From: Methylophaga sp. OBS4
GTDB taxonomy: Bacteria; Pseudomonadota; Gammaproteobacteria; Nitrosococcales; Methylophagaceae
Direction of reading: 5' to 3'
Assembly (NCBI RefSeq): GCF_026319305.1
Contig: NZ_JAPDMV010000013.1
Location: 1 to 64,000 of the forward strand
DNA: 64,000 nt
The notes under the pieces were generated by a model, which ran no database searches, was not told the DNA's origin, and saw only the letters and a program-made list of their open reading frames with translations. Positions within the stretch are counted from its first letter, which is position 1; every line of letters starts with the position of its first letter. The position numbers and the translations under genes were made by a program. Positions 1-64,000 of this stretch are shown piece by piece.

Positions 1-211
1 AGACGTCTGGGTGTTTTTTTATTTGAAGTTCAGCCACAGGGATGTGGCTGATAAAGTAGGTCACCGATTACTGCCTCCTGCGTTATCGGCATACATTACA
101 TCCATGTAAATAACTGTCAGGCTTTAATACAAAAAACTAACCTGTCCTGTAAGTGGCCCAGGTATTTTTTTGTCCAAAACTCTGGTAATGACCTGGCTTG
201 AGCAGACCAGA
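1..211. other. Intergenic left edge with a small hairpin
   Basis: I see no convincing reading frame here. A 7-bp stem (CAGCCAC at 31-37, GTGGCTG at 44-50) forms a small hairpin, but no T-run follows it on either strand, so I do not call it a terminator. It lies downstream of the XRE/PAS gene on the minus strand and may simply be its 3' flank. Confidence 0.4.
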
Positions 212-1579
212 TCAGAAACTAAAAATGAGTATCATAGCTTCGTCATTCATGCGATTGTCATGGATGATATGAAACACATGCTCCTGGTCTGAGTTATTGT
301 ATTTGCCACTCACTTTAAACGCATGTACATCGGCAGCAGTATGAGTTTGAAGCTTTTTAGTTATATTAACGTGCATTGCCATATCAATCAGATCGCTCAG
401 TTTTGCACCATTCTTTAACGGAATCGATAATTGTTTCTCTAATCGTTGACTAAGCCGTTTTATGGTTAAATTACTATCTAGTTGAATAAGGTCAAACAGT
501 TCCTGTTCAAATACTGCTTGCCATTGTTCGAGGCTATGTTTAAGGGAGCGCTCTGTATTTTTTGCTTCCGAGATGTCCTGGTTGATCTCGATAGCGCCGA
601 TGATGTTCTTGTCATTATCATAAAGCGGCGTGGAATACATGATAATTGTACGGCGCTCACCATCAAATGCTTCAATGTTTACAACCTCAGCCGTGGTAGC
701 TTCTCCCTCTTTAACCGCTCTGGCCAATGTCCAGCCTTCTGGGCCAACTTCTTCACCATTTTTTTCCCACCAACCCTTGTATTCACCGTATTGATCCAAA
801 CCAACATATTTTGCGCCACCCCAAATACGTTTAACTTCAGGGTTAGCAAGACATATCGTGCCATCTTTGTCTGCGACCCACAGTCCTACCGGAATGGTTT
901 CAATAATTTTGCGAAGCATATATTCACTTCGTTCCAACGCCAGTTCAGCATTTTTGCGGGCTGATATATCTGTCGTAACCCCGATCACTTTGACGGGGCG
1001 TTGCAGGGTATCAAAAACAAGCTTGCCTGTTGAGGTGAACCATTTTTCGATACCGTCAGGCGTAGTAGAGTGGCGAAAGTCCCACGTATAAGGACTTACA
1101 TGCCGGAACAGTTCAATTATTTCCTCAATTGGCTGGTCTGCAAAAGGCAGCATATTCTGACGTACATTGTCAGGAGCACAGCCAAAGACACTTTCAGCAT
1201 TATCTGACAAGTTTAAAGTTCCTGTGAGCACATTCCATTCCCAGTTAACAATCTGTGCCATTTTCAGGGCAGATTTCATCCGTGCTTCATTGTCGAGGAT
1301 TTGCGTGAGATATTCCCGACGCATGTCTGTCATTGTCTTGTTTTCGGACGTAATGCTTTTCAGGCTTTCAATAGCATCATCACCATAGCGCAGCCATATC
1401 CAATTGACTTCTAGAAAATCTGACAATGCCCTGAGGTTGTCATATTCAATCTCCCCGCCTTTGGTCCAGCGGTTAACTGATGGTATTGACGTACCTATCG
1501 CTGAAGCGACCTGCGCCTGGGTTAATTGCTTCTGTTTGATCAGTTCTTTGAGTCGTTCGCCAAAACCATTTCGTTTCAT
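212..1579 (-). CDS. XRE-family transcriptional regulator with PAS sensor domains
   Basis: A cytoplasmic DNA-binding sensor of 455 aa. Residues about 6-62 form an XRE/Cro helix-turn-helix (KQKQLTQAQVASAIGTS followed by SVNRWTKG). Two PAS/PAC modules follow, at about 105-215 and 220-340; the PAC ends are marked by VIGVTTDISARKNAE and AIEINQDISEAKN. The last 100 residues look like a third, weaker PAS-like fold. There is no histidine kinase or GGDEF domain, so the output is probably DNA binding itself. The start has AGGA 7 nt upstream. The gene is divergent from the secreted cupin operon across a 270-bp gap, so it is the natural candidate regulator of that operon (inference). The ligand is unknown; a PAS pocket could bind haem, flavin or a small molecule. 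Confidence 0.85.
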   Translation of the reverse strand: MKRNGFGERLKELIKQKQLTQAQVASAIGTSIPSVNRWTKGGEIEYDNLRALSDFLEVNWIWLRYGDDAIESLKSITSENKTMTDMRREYLTQILDNEARMKSALKMAQIVNWEWNVLTGTLNLSDNAESVFGCAPDNVRQNMLPFADQPIEEIIELFRHVSPYTWDFRHSTTPDGIEKWFTSTGKLVFDTLQRPVKVIGVTTDISARKNAELALERSEYMLRKIIETIPVGLWVADKDGTICLANPEVKRIWGGAKYVGLDQYGEYKGWWEKNGEEVGPEGWTLARAVKEGEATTAEVVNIEAFDGERRTIIMYSTPLYDNDKNIIGAIEINQDISEAKNTERSLKHSLEQWQAVFEQELFDLIQLDSNLTIKRLSQRLEKQLSIPLKNGAKLSDLIDMAMHVNITKKLQTHTAADVHAFKVSGKYNNSDQEHVFHIIHDNRMNDEAMILIFSF

Positions 1580-1707
1580 AGCCGATTCCTGTTTTTCGCG
1601 CTCTTATGGCCCGATTTATCTGACAATTCAATGAAACGGCATCTTAGCACGAACCGCTATTTTTACTGTTAGCGGGCAAAGCAATTACATAATAAGTAAA
1701 AAATAAC

Positions 1708-1736
1708 TTGACACGTAAAAATGTCTGCATTATAAC
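1708..1736 (+). promoter_or_regulatory. Sigma-70-type promoter of the cupin/514-aa/porin operon
   Basis: A perfect -35 hexamer TTGACA (1708-1713) and a -10 TATAAC (1731-1736) are separated by exactly 17 bp. The start codon of the first gene lies 114 bp downstream, leaving a roughly 105-nt leader. It sits between the divergent XRE/PAS gene and the operon, where an operator for that regulator would be expected. I see no clear palindrome. Confidence 0.7.
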
Positions 1737-1850
1737 TATAGTCGCATTCATCAGAGTCACTTTTGTTTCCAATCAGTAATTAATCTCTGTAACAGAAATG
1801 CCTCATGCAATTGAATACAAAGATCTTTTTTATGTAACGGAGTGTTAACA

Positions 1851-2291
1851 ATGAAACCAATAACCTTTATTTCTGCTGTCGTGATGACAGCAACATTGAC
1901 AGTGACTGCTTCAGTCTCTGCTCATGGTGTGGAAGTGCCGGCAGGCAGTAAAAATCTGCAGATTTTCAAAGATGCGCAATCGATGCCTATCGCTTCAATG
2001 AACACGCCGGGTGTGAATGCTTACTTTGAAGATATTGTTGGCTCATCCGACCCCAGAGCCCCCATATCATGTGGCATGTTCAGGCTCGAAAAGGGTGAGC
2101 CATTGGTTTATACCTATGATTACGACGACACCAAGATCATTCTTGATGGCCACATCTATTTCTTTGATGGCGAACAAAAAGTCAAAGGTGAAAAAGGTGA
2201 TGTTCTCTTCTTCCCCAAAGGGTCAACTATCACGTTCTCAACCGATGACTCGGGTCTGGCTTATGCCTGTGGTCAACGGAAGTTGTTCTAA
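1851..2291 (+). CDS. Secreted cupin-domain protein
   Basis: First gene of a three-gene operon of exported proteins. I place the start at the ATG at 1851, which has the Shine-Dalgarno ACGGAG just upstream; a GTG at 1842 is also in frame but overlaps that site. Residues 1-24 are a signal peptide ending in SVSA. The mature protein of about 120 aa has a cupin pattern: a turn with DGHIYFFDGEQ, then GEKGDVLFFPKGSTITF, similar to the EutQ/ureidoglycine-type cupins. The classic metal histidines of cupin motif 1 are not obvious, so it may bind a ligand rather than catalyse. The periplasmic location is inferred from the signal peptide. Its substrate is unknown. Confidence 0.75.
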   Translation: MKPITFISAVVMTATLTVTASVSAHGVEVPAGSKNLQIFKDAQSMPIASMNTPGVNAYFEDIVGSSDPRAPISCGMFRLEKGEPLVYTYDYDDTKIILDGHIYFFDGEQKVKGEKGDVLFFPKGSTITFSTDDSGLAYACGQRKLF

Positions 2292-2358
2292 TTCCCGTAT
2301 GGAATCTTGGGTTCAGTACTCAAGAGCATATTGAAAATAATTATTAGAGGAGAGAGAG

Positions 2359-3903
2359 ATGAAAAAATCCTCATTAGCTCAATTGATTCCATTGTGTGTG
2401 TCGATCACATTGCCTGTCTCTGTACTGGCGGATAAGAATCTCACCGATTTAACAGGAGGAGATCCATTCTTCTACACCAGTGATCAATTTATTTTAAAAG
2501 ATGATAAACAAAAGGCACTGCTGGGCATTGGCCGTCCGGAAAAAACTCACTCGCAAATCCCACATTTGCCCGTTTATTACGGCTATATGAACACCAATTC
2601 AACCTACCGCTTTGTCAACGTGGTTGAACAAGTCTTCACGATGATTGGTGAGGGCAAACATGGTTTATGGCGAGTTCAGGAAAAAGGCACGGTTAGGCAG
2701 TATCTGAAAAAAGGTGCCAATGGATTGCCGGAAGATGCAGATCTGATGGCCAAGGCTAACCAGGAAATCATAGAGAAAAATTACAGTGCATTCCTCCCTG
2801 AGGAAAGTTGGTCTGGTTATAAGTATCCTGATCAACGTATCAGCGAACAGGGTACGCTCAACTTTATTGACCTTCCGATTACCCATCCTAAATTTGATGA
2901 CAAATATGTTGATCATCAGCCCATTGACTTACCGAACTGGTATTGCACGATGTCGGCGAATGATTACCCCTATGCCCAAAAGGCAATGAATTTTGCTTTC
3001 AGTCAATCTGCAGCAGATCAAATTGGTCCTCTAGGCAAACGTGCAGGACTGGATATCAAGGAAAATTACCGCAAGGTCCTGCGTCTTAAGCATCTTCCGG
3101 ATGCGCGTTCATGGGTCAATGTCGGCCAGAAAGGAAAAGACAAGCTTCACGTTAAATGGGAAGCCATCGATACCAACAAGACCAAGGCTGAGTATTACTT
3201 GGTAGAAAGACCTTTCTTTAATCGACCATATTTGTTCGTTACAGCTGTTTATGACAATACCGACAATGCAGATCATCGCTATGTCAGACCTGCGGGTAAC
3301 TATTTCCAAGCCCTGAAAAAGCAGGGACATGAAATGAAAAATGAGGTCACACAACATCCCTTTTTTCACCTGGAAAATGGTGGTGAGGCACGTGCAGTCG
3401 GTTTGCCCATTTATGGCGTTCATCATCCTAACCGCGATGTTTTTGGTGGCGGTGGCGCCTGTCCTTTAAAAGGCGGTGACTGGGGACGTTATCCCGATAC
3501 ATCTGGTGGTTCCGGTTGGCCGACTCAATACGAAGAGGTCACCCCGTTGTGTGACTCAGTTTTAGTTGATATCAAGTTTTTCACCAACCTAGACGGTCGT
3601 GACTGGAGTGATCCGAATAAATATCTCGCGAATGCCGGGGTAGGCACGGAAAAAGTGACCTACAAAATGCAACCCGGACATTATGGCGTGTTTACGGATC
3701 CTTACAACACTGAACGCGGCGCGACTAACCCGGATAGACAGGAAGTGCCAGGCGAACTAACCCTGACATTTCCGACGGTCAGTCCTGTCGTGAGCTATAA
3801 CGAACCGCCTGCAATAGATATGGCCCAGGGAATGGTGCCTTCCGAGTCGACAATGTGTCGCCCTGTCATGCATGCATCATTAGATGAGGTGCTCAAAAAA
3901 TGA
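2359..3903 (+). CDS. Uncharacterised secreted protein, 514 aa
   Basis: I do not recognise the family. The start has a strong purine-rich ribosome site (AGAGGAGAGAGAG) directly before the ATG. Residues 1-24 are a signal peptide with cleavage after VLA. The mature protein of about 490 aa is soluble-looking and rich in Tyr, Trp, Pro and Gly. Four cysteines sit in the contexts NWYCTM, GGACPL, TPLCDS and TMCRP, so two disulfides or a metal site are possible. A glycine-rich stretch (VFGGGGACPLKGGDWGRYPD) lies near residue 360. It follows the cupin gene by 67 bp, and its stop overlaps the porin start by 4 bp (ATGA), which suggests translational coupling. A role in periplasmic handling of a substrate imported through the porin is inference only. 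Confidence 0.7.
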   Translation: MKKSSLAQLIPLCVSITLPVSVLADKNLTDLTGGDPFFYTSDQFILKDDKQKALLGIGRPEKTHSQIPHLPVYYGYMNTNSTYRFVNVVEQVFTMIGEGKHGLWRVQEKGTVRQYLKKGANGLPEDADLMAKANQEIIEKNYSAFLPEESWSGYKYPDQRISEQGTLNFIDLPITHPKFDDKYVDHQPIDLPNWYCTMSANDYPYAQKAMNFAFSQSAADQIGPLGKRAGLDIKENYRKVLRLKHLPDARSWVNVGQKGKDKLHVKWEAIDTNKTKAEYYLVERPFFNRPYLFVTAVYDNTDNADHRYVRPAGNYFQALKKQGHEMKNEVTQHPFFHLENGGEARAVGLPIYGVHHPNRDVFGGGGACPLKGGDWGRYPDTSGGSGWPTQYEEVTPLCDSVLVDIKFFTNLDGRDWSDPNKYLANAGVGTEKVTYKMQPGHYGVFTDPYNTERGATNPDRQEVPGELTLTFPTVSPVVSYNEPPAIDMAQGMVPSESTMCRPVMHASLDEVLKK

Positions 3904-4778
3904 AAACTATTTCTTTAAAATCTTTCTTGTTGCTTGTGATGGGCACGTCGGCAACATCATCTGCATGGGCTGGTGACGGTGGTCAGGCAGAAGTCGGACC
4001 TGCGAAAGCGGCAAAAGAGTCTAACCAGCTTATCGATTATCTCGATCGCGAGACGGTGCTGGGTGGCAAGTTCAGCACTTGGGTTGAACTTGCCTCAGAC
4101 TATGTGTTCAGGGGGGAGTCAGAGACAAATGACGGTGAAATTCCTTCCATCAAAGCTGCAATTACCTGGACACACTCCAGTGGTTTCTATCTTGGGTATT
4201 ACGGTGCAAATAACCTTTTCCCGGGCGATGATGCTGAAGGGAACAATCCTCATATAAATGCATTATGGGGGCCTTATGCCGGTTACGCAACCAAGGACAT
4301 TGCGGATACAGGTATTAATTACAACGGTATGTTCTTTCAATACATTTATCCGGGTGACCGCGATTCCAACTATCTCGAGATGTTTAACTACATCGACAAG
4401 CAGTTCGGTCCGGTTAACCTGAAGCTTGAATATTCACCAACGCTTACAGACTGGTTTGGTGTCGAAGATCTGCAATCACATAATGTGGCTATACATCCCA
4501 GTTGGTCCCTGCCACATGGCTTTACGCTATCGGGTGGTGTCGGTTATCAGTTCTTTGATAATGATGGACCAAATCTTGATGCCGATGGTGATGGCAAGGA
4601 AGAGCTGGACTGGTGGCATTGGAACATCGGTATCAGCCGCAATGTATTTGGCTTCAATGTTGACGTCAGATATCACGATACGGACATCAAGAAAGGCGAC
4701 CACGATTTCTATGGGTTTGACTCGAATCATCAGATTGTGGATCAGCGTGTCATGTTCGCGGTGTCCAAGTCTTTCTAA
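3900..4778 (+). CDS. TorF-family putative porin (Gcw_chp family)
   Basis: An outer-membrane beta-barrel protein of 292 aa. Residues 1-24 are a signal peptide (cleavage after SAWA). The family hallmark near residue 63 is FSTWVELASDYVFRGESET, and the protein closes with alternating aromatic strands ending in the terminal Phe typical of outer-membrane barrels (MFAVSKSF). A calcium-loop-like DADGDGKEELD stretch lies around residue 225. The family is usually annotated as putative porin of unknown substrate. The ATG overlaps the stop of the 514-aa gene, so the three exported proteins are one transcription unit closed by the terminator at 4851-4890. The pairing with a cupin and the unknown protein suggests a dedicated uptake or exchange route. 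Confidence 0.8.
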   Translation: MKTISLKSFLLLVMGTSATSSAWAGDGGQAEVGPAKAAKESNQLIDYLDRETVLGGKFSTWVELASDYVFRGESETNDGEIPSIKAAITWTHSSGFYLGYYGANNLFPGDDAEGNNPHINALWGPYAGYATKDIADTGINYNGMFFQYIYPGDRDSNYLEMFNYIDKQFGPVNLKLEYSPTLTDWFGVEDLQSHNVAIHPSWSLPHGFTLSGGVGYQFFDNDGPNLDADGDGKEELDWWHWNIGISRNVFGFNVDVRYHDTDIKKGDHDFYGFDSNHQIVDQRVMFAVSKSF

Positions 4779-4850
4779 TCTCGGTCAGGATCGCAAAGTC
4801 TACTGAGACATGTTTTCAGCTGGAATTGGACTTCCAATTTCCTCCCATTT

Positions 4851-4890
4851 TCCCTCGGCTTCTCAAGCAGAATCCGAGGGAGCTTTTTTG
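4851..4890 (+). terminator. Rho-independent terminator after the porin operon
   Basis: A perfect 8-bp stem (TCCCTCGG at 4851-4858 with CCGAGGGA at 4874-4881) is followed by GCTTTTTTG. It ends the cupin/514-aa/porin unit. The rest of the 311-bp gap between 4779 and 5089 holds no gene that I can support; only a weak ATGTAG/CTACAT hairpin near 5024-5043 stands out. Confidence 0.85.
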
Positions 4891-5089
4891 ATAAAGCCCT
4901 CAGGTCTTACCACTTTTATAGTAGTTGATACTAATGTCATGAAAAGATGTGCTAGCTTATTTTTCATTATCATCACTAATGTGTTTTTTAGGAAAAAGGG
5001 AGCAGGTCACTTGATTATCGATTGATGTAGTAACCTCCTACATAAGACACTTTAACTTACGACCTTCACCAACCAAAATAGACACCACC

Positions 5090-5518
5090 ATGCCTTCAGT
5101 CCTAAAAGTCCTATCTATTATGGCCTCCCTCTACGGACTCCTAACCCTATTTCCCAAATTCTTCATCCTGCTCAACGATGAAGCCGCCAATTCCTTCACC
5201 AAGATAATGCAGCCTCTAATCGATAAAGGCCCGATCCCATTACCCCTCGATCTGCATATCTGGCACGGCCTTATCGGTTCATTTATCTGGATTATCGCCG
5301 GTATCGCGCTTTGGAAAAGACAGAACTGGTCACGCTGGCTGATGGCAGTCTGGGGGCTGACGGTATTGTTTTTGACCTTCTCGTTCTATGGCGTGATAGG
5401 TCCGTTTGCCTGGAAGAGCCTGACCTATCTGATACTGATAGCATTATTGTTCAACCCTGGCAGCGATCAATATTTTGTTAAGAACACTGATGAACAAAGG
5501 GCCAGATCACTTGATTAA
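5090..5518 (+). CDS. Small membrane protein of unknown function, 142 aa
   Basis: The sequence shows four hydrophobic segments at about residues 5-26, 55-77, 84-103 and 105-123, with a basic loop (WKRQNWSR) between the second and third, so an inner-membrane protein is likely. I do not recognise the family. The Shine-Dalgarno site is weak, which leaves the start uncertain. The C-terminal ALLFNPGSDQYF resembles the end of the reading frame closing at 10487 (WLLFNPRADHYF), which may be a decayed paralogue. The gene stands alone between a terminator and the TetR gene, which is on the opposite strand. Confidence 0.6.
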   Translation: MPSVLKVLSIMASLYGLLTLFPKFFILLNDEAANSFTKIMQPLIDKGPIPLPLDLHIWHGLIGSFIWIIAGIALWKRQNWSRWLMAVWGLTVLFLTFSFYGVIGPFAWKSLTYLILIALLFNPGSDQYFVKNTDEQRARSLD

Positions 5519-5796
5519 CCTAAGCCCCAACCTTCAATAATTATTTTGCTGAAATAGTCTAATTTTTAATACGCATCAACACCGCTAAGCTTAGCCAGGA
5601 AGCGCGCTGATATTTTGATATCTAAAATCTGTAGTGGTCTTTTCCTGAGCAGGGATGTCCCCATATGACCGCCAATCGCTCCTGCATGGGCGGCATACGA
5701 TGATATTAGAGTTACGATAGCAGGATAGCGATAGCGCCCCATCCATTCAGAGACATAACTAGATTATCAGGCTGGTCGCCCTGAAAAAGGCTAATT

Positions 5797-6390
5797 CTAA
5801 CGTAAGCTCTGGCCTGGCCACAATTGCCCGAGGCGCACAGCCTGACGGGTAACGCGCGCTAGATACTGCCGTGTGCGGCTAGCGTTCTCACTCTTATCTG
5901 TGAGCCAAGCTGATGCTGTTGTGACAAACACCGTGGTGAGTGCCACTTCTTCCGATGCCCTTTGCAGGAAGGTCGCTTCTCGTCCACAGAGTTCCCGCAT
6001 CCACTGTACAGTACGACTGATGCGGAATAGCGTGGGTAGCTGTATATGCAGGTGACCCGGCTCGAGTCGAACCTGAACCATTTGCATAACGGTGTTTTGG
6101 TATGGTGTCAGGCAACTTAGCCAGCTCATCACACAGTGTTCAAACTGAGTAGGGAAATCATGGATATGGAAATCAGGTCCCTGGCAGGTGACTAGCATAT
6201 GTCGATCGGCCCGATCCCAGAGCAGATCGATAAGGTCTTCTTTCTCGTCAATATGCATATGGAGGTCAGCAAGGCTCACGTTCATAAGCAAGGCTATATC
6301 GCGGAGACGAACTGCCTCCCAATGTCGATGCGTTGCCAGTTCGAGTGCGGCATCCAGGATTGCTTCTGGGGTGAGTTCATTTCCTTTCAT
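5797..6390 (-). CDS. TetR-family transcriptional regulator
   Basis: A 197-aa protein with an N-terminal TetR helix-turn-helix at about residues 7-55: TPEAILDAALELATHRHWEA, then LRDIALLMNVSLADLHMHI with the usual helix before EKEDLIDLLWDRAD. The C-terminal helical part is of the COQ9-like/short TetR kind and has no recognisable ligand signature. An AGGAG lies 11 nt before the chosen ATG. It is on the same strand as the dimethylamine dehydrogenase and 385 bp downstream of it, so it could respond to amine or formaldehyde metabolism, but nothing in the sequence proves that. Confidence 0.75.
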   Translation of the reverse strand: MKGNELTPEAILDAALELATHRHWEAVRLRDIALLMNVSLADLHMHIDEKEDLIDLLWDRADRHMLVTCQGPDFHIHDFPTQFEHCVMSWLSCLTPYQNTVMQMVQVRLEPGHLHIQLPTLFRISRTVQWMRELCGREATFLQRASEEVALTTVFVTTASAWLTDKSENASRTRQYLARVTRQAVRLGQLWPGQSLR

Positions 6391-6775
6391 TTCATAGGGT
6401 TCTCCTGGTGGAATTCCCGTAGAACTGATTTTACTCTATTGGAAACTAGGTTAAGAGCATTTTCTGTATCTATCTGCCGTTTCTTGGGTGCTTATGAAAA
6501 ACTCAATGTAACCAAAAAATATCAGCTCTTGCCTCTGCACGGGAAAATATTTTCGGCATATTTCAATTGGGTTCATCTTCCTCTTTCCTTTCATGTTAAA
6601 ACAAGCACATGAAAAGTGTTCGTTGATTTGCGGGATCTCAATCTGATTGTTGAGCCAATCGCCGCCGCCAGTGTAGAAGCAATCAGTAAAACTAATGCCA
6701 GAAATGAGAACGGGGACAGCATACTGATATGCTGTCCCCGTTGTTAACTCAAAGACTTAATATTTACTCAGAATA
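6391..6775. other. Gap between dmd and the TetR gene, with a perfect 15-bp hairpin
   Basis: No gene seen. The main structure is an inverted repeat with 15-bp perfect arms (AACGGGGACAGCATA at 6709-6723, TATGCTGTCCCCGTT at 6728-6742) and a 4-nt loop, 33 bp after the dmd stop codon. On the minus strand it is followed by a T-rich but interrupted tract (TCTCATTTC), so it may act as the dmd terminator or as an mRNA-stabilising 3' hairpin. The remainder probably holds the TetR promoter. Confidence 0.6.
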
Positions 6776-9443
<2,668 letters not shown>

Positions 9444-9545
9444 TTAATTACAGGGTTGTTTTTCTGTTCGAAAATCGGCTGCAAATTCGGATGGTGTCAG
9501 GTAATTCAATGCTGAGTGCGGGCGGATTTCATTATCGTTCGTTAT
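9444..9545 (-). pseudogene. Remnant of an IS3-family transposase (orfB 3' end)
   Basis: About 32 codons on the minus strand read NEIRPHSALNYLTPSEFAADF and then stop. This is the conserved C-terminal signature of IS3-family OrfB transposases (YNxxRPHSALxYxTPxEF). The catalytic DDE part is missing, and the frame upstream breaks into short unrelated sequence. It marks an old insertion whose ends have eroded; I cannot see terminal inverted repeats or a target duplication. Confidence 0.8.
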
Positions 9546-9614
9546 ACTGCTACCCGTCAGTGCATTTGTGACTAAATCCACCGTTATGCGTGACTTCAGC
9601 AACGCCATGCCCAT

Positions 9615-9643
9615 AAAAAAGCCACGTTTAAACGTGGCTTTTT
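9615..9643 (-). terminator. Bidirectional rho-independent terminator after the cupin gene
   Basis: A perfect 9-bp stem (GCCACGTTT at 9621-9629 with AAACGTGGC at 9630-9638) has A-rich and T-rich flanks on both sides (AAAAAA before, TTTTT after), so it can work in both directions. It lies 21 bp after the stop of the minus-strand cupin gene. Confidence 0.8.
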
Positions 9644-9663
9644 GGGTAGGGTAGAGAGGGGAT

Positions 9664-10047
9664 TCAGTCTCCAAATGGCGCTGTTACATCTTGGCCCATC
9701 CGGATGGCAAAAATTTTGCGTACGGTTTCTTCAGTTTTCCATGTACCCTTAAAACCTGCTTCAACTAAGAAGCTGTCACCGCCGACATATGTTACGGATT
9801 CACCATTATCTTCGGTAAGAGTGGCCTTACCCTCAAACATGTGAACCATTTCATCTGCATTGTAAGTGACTTGGTAAGTGCCGGGTGTGGCTTCCCAAAA
9901 TCCGGTGAGTAACTTGCCATCAGCCGGCACATGTTCAATCCATGTTTTCATGGTTGGTGAGCCTTCAACAGGCTTCCAACCATCAAGGTCAGTGGTAATC
10001 GGTGTCGAGTTGCTGGCGCCAAACTTTCCAAACGAAATTATTTTCAT
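9664..10047 (-). CDS. Cupin-domain protein (Cupin_3, ureidoglycine-type)
   Basis: A 127-aa cytoplasmic single-domain cupin. The family pattern is clear: GFWEATPGTYQVTYNADEMVH gives cupin motif 1 with MVHMFEGKATLTEDNGE, and YVGGDSFLVEAGFKGTWKTEETVRKIFAIR gives motif 2. This is the Cupin_3 (DUF861) type found in ureidoglycine aminohydrolase-like and many stand-alone proteins of unknown role. Met-Val-His-Met carries the single obvious metal histidine. The ATG has GGAG 7 nt upstream. It is monocistronic and closed by the hairpin at 9621-9638. No neighbouring gene indicates a substrate. Confidence 0.8.
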   Translation of the reverse strand: MKIISFGKFGASNSTPITTDLDGWKPVEGSPTMKTWIEHVPADGKLLTGFWEATPGTYQVTYNADEMVHMFEGKATLTEDNGESVTYVGGDSFLVEAGFKGTWKTEETVRKIFAIRMGQDVTAPFGD

Positions 10048-10199
10048 ACAATATCTCCAGATTACTTAGTAAAAGACACTGTGATAGTGTCAATATCTGA
10101 ATGGTTATACAATTAGCATAAATAGGTATTGACACCTTGTGATGTTGGGTGTTATTAGGCTGGCCGGTAAAAAAGCGAAGGGAAATGGCTTGTGTGTAG

Positions 10200-10487
10200 T
10201 TGGTGGGTGTCGCCAGCAGCAAAGTAAATTACCAGACTCAGTGGTCAATATTTGCCCGTTTTTTCTGCTTTATCGCCCTTGAGGCCGGTAAATACGGATT
10301 TAATTTGCAGGAAAAAGTCATCGCTATCTTGATATCCCTGCTGTTATCACGTGAAGGAAGTTTGGGAGATTTTGGAAACAGGCTGTTGAGGACAAGGTTT
10401 CAAGTTTATAAAAAAGTATGTTTTATCTGGTTATTATTTAATCCTCGCGCCGATCATTATTTCCAGACAGAAACAGAACGAACATGA
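10200..10487 (+). pseudogene. Possible decayed membrane-protein gene
   Basis: An open frame of 95 codons without a good ribosome site. Its first half has no clear coding character. Its end, KKVCFIWLLFNPRADHYFQTE, resembles the C-terminus of the 142-aa membrane protein encoded at 5090-5518 (LIALLFNPGSDQYFVKN). The stop overlaps the start of the 144-aa gene at 10484. I read it as the 3' end of a degraded paralogue, or as chance; it may merely carry the promoter of the next gene. It lies next to the IS3 remnant zone. Confidence 0.3.
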
Positions 10488-10918
10488 ACCAAATACAAAA
10501 AGCCGATCCCAAAGCCAGAAGAAAAGCCATTATGACCCTACTGGGTGGGGTTCTTATCGGCACTGCCTTGTTTTTTGTGCTGGAATATTTCATCGGCAAT
10601 ATCAATCTGTGGCTGCAAAGCCATGCCGAATTTCTGCTGAGCCATACTTATGTAGTGTTTCTGGTAATGTCAGTTCTGGTGTTGCCGGTATTGCTGATGG
10701 CGGCATATTTGATTCGGTTTGCGAACAAGATTATTAAAACGCGATGCTTTCCGCCACCGAATACGCCGGTCACAAGAGATGTGGTGATATTGCAAGGTAA
10801 GATGGCAGTGAGACGCGGGCGGTTGATACAGATCCTGTCATGGATTATTCTGCTGGCAGCTTGTGCCGTACCGGTAACTGTCTGGTATATCTTTTACAGC
10901 ATAAGCTGTGTTAGCTGA
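10484..10918 (+). CDS. Membrane protein of unknown function, 144 aa
   Basis: I do not recognise the family. Three hydrophobic segments are visible at about residues 17-37, 54-77 and 118-141, separated by a basic cytoplasmic-looking stretch (FANKIIKTRCFPPPN, then GKMAVRRGRL). The N-terminus is basic (KADPKARRKA), so the N-terminus is probably inside. The ATG overlaps the stop of the preceding open frame in an ATGA junction. It converges on the cupin gene at 10922 with only 3 bp between the stops, so no terminator separates them. Confidence 0.55.
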   Translation: MNQIQKADPKARRKAIMTLLGGVLIGTALFFVLEYFIGNINLWLQSHAEFLLSHTYVVFLVMSVLVLPVLLMAAYLIRFANKIIKTRCFPPPNTPVTRDVVILQGKMAVRRGRLIQILSWIILLAACAVPVTVWYIFYSISCVS

Positions 10919-10921
10919 TTA

Positions 10922-11311
10922 TCAGCTATCGATATAGTTTTTATCGTGAAACCTGGGTGAGCAGATCGCCAGAAAAATCAGATCTTCCTGTCCAGTGTTG
11001 GTAATACGCTGACGCGTTTGCGGTGGAATAATCACTACATCACCGGCGCCGAGAGGCTCTGGGGTATTATCCCCCATCTCGATTTCCCCCTGACCTTCCA
11101 GAATGACATAACGTTCGGTGGTGGCACTGAGCCGGTGCCAGTGAGTGGTGACGCCTGGCGTCACTCTGGCACGGGCAATGGAGACATCCGGATCCTGGCT
11201 GGAGTTGGATAGTTCATTGATAAAGCAGCCTTCAACAAAGAAATATTCCTTGTCCGGATCGAAGCGTTTTATTTGCGCAGACATGCGCCAATGGTAAAAG
11301 GTTTTGGGCAT
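10922..11311 (-). CDS. Cupin-domain protein, 129 aa
   Basis: A single-domain cupin. Motif 1 is visible as PGVTTHWHRLSATTERYVILEGQG, with His-x-His and the Glu expected to bind metal, and motif 2 as LGAGDVVIIPPQTRQRITN. These features fit a metal-binding cupin with a possible dioxygenase, isomerase or sensor role, but the substrate cannot be told. Neither the ATG at 11311 nor the internal ATG at 11284 (MSAQIKRF) has a strong ribosome site, so the true N-terminus is uncertain by nine residues. It is unrelated at first sight to the Cupin_3 protein at 9664-10047. Confidence 0.75.
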   Translation of the reverse strand: MPKTFYHWRMSAQIKRFDPDKEYFFVEGCFINELSNSSQDPDVSIARARVTPGVTTHWHRLSATTERYVILEGQGEIEMGDNTPEPLGAGDVVIIPPQTRQRITNTGQEDLIFLAICSPRFHDKNYIDS

Positions 11312-11326
11312 AAATAGAACTTATTT

Positions 11327-11999
11327 TTGCCGTGGAGCCGGATCATTCTATCCGGCGGCAAGCACTTGATGATGGGGGTTGCGCCAGCGGAATTGAGACA
11401 GGCCGATACGCTTAATATTTTTATTGAGGCTGATGGTAAACCGGTCATTGCGTTTGAGCTGGCAACGGATATCGGTGGCAATAGCGTTTATATCGGCTGG
11501 CCTTGTCAGTATCTGGTGGGCAATCACCTTAATTCCTGTAATAAAGCGCTCAGGACTTCACATCGTTACTCGCAGTTGGTGATTGATTCGATAAATCGGA
11601 CCATTATGGCGATGAAAACTCGCTTCCATACGGACAAGATCCGACGGATTGGCTTTTTCGGTGGTGGTACAGTGGCAACCATTATTGGAGCAAAAAGAGG
11701 CGATATTGCACTGTTGGTGACCGTGGCCGGTAATCTGGATCCCAAAAGATGGGCGGACTTTAATCATTCAGCACCGCTGTATGACTCATTGAGTCCGGTG
11801 GATTACAGCACGGCTTTGGAATCAATCGGTGCCGCAGATTCATTTGATTGGTGAGCGTGACGACGTGGTGCCGGGCTCGGTATTGACGCCTTATCTGGCA
11901 ACACTGAACAAACTGGATAACGTGCAGAGTTACATTGTGACTGGTGCCGACCCTTTCTGTTGCTGGTCACTGGCATTGGTCAGTGTGCTGGATCAATAA
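11327..11999 (+). pseudogene. Frameshifted alpha/beta-hydrolase-like gene
   Basis: Two frames together look like one hydrolase-fold lipoprotein. The first (to 11854) contains TPAELRQ-like text, YIGWPCQYL, a nucleophile-elbow-like GFFGGGTVATIIGAKRGD and LVTVAGNLDPKRW. The family pattern continues in the next frame from about 11826 to the TAA at 11999: VPQIHLIGERDDVVPGS, then TGADPFCCW. The frames join at one indel near 11825-11850. The expected nucleophile Ser in G-x-S-G-G is Phe (GFFGGG), and the N-terminal signal or lipobox is not intact. A sequencing error could explain the frameshift, but the lost Ser and N-terminus favour true decay. Confidence 0.65.
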
Positions 12000-12027
12000 G
12001 AAAAGCCCGGTTCCCCGGGCTTTTTCT
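12000..12027 (-). terminator. Rho-independent terminator of cysK
   Basis: The stem GCCCGG (12005-12010) with CCGGGC (12015-12020) is flanked by A-run and T-run on both sides. It is 6 bp beyond the cysK stop on the minus strand, and could also serve the decayed hydrolase on the plus strand. Confidence 0.85.
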
Positions 12028-12032
12028 TGTTT

Positions 12033-12989
12033 TTATCCCTGGCTGGCGAGCCAGTCATCGTCCGAACCTTCGTTAATGCCTTCAAACAGATAGGTCGACA
12101 GATAACGTTCGCCGGTATCGGGCAGCATTGCCAGAATGGTTGAGCCGGGCTCGGCCTTTTTCGCGACTTTCATTGCTGCAGCCAGCGTGCCGCCACTGGA
12201 CAGGCCGACAAATATGCCTTCTTCACTGGCTAGCCGTAATGCCCAGTCTTTGGCTTCCTCATCAGTGACCGGATACAGTTCGTCATAAACTTTACGGTTT
12301 AACACATCGGGTACAAAATCCGGGGTCCAGCCTTGAATCTTATGCGGGTTCCAGTCATCACCAGCCAGCATTGAAGCCGCAGCAGGTTCGGTGGCAATGA
12401 TCTTGGTATCGGGACGCGCCTTTTTAATCATTTCACCGGCGCCGGTCATCGTGCCGCCGGTACCCCAGCCGGAGACCCAGTAGTCGAGACGTTTACCGGC
12501 AAAGTCACACAGGATTTCAGGGCCTGTGGTATTACGGTGATAAGCGGGATTGGCCGGGTTTTCAAATTGACGGGCCAGAAACCAGCCATGTTGTTCCGCC
12601 AGCTGTTCGGCTTTCTTGACCATGCCGGTACCTTTTTCGGCCGCCGGGGTCAGGATAACTTTGGCACCCAAAGCACGCATGATCTTACGACGCTCGACCG
12701 AGAATGTTTCGACCATGGTAGCGACAAAAGGATAACCCTTGGCAGCGCAGACCATCGCCAGTGCGATGCCGGTGTTACCTGAGGTGGCTTCGACAACCGT
12801 CTGGCCGGGTTTGAGCACGCCGCGTTTTTCCGCATCATCAATAATGGCAAAAGCCAGCCGGTCTTTGACCGAAGCCATAGGATTGAAGGATTCGACCTTT
12901 ACAAAAAGATCGACATGAGCGGGGGCAATATTGTTAAGACGGACGACAGGAGTGTTGCCGATGGTATCGAGAATGCTGTTGTAGATCAT
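12033..12989 (-). CDS. cysK: Cysteine synthase A (O-acetylserine sulfhydrylase)
   Basis: A 318-aa PLP enzyme making cysteine from O-acetylserine and sulfide. The PLP lysine lies in NPMASVKDRLAF near residue 42, the substrate loop in EATSGNTGIAL near 69-78, and the phosphate-binding loop in GWGTGGTMTGAG near 175. The C-terminal SSGGT is also present. The length fits CysK better than CysM. The gene is monocistronic, closed by the terminator at 12000-12027, with gcvP ending 156 bp upstream on the same strand. I see no CysB-type site that I could defend. Confidence 0.92.
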   Translation of the reverse strand: MIYNSILDTIGNTPVVRLNNIAPAHVDLFVKVESFNPMASVKDRLAFAIIDDAEKRGVLKPGQTVVEATSGNTGIALAMVCAAKGYPFVATMVETFSVERRKIMRALGAKVILTPAAEKGTGMVKKAEQLAEQHGWFLARQFENPANPAYHRNTTGPEILCDFAGKRLDYWVSGWGTGGTMTGAGEMIKKARPDTKIIATEPAAASMLAGDDWNPHKIQGWTPDFVPDVLNRKVYDELYPVTDEEAKDWALRLASEEGIFVGLSSGGTLAAAMKVAKKAEPGSTILAMLPDTGERYLSTYLFEGINEGSDDDWLASQG

Positions 12990-13145
12990 GCTGACTCTTT
13001 ATTGTTGATAAGCAGTAAACGAAGAGCTTACACCAATTTGGCCTCAGGTAAAAAGGACGGGAGCATGACTTGCCTGTTTCACGGGGCAAGAGGAAAACGG
13101 ACCCCCATTTTCGCGTGAGCTACTAGAGCGTGCCCCAAATGACGG

Positions 13146-16022
13146 CTATTTATATTCACTTATCGGCACACAGGAGCAGGACAGATGACGATCACCATAG
13201 ACGTCATCCAGGCGTTTCACGGCCGGCCAGTACTTGTTGTCACGCAGCGATGCTGCAGGGAACACCGCCAGTTCTCGGCTGTAGGCGTGCTGCCAGTCGC
13301 TGGCCAGTTCGCCCTGAGTATGCGGTGCGTTGACCAGCGGGTTGTCATCCAGCGGCCATTCGCCGTTCACGACGCGATCGATCTCAGTGCGGATCGACAG
13401 CATTGCCTCGATAAAGCGATCCAACTCGATTTTGCTTTCCGACTCGGTCGGCTCCACCATCAAGGTACCGGCCACAGGGAACGACATAGTAGGCGCATGA
13501 AAGCCGTAGTCGATCAGACGCTTGGCGATGTCCAGGTCGCTGATGCCGGTTTCTGCTTTCAATGGCCGGATGTCCAAGATACATTCGTGCGCTACGCGCT
13601 GATTCCGGCCGGTATACAGCACCGGGTAAGCATCTTTCAGACGCGTTGCGATGTAATTGGCACTGAGGATTGCCACCTGACTGGACCGTTTCAAGCCTTC
13701 CGATCCCATCAGACGCAGGTACATCCAGCTGATGGGCAGGATAGAAGGGCTGCCGAACGGTGCCGCAGATACCGCCCCTTCGGAAGTTACACCATCAATC
13801 TGTACCACGCTGTGGCCCGGCACAAACGGCGCCAGATGTGCTTTGATGCCAATGGGTCCCATGCCCGGGCCGCCGCCGCCGTGCGGAATGCAGAAGGTTT
13901 TATGCAGGTTAAGGTGCGAAACGTCGGCGCCGAGATAGGCCGGCGTAGTGATGCCCATTTGTGCATTCATATTGGCACCGTCCAGATACACTTGGCCGCC
14001 GAACTGATGCACGACCTCGCACACTTTGCGGATGTTTTCTTCATAAACGCCATGAGTCGATGGGTAGGTGATCATGATGCAGGAAAGTGAATTGCCTGCT
14101 TGTTCGGCTTTTTTTTGCAGATCTTCCAGATCGATATTGCCCTGTTTATCGCAGGCTACCACCACAACTGACATGCCCGCCATCTGCGCCGTCGCCGGAT
14201 TGGTGCCGTGCGCTGAACTGGGGATCAGGCAGAGATGGCGGCCGGTTTCGTTGCGGCTTTCATGGTAATGACGGATTGCCAGCAGACCGGCGTATTCGCC
14301 TTGCGCGCCGGAGTTCGGTTGCATGCTGATCGCATCAAAACCGGTCAGTTGCAGCAGCCACTGGGAAAGCTGACCGATCATTTGCTGGTAGCCGGCAGCC
14401 TGCTCCGGCGGGCAAAACGGGTGCAGCTCGGTAAACTCCGGCCAGGTCATCGGGCTCATTTCCGCTGCGGCGTTCAGTTTCATGGTGCAGGAGCCGAGCG
14501 GGATCATCGCCTGGTTCAGTGCCATATCCTTTCGTTCCAGCCTGTGCAGGTAACGCATCATCTCAGTTTCGCTGTGGTAGCTGTTGAATACCGGATGGCT
14601 GAGGATCGGATCCGTGCGCAGCATAGCCGCCGGAATCGATAAGCTTTGTTGGCTCACCGCTGCATCCAGCTTATTAACGTCCAGCTTGTGCTGTTCACCG
14701 AGCAACACGGCAAACAAAGTCTGCACATCTTCCCGGGTGGTGGTTTCATCAAGCGTGATGCCCACCGCATCGCGGATATCACTGCGGAGGTTGATGTTAA
14801 AGTGCCGCGCCCGCTCCAGTACCGCCGCCTTGTTTTTCACGGCCACTGTCAGGGTGTCGAACCAGCTTTGATGGCGCAGCGTCAATCCGGCCTGTTGCAG
14901 CCCGGCAGCCAGAATATCGGTCAGGCGATGAATACGCCCGGCAATGCGTTGCAGCCCCTGCGGGCCATGAAATACCGCATAGAAGCCGGCGATATTGGCC
15001 AGCAGCACCTGCGAAGTGCAGATATTCGAGGTCGCCTTTTCACGGCGAATATGCTGTTCGCGGGTCTGCAGTGCCATGCGCAGCGCAGTGTGACCGGCTA
15101 CATCGCGCGATACGCCAATGATACGGCCCGGTATGGCACGTTTGAATTCGTCTCGGCAGGCGAAAAATGCCGCGTGCGGGCCGCCGTAACCCATCGGCAC
15201 GCCGAAACGCTGAGCAGAACCGAAAACCACATCCGCCCCTTGCTTGCCCGGCGCGGTCAGTAAAACCAGCGCCATGATATCGGCGGCGACGCTGGTAATA
15301 ATGTTGCGGGATTTCAGTTCGGCCAGCAGTTCGCCGTAATCATGCAGTTCGCCGGTAGTGCCCGCCTGCTGCAACAGCACGCCGAACACACCTTCCAGTT
15401 TCAGCACTTTTGCGGCGTTGTCGACGATCAGTTCAAAACCGGCGGTTTCGGCGCGGGTACGAACCACATCGAGCGTCTGCGGGTGCACGTCATCGGCAAC
15501 AAAGAAACGGTTTGCGTCTTTCAGGCTGCTGGCGCGCCTGGCCAACGCCATCGCTTCGGCCGCCGCTGTTGCTTCATCCAGCAGGGAGGCAGAGGCCAGA
15601 TCCAACCCGGTCAGATCAAGCGTCATGGTCTGGAAGTTCAGCAAGGCTTCCAGACGGCCCTGCGAAATTTCCGCTTGATACGGCGTGTAAGCGGTGTACC
15701 AGCCCGGGTTTTCCAGTACGTTACGCAGGATCACCGGTGGCGTCAGCACTGCACTGTAGCCCATACCGATGTAGGATTTGTAACGTTGATTACGGCCGGC
15801 CATAGCCTTCAATTCGGTCAGCGCTTGATGTTCGGTCACCGCTTCTCTCGCCGGCAGTGGTACCGGCAGTTGAATATCCGCCGGTACAACCTGCTGGATC
15901 AGTGCGTCGAGCGAGCCGGCGCCTACCGTTTCCAGCATTTGCTGTTGTTGCTCGGGAGATGGGCCGATATGGCGTTTGAAAAACGCTTCTTTGTATTCAA
16001 GCTGGTTGAGCGTCTGAGTCAT
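13146..16022 (-). CDS. gcvP: Glycine dehydrogenase (decarboxylating), P protein
   Basis: The 958-aa P protein of the glycine cleavage system. It decarboxylates glycine on PLP and moves the aminomethyl group to the lipoyl arm of GcvH. It is the fused single-chain form, not the split GcvPA/GcvPB. The PLP lysine is in [18 protein letters not shown] near residue 705. The N-terminal [12 protein letters not shown] and [10 protein letters not shown] are typical. The ATG has an AGGAGAT ribosome site. Third gene of gcvT-gcvH-gcvP, 62 bp after gcvH. The gene looks richer in GC than its neighbours, and the protein closely resembles the enterobacterial enzyme as I remember it, which may point to transfer (see findings). 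Confidence 0.95.
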
Positions 16023-16084
16023 GGCTATCTCCTGTGTATCTTTTATGATACCAGTACCTTGAGGCGATACAGCCGAAAGAAACG

Positions 16085-16471
16085 TCAGGCGTCAAGAGAT
16101 TCCTGATAGGCGTCAGCGTCCAGCAAATTATCCACTTCGTCAGTATCGGACGCTTTGATACGGAACAGCCAGCCGTCATCGTATGGTTCACTGTTGACCC
16201 GTTCCGGGGAATCTTCCAGTGAGCCGTTCACCGCGATGATTTCACCGCTGAGCGGGGCATAAATATCAGCAGCGGCTTTAACTGATTCCAAGACAGCGCA
16301 TTCGTCGCCGGCAGAAACTATGGTGCCGATTTCCGGTAATTCGACAAATACCATATCGCCCAGTACTTCCTGCGCGTGCTCGGATATCCCGACACTGTAT
16401 TCGCCGTTACCTTCGTCACGCACCCATTCGTGAGACGTCGCGTACTTCAGTTCTGTTGGCATATTACTCAC
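16085..16471 (-). CDS. gcvH: Glycine cleavage system H protein
   Basis: The lipoyl carrier of glycine cleavage. I start it at the GTG at 16471, giving [10 protein letters not shown], which matches the E. coli N-terminus MSNVPAELKY and sits 9 nt after AAGGAG; an in-frame GTG two codons earlier would be too close to that site. The protein is then 128 aa. The lipoylated lysine is in [15 protein letters not shown] near residue 64. It follows gcvT by 20 bp. GcvT and GcvP are on either side and the L protein (lipoamide dehydrogenase) is not in this window, as is usual. Confidence 0.93.
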
Positions 16472-16491
16472 AGTCACACACTCCTTCGAAG

Positions 16492-17592
16492 CTAATAATC
16501 AATGATTACTTTACCGGCACGCACAAAGCCGGGTTTGGTCACTTTAACCGCTATTTCACGGTTACGGATCTGTACCCTTGCCTGTTTGCCGATACCGGCA
16601 GGCACTCGCGCCAAGGCGATACTGCAGCCCAGTGTCGGCGAAAAGGAACCACTGGTGATCACTCCTTCTTGCAGTTGACCTGCAGCGTCAGTGAAATATA
16701 CCGGCATTTTATGACGTAATACGCCTTTTTCCGTCATGACCAAACCGACCAGCTGTTCAGTACCCTGTTCACGCTGCTGCGCTAAGGCTTCACGACCGAT
16801 AAAGCGGCGATCTGCCGGTTGCCAGGCAATAGTCCAGCCCATATTGGCAGCCAGCGGCGAAACATTTTCGTCCATTTCCTGCCCGTACAGGTTCATACCT
16901 GCTTCCAAACGCAACGTGTCACGCGCCCCGAGACCGGCCGGTTGGATACCGGTGGCCAGCAGTTGCTGCCAGAAATCTGCTGCCCGTTCTTTCGAAAGTG
17001 CGATTTCATAGCCAGATTCGCCAGTGTAACCGGTGGTGGCGATAAACAGTTCCCCGGCTTGTACGCAACAGAACGGTTTCATGTTGGCCACTGCCTGTTT
17101 TTGTTCCGGCGTAAAAAAGGATTTTGTCTTTTCCTGTGCCTGTGGACCCTGTACGGCAATGAGCGCCAGATCGTCACGTACCGTCAGTGCAGCAGCATAC
17201 GGTGCTGCCTGTTTTTCGATCCAGGCCAGGTCTTTGTCACGGGTGGCGGCGTTCATCACCAAGCGGAAACAGTCTTCAGAGAGGAAATAAACGATCAGAT
17301 CGTCAATCACGCCGCCAGTGGCATTCAGCATGGCGGAGTACAATGCTTTGCCGGCTTGAGTGAGCCTGGCAACGTCGTTTGCCAGCAGATAACGCAGGAA
17401 CTCACGGGTATCGGCACCGTGCAGATCTACGATGGTCATGTGGGAGACGTCGAACATGCCGGCATTCTGGCGCACAGCGTGATGCTCGTCCAGTTGCGAG
17501 CCGTAATGCAGCGGCATCATCCAGCCATGAAAATCCACCATGCGTGCACCGCACGCCACATGTTGGTTATAAAGCGGGGGTTGTTTCGCCAT
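16492..17592 (-). CDS. gcvT: Aminomethyltransferase, T protein of glycine cleavage
   Basis: This enzyme transfers the aminomethyl carbon from GcvH to tetrahydrofolate, releasing ammonia and 5,10-methylene-THF. The open frame extends to 17709, but the family N-terminus [19 protein letters not shown] begins just after the ATG at 17592, which has AAGGA upstream, so I use that start (366 aa). [15 protein letters not shown] and the IAVQGP motif are typical, as is [10 protein letters not shown] at the end. First gene of gcvT-gcvH-gcvP. A hairpin with a T-run lies 62 bp upstream of the start. I found no glycine riboswitch. Confidence 0.94.
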
Positions 17593-17653
17593 CTTTTCCT
17601 TATTTTCATTCAACTCGGGTTGTTGATGTTTCACCTTTGCCTCTGTTGTACCT

Positions 17654-17691
17654 GAAAAAATGTTTGTCTCCCAGTCGAAGAATAGAGAGAC
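17654..17691 (-). terminator. Terminator or attenuator hairpin upstream of gcvT
   Basis: On the minus strand GTCTCTC (17691-17685) pairs with GGGAGAC (17672-17666), followed by AAACATTTTTTC. It separates the DUF2007 gene from gcvT and may simply terminate the former. Because it lies in the gcvT leader it could also be an attenuator; I see no antiterminator partner. Confidence 0.5.
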
Positions 17692-17710
17692 GGCCAAGCA
17701 ATCAAACAAT

Positions 17711-17926
17711 TTATAACTCGCCGTTTTCGTAGTCTTCGATTATCTTTTCGGCCTTATCAACATCATCATCGTTAACAAACACATGGGCAAAGTCGGTAGC
17801 AGGCAAATCGCCGACGGCACCTTGCAGATAAAACCCGCTCACATGCGTTTCTATATCGCGGCTGTTCAACAAGCCGGCGACAATGTGGGCTTCAAGAATA
17901 TTGCTGGCGCGGAACACGAGCTGCAT
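17711..17926 (-). CDS. DUF2007 small protein
   Basis: A 71-aa protein of the DUF2007 family (putative signal-transducing protein). The family pattern is clear at the N-terminus, [20 protein letters not shown], followed by GIE-type text ([12 protein letters not shown]), then [20 protein letters not shown]. The fold is PII-like/ACT-like and the function is unknown. It is preceded by the CBS-protein terminator and followed by a hairpin before gcvT, so it is probably monocistronic. Confidence 0.8.
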
Positions 17927-17975
17927 CTGTTTGTCCTGATGGTGAATACAGCCTTATCTTAGCTTTTTTGGCGGA

Positions 17976-18006
17976 CAAACAAAAACAGCTGCCGCAGCAG
18001 CTGTTT
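17976..18006 (-). terminator. Rho-independent terminator after the CBS gene
   Basis: A perfect 9-bp stem (AAACAGCTG at 17983-17991 with CAGCTGTTT at 17998-18006) with a 6-nt loop is followed on the minus strand by TTGTTTGTCC. It probably ends the transcript of the CBS gene and perhaps of the whole nqr unit. Confidence 0.85.
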
Positions 18007-18032
18007 CAGTATGATCAGGCTTGAACGTCAGT

Positions 18033-18497
18033 TTAAGAAGTACTGCTGACGTGAATATGCTGCTTGGTGGACTGCTTTGCCGGTTTTTTACTGCTTTCTA
18101 TATTTGCAGCCATTTCCAGCGCTTTAAGGATATTCCGGCGGGTAATGGAACCGACCAGACGGTTTTCCTTGACCACCGGCAGGCATTTATAGTCGGTTTG
18201 CAGAAATTTTTCGGCGACTTCGATAATAGAAGCGTCAACATCGATGGTTTCGACCATATTATGCATGAACTCAATCACGCGTCCGCCGGCTTCGCCCTGA
18301 TAGGATGCGTTGAGCGCAACCTGCATGCAATCTTTTTCGGACAAGAAACCAATCAGGTTACCGTGATGATCAATAACCGGGGCGCCGGAAATCTTGAATT
18401 CAATTAACTGATGAATAGCATATAACACCTCCATTTCGGGGGTGAAGGTGATTTTGGTGCCATTCATATACTCTTTAACTTTCAATGGTGCGAGCAT
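18033..18497 (-). CDS. CBS-domain pair protein
   Basis: A 154-aa protein made of two CBS domains in tandem. The first spans about 8-65 (KVKEYMNGTKITFTPEMEVL, then GAPVIDHHGNLIGFLSEKDC) and the second about 80-135 (MVETIDVDASIIEVAEKFL, then LPVVKENRLVGSITRRNIL). Stand-alone pairs of this kind bind adenine nucleotides and regulate partner enzymes. It starts 25 bp after nqrM on the same strand with no terminator between them, so it may be the last gene of the nqr operon. A link to Nqr activity is only suggested by position. Confidence 0.85.
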   Translation of the reverse strand: MLAPLKVKEYMNGTKITFTPEMEVLYAIHQLIEFKISGAPVIDHHGNLIGFLSEKDCMQVALNASYQGEAGGRVIEFMHNMVETIDVDASIIEVAEKFLQTDYKCLPVVKENRLVGSITRRNILKALEMAANIESSKKPAKQSTKQHIHVSSTS

Positions 18498-18521
18498 GGC
18501 CTGTTCTCCTCAGACGCGTTA

Positions 18522-18716
18522 TTATTGTTGTACTTTACGTTGGGTGCATTCTTCTCGTTCTTGACTGGAGCAAGCCCCGCCGCAACTTCCACCCAAGCCG
18601 ACTTGATTGAGACCGCCACAGCTACCCTTGATTGCCGGGCGTCCCATTAGAATACCCAAAGCCATGGCCAGCACTGCGATAAGCAGAATGATGAAAGTGG
18701 CGATAAAAGTCGTCAT
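18522..18716 (-). CDS. nqrM: Na+-translocating NADH:quinone reductase maturation protein NqrM
   Basis: A 64-aa protein with one N-terminal transmembrane helix (about 5-24, IATFIILLIAVLAMALGILM) and a cysteine-rich tail: KGSCGGLNQVGLGGSCGGAC, then ECTQR. NqrM (DUF539) is needed for assembly of Na+-NQR, probably by delivering iron for the intramembrane site held by NqrD/NqrE. Four family cysteines are present. It lies directly after nqrF, with the stop of nqrF and this start adjacent. The flavinyltransferase gene apbE, often nearby in other species, is not in this window. Confidence 0.92.
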   Translation of the reverse strand: MTTFIATFIILLIAVLAMALGILMGRPAIKGSCGGLNQVGLGGSCGGACSSQEREECTQRKVQQ

Positions 18717-19934
18717 TTAGCCCCCGAAATCGTCGAGGAAGATATTATCACGCTCGACCCCCAGATCTTCCAGCAGGCTGATAACCGCTGCGTTCATCAT
18801 TGGCGGACCGCACATATAGAATTCGCAGTCTTCCGGTGCCGGATGATCTTTCAGATAGTTTTCATACAACACATTGTGTATGAATCCAGTGTAACCTTCC
18901 CAGTTATCTTCGGGAAGCGGGTCGGACAACGCCACATGCCAAATGAAATTGTCGTTTTCAGCTGCCAGTTCATCGAAGTCTTCGCTGTAGAACATTTCAC
19001 GCAGGCTGCGGGCACCATACCAGAAACTGATCTTGCGTTTGCTGTGCAGGCGGCGCAGTTGATCGAAGATATGCGAACGCATCGGTGCCATACCGGCGCC
19101 ACCGCCGATGAAGACCATTTCCTTGTCGGTATTTTTGGCAAAGAACTCACCGAAGGGACCGGAGATGGTGACTTTATCGCCCGGTTTCAGGTTAAAGATG
19201 TAAGAAGACATCTGGCCCGGGGGAATATCATCATCACCGGGCGGAGGTGAGGCAATGCGTACATTGAGCATGATAATGCCTTCTTCTTCCGGGTAGTTGG
19301 CCATAGAGTAAGCCCGTACGACATCCTCCTTGACCACTGATTTGTAGCGCCACATGTCGTAGCGATCCCAGTCCGAGCGATATTCGTCTTCAATAATGAA
19401 GTTTTTGTATTCCACCGTGTGGGGCGGACATTCGATCTGAATAAAACCACCGGCGCGAAAATCAACGGCTTCGCCTTCAGGCAACTCCAGCACCAGCTCC
19501 TTGATAAAAGTCGCGACGTTTTCGTTAGAGCGGACCGTGCATTCCCATTTCTTGACGCCGAATACTTCTTCCGGCACTTCAATTTTCATGTTCTGCTTGA
19601 CCGCGACCTGACAGGAAAGGCGATCACCTTCACCTGCTTCGCGTTTGGTGATGAGTGACTCTTCAGTCGGCAGAATCGACCCGCCGCCTTCAAAGATTTT
19701 GACTTTGCACTGTCCACAGGTACCACCACCGCCACAGGCTGATGAAACAAACAGATTGGCTTCTGCCAGCGCTCCCAGCAGCTTACCGCCGGCTGGGGTA
19801 TGGATGGTTTTTTCATTGTTGATGATGATCTGTACATCACCGGTCGAAACCAGTCTGGAGCGGGCAGCCAGTATTACAAATACCAGGGCCATGATGATGA
19901 GGGTAAACAGTACGATACCGAGTACGATTTCCAT
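18717..19934 (-). CDS. nqrF: Na+-NQR subunit F (NADH dehydrogenase subunit)
   Basis: The 405-aa entry point of electrons into Na+-NQR. One N-terminal transmembrane helix (about 3-24) is followed by a plant-type 2Fe-2S domain with [10 protein letters not shown] and a distal Cys near residue 111 (RLSCQ), an FAD-binding domain (RAYSMANYP near 212) and an NADH-binding domain ([12 protein letters not shown] near 275, then YMCGPPMMN). The C-terminus ends in DDFGG, as in the family. It overlaps nqrE by one base, consistent with a compact nqrABCDEF operon. Confidence 0.95.
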
Positions 19935-20542
19935 TACAGTTGTATCCCAGAAAATGCCATGAATCCGAGTGCCATCAAACCTGCGGTAATAAAGGTGATA
20001 CCAAGACCCTGCAAGCCGTCAGGCACATCAGAATATTTGAGTTTTTCTCTTATACCGGCAATAGCCGTGATTGCCATTGCCCACCCCAGACCGCTGCCGA
20101 TACCATAAACGGCACTTTCAGCCAGGTTGTAGTCACGTTCAACCATAAACAATGTACCACCGAGGATGGCACAGTTGACGGTAATCAACGGCAGGAAGAT
20201 TCCCAGTGCGTTATAGAGGGAGGGCACATATTTATCCATCGCCATTTCCAGAATCTGTACCATCGCTGCAATCACACCGATGTAGCTGATTAAACCCAGA
20301 AAGCTCAAATCGACCTCAGGCAGACCGGCCCAGGCCAACGCTCCGTCTTTTAACAGGAACTGATAGATAAGGTTATTCGCTGGCACCGTAATCACCTGTA
20401 CCAGAATAACGGCGATACCCAGGCCCAAAGCGGTTTCAATTTTCTTCGATACCGCCAGAAAGGTACACATGCCCAGGAAGAAGGCCAAAGCCAAGTTCTC
20501 GACAAAAATCGAACGGATAAAGAGACTGAGGTAATGTTCCAT
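19934..20542 (-). CDS. nqrE: Na+-NQR subunit E
   Basis: A 202-aa integral membrane subunit with six predicted helices. The family sequence begins [21 protein letters not shown] and contains [12 protein letters not shown] and the pseudo-symmetric VNCAILGG. The conserved Cys residues in these two half-helices hold an iron centre together with those of NqrD. It lies directly downstream of nqrD with no gap. Confidence 0.95.
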
Positions 20543-21205
20543 TTACAGTACCTCCGTACGGTGAACCTGGTGGATTTGGTAATCCGGCGCTTCCACTTGT
20601 TCTTTTTTCCAGCTGCGGATTGCCCAGATCATCAGGCCGATCACAAAAAAGGCACTCGGCGGCAACAGCATCAGTCCGTTAGGCATATACCAGCCGCCTT
20701 CGTTGGCAACCGGAATCACCTGATGGCCGAACAGCTTGCCGGCGCCGATCAGTTCACGGCAGAAGGCGACGGCCATTAGAATCAGGCTATAACCCAATCC
20801 GTTACCAATACCATCAAGGAAGCTCAGCAGTGGCGGGTTTTTCATCGCATAGGCTTCGGCACGCCCCAGCACGATACAGTTGGTGATGATCAGCCCCACG
20901 AACACGGACAGCTGTTTGCTGGCTTCATAGGCATAGGCCTTCAAAATCTGATCAACGATAATAACCAGTGAGGCGATAATGGTCATTTGCACAATGATCC
21001 GGATACTGCCCGGAATATGTTTACGAATCGCACTGATGCAAGCGCCGGAAAACGCTGTAACCGTGGTCAGCGCGATACACATAATCAGTGCCGACGTCAT
21101 ATTGGTGGTGACCGCCAATGCCGAGCAGATTCCCAGCACTTGCAGCGTAATTGGATTGTTATCGATTAACGGATCGATAACATTGGATTTTGCTTGACTA
21201 GCCAT
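20543..21205 (-). CDS. nqrD: Na+-NQR subunit D
   Basis: A 220-aa integral membrane subunit, homologous to NqrE and RnfA/RnfE. Family motifs are [19 protein letters not shown] and [19 protein letters not shown]; the two Cys (in LGICSAL and ITNCIVLG) are the iron ligands shared with NqrE. The C-terminal tail extends past the last helix. It is 3 bp downstream of nqrC. Confidence 0.95.
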
Positions 21206-21208
21206 CTG

Positions 21209-22033
21209 CTATTTCCCCAATTCGGAACGCATGTTTTTCAAATAAGGACCAAAGCCGTGGTCACCCAGCCAGTATTGGACCAGATTGGTGACACCGGTGC
21301 TGGTTAGGGTCGCACCTGACAAACCGTCGACTTTATGTTCGGCGTCTTTGGTGCCGGGACCGACATGACCGCGAATCACCCGGATTTCCGTATTGCCGTT
21401 TTCATCGAAGACTTTTTTACCCTGCCATTGCTGACGCCATTTCGGATTATCAACCTCACCGCCGAGGCCGGGTGTTTCGGCATGTTCATAGAAACGCAGG
21501 CCGCGGATGGTATTAAAGTCACCTTCCAGCGACATGAAGCCATACAGGGTCGACCACAGACCGTAGCCATGCAGCGGCAACACAACCTGTTTGATGGTGT
21601 CACCTTCCTTGAGCAGATAAACCGGCACCAGTTTGGCGCGGCTGCCGATACCGGCAATATCCTCTTTGCCACTCAGTTTGACGTTCATTTTCGGATCGGA
21701 GGCTGCTTTACGCTGGTCGTAACTGACCGGATCAATATCGGATACCGCATATTGTCCGGCATCCAGATCGACAAGGCGGACTTCAAACTGACTGAACAGC
21801 TCATCAAGACTTCCTGCTTCATCAGACAGGCCACTGACAGCCAGAATATTCTTTTTGATATCGTTTTTCTTATTGCTTTGCTGCATCGGTTTTAACGACA
21901 CGGCGGCAGTGGATACCAGAATTGAACAGACCAGACACAACAGAATGGCGATGAACAGGGTTTTCTTCGGATTATCATTGGGCAAGCTCATGAGCTTACC
22001 GAGAAATCCTCTAGGTGGAGTAGTCTCTGCCAT
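21209..22033 (-). CDS. nqrC: Na+-NQR subunit C (covalent FMN)
   Basis: A 274-aa subunit with one N-terminal membrane anchor (about 24-46, TLFIAILLCLVCSILVSTAA) and a large periplasmic FMN domain. The flavinylation motif is present near residue 243: VDGLSGATLTSTGV, in which Thr of SGAT receives FMN from ApbE by a phosphoester bond. GLWSTLYGFM and ETPGLGGEV are further family motifs. It starts 4 bp after nqrB. Confidence 0.95.
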   Translation of the reverse strand: MAETTPPRGFLGKLMSLPNDNPKKTLFIAILLCLVCSILVSTAAVSLKPMQQSNKKNDIKKNILAVSGLSDEAGSLDELFSQFEVRLVDLDAGQYAVSDIDPVSYDQRKAASDPKMNVKLSGKEDIAGIGSRAKLVPVYLLKEGDTIKQVVLPLHGYGLWSTLYGFMSLEGDFNTIRGLRFYEHAETPGLGGEVDNPKWRQQWQGKKVFDENGNTEIRVIRGHVGPGTKDAEHKVDGLSGATLTSTGVTNLVQYWLGDHGFGPYLKNMRSELGK

Positions 22034-22037
22034 GTGA

Positions 22038-23246
22038 TTAACTTCGCTTTAATCTTCGTTTAACGTTGGCCTGCACCACAAAGTAGTCGATGAGTGGTGC
22101 AAAAATATTGCCGAACAGGATGGCAAGCATGATGCCTTCCGGAAAGGCCGGGTTGATCACCCGAATCAGTACCGCCATAAAGCCAATCAGAAAACCGTAA
22201 ATCCAGCGGCCTTTATCGGTCATCGCCGCCGACACGGGATCGGTCGCCATAAACACCATACCAAAAGCAATGCCGCCAATCGTCAAATGCCAGTACCAGG
22301 GCATGGCAAACATCGGGTTGGTATCACTGCCAATCAGGTTGAACAGCAAAGTAGTGAAAATCATGCCGAACAATACCCCGAAAATAATCCGGAAATTGGC
22401 CACCCGGGTGTATATAAGGAACGCAGCGCCTATCATAATCGCCAACGTTGAGGTTTCACCCAAGGAACCCGGCATTATGCCGAAGAAAGTCTGTGACCAG
22501 GTATAACCGGCTTCTTTGATCGCTTCGACGCCGCCTGAAGCAGCCAGAGCCAGCGGCGTTGCACCGGTATAACCATCTACCGCAGTCCAGATTGCATCGC
22601 CGGACATCGCTGCCGGGTAGGCAAAGTAGAGGAAAGCACGGCCGGTCAACGCCGGGTTAAGGAAGTTTTTACCGGTGCCGCCAAACACTTCTTTACCTAT
22701 CACCACACCGAAGATGATGCCGAGAGCCACCATCCATAATGGCGTTGAGGGGGGCAGGGTCAAGGTGTAAAGCATGGAACTGACCAGAAAGCCTTCATTG
22801 ACTTCATGGTTACGCACCGCAGCAAAGATGACTTCGAAAATGCCGCCGGCTACCAGTGTGGTGATATACATGGGCAGAAAATAAAGCAGCCCGTGTAACA
22901 TATTGGCAATCATACTGTCAGGATCAAAACCGATCCCTAAAGTCGCCATCAGCCAGCCACGCCAGCCTTCAACGGTCGTCATGCCCAACTGTTCCATAGC
23001 AGTGTTCGCCTGTAAGCCGGTATTCCACAGCATCAGCAACAATACCGGGAAGGTGGCGACAACTACGTAACTCATCACCCGTTTCAGATCGATGGCGTCA
23101 CGTACATGCGGCGAACCCCGGGTTACATCAGCGGGGGTATAGATGAAGGTGTCTACCATTTCATAGAGGGCGAAATACTTCTCGTAAGGACCGCCTTTCT
23201 GAAATTGCGGTTCAATCCGATCAAGGAAACGTCTTAAACGCGCCAT
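22038..23246 (-). CDS. nqrB: Na+-NQR subunit B
   Basis: A 402-aa subunit with about ten transmembrane helices, which carries covalent FMN and riboflavin and forms much of the sodium channel and quinone site. The flavinylation site is [16 protein letters not shown] near residue 235, with the Thr in [19 protein letters not shown] and the glycine-rich [17 protein letters not shown] are family motifs. It begins 2 bp after nqrA. N-terminal text [19 protein letters not shown] matches the usual start. Confidence 0.95.
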
Positions 23247-23248
23247 GA

Positions 23249-24631
<1,383 letters not shown>

Positions 24632-24719
24632 CTATCTGAGTTTCGTTGAATTATCAGCCCATCATTATAAGTACTGTCAGGAGGGATGGGAAGTGTAAAA
24701 AGCAGATAAATTGAGGTTT

Positions 24720-25889
24720 TTAGCCTGCATTCGCTAAATGGCGATCATCTTCCTTCAACCAGATGAGCCCCACGGCAAAAGCGATCACACTGGCAAAGGC
24801 AGCGAGAAGGTAGGTCCACATCGGTCCCGGCGTTAGCCATAAATAACCGCTTACCAGACTGCCCAGCGCACCACCGGCACCAAAGCTGACGCTGCTGTAC
24901 AAGGCTTGTCCGCGGCCTTGGGTGCTACCGGTAAAGTGGCGATGTACCCAGGCAATGGCTGCAGCGTGATAAGTGCCGTAGCTGGCAGCATGTAACAGCT
25001 GCGCAAAAGTCAGAATCGGCAGGTTTTGCGGAAACAGGGCGATGAGCAACCAGCGCAGACCACTGAACAATAAACTGGCCAGCAACACATAGCGCAGCCC
25101 AAATTTTGGCAACCAGCGATGCATGAACAGAAAAATAATGACTTCGGCGAACACGCCCAGCGCCCATAATTGACCAATCAACCCGCGGCTATAACCGTGC
25201 TGCTCCAGATAGATGGTGTAGAAGGTGTAATAAGGCCCGTGACTGGCCTGGGTCAGAAAACAAATCACTAGAAAGGCAATCACGGCGGGACGTTTTAACA
25301 GCGATTTTAATGATACATGCCCCAGGCTGAGGTGATGTGAGGCGGATTCCGGTACCATCAGGCTCACCAGCCAGATCCCCACCGTGCTGAGTAACAGCGC
25401 CACCGGCACAATGATGGGATCAAATATTTCCAGCAACCAGCCCAGCACCATTACGATGATGATAAAACCCACCGAACCCCAGAGGCGGACCTTGCTATAG
25501 TGGTGGCTGTGATCACCGAGATGCTGCAAGGTGGTGACTTCAAACTGCGGCAGGGAGGCATTCCAGAAAAAGCTGAATAGCAGCAGGGTGCCGGCAACCC
25601 ACAGATAGCTCTGATTGAAAAATATCGCAGCAAAAGTCATCGTGGCAGCAAAACTGGCAAAGCGCACAATGCGCATGCGATGACCTTTATGATCGGCTAT
25701 CCAGCCCCAGATATTGGGTGCGATAATACGTGAAGCCAGCAATATTGCTGTTAATTCGCCGATTTGGCCGGCTGAGAAGCCTTCCCATTGCAGGTAGAGG
25801 CTCCAGTAGGGAACCAGAACGCCCAGGCAGGCAAAGTAGAAAAAATAAAAACCGGATAAACGCCAGTAAGGGAGTTGGGATAAAGGCAC
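24720..25889 (-). CDS. MFS transporter, PPP/HcaT-like family
   Basis: A 389-aa inner-membrane permease with twelve hydrophobic segments. The N-terminal WRLSGFYFFYFACLGVLVPYWSLYL and the motif GWIADHKGHRMRIVR between helices 2 and 3 match the phenylpropionate permease-like (MFS_1_like) group. The substrate cannot be inferred: no catabolic gene is adjacent. It ends 121 bp from the nqrA start and begins 11 bp after the aroC stop, so it may be co-transcribed with aroC. Confidence 0.8.
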   Translation of the reverse strand: MPLSQLPYWRLSGFYFFYFACLGVLVPYWSLYLQWEGFSAGQIGELTAILLASRIIAPNIWGWIADHKGHRMRIVRFASFAATMTFAAIFFNQSYLWVAGTLLLFSFFWNASLPQFEVTTLQHLGDHSHHYSKVRLWGSVGFIIIVMVLGWLLEIFDPIIVPVALLLSTVGIWLVSLMVPESASHHLSLGHVSLKSLLKRPAVIAFLVICFLTQASHGPYYTFYTIYLEQHGYSRGLIGQLWALGVFAEVIIFLFMHRWLPKFGLRYVLLASLLFSGLRWLLIALFPQNLPILTFAQLLHAASYGTYHAAAIAWVHRHFTGSTQGRGQALYSSVSFGAGGALGSLVSGYLWLTPGPMWTYLLAAFASVIAFAVGLIWLKEDDRHLANAG

Positions 25890-25900
25890 GCAACTAAAAC

Positions 25901-26992
25901 TTAGGCTTGCGCCGGGATAATAGGCGTATCCGTTGTCACATCCATATTCTGGGCGCGATGTCTCAGCGCATGATCCATCAGCACCAAAGCCAGCATGGCT
26001 TCGGCAATCGGGGTGGCGCGAATGCCGACGCAGGGATCATGACGGCCTTTGGTTACCACTTCAACCGGTTCACCGTGCGTATTGATGCTGCGGCCAGGAA
26101 TGCTCAGGCTGGAGGTGGGTTTCAATGCCATGCTGACCAGAATATCCTGACCGCTGGAAATGCCCCCGAGAATGCCGCCTGCGTTGTTGCTGAGAAAACC
26201 TTGCGGGGTTATTTCATCGCGATGTTCAGTGCCTTTCTGGGTCACTGAATCAAAACCGGCGCCGATTTCCACGCCTTTCACTGCATTGATGCTCATCATC
26301 GCATGAGCAATTTCGGCATCGAGGCGATCGAAAATCGGTTCGCCCAGACCGGGAGGCACATTGCGGGCGATAACATTAACCCGGGCACCGATTGAGTCGC
26401 CTTTTAATGCCTTCATGTAATCTTCGAGCTGCTGTTCTTTGTCCGGGTCAGGGCAGAAGAAGGCACTGCTTTCCAGATGGGCCCAGTCGAATTTTTCTGT
26501 TTTGACCGGACCGAGCTGTGCCAGATAACCCTGAATTTCAATGCCGTAGCGCTGGCGCAGATACTTCTTGGCAATGCCTCCGGCAGCAACCCGCATCGCG
26601 GTTTCACGCGCAGACGAGCGTCCGCCGCCACGATAATCGCGGAAGCCGTATTTCTGATGATAGGTGTAGTCCGCATGGGCCGGGCGGAACTGATGCATGA
26701 TATTGCCGTAATCCTTGGAGCGTTGATCGGTGTTCTCGATCAGCATGCCGATAGGGGTGCCGGTGGTTTTGCCCTCAAATACGCCGGACAGAATTCTGAC
26801 CTGATCAGCTTCGCGGCGCTGTGTTTCAAAGCGTGTTTTACCGGGTTTGCGCCGATCCAAATCATGTTGCAGATCGGCTTCGCTCAATTCCAGACCGGGA
26901 GGACAGCCGTCAACGATGCAACCCAGCGCGGGGCCGTGACTTTCACCAAAAGTCGTGACGGTGAAAAGTTTTCCAAAACTATTGCCTGACAT
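25901..26992 (-). CDS. aroC: Chorismate synthase
   Basis: A 363-aa enzyme of the shikimate pathway that converts EPSP to chorismate using reduced FMN. Signatures in order are [18 protein letters not shown] (residues about 17-34), RPGHADYTY-like text ([29 protein letters not shown] near 105-132) and the C-terminal [18 protein letters not shown]. The length is normal for the long proteobacterial form. It lies 27 bp after mgtE on the same strand and 11 bp before the MFS gene. Confidence 0.95.
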
Positions 26993-27019
26993 GGTCTGTA
27001 ATTTCCGGTTAAAAATGAA

Positions 27020-28378
27020 TTAAACAATAAACAGCTTAGCAAATCCGAGAAAGGCCATGAATCCGACCACATCGGTGACCGTGGTCAACAACACACTGCC
27101 CGATAAAGCAGGGTCAATGCCAACCCGCTTTAAAGCCAGCGGAATGGTGACACCTGCCAATGCCGCGGCTATCAGGTTAATAATGATGGCGGTGCCAATC
27201 AGCATTCCCAGAGACACATCATTAAACCAGATCACGGTTACAACCGCGATGGCAATGGCCCAGATCACGCCATTGCTGGCACCTACTGCCAACTCTTTGC
27301 GTAACAGCCAGCGCTGGTTTTTGTCACTAAGCTGGCCCAGCGCCATCGAACGAATAACCAACGTTAAAGTCTGGCTACCGGCAATGCCGCCCATGCTGGC
27401 GACAATCGGCATCAAAACAGCCAATGCGACCTGTTTTTGAATCGTGGTATCAAACAGGCCGATGACCCAGGACGCTAGAAAAGCGGTGATGAGGTTAACC
27501 CCGAGCCAGACCGAGCGGCGATGGATACTACGCATGACTGGTGCAAAGGTGTCTTCATCTTCGCCCAGACCGGCCATGCTCAGCATGGAATGCTCGGCTT
27601 CATCACGGATAACGTCGACCACGTCATCGATAGTAATACGACCGAGCAGGCGTTGGTCTTTATCGATGACCGGAGCCGATATCAGATCGTGTTTTTCAAA
27701 GCGACGTGCAACATCGCGGTCGGACATATTCGCCGGAATCGGTTCGACCTGATGCGACATCACCTCACTGACCAGCAGCGAACGGCTGCGGCTGACAACC
27801 TGTGACAGACGTAAGGTACCGAGGTAATGATCATCGTGATCGACGACATACAAGCTGTCGGTATTTTCCGGCAGCTCACCGAGCATACGCAGATAACGCA
27901 ACACCACCTCAAGGGTAATATCGGTGCGTACGGTGGTTACGTCGGTGTTCATCAGGCCACCGGCGGTATCTTCTTCGAATGCGAGTACCGCTTCTACCCG
28001 GCGACGGTGCTGGATATCCATGGCACGCAGTACTTCGTGCACGATATGATCCGGCAAATCCTGCAGAATATCGGCGACGTCGTCCGCATCCAGATCTTCG
28101 GTGGCGTTGATCAGATCGGCCGTGTCCATGTCCGTCATCAGATCGGTACGGACTTCCTCACCGATATAAGACAGTACTTCACCGCGTAGATCGGGGTTGA
28201 TCAGCGGCCAGCAGATTTTACGTTCGTTGGGGGGTAAAGATTCCAGCAGGTGAGCTGTTTCCGCCGGATGCAGCCCCGCCAACAAGCGCCGCATTCTGAC
28301 AAAGCGGCCGCTTTGCAGGGCATCGGCGAGTGTAGCAATAGAATGATTGAGGGCGTGATCTTGGTCCAGCTCTGACAT
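27020..28378 (-). CDS. mgtE: Magnesium transporter MgtE
   Basis: A 452-aa magnesium channel. It has the N-terminal superhelical domain (about 20-130), a CBS pair (about 135-260, with VSEVMSHQVEPIPANMSDRD and LGRITIDDVVDVIRDE), the plug helix, and five transmembrane helices at 285-450 that include the pore motif MPIVASMGGIAGSQTL. The acidic stretch ending the CBS region is the magnesium sensor in the family. The start fits the usual length. I see no M-box or other magnesium riboswitch in the short upstream region. Confidence 0.93.
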   Translation of the reverse strand: MSELDQDHALNHSIATLADALQSGRFVRMRRLLAGLHPAETAHLLESLPPNERKICWPLINPDLRGEVLSYIGEEVRTDLMTDMDTADLINATEDLDADDVADILQDLPDHIVHEVLRAMDIQHRRRVEAVLAFEEDTAGGLMNTDVTTVRTDITLEVVLRYLRMLGELPENTDSLYVVDHDDHYLGTLRLSQVVSRSRSLLVSEVMSHQVEPIPANMSDRDVARRFEKHDLISAPVIDKDQRLLGRITIDDVVDVIRDEAEHSMLSMAGLGEDEDTFAPVMRSIHRRSVWLGVNLITAFLASWVIGLFDTTIQKQVALAVLMPIVASMGGIAGSQTLTLVIRSMALGQLSDKNQRWLLRKELAVGASNGVIWAIAIAVVTVIWFNDVSLGMLIGTAIIINLIAAALAGVTIPLALKRVGIDPALSGSVLLTTVTDVVGFMAFLGFAKLFIV

Positions 28379-28473
28379 ATCCTGGTCTCAACGGCGGCGT
28401 TTTTCGGAAGCTTGGCTTTCGGGGCGCTATTTTAGCCTGCTTGCCCTCCGCTGAATAGCGCAAATCTTGCAGC

Positions 28474-28739
28474 TATACCCGCGATATCTGGAAATGCGTG
28501 TATCAGAGTCTAGGCAAACAGTCAGAACGAGGCACAGCCTGCAGCGAATGGACTTTCCCTAGGCAAAGGCTGTAACGCCATGTTGGCTGTTTACATGGGC
28601 TCTTACAGGGCGAGACGATAAGCTGTCTTCTTCCTTGCCATAACATCTTGCAAGAGAATAGCTATTCCGGCGATGTTATGCCGTGAATAGGGCAGCTTCT
28701 TGTCCCGCTGATCGTGCATTTCCAGGTATCACGGGTATA
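28474..28739. repeat. 266-bp element with 24-bp terminal inverted repeats
   Basis: The ends are TATACCCGCGATATCTGGAA plus ATGC (28474-28497) and its reverse complement with two differences (28716-28739). The right end abuts the ptsI stop codon at 28740. Inside are a second inverted repeat, CATAACATC (28639-28647) with GATGTTATG (28672-28680), enclosing the palindrome GAATAGCTATTC, and two copies of CTAGGCAAA (28510-28518, 28559-28567). There is no open frame of note. A further copy of the end sequence lies at 36015-36038. It looks like a small non-autonomous mobile element or a structured 3' region. It fills the 361-bp gap between mgtE and ptsI. Confidence 0.7.
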
Positions 28740-30488
28740 TCAGTGATCAGGGCCGTTGATTTGCTCCAGAAGCATGTCGACCTCCAGCGGATCGGTGGAA
28801 TCCATGATTTCCAGTGTGTTGACCGGCAATTGACTCAGATTGGTTTCATTGATCACCTGTTTGATTTCCAGCAAGGCATTGGGATGCATACTGAAGTTTT
28901 CCAAGCCCAAAGCCAGTAACAGGCGGGTGTAACGCGGATCGCCGGCCATTTCACCACACATCGATACCTCGATATTGTGTTTTTTGCCAGCTTGTAAAGT
29001 CATGTTGATCAGGCGTAAGACGGCAGGATGAAGCGGATCGTAGAGATAGTTCACTTGATCATCGAGACGGTCGATAGCCAAAGTGTACTGAATCAGGTCG
29101 TTGGTACCGATGGAGAGAAAATCAACATGGCGTGCAAACATTTCAGCACAGACGGCACTGGCAGGAATTTCAATCATGGCGCCTATTTCAATATGCCGAT
29201 CATATTCCAGGTTTTCCTTGTCCAGCTCATGTTTGCAGTGTTCCAGCAGGTTCCGTGCCTGCATAAGTTCGTGCATGGTGGAAATCATCGGGAACATGAT
29301 TTTGATTTTGCCGAAGGCCGATGCCCGCAGAATGGCGCGCAGCTGGGTACGGAACATATTGGGCTGATTCAGGCACAGTCTGATAGCCCGCAACCCCAGA
29401 GCCGGATTGGTGACAACCGCCTGGCTTAGATGACGGCCACCATCGACGGTTTTATCGGCGCCCAGATCAAAAGTACGAATCGTGACCGGTTGATTGTTCA
29501 TGCCTTCGACCACGTCACGGTAGGCCGCCAGCTGCTCTTCCTCTTCAGGGGGGGCGAGCCGGTTCATGTAGAGAAATTCGGTCCGGTACAGGCCAATACC
29601 CTGGGCACCGGCACTGGTAATCGTGGTGATATCATCCGGCAGTTCGGCGTTCGCGAGCAGGGTGATGGATTTGCCGTCACGTGTTTTGGTCGGTTGTGAT
29701 TTATAGCGGCCCAGTGATGAAATATGTTCACGGAAAGCAACCAGCTTTCTTTCATATTCATCGTGAGTTTGTTCGTCAGCGCCGGCAATCAGAATGCCGG
29801 TTTCGCCATCCACGATCAGCGGTTCGTTGTCCTGAATATAACGCCGCACCGATTCGACACCGACGATAGCCGGTATCCCCAGGCTACGGGCAAGGATCGT
29901 GGTATGTGAGGTCGCGCCCCCGTGCTCGGTGACAAAAGCAGCGATACCCTGATGCTGCATCAATACCGTGTCTGCCGGGGTCAGATCTTCAGCGATAATG
30001 ACATGGCCTTTGAGACGACCATCGGGAATTTCATGCTCAGCGACTTCCTGATCGGTCAGAATGCGGTGAATACGATTCACCACATGATCCACATCATCAC
30101 GCCGTGTGCGCAGATAAGGATCATCCATCTCGTTGAACACATTGATCAAGGCATCACGCTGTAATTGCAACGCCCACTCGGCATTACAGCGGCGCTGGCG
30201 GATCATGTCGACCGGAATTTTGCTCAATGACGAGTCATTGAGCATCAACAGATGGGTGTCGATAAACGATGTAACGTCGGTAGGGGCGTTGGCCGGAATA
30301 TGATTACGGATGGCTTTGAGTTGCTGTTTGGCCAAGTCGATTGCATCCAGCAAACGTTCGACTTCCTGTTCGATGGCAAAAGCCGGGATCAGGTATTCGC
30401 GAACATCAGGCTGGTTGTGAAAGAGGATATGTGCCCGACCGATGGCAATGCCTCGGGAGACACCGATACCCTGCAATTCAAGTGTCAT
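28740..30488 (-). CDS. ptsI: Phosphoenolpyruvate-protein phosphotransferase (PTS enzyme I)
   Basis: Enzyme I, 582 aa, transfers phosphate from PEP to HPr. The phosphohistidine is His195 in GGATSHTTILARS. The PEP-binding barrel follows, with GLYRTEFLYMNR near 300 and MFSIGTNDLIQYTLA-like text (DFLSIGTNDLIQYTLAIDRL) near 455, and the catalytic Cys in VSMCGEMAGDP near 500. There is no N-terminal GAF domain, so it is EI rather than PtsP (EI-Ntr). The start overlaps the HPr stop by 4 bp. No sugar-specific EIIBC is present, so a regulatory role is likely. Confidence 0.92.
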   Translation of the reverse strand: MTLELQGIGVSRGIAIGRAHILFHNQPDVREYLIPAFAIEQEVERLLDAIDLAKQQLKAIRNHIPANAPTDVTSFIDTHLLMLNDSSLSKIPVDMIRQRRCNAEWALQLQRDALINVFNEMDDPYLRTRRDDVDHVVNRIHRILTDQEVAEHEIPDGRLKGHVIIAEDLTPADTVLMQHQGIAAFVTEHGGATSHTTILARSLGIPAIVGVESVRRYIQDNEPLIVDGETGILIAGADEQTHDEYERKLVAFREHISSLGRYKSQPTKTRDGKSITLLANAELPDDITTITSAGAQGIGLYRTEFLYMNRLAPPEEEEQLAAYRDVVEGMNNQPVTIRTFDLGADKTVDGGRHLSQAVVTNPALGLRAIRLCLNQPNMFRTQLRAILRASAFGKIKIMFPMISTMHELMQARNLLEHCKHELDKENLEYDRHIEIGAMIEIPASAVCAEMFARHVDFLSIGTNDLIQYTLAIDRLDDQVNYLYDPLHPAVLRLINMTLQAGKKHNIEVSMCGEMAGDPRYTRLLLALGLENFSMHPNALLEIKQVINETNLSQLPVNTLEIMDSTDPLEVDMLLEQINGPDH

Positions 30489-30754
30489 TCGCCTTCTCCG
30501 AAATAATCATTAATCAAGCGTTCTATAGCTTGTAAAGCTTCATCGGCCTCGTTGCCGATGGCATTTACGGTAATTTGAGAGCCTTTGGCTGCGGCCAGCA
30601 TCATCATACCCATAATACTCTTGCCATTTACCGTCCGGCCATCACGTGACACTTTTATATCGGCATCAAAAGCGGAGGCCGTGGTAACAAATTTGGCTGC
30701 CGCACGTGCATGCAGGCCTAATTTATTAATTATGGTGTAGGTTTGCTCCATCAT
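30485..30754 (-). CDS. ptsH: HPr-family phosphocarrier protein
   Basis: An 89-aa phosphocarrier. His15 in NKLGLHARAAAKF accepts phosphate from EI; Ser46 in GKSIMGMMMLAA is the site for HPr kinase. Both residues are at canonical positions, so the protein can be controlled by the HprK-like kinase encoded 500 bp upstream. It overlaps the EIIA-Man type gene upstream and ptsI downstream, each by an ATGA junction, which gives three translationally coupled genes. Confidence 0.92.
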   Translation of the reverse strand: MMEQTYTIINKLGLHARAAAKFVTTASAFDADIKVSRDGRTVNGKSIMGMMMLAAAKGSQITVNAIGNEADEALQAIERLINDYFGEGE

Positions 30755-31158
30755 GTTCTGGTATACCCTGAATGATGGCAGCGTACGACGCCTTCCTGGC
30801 CGCCGCTGATGGCTTTATGTTCGAGTTCATCCAAATCAAGTGCCGGATAATTCAGCACTCTGATCAACATGGGCAGGTTCAGACCCGATACCACTCTGAT
30901 ATCTTCACGATCCGATACGGCACAGGCAATATTGCTGGGCGTTGAGCCGAACATATCGGTCAGGATCAGAATGCCGTGACCTTGATCCAGTCCTTTCAGA
31001 TCTTCATCCAGCATGGCGCGGATGGCCTCTGGACTGTCCATGGCCTCGATAGACAAGACTTTTGTTGGCAATGGACAACAAGACAGCATCTGTTTGGCTG
31101 TATTGATTAGCTCAGTGCCAATATTGTTGTGTGATACGAGTAAAATGCCTACGGTCAT
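30751..31158 (-). CDS. PTS EIIA component, mannose (ManX/EIIA-Man) family
   Basis: A 135-aa single-domain EIIA of the mannose family. The phosphohistidine is His10 in GILLVSHNNIG, and LILTDMFGSTPSNIA near residue 65 is the family hallmark. No EIIB, EIIC or EIID follows, so it ends the phosphorelay EI-HPr-EIIA as a regulatory output, as seen in several alpha-, beta- and gammaproteobacteria. It is a different subfamily from DhaM, whose equivalent motif is DMGSA. The coupled arrangement with HPr and EI supports function together. Confidence 0.88.
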   Translation of the reverse strand: MTVGILLVSHNNIGTELINTAKQMLSCCPLPTKVLSIEAMDSPEAIRAMLDEDLKGLDQGHGILILTDMFGSTPSNIACAVSDREDIRVVSGLNLPMLIRVLNYPALDLDELEHKAISGGQEGVVRCHHSGYTRT

Positions 31159-31271
31159 CTCTGCTCTCTGTAAAAACAGCCGACGCTCAATGAAAGAATA
31201 AGGCCAGCGTCAGCCATATGACGGCTTTGAATGTAATGGATATCCCGGGTGTAATCAAATTTGTTTCGGTA

Positions 31272-31790
31272 TTATTGTTGCATCAATTGCTGCTGACGGC
31301 GCTTTATTTCGGCTTCACCATCAAGCTGTTGAGCATGCATTTTGAGCCAGGTTTGCAGCCGATTGGCCAGAGTCGCCGGATTATGAATTGACAGATAAAG
31401 TAAGGGAACAGGGTGTCCTAATATCCGGCTGCTGCTGATATTGGCTGTGAGGGCGTGGTTTGTAACAGGTACCTCAGTCAGTTCAAGCAGCAGATCAAGC
31501 TGACAGCGAGTTTGCCATACCTGTTTTCCGAGTACGTTGTTGACATCTATCAAGCCCAGTTCACGACTGTGTAACAGGCCTTTCAGCATGTCCGGACATG
31601 CTGCTATCAACCGGCTATTTTCCACTGACAGTTCTACCACATCGTCAGCCACCAGCTGATGTCCCTGACAAATCAATTCAAGAGCCAGACTGCTTTTACC
31701 GATACCGGCTTTGCCGCTGATTAACACACCTTTGCCGTCGATACAGACCATAACACCGTGACGGGACTGTGTTTGCCGGGAAAAGGACAT
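31272..31790 (-). CDS. hprK: HPr kinase/phosphorylase, catalytic domain only
   Basis: A 172-aa protein holding only the C-terminal kinase domain of HprK; the usual N-terminal domain of about 130 residues is absent, as in the short alphaproteobacterial forms. The Walker A motif is SGKAGIGKSSLALEL (about 26-40), followed by LVADDVVELS and the HprK signature region SRELGLIDVNNVLG. It would phosphorylate Ser46 of the HPr encoded downstream. It starts 3 bp after ptsN. A 113-bp gap without a gene separates it from the EIIA-Man gene. Confidence 0.85.
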   Translation of the reverse strand: MSFSRQTQSRHGVMVCIDGKGVLISGKAGIGKSSLALELICQGHQLVADDVVELSVENSRLIAACPDMLKGLLHSRELGLIDVNNVLGKQVWQTRCQLDLLLELTEVPVTNHALTANISSSRILGHPVPLLYLSIHNPATLANRLQTWLKMHAQQLDGEAEIKRRQQQLMQQ

Positions 31791-31793
31791 GAT

Positions 31794-32252
31794 TTAATCG
31801 TCGATAGCGAGCAGTAATTCGAATATTTCTTCGGCGCTGTTGGCCGAGCGGATTTTCTGACAGATATCAGCATCGCGAAACAAGGTCACCAGCCGTGACA
31901 GATGTTCAAGATGATGAGTGTTATCATCTTCCGGAACCAGCAAACCAAAGGCGATATCAATCGGCTGGTTGTCGAGAGACTCGAACTCTACCGGTGTTTC
32001 CATGGTGAGCATGGCTGCCACGGTATGAGGGATACCCGGGATTCGGGCGTGGGGAATCGCCACGCCCTTACCCAGTCCGGTACTGCCGAGGCGTTCGCGC
32101 TCGAGCAGTACCTGGAAGATTGTCTCTGCTGTTGTCGCGGTCGTGTTGGCAGCGAGTTTTTGGCTCAGGTTTTCCAACACCTTTTTTTTGCTGGACGCCG
32201 AATCATGAAAACTAATGCTGTCAGCATTGACCAGAAGCGCGGCAATAAGCAT
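31794..32252 (-). CDS. ptsN: PTS IIA-like nitrogen regulatory protein PtsN
   Basis: EIIA-Ntr, 152 aa. The phosphohistidine is His68 in GKGVAIPHARIPG, preceded by the family region ERERLGSTGLGKG. The protein regulates potassium transport, nitrogen and envelope responses in proteobacteria. The classical rpoN-hpf-ptsN order is kept here, 16 bp after hpf. Its partner EI-Ntr (PtsP) is not in the window; the ordinary EI may serve it. Confidence 0.92.
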   Translation of the reverse strand: MLIAALLVNADSISFHDSASSKKKVLENLSQKLAANTTATTAETIFQVLLERERLGSTGLGKGVAIPHARIPGIPHTVAAMLTMETPVEFESLDNQPIDIAFGLLVPEDDNTHHLEHLSRLVTLFRDADICQKIRSANSAEEIFELLLAIDD

Positions 32253-32268
32253 AGATAGTCCCGTTTGC

Positions 32269-32595
32269 TTAGTTTGCGTTATTTTTCATATCGGCACCAA
32301 CCGCTTGATGATGATTGGTGATTTTGTCTTTATGTTTGATGATTTGACGATCCAGTTTAGCCACCAAGTTTTCAATGGCGGTGTACATGTTTTCGTGTTC
32401 ATCAGATGCGAACAGGTCTGCGCGACTGACATGGACGGTCGCCTCGGCCTTCTGGCGCAGTTTTTCAACAGACAGCACCACGTGAACATTGGTCATATTG
32501 TCGAAATGGCGAGTCAGTTTCTCGAATTTTTTATTGACATGATCCCTGAGGCTGTCAGTAATTTCGATGTGTTGTCCGCTTAAATTTAATTGCAT
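32269..32595 (-). CDS. hpf: Ribosome hibernation promoting factor (short form)
   Basis: A 108-aa short HPF/YfiA protein that binds the 30S decoding centre and stores ribosomes as 100S or inactive 70S particles. The sequence MQLNLSGQHIEITDSLRDHV and the region ATVHVSRADLFASDEHENMYTAIENLVAKLDRQI are typical. It lacks the long C-terminal dimerisation domain. It follows rpoN by 32 bp, in the widespread rpoN-hpf-ptsN cluster. Confidence 0.93.
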   Translation of the reverse strand: MQLNLSGQHIEITDSLRDHVNKKFEKLTRHFDNMTNVHVVLSVEKLRQKAEATVHVSRADLFASDEHENMYTAIENLVAKLDRQIIKHKDKITNHHQAVGADMKNNAN

Positions 32596-32627
32596 GTTTG
32601 GACTCCTTTGGGTAGTGGGAACTGGTG

Positions 32628-34082
32628 CTAGACCAGCCGTTTTCGCTCATTCGATGGCGGAATCGCCAACGTTTCACGATACTTTGCAATTGTTCTGCGT
32701 GCGACGTTAATGCCCTGGTCTCCAAGAATGTCAGCAATTTTGCTGTCGCTCAATGGTTTGCGCGGGTTTTCTGCGGCGACCAGTTTTTTGATGATAGCGC
32801 GAATGGCGGTAGCTGAGCATTCACCGCCACTTTCAGTACTGACGTGGCTGGAAAAGAAATATTTCAACTCAAAAATACCACGAGGTGTATGCAGATATTT
32901 GCGGGTGGTCACGCGTGAGATAGTGGATTCGTGCATTTCCACGGCTTCGGCAATATCTGCCAGTACCAGTGGCCGCATCGCTTCTTCACCATGGTCGAGA
33001 AAGTCTTTCTGTCGCTCAATAATCGCTTCAGTGACTTTGAGCAGGGTTTCATTGCGGCTTTGCAGGCTTTTCAGAAACCAGCGGGCTTCTTGAAGGTTGT
33101 TTTTCAGATAGGTGTTTTCTGTACTGTTGTCGGCACGGTTAATCAGCTGGGCATAATGCTCGGCGATTTGAATGCGCGGTGCGTTATCCGGATTCAACGA
33201 CAGCAGCCATTTGCCGTTGAGTTTACGTACATAAACATCCGGCACGATATATTCGGTGCTATCGGTCTGGATCTGACTGCCGGGACGCGGATTAAGCAGT
33301 TGTATTGAACGTACCAGATCCGTGAGCTCTTCATCTGTTACTTTTAATGCCCTTTTGATTTGGGCGTAGTCACGTTTCGCCAGCGTGTCGAGGTGTTTGT
33401 CTATCAGTTCTCTGAGTAAATCGATATGTGGCAGCCCTGATGCTTCATAAACGCGTAGCTGAATCAGCAGGCATTCACGCAAATCGCGGGCAGCGACGCC
33501 GACCGGGTCGAAATGCTGAATACGATGCAGAACGGTCTCAATTTCATCCAGTTCAACATCGGCAAATTCCTCACCGAGACTGAGTTGAATCTCTTCCAGT
33601 GTGGTTTTCAGGTAGCCATCATCTTCAACAGAATCAATAATTGTGGCGGCGATGGCTTCTTCAGTTTCGGTAAAGTGAGTGAGGCGCATTTGCCAGAGCA
33701 GATGCTGCTGCAGTGAATCACCGCTGTCATCCTGATTTTCACGTTCCAGATCCGAGTCCATGACCATTGAATTACCGCTGGCGGAGACCTGTTGATTGTC
33801 ATACATGTCTTCCCATTTGGTATCGACGGGCAGATCTTCGGGAATGTCCTGATTTTCCAGCTGACTGATATCGCGACTGGCCTGATCGTCGTCAGTTCTT
33901 TGTGCGTTGTTTTCGTCGTAATCGAAGTCTTCTTCCACTTCGAGCAATGGGTTGGTTTCCAGTGCTTCCTGGATCTCAGCCTGTAGCTCAAGCGATGAAA
34001 GCTGCAATAAGCGTATTGCTTGCTGCAACTGAGGTGTCATCGACAGGCTTTGACCTACACGTAGCTGTAATGAGGGTTTCAC
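32628..34082 (-). CDS. rpoN: RNA polymerase sigma-54 factor
   Basis: A 484-aa sigma-54. Region I is visible as LRVGQSLSMTPQLQQAIRLL (residues 7-26); an acidic region II follows (about 50-115), then the core-binding domain, the helix-turn-helix (VEMHESTISRVTTRKYLHTP near 385-405) and the RpoN box ARRTIAKYRETLAIPPSNER at the C-terminus. In many gammaproteobacteria lptB is just upstream; here the 227 bp upstream contain no gene. The downstream genes hpf and ptsN complete the cluster. Confidence 0.95.
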   Translation of the reverse strand: MKPSLQLRVGQSLSMTPQLQQAIRLLQLSSLELQAEIQEALETNPLLEVEEDFDYDENNAQRTDDDQASRDISQLENQDIPEDLPVDTKWEDMYDNQQVSASGNSMVMDSDLERENQDDSGDSLQQHLLWQMRLTHFTETEEAIAATIIDSVEDDGYLKTTLEEIQLSLGEEFADVELDEIETVLHRIQHFDPVGVAARDLRECLLIQLRVYEASGLPHIDLLRELIDKHLDTLAKRDYAQIKRALKVTDEELTDLVRSIQLLNPRPGSQIQTDSTEYIVPDVYVRKLNGKWLLSLNPDNAPRIQIAEHYAQLINRADNSTENTYLKNNLQEARWFLKSLQSRNETLLKVTEAIIERQKDFLDHGEEAMRPLVLADIAEAVEMHESTISRVTTRKYLHTPRGIFELKYFFSSHVSTESGGECSATAIRAIIKKLVAAENPRKPLSDSKIADILGDQGINVARRTIAKYRETLAIPPSNERKRLV

Positions 34083-34309
34083 TAAGGTTCTTTATGCGAT
34101 GTTGCGACCATGTGGTTATGGTACCGCAAGTCTTATGCCATTGCCTACAGGAACAGGTGAAAATTATCTGTGATTCAAGAGACTTTTTCCGTATGGCCGT
34201 GTTGTTTGGGCCCTGATCTGGCGTGTTCAAACGGCGCGCACCGCCTCTTGCTCTGTGAAAAAGGCCTTGCCATCGCGATTATCATGAGATTACCAACAGG
34301 TTTCAGTCC

Positions 34310-35302
34310 CTAAAACAACGTTACCGCGCTGGCTTTGAAATTGACCCATACCGTATCGCTCAGATGCAGAGACAGCTTGCGCAGAGAGGTCGGTGTGATG
34401 ATGGCATGGAAACGTTCACCACAGTCAATCAACAGGCGAATATGGCCAGCTTCTTCGGCGATTTGTATCAACCGGCCCTGAAATTTGTTGAGCATGCTGG
34501 AATGATCTAGCGGTTGATCAGAGATAATGATTTCACTGGGATCAATGGCTATATGTCGTGCCTCCGGATTATTTTCTGCGACATGAATGTCAATATGCCC
34601 GGTTTGAAACATGCCATCGCGGTAGTGGCCGTGAAATAAATTCAGCAAAGGGGTGGAAGTCACCCGACCTGCAACCAGGTTGATGGATGTATCGGCGATC
34701 GCCAGCGCCTGCAGTCTGTCATGGCTGGAAAAGATGACGGTCTTGCCGGGCTGTTGGGCAAAGTTGCGGATCCTGATTTCCAGCTGATGAATATGGCGCT
34801 GATCAAGGTGTGAGAAAGGTTCGTCCAGCAGCAAAATATCGGGCTGGTAGGCGATAGCGCGCGCTATCGCCGCGCGTTTGAGTTCGCCGCCCGACAGCGT
34901 AGCGGCATTCTGCTGTGCCAGTCTGGTCAGATTGACGGTTTCCAGCGCCTGTGAGACCAGCTGGTCGTAATCTGCTTTTGGCACGCCCTGTAACTTTAAA
35001 GCCAGCCGGATATTGTCAGCCACAGAACCGCCCAGCAGGTAAGGCTGCTGAGTGACCAGGCCGATCCGCCGCCGTTGCTGTGTTGTCAGGCCTGCCGCTG
35101 TAGATTCACCGAACAAGGTAATCTGGCCTTCGTCGGGCTGTTGCACAAAAGCCAGCAGGTTCATCAAAGTGGATTTGCCTGCCCCGTTTTCGCCGAGCAG
35201 CGCAGTGCACTTACCTGTTGCCAGGCTCAGCGCCTCAATGTTCAGCGCTTCAGTATTGCCGTAACGCACCTTGATTTGAGATAGCTGATAGGCTTGTTTC
35301 AT
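34310..35302 (-). CDS. tupC: ABC transporter ATP-binding protein, tungstate TupC-like
   Basis: A 330-aa ABC ATPase. Walker A is GENGAGKSTLMNLLA (about 36-50), the signature is LSGGELKRAAIARAIA (near 138) and Walker B is ILLLDEPFSHLD. A C-terminal extension of about 85 residues (TSLRKLSLHLSDTVWVNFKAS at its end) resembles a molybdate/tungstate-binding TOBE domain. With the adjacent permease this fits a tungstate or molybdate importer; oxyanion specificity is inferred. The start overlaps the permease stop by 4 bp. Confidence 0.8.
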   Translation of the reverse strand: MKQAYQLSQIKVRYGNTEALNIEALSLATGKCTALLGENGAGKSTLMNLLAFVQQPDEGQITLFGESTAAGLTTQQRRRIGLVTQQPYLLGGSVADNIRLALKLQGVPKADYDQLVSQALETVNLTRLAQQNAATLSGGELKRAAIARAIAYQPDILLLDEPFSHLDQRHIHQLEIRIRNFAQQPGKTVIFSSHDRLQALAIADTSINLVAGRVTSTPLLNLFHGHYRDGMFQTGHIDIHVAENNPEARHIAIDPSEIIISDQPLDHSSMLNKFQGRLIQIAEEAGHIRLLIDCGERFHAIITPTSLRKLSLHLSDTVWVNFKASAVTLF

Positions 35303-35991
35303 GATGCCGGCCTGTTGAGCATTGACAGGACAAAGTTAAGGATAAAGGCAATCAGCAACAAAATAATGCCCAAAGCCAATCCTAATTCAAACTCCCCCTT
35401 GCTGGTTTCCAAAGCAATGGCTGTAGTCATGGTCCGAGTGTAACCTTCGATGTTACCGCCGAGCATCATGGCAGCGCCTACTTCGCCGATAGCGCGGCCA
35501 AAGCCGATAATGATTGCCGCCAGAATAGCCAGCCGTGTGGTACGGATCACCTGAATCGTCATAGGCACCATTCTGGCCCCCAAACTGCGTAAAGTGGGCA
35601 CCAGCCGTGGATCGGCGGCATTTACCGCCGTAATAGTGAGGTTCATCATGATGGGAAAGATCAGAATCGCCTGGGCGATAATCATGGCAGCCGGCGTGTA
35701 CAGCAACCCCCAGTCGCCGAGTGGCCCCAGACGACTGAACATGCCGTAGAGCAATAAGCCGATGACCACCGTAGGCATGGCCATCAGTGTATTGAGAATA
35801 TGTTGCAGCAAGCGCTTGCCGGTGAACTGGTTAAGCGCCATCGCCACCCCGGCCGGCACCGCGAGAAAGGCCGCAAGAGCTGATGCCGTCAGTGAAATGG
35901 CGACAGAAGTGAACACGATTTGGTAAATATCAGCATCCAGACTGCTGATAAGCGCTAAAGCGGCTATTAAAGAATCAGCAAAATAATTCAT
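35299..35991 (-). CDS. tupB: ABC transporter permease, tungstate TupB-like
   Basis: A 230-aa binding-protein-dependent permease with about five transmembrane helices. The cytoplasmic coupling loop is visible as GFGRAIGEVGAAMMLGGNI (EAA-like motif, near residue 165). The text SLTASALAAFLAVPAG near the N-terminus and the family length match TupB rather than ModB. The expected substrate-binding gene tupA is absent: only 67 bp separate this gene from metF upstream, and nothing follows tupC. A binding protein elsewhere in the genome must be assumed if the system works. Confidence 0.8.
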   Translation of the reverse strand: MNYFADSLIAALALISSLDADIYQIVFTSVAISLTASALAAFLAVPAGVAMALNQFTGKRLLQHILNTLMAMPTVVIGLLLYGMFSRLGPLGDWGLLYTPAAMIIAQAILIFPIMMNLTITAVNAADPRLVPTLRSLGARMVPMTIQVIRTTRLAILAAIIIGFGRAIGEVGAAMMLGGNIEGYTRTMTTAIALETSKGEFELGLALGIILLLIAFILNFVLSMLNRPAS

Positions 35992-36014
35992 TGTTTAGGG
36001 CCGCAGCGATGATG

Positions 36015-36038
36015 TATACCCGTGATACTTGGAAATGC
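36015..36038 (+). repeat. Solitary copy of the end sequence of the 28474-28739 element
   Basis: The 24 bases beginning TATACCCGTGATACTTGGAA differ from the ends at 28474 and 28716 by two or three positions. The following bases TCGTATCAGAGT also match those after the left end at 28498 (GTGTATCAGAGT). It sits in the 67-bp gap between metF and tupB. A solo end suggests a deletion derivative, or that the sequence works as a single site. Confidence 0.7.
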
Positions 36039-36058
36039 TCGTATCAGAGTTCATGTCT

Positions 36059-36913
36059 TCAGCCAGCAATCAGCCCCAGGCGCTCACAAATGGTCAAAGT
36101 CGGCTGGGTGCGGTTCATGGTGTAAAAATGTAATCCCGGCGCATCACAATCGATTAGCTGTTGAGTGAAATTAGTCAGAAAATCCAGGGTGAAAGCCTGC
36201 ATTGACTCGGTATCGTCGTAAAACTCTTCCAGCCGTTTGCGCAGCCAGCGAGGAATTTCTGCACCGCAGCTGGCGGAAAAGCGCGCCAATTGGACGAAGT
36301 TATTAATCGGCATGATGCCCGGCGTAATCGGAATATCGATTCCTTTTTGCTCACAGCGATCGAGGAAAAAACGATAGGCATCGATATTGTAGAAATACTG
36401 GGTAATAGCACTGTCAGCGCCGGCATCGACTTTACGCTTGAAATTATCCAGATCGGTTTCGGCTGTGGGGGCCTGAGGATGGATTTCCGGGTATGCTGCA
36501 ACCTCAATAGTGAAAAAATCACCGGTCTCTGCACGAATGAACTCGACCAGTTCGCTGGCATAACGAAAATCGCCGGGATCGCGCATGCCGGAGGGTAAAT
36601 CGCCCCTGAGGGCAACAACCCGGCGGATATTGTGCTGTTGATAAGTATCCAGAATCTGTCGCAAACGCTCAGCGGTCGAGCCTACACAGGACAGATGTGG
36701 TGCGGCATCTATACCGGTTTCAGACTGTGATTGCTGAATGTCAATGACGGCTTCCAGTGTGTTTTCCTGGGTGGAGCCACCGGCGCCAAAGGTAACCGAA
36801 TAAAATTCGGATTGAAGTGGAGCCAGCTCTCCCCGGACTCGGCGCAGATTAGCCATACCTTTTTCGGTTTTAGGCGGGAAAAATTCACAACTGAGTGTCA
36901 GTTTATTGGACAT
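36059..36913 (-). CDS. metF: 5,10-methylenetetrahydrofolate reductase
   Basis: A 284-aa FAD enzyme that reduces methylene-THF to methyl-THF for methionine synthesis. Family motifs are LSCEFFPPKTEKG (residues 7-19), SVTFGAGGSTQENT, RRVVALRGDLPSG and DAGADSAITQYFYN. It is the last gene of a metK-ahcY-metF unit under an SAH riboswitch, 48 bp after ahcY. Together these genes supply and recycle the methyl group cycle. In a methylotroph the enzyme also links to C1-folate flux. Confidence 0.94.
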   Translation of the reverse strand: MSNKLTLSCEFFPPKTEKGMANLRRVRGELAPLQSEFYSVTFGAGGSTQENTLEAVIDIQQSQSETGIDAAPHLSCVGSTAERLRQILDTYQQHNIRRVVALRGDLPSGMRDPGDFRYASELVEFIRAETGDFFTIEVAAYPEIHPQAPTAETDLDNFKRKVDAGADSAITQYFYNIDAYRFFLDRCEQKGIDIPITPGIMPINNFVQLARFSASCGAEIPRWLRKRLEEFYDDTESMQAFTLDFLTNFTQQLIDCDAPGLHFYTMNRTQPTLTICERLGLIAG

Positions 36914-36961
36914 GATAATCGGTTACTCAAAAAGGGCTGGTGGAAGCCAGCCCATTTTACC

Positions 36962-38272
36962 TTAATAGCGGTAATAATCGGGCTTGAATGGCCCTTGTTT
37001 GTCGAGATTTAAGTAAGCGGCTTGTTCTTCGGTCAGTTCGGTCAGTCTGGCGCCAATACGGCCGAGATGCAGTTGTGCCACTTTCTCATCCAGTTTTTTC
37101 GGTAATAAGTAGACTTTGTTTTCGTAGGTGTCACTGTTTTCCCACAGTTCGATTTGCGCCATTACCTGATTGGTGAACGAGGCTGACATGACAAAACTTG
37201 GGTGACCGGTGGCACAACCCAGGTTGACCAGACGACCTTCGGCGAGCAGGATGATGCGTTTGCCGTCAGGGAAGATAACGTGATCGACCTGCGGTTTGAT
37301 GTTTTCCCATTGGTATTGACGTAGTGATGCCACATCAATTTCCGAGTCGAAATGGCCGATATTGCAGACGATAGCTTCGTTTTTCATCGCCATCATATGA
37401 TCGTGAGTGATAACGTCGATATTGCCGGTGGCGGTGACAAAAATATCGGCGATGGCGGCGGCTTCGTCCATGGTGACAATACGGTAACCTTCCATACTGG
37501 CCTGCAAGGCGCAGATAGGATCGATTTCAGTCACCAAAACGCTGGCCCCCATGCCGCGAAATGCCTGGGCACAGCCTTTACCAACATCGCCATAACCCAG
37601 CACCACGCAGATTTTACCGGCGACCATCACGTCGGTCGCACGTTTGATGCCGTCCAGCAGCGATTCGCGGCAGCCGTATAGATTGTCAAACTTGGACTTG
37701 GTAACCGAGTCGTTGACGTTGATCGCCGGCACCAGTAATGAACCGTCTTTCATCATTTCGTAAAGACGGTGCACGCCGGTGGTGGTTTCTTCAGACAGGC
37801 CTTTAACGTCTTTCAGCAATTCCGGATATTTTTCGTGCATGATCTGGGTCAGATCACCGCCGTCATCCAGAATCATGTTGGGACGCCAGTTGCCGGGGCC
37901 GAAAATAGTCTGTTCGATACACCACCAGAATTCTTCGTCAGTTTCGCCTTTCCAGGCAAATACCGGTGTGCCGTTATCAGCGATAGCGGCGGCGGCATGA
38001 TCCTGGGTAGAGAAGATATTACAGGATGACCAGCGTACTTCGGCACCCAATTCGATTAACGTTTCAATCAATACGGCCGTTTGAATCGTCATATGCAGGC
38101 AACCGGCGATGCGCGCTCCGGCCAGTGGTTTCTTGCCGGCGTATTCGTCACGCAACGCCATCAGGCCGGGCATTTCGCTTTCGGCGATTTTAATTTCTTT
38201 ATGGCCCCAGTCAGCCAGTGAAATATCGGCGACTTTGTAGTCGGGTGTCAGGTTTTCAATAGGAGATTGCAT
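36962..38272 (-). CDS. ahcY: Adenosylhomocysteinase
   Basis: A 436-aa NAD-dependent enzyme that hydrolyses S-adenosylhomocysteine to adenosine and homocysteine. Motifs are [39 protein letters not shown] with the substrate lysine, and the Rossmann loop [14 protein letters not shown] near residue 225. The C-terminus KPDYYRY is typical, the last Lys-Pro-Asp-x-Tyr-Arg-Tyr contacting NAD of a neighbouring subunit. It follows metK by 14 bp and lies under the same SAH riboswitch, as is usual for this ligand. Confidence 0.95.
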
Positions 38273-38286
38273 GTTGATTCCTTAAA

Positions 38287-39450
38287 TTAACTCAGTCCGG
38301 CAGCATCACGTAGCACATCGGCCATATCGGTACGTTCCCAGCTAAAGTCCGGGTGTTCATGGCCGAAGTGGCCGTAGGCAGCGGTCTGCCGATAGATTGG
38401 TCGAATCAGATCCAGCATTTTAATCAATCCGACCGGACGCAGGTCGAAATGTTCGCGTACCAACATTTCCAGTTTGTCCTGTGAAATTTTGCCGGTGCCG
38501 AAGGTTTCGATACTGATCGATGTCGGTTCGGCAACACCGATGGCATAGGAGACCTGGATTTCACAGCGGTCAGCGAGGCCGGCAGCGACAATGTTTTTGG
38601 CAACATAACGGGCAGCATAAGCGGCGCTGCGATCGACTTTTGATGGATCCTTGCCGGAGAATGCACCACCACCATGACGAGCCATGCCGCCGTAGGTATC
38701 GACGATGATCTTGCGTCCGGTCAGGCCGCAGTCGCCAACGGGACCACCGATAATAAACTGGCCGGTCGGGTTGATATGAATCTTGGTTTTGGATGTGATC
38801 CATTCGGCAGGCAATACCGGCTTGATGATATGTTCCATCACCGCTTCCCGCAGGTCGGCCTGATTGATGTCGGGGCTGTGCTGTGTCGATAACACGACCG
38901 CATCAATGCCTACCGGTTTGCCATCTTTGTATGCAAAAGTCACCTGGCTTTTGGCATCCGGCCGCAACCAGCTCAATTCGCCGGTGTTGCGGATATGGGA
39001 CTGGCGTTTGACCAGCCGGTGGGCATAAGTGATCGGGGCGGGCATCAATACATCGGTTTCGTTGCTGGCGTAACCAAACATCAGGCCCTGGTCGCCCGCG
39101 CCCTGGTTTTCTTCCGAATCACGGTCAACACCCATGGCGATGTCGGAGGACTGTTTGCCGATTAATGACATGACTGCGCAGGTCTGACCATCAAAGCCTA
39201 CGTCTGAATTGTTATAGCCGATATCGGTAATGGTTTTGCGCACCACGTCATCGAGATCGACCCAGGCCGAGGTGGTGATTTCACCGGCGATAATGGCGGC
39301 GCCGGTTTTGATCATGGTTTCGCAGGCGACCCGGGCTTTGGGGTCCTGGCGCAGGATTTCATCCAGAATGGCATCCGAGATCTGATCTGCGACTTTATCC
39401 GGGTGACCTTCTGATACGGATTCAGAAGTGAAAAGATAGTTACTGCTCAT
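38287..39450 (-). CDS. metK: S-adenosylmethionine synthetase
   Basis: A 387-aa enzyme making SAM from methionine and ATP. I choose the ATG at 39450 ([19 protein letters not shown]), 9 nt after GAGGA; an in-frame ATG five codons earlier overlaps that ribosome site. Signatures are [30 protein letters not shown] (near residue 118) and [19 protein letters not shown]. First gene of metK-ahcY-metF, with the SAH riboswitch 98 bp upstream of the start. Confidence 0.95.
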
Positions 39451-39548
39451 AGCCAGCTTCCTCATTACATGAGACTAAGGTAATGATAGTTGGGCTATTC
39501 GATAAGTCGGATGCAACGCTCATTACTATCAGTTACCTGATTAATAAT

Positions 39549-39626
39549 GAACGCCGTTAGAATATACAGAGTATTAAAATTGAATAAGCCTAGCAGGCGC
39601 GAGTCCTGTTGCAGCGTTCCTTATTC
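39549..39626 (-). promoter_or_regulatory. S-adenosylhomocysteine (SAH) riboswitch
   Basis: On the minus strand the conserved elements appear in order: GAATAAGGAACGCTGCAAC (39626-39608), a short hairpin AGGACTCGCGCCT, then AGGCTTATTC (39591-39582), and AACGGCGTTC (39558-39549). GAATAAG pairs with CTTATTC to close the first stem, and GAACGC pairs with GCGTTC to give the pseudoknot of the SAH class. The RNA class is known to switch on SAH-recycling genes when SAH accumulates. It lies in the leader of metK-ahcY-metF. Confidence 0.88.
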
Positions 39627-39671
39627 AATTCAAGCTGCACATAATAATCTAAACGTGAAAATTTTCAAGTC

Positions 39672-39716
39672 GAGCCGTTTGCGCTGACGCAAAAATCACT
39701 ACAGCGCAAACGGCTC
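39672..39716 (-). terminator. Perfect 15-bp hairpin after the YgjP-like gene
   Basis: GAGCCGTTTGCGCTG (39672-39686) and CAGCGCAAACGGCTC (39702-39716) form a perfect stem with a 15-nt loop that overlaps the stop codon of the gene at 39715. The minus-strand T-run after it is weak and delayed, so termination is likely but not certain. It also separates that gene from the SAH riboswitch leader. Confidence 0.55.
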
Positions 39717-40416
39717 AAGTCTGTAATAGCTTGAGTTGTTGTCCATTGTCTTTCAACCATAATCTATGGGCTTTGAAGTCCGGATCAAAAAGTTCGACCA
39801 ACTGCCAGAAAGCCGGTGAATGATTATGCTGTTTCAGGTGGCAGAGCTCATGAATGATCACATAGTCAATGATCTCCGCCGGGGCCATGATCAGTTTCCA
39901 GTTCAGCTGGATATCGCCGTTAAGCCTGCAACTGCCCCAGCGGGCCTTATAGTTTTTGACCTGTATCAAGCCTGGCTGAAGTCCGGTTTGTCCGGCTAGT
40001 TGCCGGCAACGGATGGATAGATAGGATTCGGCCTGCTGTTGATACCAAAGAGTCAACAGATTGAGCAGTTGTTTTTGGCTCGGCGCAGCAAGCTTGGTTT
40101 CGATAATTAAGGCGTGGCTATCAGCGATAACCTGGTTTTGCAGTTGTGCTGTCGAAATCTGCAAAGTCAGTGATTGCCCCAGAAACGGAAAGCTTTCGCC
40201 GGTTTCAAATTTTCGGCGGCTGACCGGCGGATGTCGCGCAAGCTTTTGTTTTATCCAGTTCGTTTTGAGGGCAATAAAGTCTTCGGCATGGTGCAACGGT
40301 AACTTGTCGGGCATGCGTATCGTGACCGTCGCATCCCGTACTGCCAGTGCCAGTGTTTTTCGACGTTTGCTGCGAATAATCTCAACTACGAAATCATCAG
40401 TATGAATCTGTGTCAT
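39715..40416 (-). CDS. YgjP-like metallopeptidase (DUF45, SprT-like)
   Basis: A zinc metallopeptidase-fold protein, 233 aa from the ATG at 40416; the frame extends to a TTG at 40479 with no ribosome site, so I prefer the internal start. The zinc motif is VIIHELCHLKQHNHSPAFW near residue 180 (HExxH with a third His four residues on), preceded by the DUF45 hallmark YKARWGSCRLNGDIQLNWKL. The family includes E. coli YgjP; its cellular role is poorly defined. It is divergent from dusA across about 85 bp. Confidence 0.82.
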   Translation of the reverse strand: MTQIHTDDFVVEIIRSKRRKTLALAVRDATVTIRMPDKLPLHHAEDFIALKTNWIKQKLARHPPVSRRKFETGESFPFLGQSLTLQISTAQLQNQVIADSHALIIETKLAAPSQKQLLNLLTLWYQQQAESYLSIRCRQLAGQTGLQPGLIQVKNYKARWGSCRLNGDIQLNWKLIMAPAEIIDYVIIHELCHLKQHNHSPAFWQLVELFDPDFKAHRLWLKDNGQQLKLLQT

Positions 40417-40501
40417 CAGAACATTTTCAGTAAAAAGCAGATTTTTAGCCAGTGATTTGCGAAAATAACAGGTTTTCAAAGGTCAGCAGCCCCTAAATCC
40501 C

Positions 40502-41485
40502 ATGGCATCAACAATTCCTTTTCACCAAGCCAGACGTCTGTCCGTCGCCCCCATGCTTGACTGGACCGACCGCGACTGTCGTTATCTGTTGCGGCTGATA
40601 TCGCGGCATTGCCTGCTTTATACCGAAATGGTCACCACCGGCGCCTTGATTTATGGTGATCGTGATCGTTTTCTGGCACATGACGAGCAGGAATATCCGC
40701 TGGCTTTGCAACTGGGCGGCTCTGATCCTGCGGCACTGGCGCAGTGCGCGCGTATGGGCGAGGAGGCGGGTTTCGATGAAATCAACCTCAATGTCGGTTG
40801 CCCCAGCGACCGGGTGCAATCGGGCAGTTTTGGTGCCTGTCTGATGGCCGAACCGGAGCTGGTGGCAGAAGGGGTGGCGGCGATGCGCGCCGTAGTCAAT
40901 ATTCCGGTCACCGTTAAAACCCGGTTGGGAATAGATAAACAGGACAGCTACGAGTTTGTTGCCGATTTTGTCAGCAAAGTGGCTGACGCCGGCTGTGAAG
41001 TGTTTATTCTGCATGCACGAAAAGCCTGGTTGCAGGGGCTGAGCCCGAAGGAAAATCGTGATGTGCCGCCGTTGGAATATCCGCGGGTCTATCAGATAAA
41101 GCAGGATTTCCCTCATCTGCATATTGATATCAATGGCGGTATCCATACGCTGGAGGAGGTCAAAAATCATCTGCAAAAAGTAGACGGCGTGATGATGGGA
41201 CGTGCCGTTTATCACAACCCGTATTTGCTGGCAGATGCTGATGCCATGATTTTTGATGATAACCGTGAGGTTTTGTCACGCCATCAGATTATTGAAGCCA
41301 TGCTGCCTTATATTGCAAAGCGCATGACAGAAGGTCGGCCGTTAAAATCCATTACCCGTCATTTACTGGGCTTGTTTCAGGGCCTGCCCGGAGCACGTCG
41401 CTGGCGACGGCATCTTAGTGAAAATGCCCATCTGCCGGGGGCGGGCATTCATGTCTTGCAGGATGCCTTGCAGTTAGTTGGATAA
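40502..41485 (+). CDS. dusA: tRNA-dihydrouridine synthase A
   Basis: A 327-aa FMN enzyme that reduces uridine 20/20a in the tRNA D-loop. Motifs are [18 protein letters not shown] (residues 14-31), [22 protein letters not shown] with the catalytic Cys, and [20 protein letters not shown], which distinguishes DusA. The ribosome site is weak. Its 3' end faces the yadH-like gene, with one copy of the ATCCGCAG repeat element between them. Confidence 0.93.
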
Positions 41486-41521
41486 GCTCAATCCGCTCAA
41501 GGGAACAGAGCGGAATTTTTT

Positions 41522-41679
41522 ATCCGCAGACTTTGCCGATTTGCGCAGATTAAAAGACTTGCGGAAAATACAAAAAGACACGGAAAAAAGCATGTTTAGA
41601 CGGCGCTTGTTCAGTATCTTTCCGTGTTTTTTGTGGTTAACCATCAAACAATCTGCATTCATCTGCGTAATCTGCGGAT
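41522..41679. repeat. ATCCGCAG inverted-repeat element, copy A
   Basis: A 158-bp element in the convergent gap between dusA and the ABC permease. The outer arms are at 41522-41551 (degenerate left arm beginning ATCCGCAGA) and 41650-41679 (right arm ending ATCTGCGTAATCTGCGGAT). An inner inverted repeat follows: ACAAAAAGACACGGAAA at 41571-41587 and TTTCCGTGTTTTTTGTGG at 41619-41636. No protein is encoded; the minus-strand frame reading NPQITQMNAD is simply the translated repeat. Confidence 0.8.
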
Positions 41680-41716
41680 TTATGGATTGCGGTAGCACTA
41701 AGTTTCTGTGGTTCAA

Positions 41717-42492
41717 TCAGTTTCGTAGACCGGTGCCTTTATCGAGCAGATAGAGCGCAAAGGCGGTTAGTGCGGCAATAAATAATAAAATAATGCTGAA
41801 CGCGGCGACAATCGGGATATCGGATATGCCCAGCATGCCATAGCGAAACGCATTGACCATATACAGAACCGGATTAAGTAGAGATACGTTCTGCCAGAAG
41901 TCGGGCAACAGGCTGATGGAGTAGAACACACCGCCCAAATAGGTCAGCGGGGTCAGAATAAAAGTCGGGATAATCGATATTTCATCAAAGCTACGTGCAT
42001 ATACGGCGTTGATAAAACCACCCAAAGCAAACAGGATGGCACTGAGCAGCACCATGGAGAAGGTAATCCAGATGTGGGCAACCGATAAGTGGGTGAAAAA
42101 CAGGGACACGATAGTCACGATAACGCCGACGCACAGCCCTCGGGCAGTCCCGCCTGCTACATAACCGGCCAGGATCAGATAATTGGGGATCGGCGCGACC
42201 AGCAATTCTTCGATATGGCTTTGAAATTTGGCGCTGAAAAAAGACGACGCGACGTTGGCATAGGCGTTATTGATGACAGCCATCATAATAATGCCGGGCA
42301 CAATATATTCCATATAAGTAAAACCGCCCATTTCACCTATACGGCTGCCAATCAGGTTGCCGAAGATAATGAAATACAAGGTCATGGTGATCGCCGGCGG
42401 TAAAATGGTTTGCGGCCAGATGCGGAAAAACCGTCTGATTTCACGGGTGAGCAGCGTCGAAAAAGCAATCCAGTGGCGCTGATGATGACTGT

Positions 42493-42496
<4 letters not shown>
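41717..42496 (-). CDS. ABC-2 type transporter permease (YadH-like)
   Basis: A 259-aa ABC-2 permease with six transmembrane helices. The N-terminal RHWIAFSTLLTREIRRFFRIW, then TLYFIIFGNLIGSRIGEMGG and the conserved ILTPLTYLGGVFYSISLLP match the YadH group. Its stop lies 38 bp from the repeat element copy A. The start overlaps the ATPase stop by 4 bp. The exported substrate of YadGH-type systems is unknown. Confidence 0.87.
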
Positions 42497-43416
<920 letters not shown>

Positions 43417-43490
43417 AGCCCTTCTCTCAAGTAGAATCAAGGTCGCTAGATTATCATGCCTGAGGTGCTGATGAGAATTTGGAACACTGA

Positions 43491-44162
43491 ATGAGACTGA
43501 CCACACCACCTGAAAGCCAACAGGATTTATTGCAACGCTGCTGGCAACTGGCAGGTAAAACCCTGGGGCAGATTGCTACAGAACTGGGTATTCCAGTGCC
43601 GGATAACCTGCTGCATCATAAAGGCTGGGCCGGGCAGGTGCTGGAACATTATCTGGGCGCAGATGCCGGCAACCAGGCGGAACCTGATTTCACCGGGCTC
43701 GGGATTGAAATGAAGACCCTGCCACTCAATGCCAACGGTCAGCCGAAAGAATCTACCTATGTTTGTACGGTCTCGCTGAGGGAGAAAGGTAATTTGCGCT
43801 GGGAAGACAGCTGGGTCAGGCAGAAGCTTGCGCAGGTGCTGTGGGTGCCGATAGAAGCTGACAAAAACATCAGGCTGGCGGATCGATATGTAGGGCTGGG
43901 GTGGATATGGCAACCGACGCCGGCGCAGGAAACAATTCTCAAGCGGGACTGGGAAGAGCTGATGGACCGGGTTGTATTGGGGGAACAGGCGGATATCAGT
44001 GCCAGAGAGGGACAATACTTGCAGATTCGGCCCAAAGCAGCCAATAGCAGAGTGATGGTCAAAAGTCTGACAGAAGAGGGGGCCAGTACCTTGATCAACC
44101 CCAAAGGATTCTATTTGCGTAGCACATTTACCCGTGAATTGCTCGCGACGCAGTTCAAATAA
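43491..44162 (+). CDS. mutH: DNA mismatch repair endonuclease MutH
   Basis: A 223-aa endonuclease that nicks the unmethylated strand at hemimethylated GATC sites. The catalytic triad is clear in EPDFTGLGIEMKTLPLN near residues 64-80 (Asp, Glu-x-Lys). VCTVSLREKGNLRWEDSWVRQKL and DWEELMD are further family marks. MutH is confined to gammaproteobacteria that use Dam methylation, which supports the taxonomic reading; mutL lies at the right edge of the window. The gene starts 75 bp from the divergent YadG-like start. Confidence 0.94.
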   Translation: MRLTTPPESQQDLLQRCWQLAGKTLGQIATELGIPVPDNLLHHKGWAGQVLEHYLGADAGNQAEPDFTGLGIEMKTLPLNANGQPKESTYVCTVSLREKGNLRWEDSWVRQKLAQVLWVPIEADKNIRLADRYVGLGWIWQPTPAQETILKRDWEELMDRVVLGEQADISAREGQYLQIRPKAANSRVMVKSLTEEGASTLINPKGFYLRSTFTRELLATQFK

Positions 44163-44218
44163 TGGTAACGTTTCTGGGATAAAGGATTGCATGGTTGATT
44201 GGGAATGGCAGGATACAA

Positions 44219-45526
44219 ATGTTAAACGCTCTCATTGTTGATAGTTCTGAAGTTTTTTGTAAGCAGGTAATGGAATTACTGAAAGCCGCCGGATTTGAGG
44301 TAGACATCGCGCTGACAGGGACAGATGGTCTGGATAAAGCAAAAGCTTCACGTTATCGTCTGATCTGTTGTTCTGACAACCTGAGGGACTATGCCAGCAG
44401 TGAGTTTTGCAGCCAGTTGCGGGCTATCAACGGTTATGAGTTTGCCACCTTGCTGGTGCTTACCGAGCAGGATAACGCCAAAATTTTGAAACAGGCTTTG
44501 CTGGCGGGCGCTACTGACATTTTCAGTAAACGTGACATCAGCGAGTTGGAAATCTACCTCAACCGTCTCAGTCAGCGAGAGTCCCGGCAGCTTTCAGGCA
44601 GGGTGCTGTTTATCGAAGACTCGCGGGTATTGCAGACAATCATTATCGATCTGCTCACTGATATGGGGCTGGATGTCGATGCCTACAACTACGCGGAAAG
44701 TGCGTGGGATGCTTTTCAGAGTGGCGATTACGATTTGGTCATCACGGACATCATGCTGGAAGGTATCATGAGCGGCATCACCTTGGTCCGTAAGATTCGC
44801 CGCATGCAAAGTGAACATGGCAATGTGCCGATTATTGCCACTTCCGGCTTTGATAACATGTCGCGGAAGATTGAGTTATTCCATATGGGCGTCAACGACT
44901 ATGTTTCCAAGCCGATTGTGCGTGAAGAATTACGACAGCGGGTATTTAATCACATTACCAGTTACCAGACGCTGCGTGAGTTGAAAGCGCAGCAGCAATC
45001 GCTTTACAGTCTGGCGATGCTGGATGAGACCACCAGTCTGTTTAATCGCCATGCTTTGAGAGAATTCGCCGGTAAATATTTCAGTGAAGCCTATCGGTTT
45101 GACCGTCCGCTGTCGCTGGCGGTGTTGGATATCGATCATCTGAAACGAATCAATGATAGTTATGGCTTTGAACGCGGCGATCAAATGCTGGCGGAGCTGG
45201 GGACATGGCTGAAAAGGCATGTGCGTGACGTTGATATGGTTGCCCGCTGGGCCGGGGATGAACTGGTATTCATCCTGCCGGGTTGTGATATTGAAGCCGC
45301 CAACACCTTGATGGAGCGGATGCTGGCCCAACTGCGCCGATTGAAACCGGCTGGGTTGTCAGTGACTGTCAGTGTGGGCGTGGCGGAGCTGCGCAAAGAA
45401 CACAAAGATACGCTTAACAGTCTGTTCGAGTTGGCTGATAAAGCAATGTATCAGGCCAAAATGGCAGGTAGAGATTGTGTGCTGAGTTTCGACGAGGCCG
45501 AGACCGTTATTGAAGAAATGGATTAA
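44219..45526 (+). CDS. Diguanylate cyclase with two receiver domains
   Basis: A 435-aa signalling protein starting at the ATG at 44219 (AGGA six nt upstream). The first receiver domain (about 1-115) is degenerate: the phosphoacceptor region reads YRLICCSDNL, with Ser where Asp is expected. The second (about 130-250) is intact: FIEDS, DLVITDIMLEG, ATSG and SKP. The C-terminal GGDEF domain (about 265-425) has the active-site variant RWAGDELVF and the inhibitory I-site RDVD five residues before it, so it probably makes cyclic di-GMP with product inhibition. It follows mutH by 56 bp and converges on prmB. Confidence 0.88.
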   Translation: MLNALIVDSSEVFCKQVMELLKAAGFEVDIALTGTDGLDKAKASRYRLICCSDNLRDYASSEFCSQLRAINGYEFATLLVLTEQDNAKILKQALLAGATDIFSKRDISELEIYLNRLSQRESRQLSGRVLFIEDSRVLQTIIIDLLTDMGLDVDAYNYAESAWDAFQSGDYDLVITDIMLEGIMSGITLVRKIRRMQSEHGNVPIIATSGFDNMSRKIELFHMGVNDYVSKPIVREELRQRVFNHITSYQTLRELKAQQQSLYSLAMLDETTSLFNRHALREFAGKYFSEAYRFDRPLSLAVLDIDHLKRINDSYGFERGDQMLAELGTWLKRHVRDVDMVARWAGDELVFILPGCDIEAANTLMERMLAQLRRLKPAGLSVTVSVGVAELRKEHKDTLNSLFELADKAMYQAKMAGRDCVLSFDEAETVIEEMD

Positions 45527-45534
45527 GAGCCTGT

Positions 45535-46485
45535 TTACGTTCTCTGCACCGCCGCGTTGCTGCGATAACGCCCGGCAAACTCGGTGCATTGCGCTTGTGT
45601 GAGCATGAAAATACCATGGCCGCCCTGCTCGAAGTCCAGCCATAAAAAAGGCGTTTCCGGCCATCTTTCCTGTACGGCAATATCGCTGTTACCGACCTCG
45701 ACAAATAACAAACCTGTCTCAGTCAGATAATCTGCCGCGTTCAGCAATATTTGTTCGACTATTGCCAGACCGTTATCGGCCGCTTCCAGTGCCGTTTCCG
45801 GTTCATGCCTGTATTCATCAGGCAATGAAGTCATTTCATCAGCGCCGACATAAGGCGGATTGCTGACAATCAACTCATATTGTTTTTCTGCTTTGAGCGC
45901 CAGCCATAAATCTGACTCAATCGCAGTGACCTGTGCCGGCATAGCATGTTTGTTGATATTGATTTCGGCCACCGCCAGAGCTTCAGCACTGATATCTACC
46001 GCATCAACCCGGGCATTTTCAAAAGCCATGGCACAGGCAATGGCAATACAGCCGCTGCCGGTACATAAATCCAATATCTGTGACACGTCATCAGGATCAA
46101 TCAGCCAGGGCTGGAATTGTGATTCAATCAGTTCGGCAAAGGGTGAGCGGGGGATTAATACACGTTCATCGACATAAAAGGGTAGGCCTGCAAACCAGGC
46201 TTCATGGGTCAGATAAGGTAACGGTATGTGCTGCTCAATACGTTTTTCAGTCAAACTCAGCAGTTGGATTTTTTCCGCGCTGCTCAGCCGGGCATCCAGA
46301 AAAATATCGGGAAGCGTTTCAACCGGAAGTTTTAATGTGCTCAGAATCAGCTGCGAGGCTTCGTTAAAGGCATCTTCATTGCCGTGACCATAAAATAATC
46401 CCGCCTCATAAAAGCGGGAGGTGATCCAGCGCAGAAAATCGCGCAATGTTTGCAGTTCTTGCTGCGCAGCCTGATAGTCAGTCAT
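45535..46485 (-). CDS. prmB: Ribosomal protein L3 glutamine methyltransferase
   Basis: A 316-aa SAM-dependent methyltransferase that methylates a Gln of ribosomal protein L3. The SAM motif is ILDLCTGSGCIAIACA near residue 140, and the catalytic NPPY lies in LIVSNPPYVGADEMTSLP near 220. The N-terminal LRDFLRWITSRFYEAGLFYGHG is the PrmB-specific helical domain. It follows leuC by 3 bp, an unusual partner, so the two are probably co-transcribed. More often prmB lies next to aroC, which in this window is 20 kb away. Confidence 0.9.
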   Translation of the reverse strand: MTDYQAAQQELQTLRDFLRWITSRFYEAGLFYGHGNEDAFNEASQLILSTLKLPVETLPDIFLDARLSSAEKIQLLSLTEKRIEQHIPLPYLTHEAWFAGLPFYVDERVLIPRSPFAELIESQFQPWLIDPDDVSQILDLCTGSGCIAIACAMAFENARVDAVDISAEALAVAEININKHAMPAQVTAIESDLWLALKAEKQYELIVSNPPYVGADEMTSLPDEYRHEPETALEAADNGLAIVEQILLNAADYLTETGLLFVEVGNSDIAVQERWPETPFLWLDFEQGGHGIFMLTQAQCTEFAGRYRSNAAVQRT

Positions 46486-46488
46486 CAG

Positions 46489-47889
46489 TTATCGGGTAAT
46501 ATCGACAAAATGGCCGGCAATCGCAGCAGCGGCGGCCATCGCCGGGCTGACCAGATGCGTGCGGCCACCCTGGCCCTGACGGCCTTCAAAATTACGGTTC
46601 GAGGTAGAGGCGCAGTGTTCGCCGGATTCCAGCCGGTCCGCATTCATCGCCAGGCACATGGAGCAGCCGGGATCACGCCATTCAAAACCGGCTTCGATAA
46701 AGATCTTATCCAGCCCTTCCTGCTCAGCCTGCTGTTTAACTAGGCCGGAACCCGGGACGACCATTGCCTGTTTGACACTGGCGGCCACTTTACCGCCTTT
46801 GATGGCATCAGCGGCTTCGCGCAGATCCTCTATGCGAGAATTGGTGCAGGAACCGATAAAGACGCGATCCAGATAAATATCAGTGATCGGCTGATTGGCA
46901 CTGAGCCCCATATATTTGAGGGCTTTTTCCATGCCATTGCGCTTAACGGCATCCGTTTCAGCTGCCGGATCCGGAATATTGGCACTGATCGGAACCACCA
47001 TTTCAGGTGAAGTGCCCCAGGTGACTTGTGGTTTGATTTGTGTTGCATCCAGAACCACTACTTTATCGAAGCTCGCGCCTTCATCACTGTGCAAGTCATG
47101 CCATGCAGCAGCGGCTTTATCCCAGTTTTCGCCTTTCGGTGAAAAAGGGCGGTCACGAAGATAATTGATGGTTGTATCATCCACGGCAATCATGCCGGCA
47201 CGGGCACCCGCTTCGATGGTCATATTACAGACGGTCATACGTCCTTCCATGCTCAAGGCCTGAATAGCCTCACCGGCAAATTCAATTGCATAACCGGTAC
47301 CGCCCGCCGTGCCGATTTTGCCGATAATCGCCAACACAATATCTTTGGCAGTAATACCAGGATTGACGTGACCGTCCACACGCACCAGCATATTCTTCGA
47401 TTTGCGCTGGATCAGACATTGGGTAGCCATCACATGTTCGACTTCTGAGGTACCGATACCAAATGCCAGTGCACCAAAAGCACCATGCGTGGAGGTATGT
47501 GAATCACCACAGACTACGGTCATGCCCGGCAGCGTGGCGCCCTGTTCCGGCCCTACTACGTGAACGATGCCCTGGCGTATATCATTAAGCCCGAACTCCG
47601 TAATACCGAATTCAGTGCAGTTCTGATCCAGGGTTTCCACCTGCAGCCTTGAAACAGGATCGGCAATGCCCTGATCCCGATGATCGGTGGGTACATTATG
47701 GTCCGGTGTGGCCAGAATCGAATTCAAACGATGGGGGATACGATGCGCCAGGCGCAGTCCTTCAAAGGCTTGTGGCGACGTGACCTCGTGTACCAGATGT
47801 CGATCGATATACAGCAGCGCCGTGCCGTCGTCATCGGTACGTACCACATGTTGTTCCCAGAGTTTATCGTAGAGCGTTTTGGCTGACAT
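46489..47889 (-). CDS. leuC: 3-isopropylmalate dehydratase large subunit
   Basis: A 466-aa aconitase-family subunit for leucine synthesis. The 4Fe-4S cysteines lie in [16 protein letters not shown] (near 345) and [11 protein letters not shown] (near 405). [33 protein letters not shown] is the family signature. The small subunit leuD and leuB, which usually follow directly, are not here: prmB takes their place. Either leuDB lie elsewhere or the cluster has been broken. Confidence 0.93.
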
Positions 47890-47964
47890 AGTTGTTTAAA
47901 CTTGTGTGTAAATAACAAGTCATTATACCTTTTCAGTGACAGAAGCTCTATCTGATCGATTGAC

Positions 47965-48000
47965 ATAAAAAAACGGGCAACCCGAAGGTTGCCCGTTTCT
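47965..48000 (-). terminator. Rho-independent terminator after hxlB
   Basis: A perfect 11-bp stem (AAACGGGCAAC at 47971-47981 with GTTGCCCGTTT at 47988-47998) is followed on the minus strand by a T-run (seven Ts). It closes the hps1-phi transcript. Confidence 0.92.
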
Positions 48001-48023
48001 TACTGACTAATACGGAATAAAAA

Positions 48024-48557
48024 TTATTCCAGGTTAGCGTGTCTTGCTTTCATTTCTTCTTCAGGGATGCCTTTTTCGTGAATCATGTGAGACACGATAG
48101 CTTCCAGAAAGATCAATGTAGAAAGTTCAAACATGGTGCCCATAGGCATACCCTTGGTAGGGGCATACATATCATCACCACCGACTTGAACCACAGCATC
48201 TGCCATGTCGCCAATAGTAGATTTCGAACGAGAGCAGATCAGTACGATTTTGGCACCGACTGATTGTGCTTTCTTAGTGAAAGCCTGCAATTGTTCAGTT
48301 TCACCAGAACCCGAGATGATGACCAGCAGATCACCCGCCTTGATGCTGGGTGTGACGATTTCACCGACAACACTAACGTCATAACCACTATGCATCAGTC
48401 GCATAGCCAGGAAATTTCCGACCAGCTTAGACCGCCCCGCACCTGAAATATAGATACGGTTTGCGTCGTCAAACATAGCGGTTAGCTGTGCTTCATATGC
48501 TTCTTCTGTTGCACCAAGCAAGCTGCCGATTTTGTTTAAGATTAAATCACGATGCAT
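48024..48557 (-). CDS. hxlB: 6-phospho-3-hexuloisomerase
   Basis: A 177-aa SIS-domain isomerase that converts D-arabino-3-hexulose 6-phosphate to fructose 6-phosphate, the second step of formaldehyde fixation in the RuMP cycle. The SIS pattern is IYISGAGRSKLVGNFLAMRLMHSGYDVSVVGE and LLVIISGSGETEQLQAFTKKA; the C-terminal DDMYAPTKGMPMGTMFELSTLIFLEA is typical of PHI. It starts 13 bp after hps1, so both are expressed together, and it is followed by a strong terminator. Confidence 0.95.
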   Translation of the reverse strand: MHRDLILNKIGSLLGATEEAYEAQLTAMFDDANRIYISGAGRSKLVGNFLAMRLMHSGYDVSVVGEIVTPSIKAGDLLVIISGSGETEQLQAFTKKAQSVGAKIVLICSRSKSTIGDMADAVVQVGGDDMYAPTKGMPMGTMFELSTLIFLEAIVSHMIHEKGIPEEEMKARHANLE

Positions 48558-48570
48558 AGTTCAAATCACC

Positions 48571-49206
48571 TTATGCTGCGTCAACCAGAGCACGCAGTTC
48601 TTTAGCAGATTCTGCCGGAGAAGGCGCACCGTAGATAGCTGCACCAACAACAACGATATCCGCACCAGCTTGAACAGTGCTTTGGATAGTGTCTTTGTTG
48701 ATACCACCAGCAACAGAAATTTTAACGTTCAGACCCAGACCAGCAATGGTTTTCAGATCTTCAAATGGTGTTTGACCAGCAGCTTGTGCGTCCAGACCAG
48801 TGTGAACACCGATAATGTGCGCACCGTTATTTGCTGCTTCTTTAGCAACAGCGGCTTTGTCTTCAACGCCGATCAGATCGATTTGAGCTTCAGCATTGTT
48901 GGCATTAGCTGCTTTGATAACACCTTTCATGGTAGCCATGTCAGAAGCACCCAGAACAGTCGTGATGTCACCGCCTGCTTCAAAGAAAGGAGTCGCTTCG
49001 TATTCACCTGCGTCCATAGTTTTCAGGTCAACCAGGATTTTCTTATCCGGGTGGGCCGCTTTCAGTGCTTTAACCAGTTTCAGACCATTGTATTTGATAC
49101 ATGGTGTACCGATTTCCAGGATATCAACGTAAGGGGCGACTTGTTCAGCCAGCGCCATTGTTGCGTCGAAGTCCAGTGAATCTAGAGCCATTTGGATTTC
49201 AGCCAT
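48571..49206 (-). CDS. hxlA: 3-hexulose-6-phosphate synthase (copy 1)
   Basis: A 211-aa barrel enzyme that condenses formaldehyde with ribulose 5-phosphate. I use the ATG at 49206 (AGGAG upstream); the open frame extends further but without family sequence. The orotidine-decarboxylase-superfamily motif VDLKTMDAGEYEA (about 61-73) and the catalytic HTG in IIGVHTGLDAQAAGQTP are present. It pairs with hxlB in a two-gene unit under the promoter at 49271-49299. The copy at 51127-51768 is about three quarters identical by eye and identical over the last stretch SPAESAKELRALVDAA. Confidence 0.95.
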   Translation of the reverse strand: MAEIQMALDSLDFDATMALAEQVAPYVDILEIGTPCIKYNGLKLVKALKAAHPDKKILVDLKTMDAGEYEATPFFEAGGDITTVLGASDMATMKGVIKAANANNAEAQIDLIGVEDKAAVAKEAANNGAHIIGVHTGLDAQAAGQTPFEDLKTIAGLGLNVKISVAGGINKDTIQSTVQAGADIVVVGAAIYGAPSPAESAKELRALVDAA

Positions 49207-49270
49207 GTTACATACTCCTAAAATGTAGTAAAAATTATTGTTATCACGCTTACTGCTTGAGTAGAGCGGG

Positions 49271-49299
49271 ACTATATGCAGAAATTGGCAAAGTGTCAA
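49271..49299 (-). promoter_or_regulatory. Promoter of hps1-phi
   Basis: On the minus strand TTGACA (49299-49294) and TATAGT (49276-49271) are separated by exactly 17 bp, 65 bp before the start codon of hps1. The -10 context CTGCATATAGT resembles those before hps2 (CTGCTTTATAGT) and tal (CTGCTTTATAAG). Confidence 0.8.
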
Positions 49300-49326
49300 T
49301 TTTAGGCCAGTTTCTGTTGCATTCCG

Positions 49327-49348
49327 GCCCGTCCGATAGCGAACGGGC
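49327..49348 (-). terminator. Weak hairpin after tal
   Basis: GCCCGT (49327-49332) and ACGGGC (49343-49348) form a 6-bp stem 16 bp beyond the tal stop. No T-run follows on the minus strand, so it may only partly stop transcription towards hps1. Confidence 0.35.
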
Positions 49349-49363
49349 TGAATACGTAGATTG

Positions 49364-50365
49364 CTAATTAGTTGTAATTAGCGTTTCTTCCAAGCTTGCC
49401 AGACGGTCGGCAAGTAATGCTTCCAGTGATTCCAATGCTTTAGCAAAACCGTCGATACCTTCTGACAGTTTTTCAGAAGCCATGCGGTTTTCAGCGTGCA
49501 TGGCATCAAAAGTCGCTTTGTCCATGTGGATTTTTTCGATATCTGATTTTGCAGCTTGTTCTGGAGACAGTTTACGTGGCAGCTCGCCTTCAGTTGATTG
49601 CAGCTCGTCCAGCAGAGCAGGAGAGATGGTCAACAGGTCAACACCAGCCAGTTCAGTGATTTCGCCGACGTTACGGAAGCTTGCGCCCATAACTTCAGTG
49701 TTATAACCGAATTTTTTATAGTAGCTGTAAATTTGAGCGACAGACAACACACCTGGATCTTCTGCTGGCTCGTATGAATCACGGCCGGTGTCTTTTTTGT
49801 ACCAGTCCAGGATACGACCCACAAACGGTGAAATCAGTGTGATGCCGTTTTCAGCACAAGCAATCGCCTGGTGCAGACCAAACAGCAATGTCAGGTTGCA
49901 GTGAATACCTTCTTTTTCCAGAACAGCGGCAGCCTGAATACCTTCCCAGGTTGATGCGATTTTGATCAGAATGCGGTTGCGGTCAACGCCAGCTGCTTCG
50001 TATTGAGCAATCAGGTCACGACCTTTTGCAATGGTGGCTTCAGTATCGTAAGACAGACGCGCATCTACTTCAGTAGAAACACGGCCTGGAATGATGTCCA
50101 GGATTTTTAGACCGAATGAGACAGCCAGACGATCAAATGCCAGCGAAACCACTTCCGCAGCAGGTGCATCTGCACCTAGCGTTGCGCGTGCTGCTTTCAA
50201 CGTATCGTCAACGATACCTTGGTATTGAGGCATTTGAGCGGCAGCAGTAATCAGAGAAGGGTTGGTTGTAGCATCACGTGGAGTGAATTTTTCGATAGCC
50301 TGGATATCGCCGGTATCGGCAACAACAACAGTCATCTCCTTTAGCTGATCAAGTAAGTTAGCCAT
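49364..50365 (-). CDS. tal: Transaldolase
   Basis: A 333-aa class I transaldolase starting at the ATG at 50365 (AAAGGT upstream; the open frame runs on to 50461 without family sequence). [15 protein letters not shown] near residue 35 and the Schiff-base lysine in [16 protein letters not shown] near 130 are diagnostic, as is [14 protein letters not shown]-like text ([18 protein letters not shown]). It rearranges sugar phosphates in regeneration of ribulose 5-phosphate, so it belongs functionally to the RuMP cluster in which it lies between hps1 and the repeat protein. Confidence 0.95.
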
Positions 50366-50439
50366 GTTACGTACCTTTAAGTTTTTAACAGTTAAAAATG
50401 ACAATATGCTTATAAAGCAGACTGAATTCTGAATTTTTT

Positions 50440-50494
50440 CGTGATACGGTTGTTTGGGCAAGCTGAACCCGGAAGGTACAGCGTGCGTATCACG
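50440..50494. repeat. Inverted repeat upstream of tal
   Basis: CGTGATACG (50440-50448) and CGTATCACG (50486-50494) are perfect 9-bp arms 37 bp apart, in the 148-bp leader between the repeat-protein gene and tal. The A-run on the minus strand follows the hairpin where T would be needed, so it is not an intrinsic terminator. It may be a regulator site or an mRNA structure controlling tal. Confidence 0.5.
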
Positions 50495-50513
50495 TCGACG
50501 GACTTAGGCTATA

Positions 50514-50804
50514 TTAGCCTTTATTTTGGATGTAACGCTCCACACTTGTCAGCGGTTTGGCACCTGCCTGATTGCGGACATATTGTTCAACACCCGTTAG
50601 CGGTTTGCTGTTGGTCGTCTGACTTCTGATGTAGCGTTCAACTCCAGTTAATTGTATGCCTTTTTGTGCCTGATTTCTGATATAGCGTTCAACACCAGTC
50701 AGGCCATCATTTGCAGCAGCAGCTGATTGAGTACTGGCTGGGCTAGGTGAAAACAGACTTTTGACAAAGTCACAGATTGAAACAAATACACCTTTATCAT
50801 TCAT
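50514..50804 (-). CDS. Small protein with four LTGVERYIRNQ-type repeats
   Basis: I do not recognise a named family. From the ATG at 50804 (AGGGG 8 nt upstream; an ATG at 50837 lacks a site) the protein is 96 aa. Residues 1-34 contain a hydrophobic-amphipathic segment (VFVSICDFVKSLF) and a Ser/Ala/Pro linker. Four repeats follow at 35-45, 52-62, 69-79 and 85-95: LTGVERYIRNQ, LTGVERYIRSQ, LTGVEQYVRNQ and LTSVERYIQNK, spaced 17, 17 and 16 residues, joined by linkers of mostly small and polar residues. The constant L-T-x-V-E-x-Y-[IV] core in flexible sequence resembles a multivalent linear binding motif. It lies between hps2 and tal on the same strand, so it may organise RuMP enzymes (inference). 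Confidence 0.7.
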   Translation of the reverse strand: MNDKGVFVSICDFVKSLFSPSPASTQSAAAANDGLTGVERYIRNQAQKGIQLTGVERYIRSQTTNSKPLTGVEQYVRNQAGAKPLTSVERYIQNKG

Positions 50805-51064
50805 GAGCAATACCCCTATTACATTTTTGAACCCCATCTGCCCAACATAACGAGGTTGGTAGAACGGGTAAATTACTATTTTAGATTAACTGTGGCAAGC
50901 CAGAAGAGTTAACAAAAAAGCGTGTGTATGAATGCTTCTCAGTTTTCAGCCACGTTATTATTATTGTCAGTCACCTTGTTCTGTATGCAGAATTTTAATG
51001 ACTCTTATCAACGCTTCAACCCATCGATTTCAGATTCAGAACTGAAGTTAGCGTTAATGAAAAA
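50805..51064. other. Gap upstream of the repeat-protein gene
   Basis: This gap should hold the promoter of the repeat-protein gene on the minus strand, but no strong hexamer pair is visible. On the plus strand a 50-codon frame (50928-51080) with a hydrophobic start (FSATLLLLSVTLFCM) runs into the hps2 terminator; it lacks a ribosome site and I do not call it a gene. Confidence 0.4.
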
Positions 51065-51097
51065 AAACGAGCGGCCATTAAGGGCCACTCGTTCTTA
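51065..51097 (-). terminator. Rho-independent terminator of hps2
   Basis: The 11-bp stem AACGAGCGGCC (51065-51075) with GGCCACTCGTT (51082-51092) contains one G-U pair and is followed on the minus strand by a T-run. It stands 30 bp after the hps2 stop, so hps2 is monocistronic. Confidence 0.9.
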
Positions 51098-51126
51098 ATT
51101 TTGCTCAATGCAAATTTTGTTTCCGC

Positions 51127-51768
51127 TTAAGCTGCGTCAACCAGAGCACGCAGCTCTTTAGCAGATTCTGCTGGAGAGTCAGCGCCGTAAATAGCAGCAC
51201 CAACAACAACGATGGTAGCACCAGCACGGATAGTATCCTGGATGGTGTCTTTGTTCAGGCCACCGGCAACAGAGATACGGACACCCAGGTTCAGATCAGC
51301 GATTTCTTTCAAATCAGCAAAAGGTGTTTGGCCAGCGGCTTGCGCGTCCAGACCGGTGTGAACACCGATGATTTGCGCGCCATTTTTGGCTGCTTCTGTT
51401 GCAACTGCTTTCTTGTTTGAAACGTTAATCAGGTCGATTTGCGCTTCAGCGTTGTTAGCGTTAGCCGCTTTGATAACACCACCCATGGTGGCTTTGTCTG
51501 AAACACCCAGGACAGTACAGATGTCAGCACCTGCTTCGTAGAAAGGAGTGGCTTCGTATTCACCGGCATCCATAGTTTTCAGGTCAACCAGGACCAGATT
51601 GTTAGGGAATTTGTTTTTCAGCGCGGTGACGATTTCAAGGCCGTTGTATTTGATGCAAGGAGTACCAACTTCCAGAATATCGACGTAAGGGGCAACTTGT
51701 TCTGCAAGTGCGATTGTTTGATCGAAATCCAGAGAATCCAGTGCCATTTGAATAAGTGCTTTTGCCAT
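51127..51768 (-). CDS. hxlA: 3-hexulose-6-phosphate synthase (copy 2)
   Basis: A 213-aa second hexulose-phosphate synthase, with the same motifs as copy 1: VDLKTMDAGEYEA and IIGVHTGLDAQAAGQTP. It differs mainly in surface positions and has two extra N-terminal residues (MAKALIQMALDSLDF). It has its own promoter and terminator. Two expressed copies suggest either dosage or different induction, for example by methanol versus methylated amines (inference). The strong conservation of both ends hints at recent tandem duplication or gene conversion. Confidence 0.95.
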   Translation of the reverse strand: MAKALIQMALDSLDFDQTIALAEQVAPYVDILEVGTPCIKYNGLEIVTALKNKFPNNLVLVDLKTMDAGEYEATPFYEAGADICTVLGVSDKATMGGVIKAANANNAEAQIDLINVSNKKAVATEAAKNGAQIIGVHTGLDAQAAGQTPFADLKEIADLNLGVRISVAGGLNKDTIQDTIRAGATIVVVGAAIYGADSPAESAKELRALVDAA

Positions 51769-51829
51769 GCGGACATGCTCCTAAAAATTATGTGAATTTG
51801 TAAGTTATACGTTGAAAATACGCCCGCAG

Positions 51830-51859
51830 ACTATAAAGCAGATTGATTGATCATGTCAA
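51830..51859 (-). promoter_or_regulatory. Promoter of hps2
   Basis: On the minus strand TTGACA (51859-51854) and TATAGT (51835-51830) are separated by 18 bp, about 62 bp before the start codon. The surrounding text ATCTGCTTTATAGTCTGC resembles the -10 regions of hps1 and tal, so a shared regulator is conceivable. Confidence 0.75.
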
Positions 51860-51909
51860 TTTTTCACTGAAAGTAAGCATCTAACATACATGCAGCTGGA
51901 CATGGTGAA

Positions 51910-52812
51910 TTGTTGTATGCCACTCTTTCGAACCAATCTGCAAGCCTGAGTGGACAAACTTTGACGATCAATACACAACCACAACTAAATAATATTGCCG
52001 GCCTTATTATCGATATGGATGGTGTGCTCTGGCACGGCAATCAGCCGATGGCTGGATTACAGGACTTTTTCAAGACACTGCGGGACTTATCGATGCCGTT
52101 TATTCTGGCGACAAATAATGCCAGTCTCACACAACGGCAATATAGAGACAAGCTGGCAGCAATGGGGGTTGTGATTAACGACAATGAAGTACTCACATCC
52201 AGCATGGCCACGGCCAAATTTCTGCGAGAAAACCTGCCTGCTGAAAAACGACGTGTGTTTGTAATTGGTGAAGATGGACTGAAACAGCCTTTGCTTGAAC
52301 AGGGGTTTATCCTGACTGATTTATACCAGGTCAATCAACCTGCCAAAGGTATAGATGGAGAAGGGGCGGATATCGTCGTGTCCGGTCTGGACAGACAGTT
52401 AACCTGGGACAAACTGGCCACTGCAACCTTGAACATCAGAGCCGGGGCTTTGTTTTATGCGACTAATGCCGATACCACGCTGCCAACCGAGTTAGGTGAG
52501 GTTATCGGTAATGGTGGTACCTTGGCTGCTTTGGAAGCTGCAACGGGGGTAAAGCCTGTCAGTATCGGTAAACCCGAACCGATTTTATATCAGCAGGCAT
52601 TGACCATGCTTGGAACCAATGAGGCCAATACGGTTGCCATTGGCGACAGGCTTAACACGGATATTCTTGGCGCAGTCAATGCCGGAATCCGCAGTATTAT
52701 GGTATTAACTGGTGTGTCATCGCTAACCGATCTTGAACAAGTGGATTATCAACCCACGTGGGTAATGAATGACATTAAAGCCGTCACCGCAGCATTACGA
52801 GCCTATATATAA
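51910..52812 (+). CDS. HAD-superfamily hydrolase, NagD-like
   Basis: A 300-aa phosphatase of the HAD class IIA group. Motif I is GLIIDMDGVLWHG near residue 32-44, motif II lies in FILATNNASLTQRQYRDKL, and motif III/IV in TVAIGDRLNTDILGAVNAGI near 245. The frame opens with TTG at 51910; a second TTG at 51961 (MTINTQPQ) is also possible and no ATG precedes the conserved domain. Substrates of the family include phosphoglycolate, nucleotides and glycerol phosphate. It is 15 bp upstream of dhaK and probably co-transcribed, so a triose- or glycerol-phosphate role is possible. Confidence 0.82.
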   Translation: MLYATLSNQSASLSGQTLTINTQPQLNNIAGLIIDMDGVLWHGNQPMAGLQDFFKTLRDLSMPFILATNNASLTQRQYRDKLAAMGVVINDNEVLTSSMATAKFLRENLPAEKRRVFVIGEDGLKQPLLEQGFILTDLYQVNQPAKGIDGEGADIVVSGLDRQLTWDKLATATLNIRAGALFYATNADTTLPTELGEVIGNGGTLAALEAATGVKPVSIGKPEPILYQQALTMLGTNEANTVAIGDRLNTDILGAVNAGIRSIMVLTGVSSLTDLEQVDYQPTWVMNDIKAVTAALRAYI

Positions 52813-52827
52813 GGATTGGAGACAACG

Positions 52828-53817
52828 ATGAAGAAAATGATCAATGGTGTGGAGAGTGTGCTGGAAGAGAGTCTGAACGGTTTTGCCAGGGCGCATGCCG
52901 ATATTATCCAGCTCAACCATCAACCGCATTTTATCACCCGCAAACAAGCCGCCAAACCCGGCAAAGTTGTGTTGATCTCCGGGGGCGGTTCGGGGCATGA
53001 ACCGTTGCACACCGGTCTGGTTGGTCGGGGTATGCTGGATGCAGCTTGTCCCGGGCAGATTTTCACTTCTCCCACTCCTGATCAAATGCTGATGGCAGCA
53101 CAACAGGTTGAAACCGGTGGCGGTGTATTGTTTATCGTTAAAAATTATGCCGGCGACGTGATGAACTTTGAAATCGCGGCCGAAATGCTCGATTGTCCGT
53201 ATGAAACCGTGTTGGTCAGCGATGATGTATCTCTGCCAAAAGATCACAGCACCGGCCGTCGCGGGGTCGCCGGTACCTTGATTGTTGAAAAAATAGTGGG
53301 CGCCGCAGCGGAAGCCGGTGCCAGTCTTGTTGAGTGCAAAGCTTTGGGCGATAAGGTTGCCGGTGTTACCGCCTCAATGGGCGTGGCATTGAGCAGTTGT
53401 ACCGTACCGGCTTTAGGCAAACCCACCTTTGATATCGGCGACAATGAAATTGAAATGGGCGTGGGTATTCATGGTGAACGCGGCCGTGAACCGATGGATC
53501 TGAGCAGTGCCAGTGAAATAGTCGAACATCTGGTCACAGCCATTGATAAAGAATTAAAACCGGCTAAAGGTCAGAAAGTATTGCTGCATGTGAATGGTTT
53601 CGGTGCAACGCCGCTGATGGAGCTGTATTTGGTTTACGATCTGGTTGCCCAGTTTTTTGAAGAACGAGGCATTGAAATTTCGCGGTCTCTGGTTGGTAAT
53701 TTCACCACATCCCTGGATATGGCCGGCTGTTCCGTCACTTTGACCTTGCTGGATAACGAAATGACCCAATACTGGGATGCGCCTGTTCACACTGCGGCTT
53801 TGCGCTGGGGATGCTGA
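52828..53817 (+). CDS. dhaK: Dihydroxyacetone kinase subunit DhaK
   Basis: A 329-aa DHA-binding subunit, started at the ATG at 52828 with GGAG upstream. The substrate forms a hemiaminal with the His in MGVGIHGERGREP near residue 215; ISGGGSGHEPLHTGLVGRGM (about 51-70) and VLLHVNGFGATPLMELY are family marks. In two- or three-protein kinases DhaK works with DhaL and DhaM. The dhaL gene is present 570 bp away but on the opposite strand, with a repeat element between them, and no dhaM is visible. Confidence 0.93.
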   Translation: MKKMINGVESVLEESLNGFARAHADIIQLNHQPHFITRKQAAKPGKVVLISGGGSGHEPLHTGLVGRGMLDAACPGQIFTSPTPDQMLMAAQQVETGGGVLFIVKNYAGDVMNFEIAAEMLDCPYETVLVSDDVSLPKDHSTGRRGVAGTLIVEKIVGAAAEAGASLVECKALGDKVAGVTASMGVALSSCTVPALGKPTFDIGDNEIEMGVGIHGERGREPMDLSSASEIVEHLVTAIDKELKPAKGQKVLLHVNGFGATPLMELYLVYDLVAQFFEERGIEISRSLVGNFTTSLDMAGCSVTLTLLDNEMTQYWDAPVHTAALRWGC

Positions 53818-53843
53818 CTGGACTGAGCACCATAGATAAATAT

Positions 53844-54358
53844 ATCCGCAGATTACGCAGATGGACGCAGATTTAATACCAAGCGTTTATGTTGCAAGCT
53901 CGTCGCCCCAAAGTTAAGCAAGATAGCTTTCTTTAGGCCTGATGCTTTGAGGTAATTGATGACCTGAGATTCTTCATTGGGCGATAGTCTCAGTAAGGCT
54001 TTTAGTTCAACGATAACCGTGCCAAAGCAAACAAAGTCGGCTTTGTAAAAGGTGCTGAGTTTTTGATTGCGATAAAGGATTGCAAGATGTTTTTCTCGCT
54101 GGTAAGGAATTCCTCTGATTTGAAACTCAATCTCAAGCGCTTCCTGATATACAGCCTCTAGAAAGCCATTACCCAGTGATGCGTGAACTGCCATCGCAGC
54201 ACCAATGATAGCGTACGTATGAGGATCTCTCTCAGAAAAGCTTGTGTCCATTTATGCATCCTTGCCATGATAGTGGATTTATCTGCCTGCTGACTGTTGT
54301 CACGAAAGTCAGTGCATATTTCTCAAAAAATCTGCGTCCATCTGTGTAATCTGCGGAT
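53844..54358. mobile_element. 515-bp inverted-repeat element carrying a GxxExxY gene (copy B)
   Basis: Terminal arms of 30 bp at 53844-53873 and 54329-54358 are inverted repeats with one mismatch; the left arm begins ATCCGCAGATTACGCAGATG. They enclose the GxxExxY gene, whose stop codon and last six codons (NLRPSA) lie inside the left arm. The same arms without a gene make up copies A, C, D and E. No transposase is present and I see no target-site duplication. It occupies the convergent gap between dhaK and dhaL. Confidence 0.72.
53853..54251 (-). CDS. GxxExxY protein (PD-(D/E)XK nuclease fold)
   Basis: A 132-aa protein of the GxxExxY family. The naming motif is GFLEAVY at residues 29-35. The nuclease-type core is FYKADFVCFGTVIVELKAL with Asp72, Glu82 and Lys84. 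The ATG at 54251 has AAGGA 8 nt upstream. The family is widespread and often tied to repeats, but its function is not known to me. The C-terminal residues NLRPSA and the stop are encoded by the terminal repeat, so gene and repeat have evolved as a unit. An addiction-like or repeat-processing role is speculation. Confidence 0.85.
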   Translation of the reverse strand: MDTSFSERDPHTYAIIGAAMAVHASLGNGFLEAVYQEALEIEFQIRGIPYQREKHLAILYRNQKLSTFYKADFVCFGTVIVELKALLRLSPNEESQVINYLKASGLKKAILLNFGATSLQHKRLVLNLRPSA

Positions 54359-54381
54359 AAAAATTAGCCTCTCCCCGCGGT

Positions 54382-55014
54382 TCATTTATCCAGATAAAAA
54401 TCGGCAATAGCACACAACACCAACTGACTGGTACGGGCACCGGCATCAATATGACCGCGGGCACGATCCCCCAGAAATGAAGCCCGGCCCTTGGTGGCCA
54501 GCATATCCCTGGTGGATTCCATACCGGCTGTCGCGGCTTGTTTCATATTTTCCAGCGCTGTTTCCAGACTGGTTCCAGCCGCCACATCTTCTTTCAGGCT
54601 GTTTGTTGCCGGAATCAGCGTATCGAGCATGGTTTTTTCGCCAATATCAGCCTTACCACGGGCTTTTACCGACTCGACACCGGCATTGAAAATTTCGGCA
54701 ACACCTTCCAAGTCCATGGTTTTGTCTTTAGCCGTTTTACTCATACTGATAAACATTGAACCGAATAAAGAGCCGGAGGCACCGCCCATGGTAGACATCA
54801 AGGTCATACCCACTTTCATCAAGGCCGCAGACCAGTCTGATGTTTTCAATTCATCTTCCAGTTTGGATACCGCATCAAGTCCCCGCTGCAGGTTGATGAC
54901 ATGATCACCATCACCAATAGCTTTATCCAACTCCGCCACCTCGTCAGCGTTGTCATTGATGGCCTTTTTTACGGCAGTGATTAATTCAGGCAGGGAGTGT
55001 GTTGTCGTGCTCAT
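54382..55014 (-). CDS. dhaL: Dihydroxyacetone kinase subunit DhaL
   Basis: A 210-aa helical ADP-binding subunit. The Mg-nucleotide site is ELDKAIGDGDHVINLQRGL (about 24-42), with the Asp residues of DGDH; the usual Gly after DGDH is Val. MGGASGSLFGSMF and KGRASFLGDRARGHIDAGA (phosphate loop near 175-192) follow. It would take phosphate from DhaM, or use ATP directly, to phosphorylate dihydroxyacetone on DhaK. The gene is opposite in orientation to dhaK and flanked by repeat copies B and C, which suggests an inversion. Confidence 0.92.
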   Translation of the reverse strand: MSTTTHSLPELITAVKKAINDNADEVAELDKAIGDGDHVINLQRGLDAVSKLEDELKTSDWSAALMKVGMTLMSTMGGASGSLFGSMFISMSKTAKDKTMDLEGVAEIFNAGVESVKARGKADIGEKTMLDTLIPATNSLKEDVAAGTSLETALENMKQAATAGMESTRDMLATKGRASFLGDRARGHIDAGARTSQLVLCAIADFYLDK

Positions 55015-55076
55015 GAAACGTCCTTAGCTGATTGGATTTCCAGCATTATAAAGGCTTGTATTTTTCATTCAAATTG

Positions 55077-55258
55077 ACCACAGAGGACACAGCTTGATTT
55101 AGCGTCGTAGCTACTACTCTGTTCCAATGCAAGCGCAATCTACTGTACCTGTAAATCCGCAGATTACGTCGATTTCCGCAGATAAATTTTTCCTTGAAAT
55201 AATCTGCGTAATCTGCGGATTTGTTGAAAAACCTCTGCGCCCTCAGTGTCTTTGTGGT
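55077..55258. repeat. ATCCGCAG inverted-repeat element, copy C
   Basis: Core arms are at 55155-55183 (ATCCGCAGATTACGTCGATT onward) and 55201-55220 (AATCTGCGTAATCTGCGGAT). Outside them is a second inverted pair, ACCACAGAGGACACAG (55077-55092) and TGTCTTTGTGGT (55247-55258). In copy A the CCACA-type pair is inside the ATCCGCAG pair, here it is outside. It lies between the dhaL start and the porin terminator. Confidence 0.75.
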
Positions 55259-55271
55259 GAATCTAGGTCAA

Positions 55272-55304
55272 AAAAAAGCCCCAACCCGAAGGTTGAGGCT
55301 TTTT
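55272..55304 (-). terminator. Rho-independent terminator of the porin gene
   Basis: The stem AAAGCCCCAACC with GGTTGAGGCTTT (one mismatch) has a CGAA loop and is followed on the minus strand by a run of Ts. It lies about 48 bp beyond the porin stop. Confidence 0.9.
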
Positions 55305-55351
55305 ATCAGTTTTTTACATCAAATCCTAAGACCTGATGCTGAAACTGCTTC

Positions 55352-56518
55352 CTACCAAGTTACGAAACCACCGATAGCGAAGATATCATGGTCATCGCTA
55401 CCAGAAACACCGTGGAACTCTTCTTCTTGTTTGGAGTATTCAGCAACCAGTTTCAGGTTAGCAGTAACGTCGTGGTAGATACCGACGGTAGCCAGTTCAC
55501 GCGAGTCAATGCCACCTGTGAGGTTAGCAGCTTTCTCGGCAGAAGTACGATCCAGAGTAGATTCACCGTATGATGCGGCCAGGAAGGTAGTACCGGCAAA
55601 GCGGTAACCTGCTTGAACGTAGTAACCGTCACCTTCACGTTCGTCACCAGTGGCGTCAGTTGCTGTGCTGTGTAACAAGCCACCCAGATCACCGACACCT
55701 TCGTTATCGTAGTAGGTACCGACAACTTCAAAGCCAGCGAAGACGAGTTGAGCACCAACAGTCCAGGCATCTGAGTCAACATCACCCAGGGTGGTTTCAA
55801 CTTTTTGAGTCATGTAGTCAGCCCAAGCTTTTACGCTGCCGCCGTCAAATGCAGTGGCATAGCTCAGTTCAGCTTCCCAGCGTGGCTCGTCACGTTCAGT
55901 AGTAGTGCCAGCACCTTTTTGTTCAGCATCCATAACAGCCAATGCTGCTTTGAAGCCGTTCATATCAGGTGTGGTGTAACGGATTTGTGAACGCCAGTTA
56001 GCATAGTCATAACCGTAACCGATACGACCCAGAGTGGTTTGACCATCATCTTGGTTTTCAGGAACAACCGCACCGACACCGAACAGAGTTTGATCCAGCA
56101 GGATGTTGTTAGAAGAATACAGACCCAAAGCTTTACCAGCCAGGATTTGACCGAAAGAGCCATCGACAGTAGCAAATGCTTCACGTTGTTCCATCGCGTT
56201 GCCGTTTTGGCTCTCGTCGAAGTAGCTACCACCGTTAGTAGATGGGCTGATAGAAACCCGGGCACCGACTTTCAGACCGTTGATTTCAGGGGCTGCAACG
56301 TTAAAGCCGAAGAATGTTGGCAGCAGACCGTTACGAACACGGTTAGAATCTGTACTTTCACCGTCAGTCGCAACGAAGAATTGGTTGATGTTACCGTCTA
56401 CGCTGAATTCGTAGCCGTTGTCGCCGCCAACGACGATTGTCGCGTTAGCAGCACCTGCAGTTGCCAGAGCAGCTGCACCGACCAAAGAGGCCAGAGTTGT
56501 CTTTTTCAATGATTTCAT
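55352..56518 (-). CDS. Gram-negative general porin
   Basis: A 388-aa outer-membrane porin. Residues 1-26 are a signal peptide (LVGAAALATAGAANA). The mature N-terminus YEFSVDGNINQFFVA, the loop-3-like text LFGVGAVVPENQDDGQ and the alternating beta strands ending in GGFVTW with an aromatic terminal residue fit a 16-stranded trimeric porin. FGQILAGKALGLYSS matches the conserved strand before the constriction loop. It is monocistronic with a long upstream region of direct repeats. It differs from the TorF-type porin at 3900-4778. Confidence 0.88.
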   Translation of the reverse strand: MKSLKKTTLASLVGAAALATAGAANATIVVGGDNGYEFSVDGNINQFFVATDGESTDSNRVRNGLLPTFFGFNVAAPEINGLKVGARVSISPSTNGGSYFDESQNGNAMEQREAFATVDGSFGQILAGKALGLYSSNNILLDQTLFGVGAVVPENQDDGQTTLGRIGYGYDYANWRSQIRYTTPDMNGFKAALAVMDAEQKGAGTTTERDEPRWEAELSYATAFDGGSVKAWADYMTQKVETTLGDVDSDAWTVGAQLVFAGFEVVGTYYDNEGVGDLGGLLHSTATDATGDEREGDGYYVQAGYRFAGTTFLAASYGESTLDRTSAEKAANLTGGIDSRELATVGIYHDVTANLKLVAEYSKQEEEFHGVSGSDDHDIFAIGGFVTW

Positions 56519-56710
56519 TCTGTTTCACCTTCTATTGTTAACAGATTACTTTAATTTCTCTCGTAACCGGACTGTTATCTCGGTTGAATGCTAATTTTGC
56601 ACACATAAAAATACTTTGCAACACTTTTACAACAAATTTTTTTGGTTTTTGTTGGATTGGTCTTTTTTGTGTGTTTTTTACAACAAATTGATTGGATGTT
56701 AAGAAGATGA
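56519..56710 (-). promoter_or_regulatory. Porin upstream region with two 14-bp direct repeats
   Basis: On the minus strand AATTTGTTGTAAAA occurs twice, at 56689-56676 and 56638-56625, exactly 51 bp apart, close to five helical turns. The porin-proximal copy contains a possible -35 (TTGTTG), followed 16 bp later by TATTTT. The layout fits a regulator bound at two same-face sites. I do not recognise the site as a known OmpR or other box. Confidence 0.5.
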
Positions 56711-56819
56711 ACCACAGAGCCTCTTCAAGACTGTCCGCAGATGAACGCAGATTTTCGCAGATGAAAAATAATCTGCGTTCATCTGCGTAATCTGCGGATT
56801 TGTTGGAAATCTCTGTGCT
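56711..56819. repeat. ATCCGCAG inverted-repeat element, copy D
   Basis: Arms at 56734-56762 (TCCGCAGATGAACGCAGATT onward) and 56770-56799 (ending ATCTGCGTAATCTGCGGAT) are separated by only 7 bp, giving a near-continuous hairpin. Outer short matches are ACCACAGAG (56711-56719) and CTCTGTG (56811-56817). It lies between the porin promoter and the tRNA-Phe terminator. Confidence 0.75.
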
Positions 56820-56851
56820 ATTTCGTCGGTGCTGAGTTAACAGGCAGAAAC

Positions 56852-56886
56852 AAAAAAGCCCCGGCAGTTTTCACTGACGAGGCTTT
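56852..56886 (-). terminator. Rho-independent terminator of tRNA-Phe
   Basis: On the minus strand GCCTCGTCAGT pairs with ACTGCCGGGGC around a GAAA loop (one mismatch, one G-T), followed by TTTTTTG. It starts 10 bp after the tRNA 3' end. Confidence 0.85.
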
Positions 56887-56896
56887 ATGTATGCGG

Positions 56897-56972
56897 TGGT
56901 GGCTCGACCTGGAATCGAACCAGGGACACAGGGATTTTCAATCCCTTGCTCTACCAACTGAGCTATCGAGCC
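56897..56972 (-). tRNA. tRNA-Phe (GAA)
   Basis: A 76-nt cloverleaf with encoded CCA. The acceptor GGCTCGA pairs with TCGAGCC, followed by ACCA. The D-arm contains AGCTCAGTTGGTAGAGC, the anticodon stem AGGGA/TCCCT encloses TTGAAAA with anticodon GAA, and the T-arm is CTGGTTCGATTCCAG. It is a single gene with its own terminator; the variable loop is of normal size. Confidence 0.97.
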
Positions 56973-57112
56973 GATAAGGCTGCGTATTAAACCTTTTCAG
57001 TGGGTACCCTGTCAAGAAAAAAGCATTTTTTATTTATCATCGATGCTTGTCCACACTGGGGCAGCGTGGTCTAATGACCAGCTGATTTTGTCGATTATTC
57101 AACGGATAACAA

Positions 57113-58213
57113 ATGAAGTTACGCGGAAAACCGGCTCTGTGGTTGATTATCGTGCTGGGCATCATCCTGGTGTTGTTTGTGATGCCTGCTGCCTCTGAAC
57201 AATCCTGGCTGGATTCACTCAAAAACTGGGTGTCGCAATACAACGAAGCCGTCGATGAAGCAGGGCAGGACGACGATGGCGATGAGGCTGGGGACGATGA
57301 TGATCTGCCGTCGATGACGGTGATTTTTGATGATGAGGCAATCAGTTATGCCGGTGTCGAAACTATGCCGGTCAGTGAAAAGCTGTTATTCCCTGAAATC
57401 AAAGCCTATGCCTCGGTGATGGATATCCGTGATCTGATTCAATGGCGCTCGCGTATTAACCAGGCGCTGTCAGCTGTGAATATTGCCCAGGTAACGGAAC
57501 GATCTGCTTTACAAGAGTTACAACGCCTGAAAAAGCTTGCTCAGAATGGCGGCAGTGTTGCCAGCAAAAATATTACCTATGCAGAAACTGACTGGCAGAA
57601 AGCCCGCGCTAATCTCCAGGCTGCCCGGTTTCAGCTTGAAGATGCGAAGGCCGAACTTATTCAGCGTTGGGGTGACACCATTGGCCAGTGGGTACTGAAC
57701 AAAAACTCAAAAGAATTCGAAAGACTGGTGTCGCGCCAGGACACCTTGATACTGGTGACATTGCCTGTTGACGAGACATTACCGGCTGATATCAGTGTGA
57801 TACGTGTCTCCAGGGAAGGGAAACGGGACAGCGCCCGTAAATCCCATTTTGTCTCACCTGCCTATATTGCCACCCAGCAAATTCAGGGTGAGACTTATTT
57901 TTTCCGCATTACGACCGGTAAATTACGTACCGGCATGCGGCTGGATGCCTGGATTCCGCAAAATGGTGAGCCTTTGCAGGGGGTGCATATTCCTGAACAA
58001 GCTGTGGTTTGGTACGCAGGGCAACCCTGGGCTTATGTTGAGCTGGAAAAAGGCAGCTATAAACGGCGTCCGCTGGCTGGCGGCCAATCTGTAGTCGGCG
58101 GCATCTTCGTTCAATCCGGATTCAAGGCGGGTGAAAAATTAGTTATTTCCGGTTCACAGATGTTGTTGTCAGAGGAGTTCCGCTGGCAGATCCATGATGA
58201 GGATGATGACTGA
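57113..58213 (+). CDS. RND efflux periplasmic adaptor subunit
   Basis: A 366-aa membrane-fusion-type adaptor with one N-terminal membrane segment (about 7-28, ALWLIIVLGIILVLFVMPAA), an acidic linker (about 48-65) and a coiled-coil hairpin at about 105-185 (INQALSAVNIAQVTERSALQ, KARANLQAARFQLEDAKAEL). The C-terminal beta-barrel region has VHIPEQAVVWYAGQPWAYVE and KAGEKLVISGSQMLLSEEF, as in CusB/HlyD-like adaptors. The usual lipoyl half-motifs around the hairpin are weak. It is 40 bp upstream of the RND pump gene and co-transcribed with it. The C-terminal HDEDDD could bind metal. Confidence 0.82.
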   Translation: MKLRGKPALWLIIVLGIILVLFVMPAASEQSWLDSLKNWVSQYNEAVDEAGQDDDGDEAGDDDDLPSMTVIFDDEAISYAGVETMPVSEKLLFPEIKAYASVMDIRDLIQWRSRINQALSAVNIAQVTERSALQELQRLKKLAQNGGSVASKNITYAETDWQKARANLQAARFQLEDAKAELIQRWGDTIGQWVLNKNSKEFERLVSRQDTLILVTLPVDETLPADISVIRVSREGKRDSARKSHFVSPAYIATQQIQGETYFFRITTGKLRTGMRLDAWIPQNGEPLQGVHIPEQAVVWYAGQPWAYVELEKGSYKRRPLAGGQSVVGGIFVQSGFKAGEKLVISGSQMLLSEEFRWQIHDEDDD

Positions 58214-58253
58214 TTGGGTCAACGCAATAATATGAAATCGAATAGGGAAGCCG

Positions 58254-61200
58254 ATGCTGTCTAAAGTAGTAGCCTTTTCAGTCCGTTTTCGAGGTGTGGT
58301 GGTGGCGCTGGCTACCTTGTTACTCGGTTACGGTGTATACAAACTGTCTAACTCCAGCCTTGATATCTTTCCGGAGTTCGCGCCGAAACAAGTCATCATC
58401 CAGACGGAAGCGCAGGGCCTGACAGCGGAGCAAGTCGAAGTCCTGGTGACACAGCCATTGGAAAATGCTTTGGCTGGTCTTGTCGGTATGGAGTCGATCC
58501 GTTCCCAGTCGATACCTAGTTTGTCGGTGTTGATTCTGACCTTTTATGACAGTACCGATATTTACCTGAACCGTCAGCAGGTTTCTGAGCGTTTATTAGG
58601 TTTAAAAGAAGCGCTGCCTGAAGGTATCGGACCACCGTTGATGGTGCCACTGGAATCATCATCCGGCACCATTATGACTATCGGTTTGAGCTCAGATCAG
58701 CATGATCTGATGTCGCTGAGAGCGCTGGTGGACTGGACCCTGTCCCCGCGTCTGCTCAGTGTTGAGGGGGTGGCTGACATTAACGTGTTCGGCGGTCACC
58801 AGAAACAGCTGCAGATACAGATTGATCCCCACAAACTGGCACGTTATGGCATTTCCGTCGATGAGGTGACGGCGGTGGCCCGTCAGGCGACGGGGCTGCT
58901 GGGCAGCGGGTTTATTGAAAATAAAAACCAGCGCATGGTGTTGCAAGTCAGCGGCCAGCCACTCAATGCAGCACAACTGGCCAAAGTGGTGGTGCGTAAA
59001 ACGGACACGGCCACTTTGCAGCTTGGCGATATTGCCACCGTCAAAAGTGCACCGGCACCGGCGATTGGCGGTGCCGCTATCGGTGGCAAACCGGGCGTAG
59101 TACTGATGGTGATCGGTCAGTATAAAGCCAACACGCTGGCAGTGACCGAAGGCATTGAACAAGCCTTGAATGAATTCAAGGATGGTTTTGAGGCTGAGGG
59201 CATCACCCTGCATGATGATTTATTCCGTCCTGCCAACTATATCGAAACCTCGCTGCATAATATTCAGGAACACCTGATGGTCGGTGGCAGTCTGGTAATG
59301 CTGGTTTTGTTCCTGTTTCTGTTTAATCTGCGTACCGCCATTATTTCCATGACAGCGATTCCGTTGTCCTTGTTTGCTGCCTTGATTGTGCTGCTCGAGT
59401 TTGGCATCAATATCAACATCATGGTGCTGGGTGGCCTGGCGATCGCGCTGGGTGAGGTGGTAGATGATGCCATTATTGATACCGAGAATATTTTCCGCCG
59501 CCTGCGGGAAAATGCCAGCCTGCCGCAACCGAAACCGACCACAGAAGTTGTTTATCAGGCCTCTATGGAGGTAAGAAGCTCAGTGGTATACGCCAGTTTT
59601 ATCGTGATGCTGGTGTTTGTGCCGCTGCTGACATTGAGCGGCGTTGCCGGACGTATGTTTGAACCTCTGGGTGAAGCTTATATTCTGGCGATTTTCGCCT
59701 CTTTGGCCGTTGCGCTGACTGTGACGCCTGCGCTTTGTCATATTTTGCTGACCCGCGGGAAGGAAATCAGAGACAAGGAACCGCCCCTGGTCAGATGGAT
59801 GAAACCGGGTTATGGTCGGCTGCTACGCGGCGTCAGTCATTTTCCCAAGCTGACTTTGAGCGGAGTGCTGGTGTTTTGTGCGGGCGGCCTGGCTATTTTG
59901 CCTTTGCTGGGGGGCAGCTTCCTGCCGGAACTGCGGGAAGGACATTATATTATCCATACCGCCAGTGTGCCCGGTACCTCGATAGAAGAATCGCTGCGTA
60001 TCGGCGGCCAGCTGGAGAAACGGGTGGCGGCGATTGCGGGCGTGCGCTCCACCTCGCAATGGGCCGGACGTGCTGAGCGGGGCGCGGACACATTTGGCAC
60101 CCACTACAGCGAATATGAAATCGATTTAGAGCCGCTGGATGGTGCATCGCAACAGAAAGTGCTGGATGAGATCCGTGAAGTGCTGGAGGCGTTCCCCGGT
60201 ATTAACTCTGAGGTGAATACCTTCCTGACCGAGCGTATTGACGAGACCATTTCTGGTTATACCTCGCCGGTTGTGATCAATATATACGGTAAGAACCTGG
60301 ATGCGCTGGATCAGAAGGCCCAGCAAATTGCCGCGGTTATGCAGGATATAGAGGGGGCTACGGATGTGCAGTTGCGGGCGCCGCCAGGTGAACCGCAAAT
60401 GGGGATTCGTCTCAATCTCGACAAACTGGCTTATTGGGGGCTGCGCCCGGCCGAGGTTATGCGGGCCGTGAAAATCGGGTTTGACGGCGCGGTTGTCGGA
60501 CAGGTTTATGAAGGCAATCAGGTATTTGATGTAGTGGTGGTGTTGCCGGCAGAGCAGCGCCAGCAACCGGAACACGTTCAAGATCTTCCCATTCAAACCC
60601 CTGATGGGGTCATGTTGCGGCTACAGGATGTGGCCAATATTCAGCAGGTTCAGGGGCGTTACATGATTCTGCATAACGGTGCCCAGCGGTTGCAGACGGT
60701 GACCTGTAATGTGACCGGGCGCGATCTGACTTCATTTTTTGCCGAACTGAAACAACGGGTTCATGATGAAGTGACTTTCTCGGCGGATATTTACCCTGAA
60801 TTCACCGGTGCGGCGGTGGCGCAAGCGCAGTCACGGGAAGATTTGATTGTGCATTCCACGCTGGCGGGTGTGGCGGTATTGCTGTTGCTGTATGTTGCGC
60901 TGCAGCGTCTGAGAAATATGCTGCTGGTCTTGATCAATCTGCCATTTTCTCTGGTCGGCGGGGTGGTCGCGGTGCTGTTGACCAATGGCGTATTGTCGAT
61001 CGGATCTCTAGTCGGCTTTGTGACCTTGTTCGGTATTACCCTGCGAAACTCGATTATGCTGGTATCGCATTATCAGTATCTGGTCATGGAAGAGGGCGTG
61101 CAGTGGAATATGGCAACCGCGATCAGGGGCGCTCAGGAACGTCTGCCATCTATTTTAATTACCGCTTTGGTTACGGCCCTGGCGATGTTACCGATCGCGG

Positions 61201-61340
61201 TTAATTCTGACAGTCCCGGCCGTGAGATTATGGGGCCGATGGCCAGTATCATTATCGGCGGTCTGATTTCATCGACCGTGCTGAACTTGTTGGTGTTGCC
61301 AAGCGTGATGCTGCGTTACGGGCGGTTCGCCAGGAGTTGA
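58254..61340 (+). CDS. RND efflux transporter, CzcA/CusA-like
   Basis: A 1028-aa inner-membrane RND pump with twelve helices and two large periplasmic loops. The helix 4 motif is ALGEVVDDAIIDTENIFRRLRE, which has the acidic proton-relay residues in the pattern of the heavy-metal (HME) branch. TQPLENALAGLVGMESIRSQS near residue 68 and GGLISSTVLNLLVLPSVMLRYG at the end are also typical. The cargo cannot be told from sequence; a metal ion is the family default. A TolC-type outer-membrane channel gene is absent here. Confidence 0.9.
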   Translation: MLSKVVAFSVRFRGVVVALATLLLGYGVYKLSNSSLDIFPEFAPKQVIIQTEAQGLTAEQVEVLVTQPLENALAGLVGMESIRSQSIPSLSVLILTFYDSTDIYLNRQQVSERLLGLKEALPEGIGPPLMVPLESSSGTIMTIGLSSDQHDLMSLRALVDWTLSPRLLSVEGVADINVFGGHQKQLQIQIDPHKLARYGISVDEVTAVARQATGLLGSGFIENKNQRMVLQVSGQPLNAAQLAKVVVRKTDTATLQLGDIATVKSAPAPAIGGAAIGGKPGVVLMVIGQYKANTLAVTEGIEQALNEFKDGFEAEGITLHDDLFRPANYIETSLHNIQEHLMVGGSLVMLVLFLFLFNLRTAIISMTAIPLSLFAALIVLLEFGININIMVLGGLAIALGEVVDDAIIDTENIFRRLRENASLPQPKPTTEVVYQASMEVRSSVVYASFIVMLVFVPLLTLSGVAGRMFEPLGEAYILAIFASLAVALTVTPALCHILLTRGKEIRDKEPPLVRWMKPGYGRLLRGVSHFPKLTLSGVLVFCAGGLAILPLLGGSFLPELREGHYIIHTASVPGTSIEESLRIGGQLEKRVAAIAGVRSTSQWAGRAERGADTFGTHYSEYEIDLEPLDGASQQKVLDEIREVLEAFPGINSEVNTFLTERIDETISGYTSPVVINIYGKNLDALDQKAQQIAAVMQDIEGATDVQLRAPPGEPQMGIRLNLDKLAYWGLRPAEVMRAVKIGFDGAVVGQVYEGNQVFDVVVVLPAEQRQQPEHVQDLPIQTPDGVMLRLQDVANIQQVQGRYMILHNGAQRLQTVTCNVTGRDLTSFFAELKQRVHDEVTFSADIYPEFTGAAVAQAQSREDLIVHSTLAGVAVLLLLYVALQRLRNMLLVLINLPFSLVGGVVAVLLTNGVLSIGSLVGFVTLFGITLRNSIMLVSHYQYLVMEEGVQWNMATAIRGAQERLPSILITALVTALAMLPIAVNSDSPGREIMGPMASIIIGGLISSTVLNLLVLPSVMLRYGRFARS

Positions 61341-61348
61341 TATGTTAA

Positions 61349-61429
61349 ATCCGCAGATTACGCAGATTCTCGCAGATAAAGAACCATTCCTTTTGAAATA
61401 ATCTGCGTCCATCTGCGTAATCTGCGGAT
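61349..61429. repeat. ATCCGCAG inverted-repeat element, copy E
   Basis: Arms at 61349-61377 (ATCCGCAGATTACGCAGATT onward) and 61400-61429 (ending ATCTGCGTAATCTGCGGAT) are separated by 22 bp. It lies in the convergent gap between the RND pump gene and the micro-ORF at 61436, starting 9 bp after the pump stop. Confidence 0.8.
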
Positions 61430-61435
61430 AAAATC

Positions 61436-61507
61436 TCAATCCAGCGGTATCAGAAACGCGGCAGCGATAATGGCGACCACAACCAGAACAAATAACAGAT
61501 CGATCAT
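61436..61507 (-). CDS. Possible 23-aa membrane microprotein
   Basis: The frame encodes MIDLLFVLVVVAIIAAAFL and four more residues (IPLD). It begins 2 bp after the stop codon of the LysM-type gene, in a position that favours translational coupling, and ends 6 bp before repeat copy E. The whole peptide is one hydrophobic helix. It has no ribosome site of its own beyond the end of the upstream gene. It may be a regulator of a membrane partner, or a chance frame; conservation in relatives would decide. Confidence 0.45.
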   Translation of the reverse strand: MIDLLFVLVVVAIIAAAFLIPLD

Positions 61508-61509
61508 GA

Positions 61510-62634
61510 TCAGGGCTGGACAGCGAAGCTTTGCGCCTGTTCATTACGTTGTTCGGCAAAGAACAGGTAAATTTGCTTCAGTTCATCCGGCGCGAAATGG
61601 ATCAGAATCAGCTGTTGTCCCGGATGAATAAGATTGGGGTTACGGCCCATGGTATGGGTGCTGAAATTATAGATATAGCTTGATTCCACTTTTTTATGCA
61701 GCACTTTTCCCAGAAATGAACTGAGGCCGCTGGGTAACGGTTCGTCGGCATCGGCAGGGATGACCACTTGTGCCGGGCCTTTGCTGGGATTAATGCCTTC
61801 CAGTTCTAACCCCTGACGAAAGCGTTCGATCAAGCCGACCTGAATAATACCCCACAGCCCCTGATAATCTTTTTTGGTGACGCGGTGAAGATAAAACAGG
61901 GCGTTATCGGGCAATTCACCTGACTGGATAATATCTTTCACTGACAGTTCTTCTATACCCCGATTGATGGTGGCAATGACTTTTTGCGAGGGATCCAGCC
62001 CGGATTGCGCCAATTCGCCTGCCGTCATTTGTTGTGTACGTTGATGCTGGGTAATAACCGTAACAGGAGCATCTTTGTCGACATCCTCTGCGCCAAGCAG
62101 ATCAGCCAGCGGTGCTTCGGTGATGGTGCCATCTGCATGTTCCAGCGTGATGATCTGAGCTTTATCTTCTATCGTTTCATCCAGTTGTTGCAGTGTGGTG
62201 CTGTGTTTTTCCGTCTCGGTGAAGTCCAGGGTAAGCGGGGTGTCTGCTGTTAGAGATTTATCCTGCATTAACTCCTTAACCGTTGTGGTGCGGTGCTCCA
62301 GTTTCGGCAAGGCGATAATACCATCATGGCGGACAAATTCACCCTGTTCCTCAGTGACCGTCACGGCTCGGTTTTTATCGTCTTTGCTTGTGAGTTTATC
62401 TACAAAAGTTTCGGCTTCCTCCGCCATGATTTCCTGCTGATCGATGGCCGGTGTGATGCTATCGCTGATGACCTCTTCCAGTTCAGGTTCTTCCAGTTCG
62501 ATAGGCGGTGTCACGGTGTGTTCCGTTCTTGAGGGTTTTAAGTCTGCAAACAATAGATAACCCACCACAATTAAGACAACCAGTGCCAGAATAGCGGGAA
62601 TAAGTGAAGGAGCGGGACGCGTGGGTTTAGCCAT
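61510..62634 (-). CDS. Membrane-anchored protein with a divergent LysM-type C-terminus
   Basis: A 374-aa protein with one N-terminal membrane helix (about 11-29, IPAILALVVLIVVGYLLF) and a long acidic, Glu/Thr-rich periplasmic region (30-250). The C-terminal 120 residues resemble a LysM domain with an internal insert: KKDYQGLWGIIQVGL (start of LysM) and, 70 residues later, YNFSTHTMGRNPNLIHPGQQLILI (end of LysM). It lies 26 bp after mutL on the same strand. A peptidoglycan-linked role is likely; the rest of the protein is not recognised. Confidence 0.6.
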   Translation of the reverse strand: MAKPTRPAPSLIPAILALVVLIVVGYLLFADLKPSRTEHTVTPPIELEEPELEEVISDSITPAIDQQEIMAEEAETFVDKLTSKDDKNRAVTVTEEQGEFVRHDGIIALPKLEHRTTTVKELMQDKSLTADTPLTLDFTETEKHSTTLQQLDETIEDKAQIITLEHADGTITEAPLADLLGAEDVDKDAPVTVITQHQRTQQMTAGELAQSGLDPSQKVIATINRGIEELSVKDIIQSGELPDNALFYLHRVTKKDYQGLWGIIQVGLIERFRQGLELEGINPSKGPAQVVIPADADEPLPSGLSSFLGKVLHKKVESSYIYNFSTHTMGRNPNLIHPGQQLILIHFAPDELKQIYLFFAEQRNEQAQSFAVQP

Positions 62635-62660
62635 AAGGGTTCGCTTTCAGGCAAAGAATA

Positions 62661-64000
62661 TTAAACTGAGAATAAGCCAGTCAATGTAGCCTGATCAAGT
62701 TTTCGGTACCAGGCTGTGTCCACAGTTTTGTTTACGGGCAATTGTTGCAGAATAAACTGAGCCTGTTCAGCATTGATAATCGTTGCCGGCGGCATCAGCT
62801 GGGTCAGGGTGTCAGCCAGCACCCGTGCCGTGTCTGTCTTGATTTGCAAAGCCTGTACCACGGATATGACCAGTTGATGTAAATCGACTTGTGACAGCAG
62901 GTAAGGAATTCTTTTCACCATCACGCCGTCATTTGTGAGTTGCAGTTCCAGCGCAAACTGCTCCAATAAGTCCTGTTGAGCAACAATGAGATGCCGGGCT
63001 GCCGAGTCCAGAGGTACGGCCAGCGGCACCAGAATGGGCCTGGAGTTAAGCGATTTTGATGCTACTGCGTCGCTAAACTGTTGTTGTCGCAATGTTAAAT
63101 CAGCTTGTTGTAAATCTACCAGTGCCGGGGCGGGGTGAGTGACCAGCGCATAACGCTGATGTATCAGCACCATTCCTGAGGATAGGGAGCGACCATGGCT
63201 GGCAGCAGAGACTGGCGCTGAGAGCACGGAATGTTTTTGCAGCGGTGTTTTCAGTGTATTGGCGTTGTATGGTTGCTGGACTTCGTTAATCTCCGATGGA
63301 TGCTCTGATATGGCTTTGTGCAACGGCAATTGTGATGACCTGTTTTCAGTTTCCGGGCTGTTTTGTTGAAGCGCCTCCTCAACAGCACGGGTAATCAGGC
63401 CATGTACCAGCCGCGCATCACGAAAACGTACTTCATGTTTGGTGGGGTGGACGTTAACATCAACCCGGTCCAGCGGCAAAGTCAGATAAAGCACGTAAGC
63501 TGCCTGACGCCCGGCTGGCAGCGACTCGCCATAGGCCTGACGGATAGCATGATTAATAATACGATCTTTGATAACGCGGCCGTTTATAAAAAAGTACTGC
63601 ACATCGGTCTGGCCTCGATGCGCCGTGCTTTTGCCTACCCAGCCGTGTAGGCTGATATTTTCAAACTCTTGTTGCAGATAATAAGCTTCACGGACAAACG
63701 CACTGCCACAAATCTTGCCAATGCGTTGTGCATAGCTGGCGGGATCATTAAGCGCTGGCAGTTTAAGCGAGGATTGATCAGCAAACTGGCAACTGAAGCC
63801 GATATCAAAGCGACTCAGTGCCAGCCGGTTCAAAGTGGTGCTCAGGTGATGCAGTTCGGTTTTGTCACTGCGCAGGAAACGGCGCCGGGCCGGCAGGTTA
63901 AAAAAAAGCTCGGCCACACTGACACTGGTGCCTACTGGATGGGCTGCCGGTGTGGGGCTGAGCTCGCCGCCGGTGATAAACCAGCCGCAGTCCTGATCCT
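62661..64000 (-). CDS. mutL: DNA mismatch repair protein MutL (3' part, runs off the window)
   Basis: About 445 C-terminal-side residues are visible; the N-terminal part of the ATPase domain lies beyond position 64000. The text HPVGTSVSVAELFFNLPARRRFL is the conserved end of the GHKL ATPase motif region, and VQYFFINGRVIKDRIINHAI, VDVNVHPTKHEVRF follow. A linker (about 215-260 of the visible part) precedes the dimerisation domain. The C-terminal endonuclease motif DQHAxxER is not seen, as expected for a species with MutH. MutL couples MutS to MutH, whose gene is at 43491-44162. Confidence 0.94.
   Translation of the reverse strand, partial: DQDCGWFITGGELSPTPAAHPVGTSVSVAELFFNLPARRRFLRSDKTELHHLSTTLNRLALSRFDIGFSCQFADQSSLKLPALNDPASYAQRIGKICGSAFVREAYYLQQEFENISLHGWVGKSTAHRGQTDVQYFFINGRVIKDRIINHAIRQAYGESLPAGRQAAYVLYLTLPLDRVDVNVHPTKHEVRFRDARLVHGLITRAVEEALQQNSPETENRSSQLPLHKAISEHPSEINEVQQPYNANTLKTPLQKHSVLSAPVSAASHGRSLSSGMVLIHQRYALVTHPAPALVDLQQADLTLRQQQFSDAVASKSLNSRPILVPLAVPLDSAARHLIVAQQDLLEQFALELQLTNDGVMVKRIPYLLSQVDLHQLVISVVQALQIKTDTARVLADTLTQLMPPATIINAEQAQFILQQLPVNKTVDTAWYRKLDQATLTGLFSV

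Follow-up and report, generated by a model that had tools for sequence, protein, structure and literature searches.

A small gene of the Methylophaga RuMP cluster, here called rep, encodes a protein carrying four copies of a short motif, and arrays of this motif were found in the RuMP clusters of two separate orders, in both soluble and transmembrane (TM) proteins. We consider these arrays very probably to be functional multivalent motif proteins of RuMP methylotrophs, and they probably act as scaffolds or tethers. The chances that their partner is a RuMP enzyme, with hexulose-6-phosphate synthase (Hps) as the first candidate, appear evenly balanced. The window, i.e., the whole stretch of DNA that was analysed, spans 64,000 nucleotides.

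The rep gene and its protein

The original prediction described a small repeat protein at positions 50514-50804 and left the strand unstated. The coordinates were right, and the gene was found to lie on the minus strand; the plus strand of this interval is interrupted by five stops. The features of the gene are as follows.

50514-50804, minus strand: rep coding sequence, 96-residue repeat protein, ATG at 50804 and stop at 50514-50516; orthologues in approximately 30 Methylophagaceae genomes
50745-50792, minus strand: amphipathic N-terminal segment, residues 5-20, GVFVSICDFVKSLFSP; from the orthologue alignment and hydrophobic moment; candidate peripheral membrane anchor
50670-50702, minus strand: motif unit 1, LTGVERYIRNQ, residues 35-45
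50619-50651, minus strand: motif unit 2, LTGVERYIRSQ, residues 52-62
50568-50600, minus strand: motif unit 3, LTGVEQYVRNQ, residues 69-79
50520-50552, minus strand: motif unit 4, LTSVERYIQNK, residues 85-95

The protein reads MNDKGVFVSICDFVKSLFSPSPASTQSAAAANDG-LTGVERYIRNQ-AQKGIQ-LTGVERYIRSQ-TTNSKP-LTGVEQYVRNQ-AGAKP-LTSVERYIQNKG and is composed of a conserved amphipathic N-terminus, a polar linker and four T[GS]VE[RQ]Y[IV] motifs. The motifs begin at residues 36, 53, 70 and 86, which gives the spacings of 17, 17 and 16 that had been claimed. The four-repeat array is real, and two motifs occurred in none of 200,000 residue shuffles of the protein. In pairwise comparisons, 6-10 of 11 residues were identical between units, as against 20-28 of 33 nucleotides; the units are alike in protein and less so in DNA, which indicates old repeats and no fresh duplication. 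When compared with two close orthologues, the motif blocks showed synonymous to non-synonymous ratios of 16:7 and 17:6, while the linkers showed 12:13 and 7:15. The short amphipathic segment predicted ahead of the repeats was also recovered, with a hydrophobic moment of 0.40-0.48 that was equalled by only 0.7-2.5% of shuffles; this segment may bind the membrane. The rep protein gave nothing above the curated cut-off in Pfam or NCBIfam and no match in the plasmid and phage collections searched.

Genomic neighbourhood and transcription signals

In agreement with the original prediction, rep lies between hps2 and tal, and both neighbours were confirmed by Pfam (HUMPS and TAL_FSA). The surrounding features of the window are listed below.

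51127-51768, minus strand: hps2, hexulose-6-phosphate synthase (Pfam HUMPS), upstream neighbour of rep and candidate partner
49364-50365, minus strand: tal, transaldolase (Pfam TAL_FSA), downstream neighbour of rep
48571-49206, minus strand: hps1, hexulose-6-phosphate synthase (Pfam HUMPS)
48024-48557, minus strand: phi, hexulose-6-phosphate isomerase with a SIS domain (Pfam SIS)
51063-51096, minus strand: terminator-like hairpin after hps2, 14 pairs followed by a T run
50805-50905, minus strand: conserved block upstream of rep, with promoter-like TTGCCACA...AAAATAGTAATTT followed by a leader containing a palindrome and the ribosome-binding site AGGGG; from orthologue alignments

Because of the terminator-like hairpin after hps2, rep would be a separate transcript. 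Approximately 90 bases upstream of rep were conserved far more than the rep linkers. The arms of the leader palindrome seem to covary in distant relatives; RNAalifold on the leader alignment gave no support for a hairpin, leaving base-pair covariation unconfirmed, and the leader had no match in Rfam at the gathering score. A near-consensus promoter-like site, TTGACA-17/18-TATAGT, was also observed upstream of hps1 (49271-49299) and hps2 (51830-51859), and with these sites the cluster seems to consist of several strong separate transcripts.

Conservation in Methylophagaceae

The order hps2-rep-tal-hps1-phi was kept in eight distinct public loci, including that of Methylophaga aminisulfidivorans, all eight of which were also flanked by dhaK, a HAD phosphatase gene and leuC. 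The same synteny was found in further Methylophagaceae genomes, and hps2 showed 89-96% identity together with conserved synteny among the compared relatives. Matches at E <= 0.01, a count that takes rep-like small proteins and ChpA together, were present in 33 of the 58 sampled relatives, all of them Methylophagaceae. The sampled neighbouring family, which is without Hps, contained no motif matches, and the reduced genome G024 lacked both Hps and the motif. The small protein carried between two motif copies (L056, with the N-terminus MGLFSSILGMFKGL) and eight (G070).

Arrays in Methylococcales RuMP clusters

A class-wide search led first to the distant genome G309 and then to its order of methanotrophs; the Methylococcales and Methylophagaceae labels of the sampled genomes were assigned from gene content and named loci. 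G309 contained tandem hps-phi-tkt cassettes, a 458-residue protein with approximately 14 units and a four-unit signal/TM protein. Before corrections, arrays were found in 76 and Hps in 93 of the 121 genomes of this order. Two genomes initially scored as motif-negative (G880 and G888) both have a variant TM protein, and one scored as Hps-negative (G921) has its Hps cut at contig ends. After the two variant arrays had been added and the one Hps restored, 78 genomes contained an array and Hps, none an array only, 16 Hps only and 27 neither, counts for which kinship inflates any p-value. The complete genome G864 has RuMP genes and no array; since some complete genomes have the RuMP genes without it, the array is inessential for the pathway.

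The link between motif and RuMP genes, for which a search of methylotroph genomes had been suggested, was strong: 45 of the 47 arrays on hps-bearing contigs lay less than 6 kb from hps by their listed coordinates, and the array was inside a RuMP cluster in 17 of the 20 regions first fetched. The typical order was hps-phi-tkt-[TM protein]-[long soluble protein]-tal-fba. The TM protein opens with a signal-like sequence and contains a pair of YPAADFxPKVxY units and a hydrophobic span; its C-terminal tail bears three to four motifs in most cases and five in two further genomes. The second protein is long and soluble and contains up to 18 motifs. From the signal-like start and the positive-inside rule, the motif tail of the TM protein should be cytosolic. 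Among the other cluster genes, phi did not occur in the second cassette of three genomes (G919, G881 and G839), and the Methylophaga clusters had no tkt. The M. capsulatus-like locus L180 reads as broken frames in the sequence analysed and was not used as evidence.

On the Hps tree, the array-bearing loci need two label changes, which would fit a single gain and a single loss; so few changes, together with the synteny, can also come from shared ancestry. In the locus L106 (G309:C1:3513198-3527716), three identical hps copies were observed in tandem cassettes, and since hps, phi, tkt and the long array protein gene repeat identically there, a recent amplification of the whole cassette is indicated.

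Motif consensus and database searches

Over 454 units, the consensus was [TS][GS]Vx[KR]Y[LI]xx[QK]. In each of four protein types, V was conserved in 100% of the units and Y in 98-100%. The lineages differed in their bias, with arginine and isoleucine in Methylophagaceae and lysine and leucine in Methylococcales. With a broader model, arrays were found in five of the 350 Gammaproteobacteria genomes sampled, which span 262 genera; all five belonged to Methylophagaceae or Methylococcales. The original prediction would have been undermined by absence of the protein from other RuMP clusters or by abundance of the motif in unrelated proteins; the arrays proved to be present in the RuMP clusters of the two orders, and the gammaproteobacterial sample contained none outside the two groups.

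No Pfam or NCBIfam family covered the motif of the Methylococcales arrays at the curated cut-off. Two Pfam families, U1snRNP70_N and ATP_synth_reg, exceeded their cut-offs on a long array with no single passing stretch and were taken to be composition artefacts. A PDB sequence search returned nothing significant. We found no description of TGVxKYL arrays in the literature covered, subscription papers and preprints lying outside that coverage, and motif strings searched in papers gave nothing relevant; the word "metabolon" in PMC5802761 denotes the company and was discarded.

Arrays outside RuMP clusters

The only other array in the genome of the window was found in a 1986-residue ChpA/PilL-type protein with five Hpt domains, HATPase, CheW and a receiver, where the motif array sits in the linker among the Hpt domains.

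G000:C57:44171-44623, outside the window: ChpA motif array

ChpA proteins of other Methylophagaceae (L042-L055 and L110) carried 2-7 units in this linker. In the Methylococcales genomes whose array ORFs were fully listed, none of these ORFs was ChpA. The ChpA copies may connect motility sensing with C1 metabolism. Additionally, G919 encodes a second TM protein with three units just upstream of the methanol dehydrogenase operon (TIGR03075, MoxJ), and G847 encodes a 261-residue protein with four units approximately 3 kb from fae and 5 kb from mch. Relatives of the latter were found near dxs/gloB (G895), near oadA (G889) and, in G309, among unremarkable genes. C1 genes are thus the main, but not the exclusive, setting of the motif. 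We also observed that this non-RuMP array family combines 4-9 units with a C-terminal CQA..KGTQCKN...QHNN.FKP region, for which Pfam gave no match above cut-off. Its members include the following.

L163:7148-8485, L170:8761-9525, L175:8300-9046 and L177:8481-9374: array proteins with the CQA..KGTQCKN region

Since the motif occurs in ChpA and near dxs/gloB and oadA, its ligand need not be a RuMP enzyme and may be a more general hub. Such a hub (polar, membrane-organising or cytoskeletal), which the arrays would bring to the products of RuMP, methanol dehydrogenase and H4MPT loci as well as to ChpA, would suit the units among the Hpt domains and the C-terminal region shared by the array proteins near dxs/gloB, oadA and fae/mch. 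However, RuMP clusters house by far the most arrays and all of the longest ones, and relatives without Hps contained none; we consider this explanation rather unlikely.

Structural models of rep and its neighbours

AlphaFold (AF2) models were built from L009 as single chains, Hps2-rep and rep-Tal, in which the intergenic stops were read as serine so that enzyme and array were joined. The motifs had pLDDT values of 31-51 in the Hps2-rep chain, compared with approximately 90 for Hps, and of 24-40 in the rep-Tal chain, where Tal itself was only moderate; few alignment rows covered rep in either case. The motifs docked to neither Hps2 nor Tal. With Hps present as a monomer and few rows for rep, the undocked motifs are weak evidence. 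With motifs at such low confidence, the models gave the scaffold claim no help. In that claim, the multivalent, linear-motif-like arrays and their RuMP link stood firmly across the two orders, and Hps, Phi or Tal as the partner is so far unsupported.

In both models, each unit formed a short isolated helix in a low-confidence, disordered-like chain. A T/S N-cap followed by V..Y[IL] would place one hydrophobic face on such a helix, and the modelled units resemble helical linear motifs of the kind that fold upon binding.

Proposed role

On balance, we favour a membrane-held, multivalent linear-motif adaptor of formaldehyde assimilation that clusters its partner, with Hps as the leading candidate. 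Each [TS][GS]Vx[KR]Y[LI]xx[QK] unit would be a short N-capped helix docking weakly and repeatedly on a cytosolic partner. In Methylophagaceae, the array would be held at the inner membrane by the N-terminal amphipathic helix, a role that the TM segment would fill in Methylococcales. Several partner molecules could then be gathered beneath the membrane, at the site of formaldehyde release by periplasmic methanol dehydrogenase. Hps would be the most parsimonious partner and is our first candidate because hps lies beside nearly all RuMP-linked arrays. The suggestion of the original prediction that the protein tethers enzymes near the membrane has become likelier, as the Methylococcales versions carry a signal sequence, a TM segment and a C-terminal motif tail. 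The anchors differ by lineage while motif and locus are kept, which suggests that membrane position matters, and multivalency with free spacing points to avidity or clustering.

The array could also bind and switch a RuMP enzyme, with ChpA sensing the same enzyme and thereby tying motility to C1 flux. A model for such a regulator is CP12, the switch of GAPDH and PRK in the Calvin cycle, which resembles rep in being small, probably disordered and tied to sugar-phosphate carbon fixation. In keeping with such a role, rep is small and disordered-like, is encoded beside its presumed target and is preceded by a conserved promoter-like and leader region of its own. In contrast to CP12, rep has a repeated motif and a putative membrane anchor, and the Pfam scan found no CP12 domain in it; moreover, 2 to 18 copies and a possible TM anchor suit avidity or tethering better than a stoichiometric switch, which makes regulation improbable. 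Alternatively, the repeats could have no dedicated partner and form a low-complexity tail that drift or repeat expansion has maintained in the operon. Copy number and linkers do vary freely between species, but V and Y are nearly invariant throughout the 454 units, most changes within the motif blocks are synonymous, and arrays are retained in most sampled Methylococcales and Methylophagaceae; we find this alternative hardly credible.

A membrane-held adaptor would bear on how gammaproteobacterial methylotrophs channel toxic periplasmic formaldehyde to cytosolic Hps. A lineage-wide motif system in the RuMP cluster, existing in membrane and soluble forms that probably share a ligand, offers a concrete, genetically testable answer, and it would supply parts for engineering synthetic methylotrophy.

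Comparison with known systems

In the algal pyrenoid, the soluble linker EPYC1 carries repeats of one Rubisco-binding motif, which is also present on the tubule membrane proteins RBMP1/2 (PMC10473226). We regard EPYC1 as the closest working analogue of the array system, which may work like it. Both have a short helical motif, as predicted for the arrays, repeated along a disordered protein and present in a soluble linker as well as in TM proteins (here, in the Methylococcales RuMP cluster), and both are linked to a carbon-fixing step and confined to one lineage. There are also differences. The array pathway is that of formaldehyde, not CO2, in bacteria, and it is known here from sequences and models; the array motif is additionally found in a chemosensory kinase. 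The Rubisco-binding motif of EPYC1 contains W, whereas the rep protein has no W and the conserved array residues are T, V and Y. The analogy would extend to a pyrenoid-like, membrane-tethered formaldehyde-fixing assembly, in which Hps is condensed by the soluble linkers and pinned by TM or amphipathic tethers beneath the methanol dehydrogenase layer, with ChpA docked; this fuller picture is tentative, and we lean against it.

The carboxysome scaffolds CsoS2 and CcmM likewise gather a carbon-fixing enzyme through repeated weak binding units. The arrays share the repeated units and, in place of a shell, have a putative membrane anchor. Pfam and NCBIfam gave no match to a CsoS2 or CcmM domain in the array proteins, and no shell protein genes stood out in the cluster's ORF lists. 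The hybrid chemosensory kinase ChpA/PilL shares the same motif units with rep in Methylophagaceae, but rep is without any of the Hpt, CheA, CheW and REC domains of this 2000-residue kinase.

A second repeated motif in the TM protein

We also observed a second repeated motif, YPAA[DN]FxPKVxY, of which the Methylococcales TM protein (e.g., L159:8130-8798) has two copies in its N-terminal part, which is probably periplasmic. It was also present two to three times in separate proteins of approximately 90 residues with signal-like starts.

L157:7659-7931, L161:7941-8216, L213:7483-7779 and L214:8389-8652: proteins of approximately 90 residues with YPAA[DN]FxPKVxY

Two of these small proteins are encoded between tkt and the gene of the long array protein.
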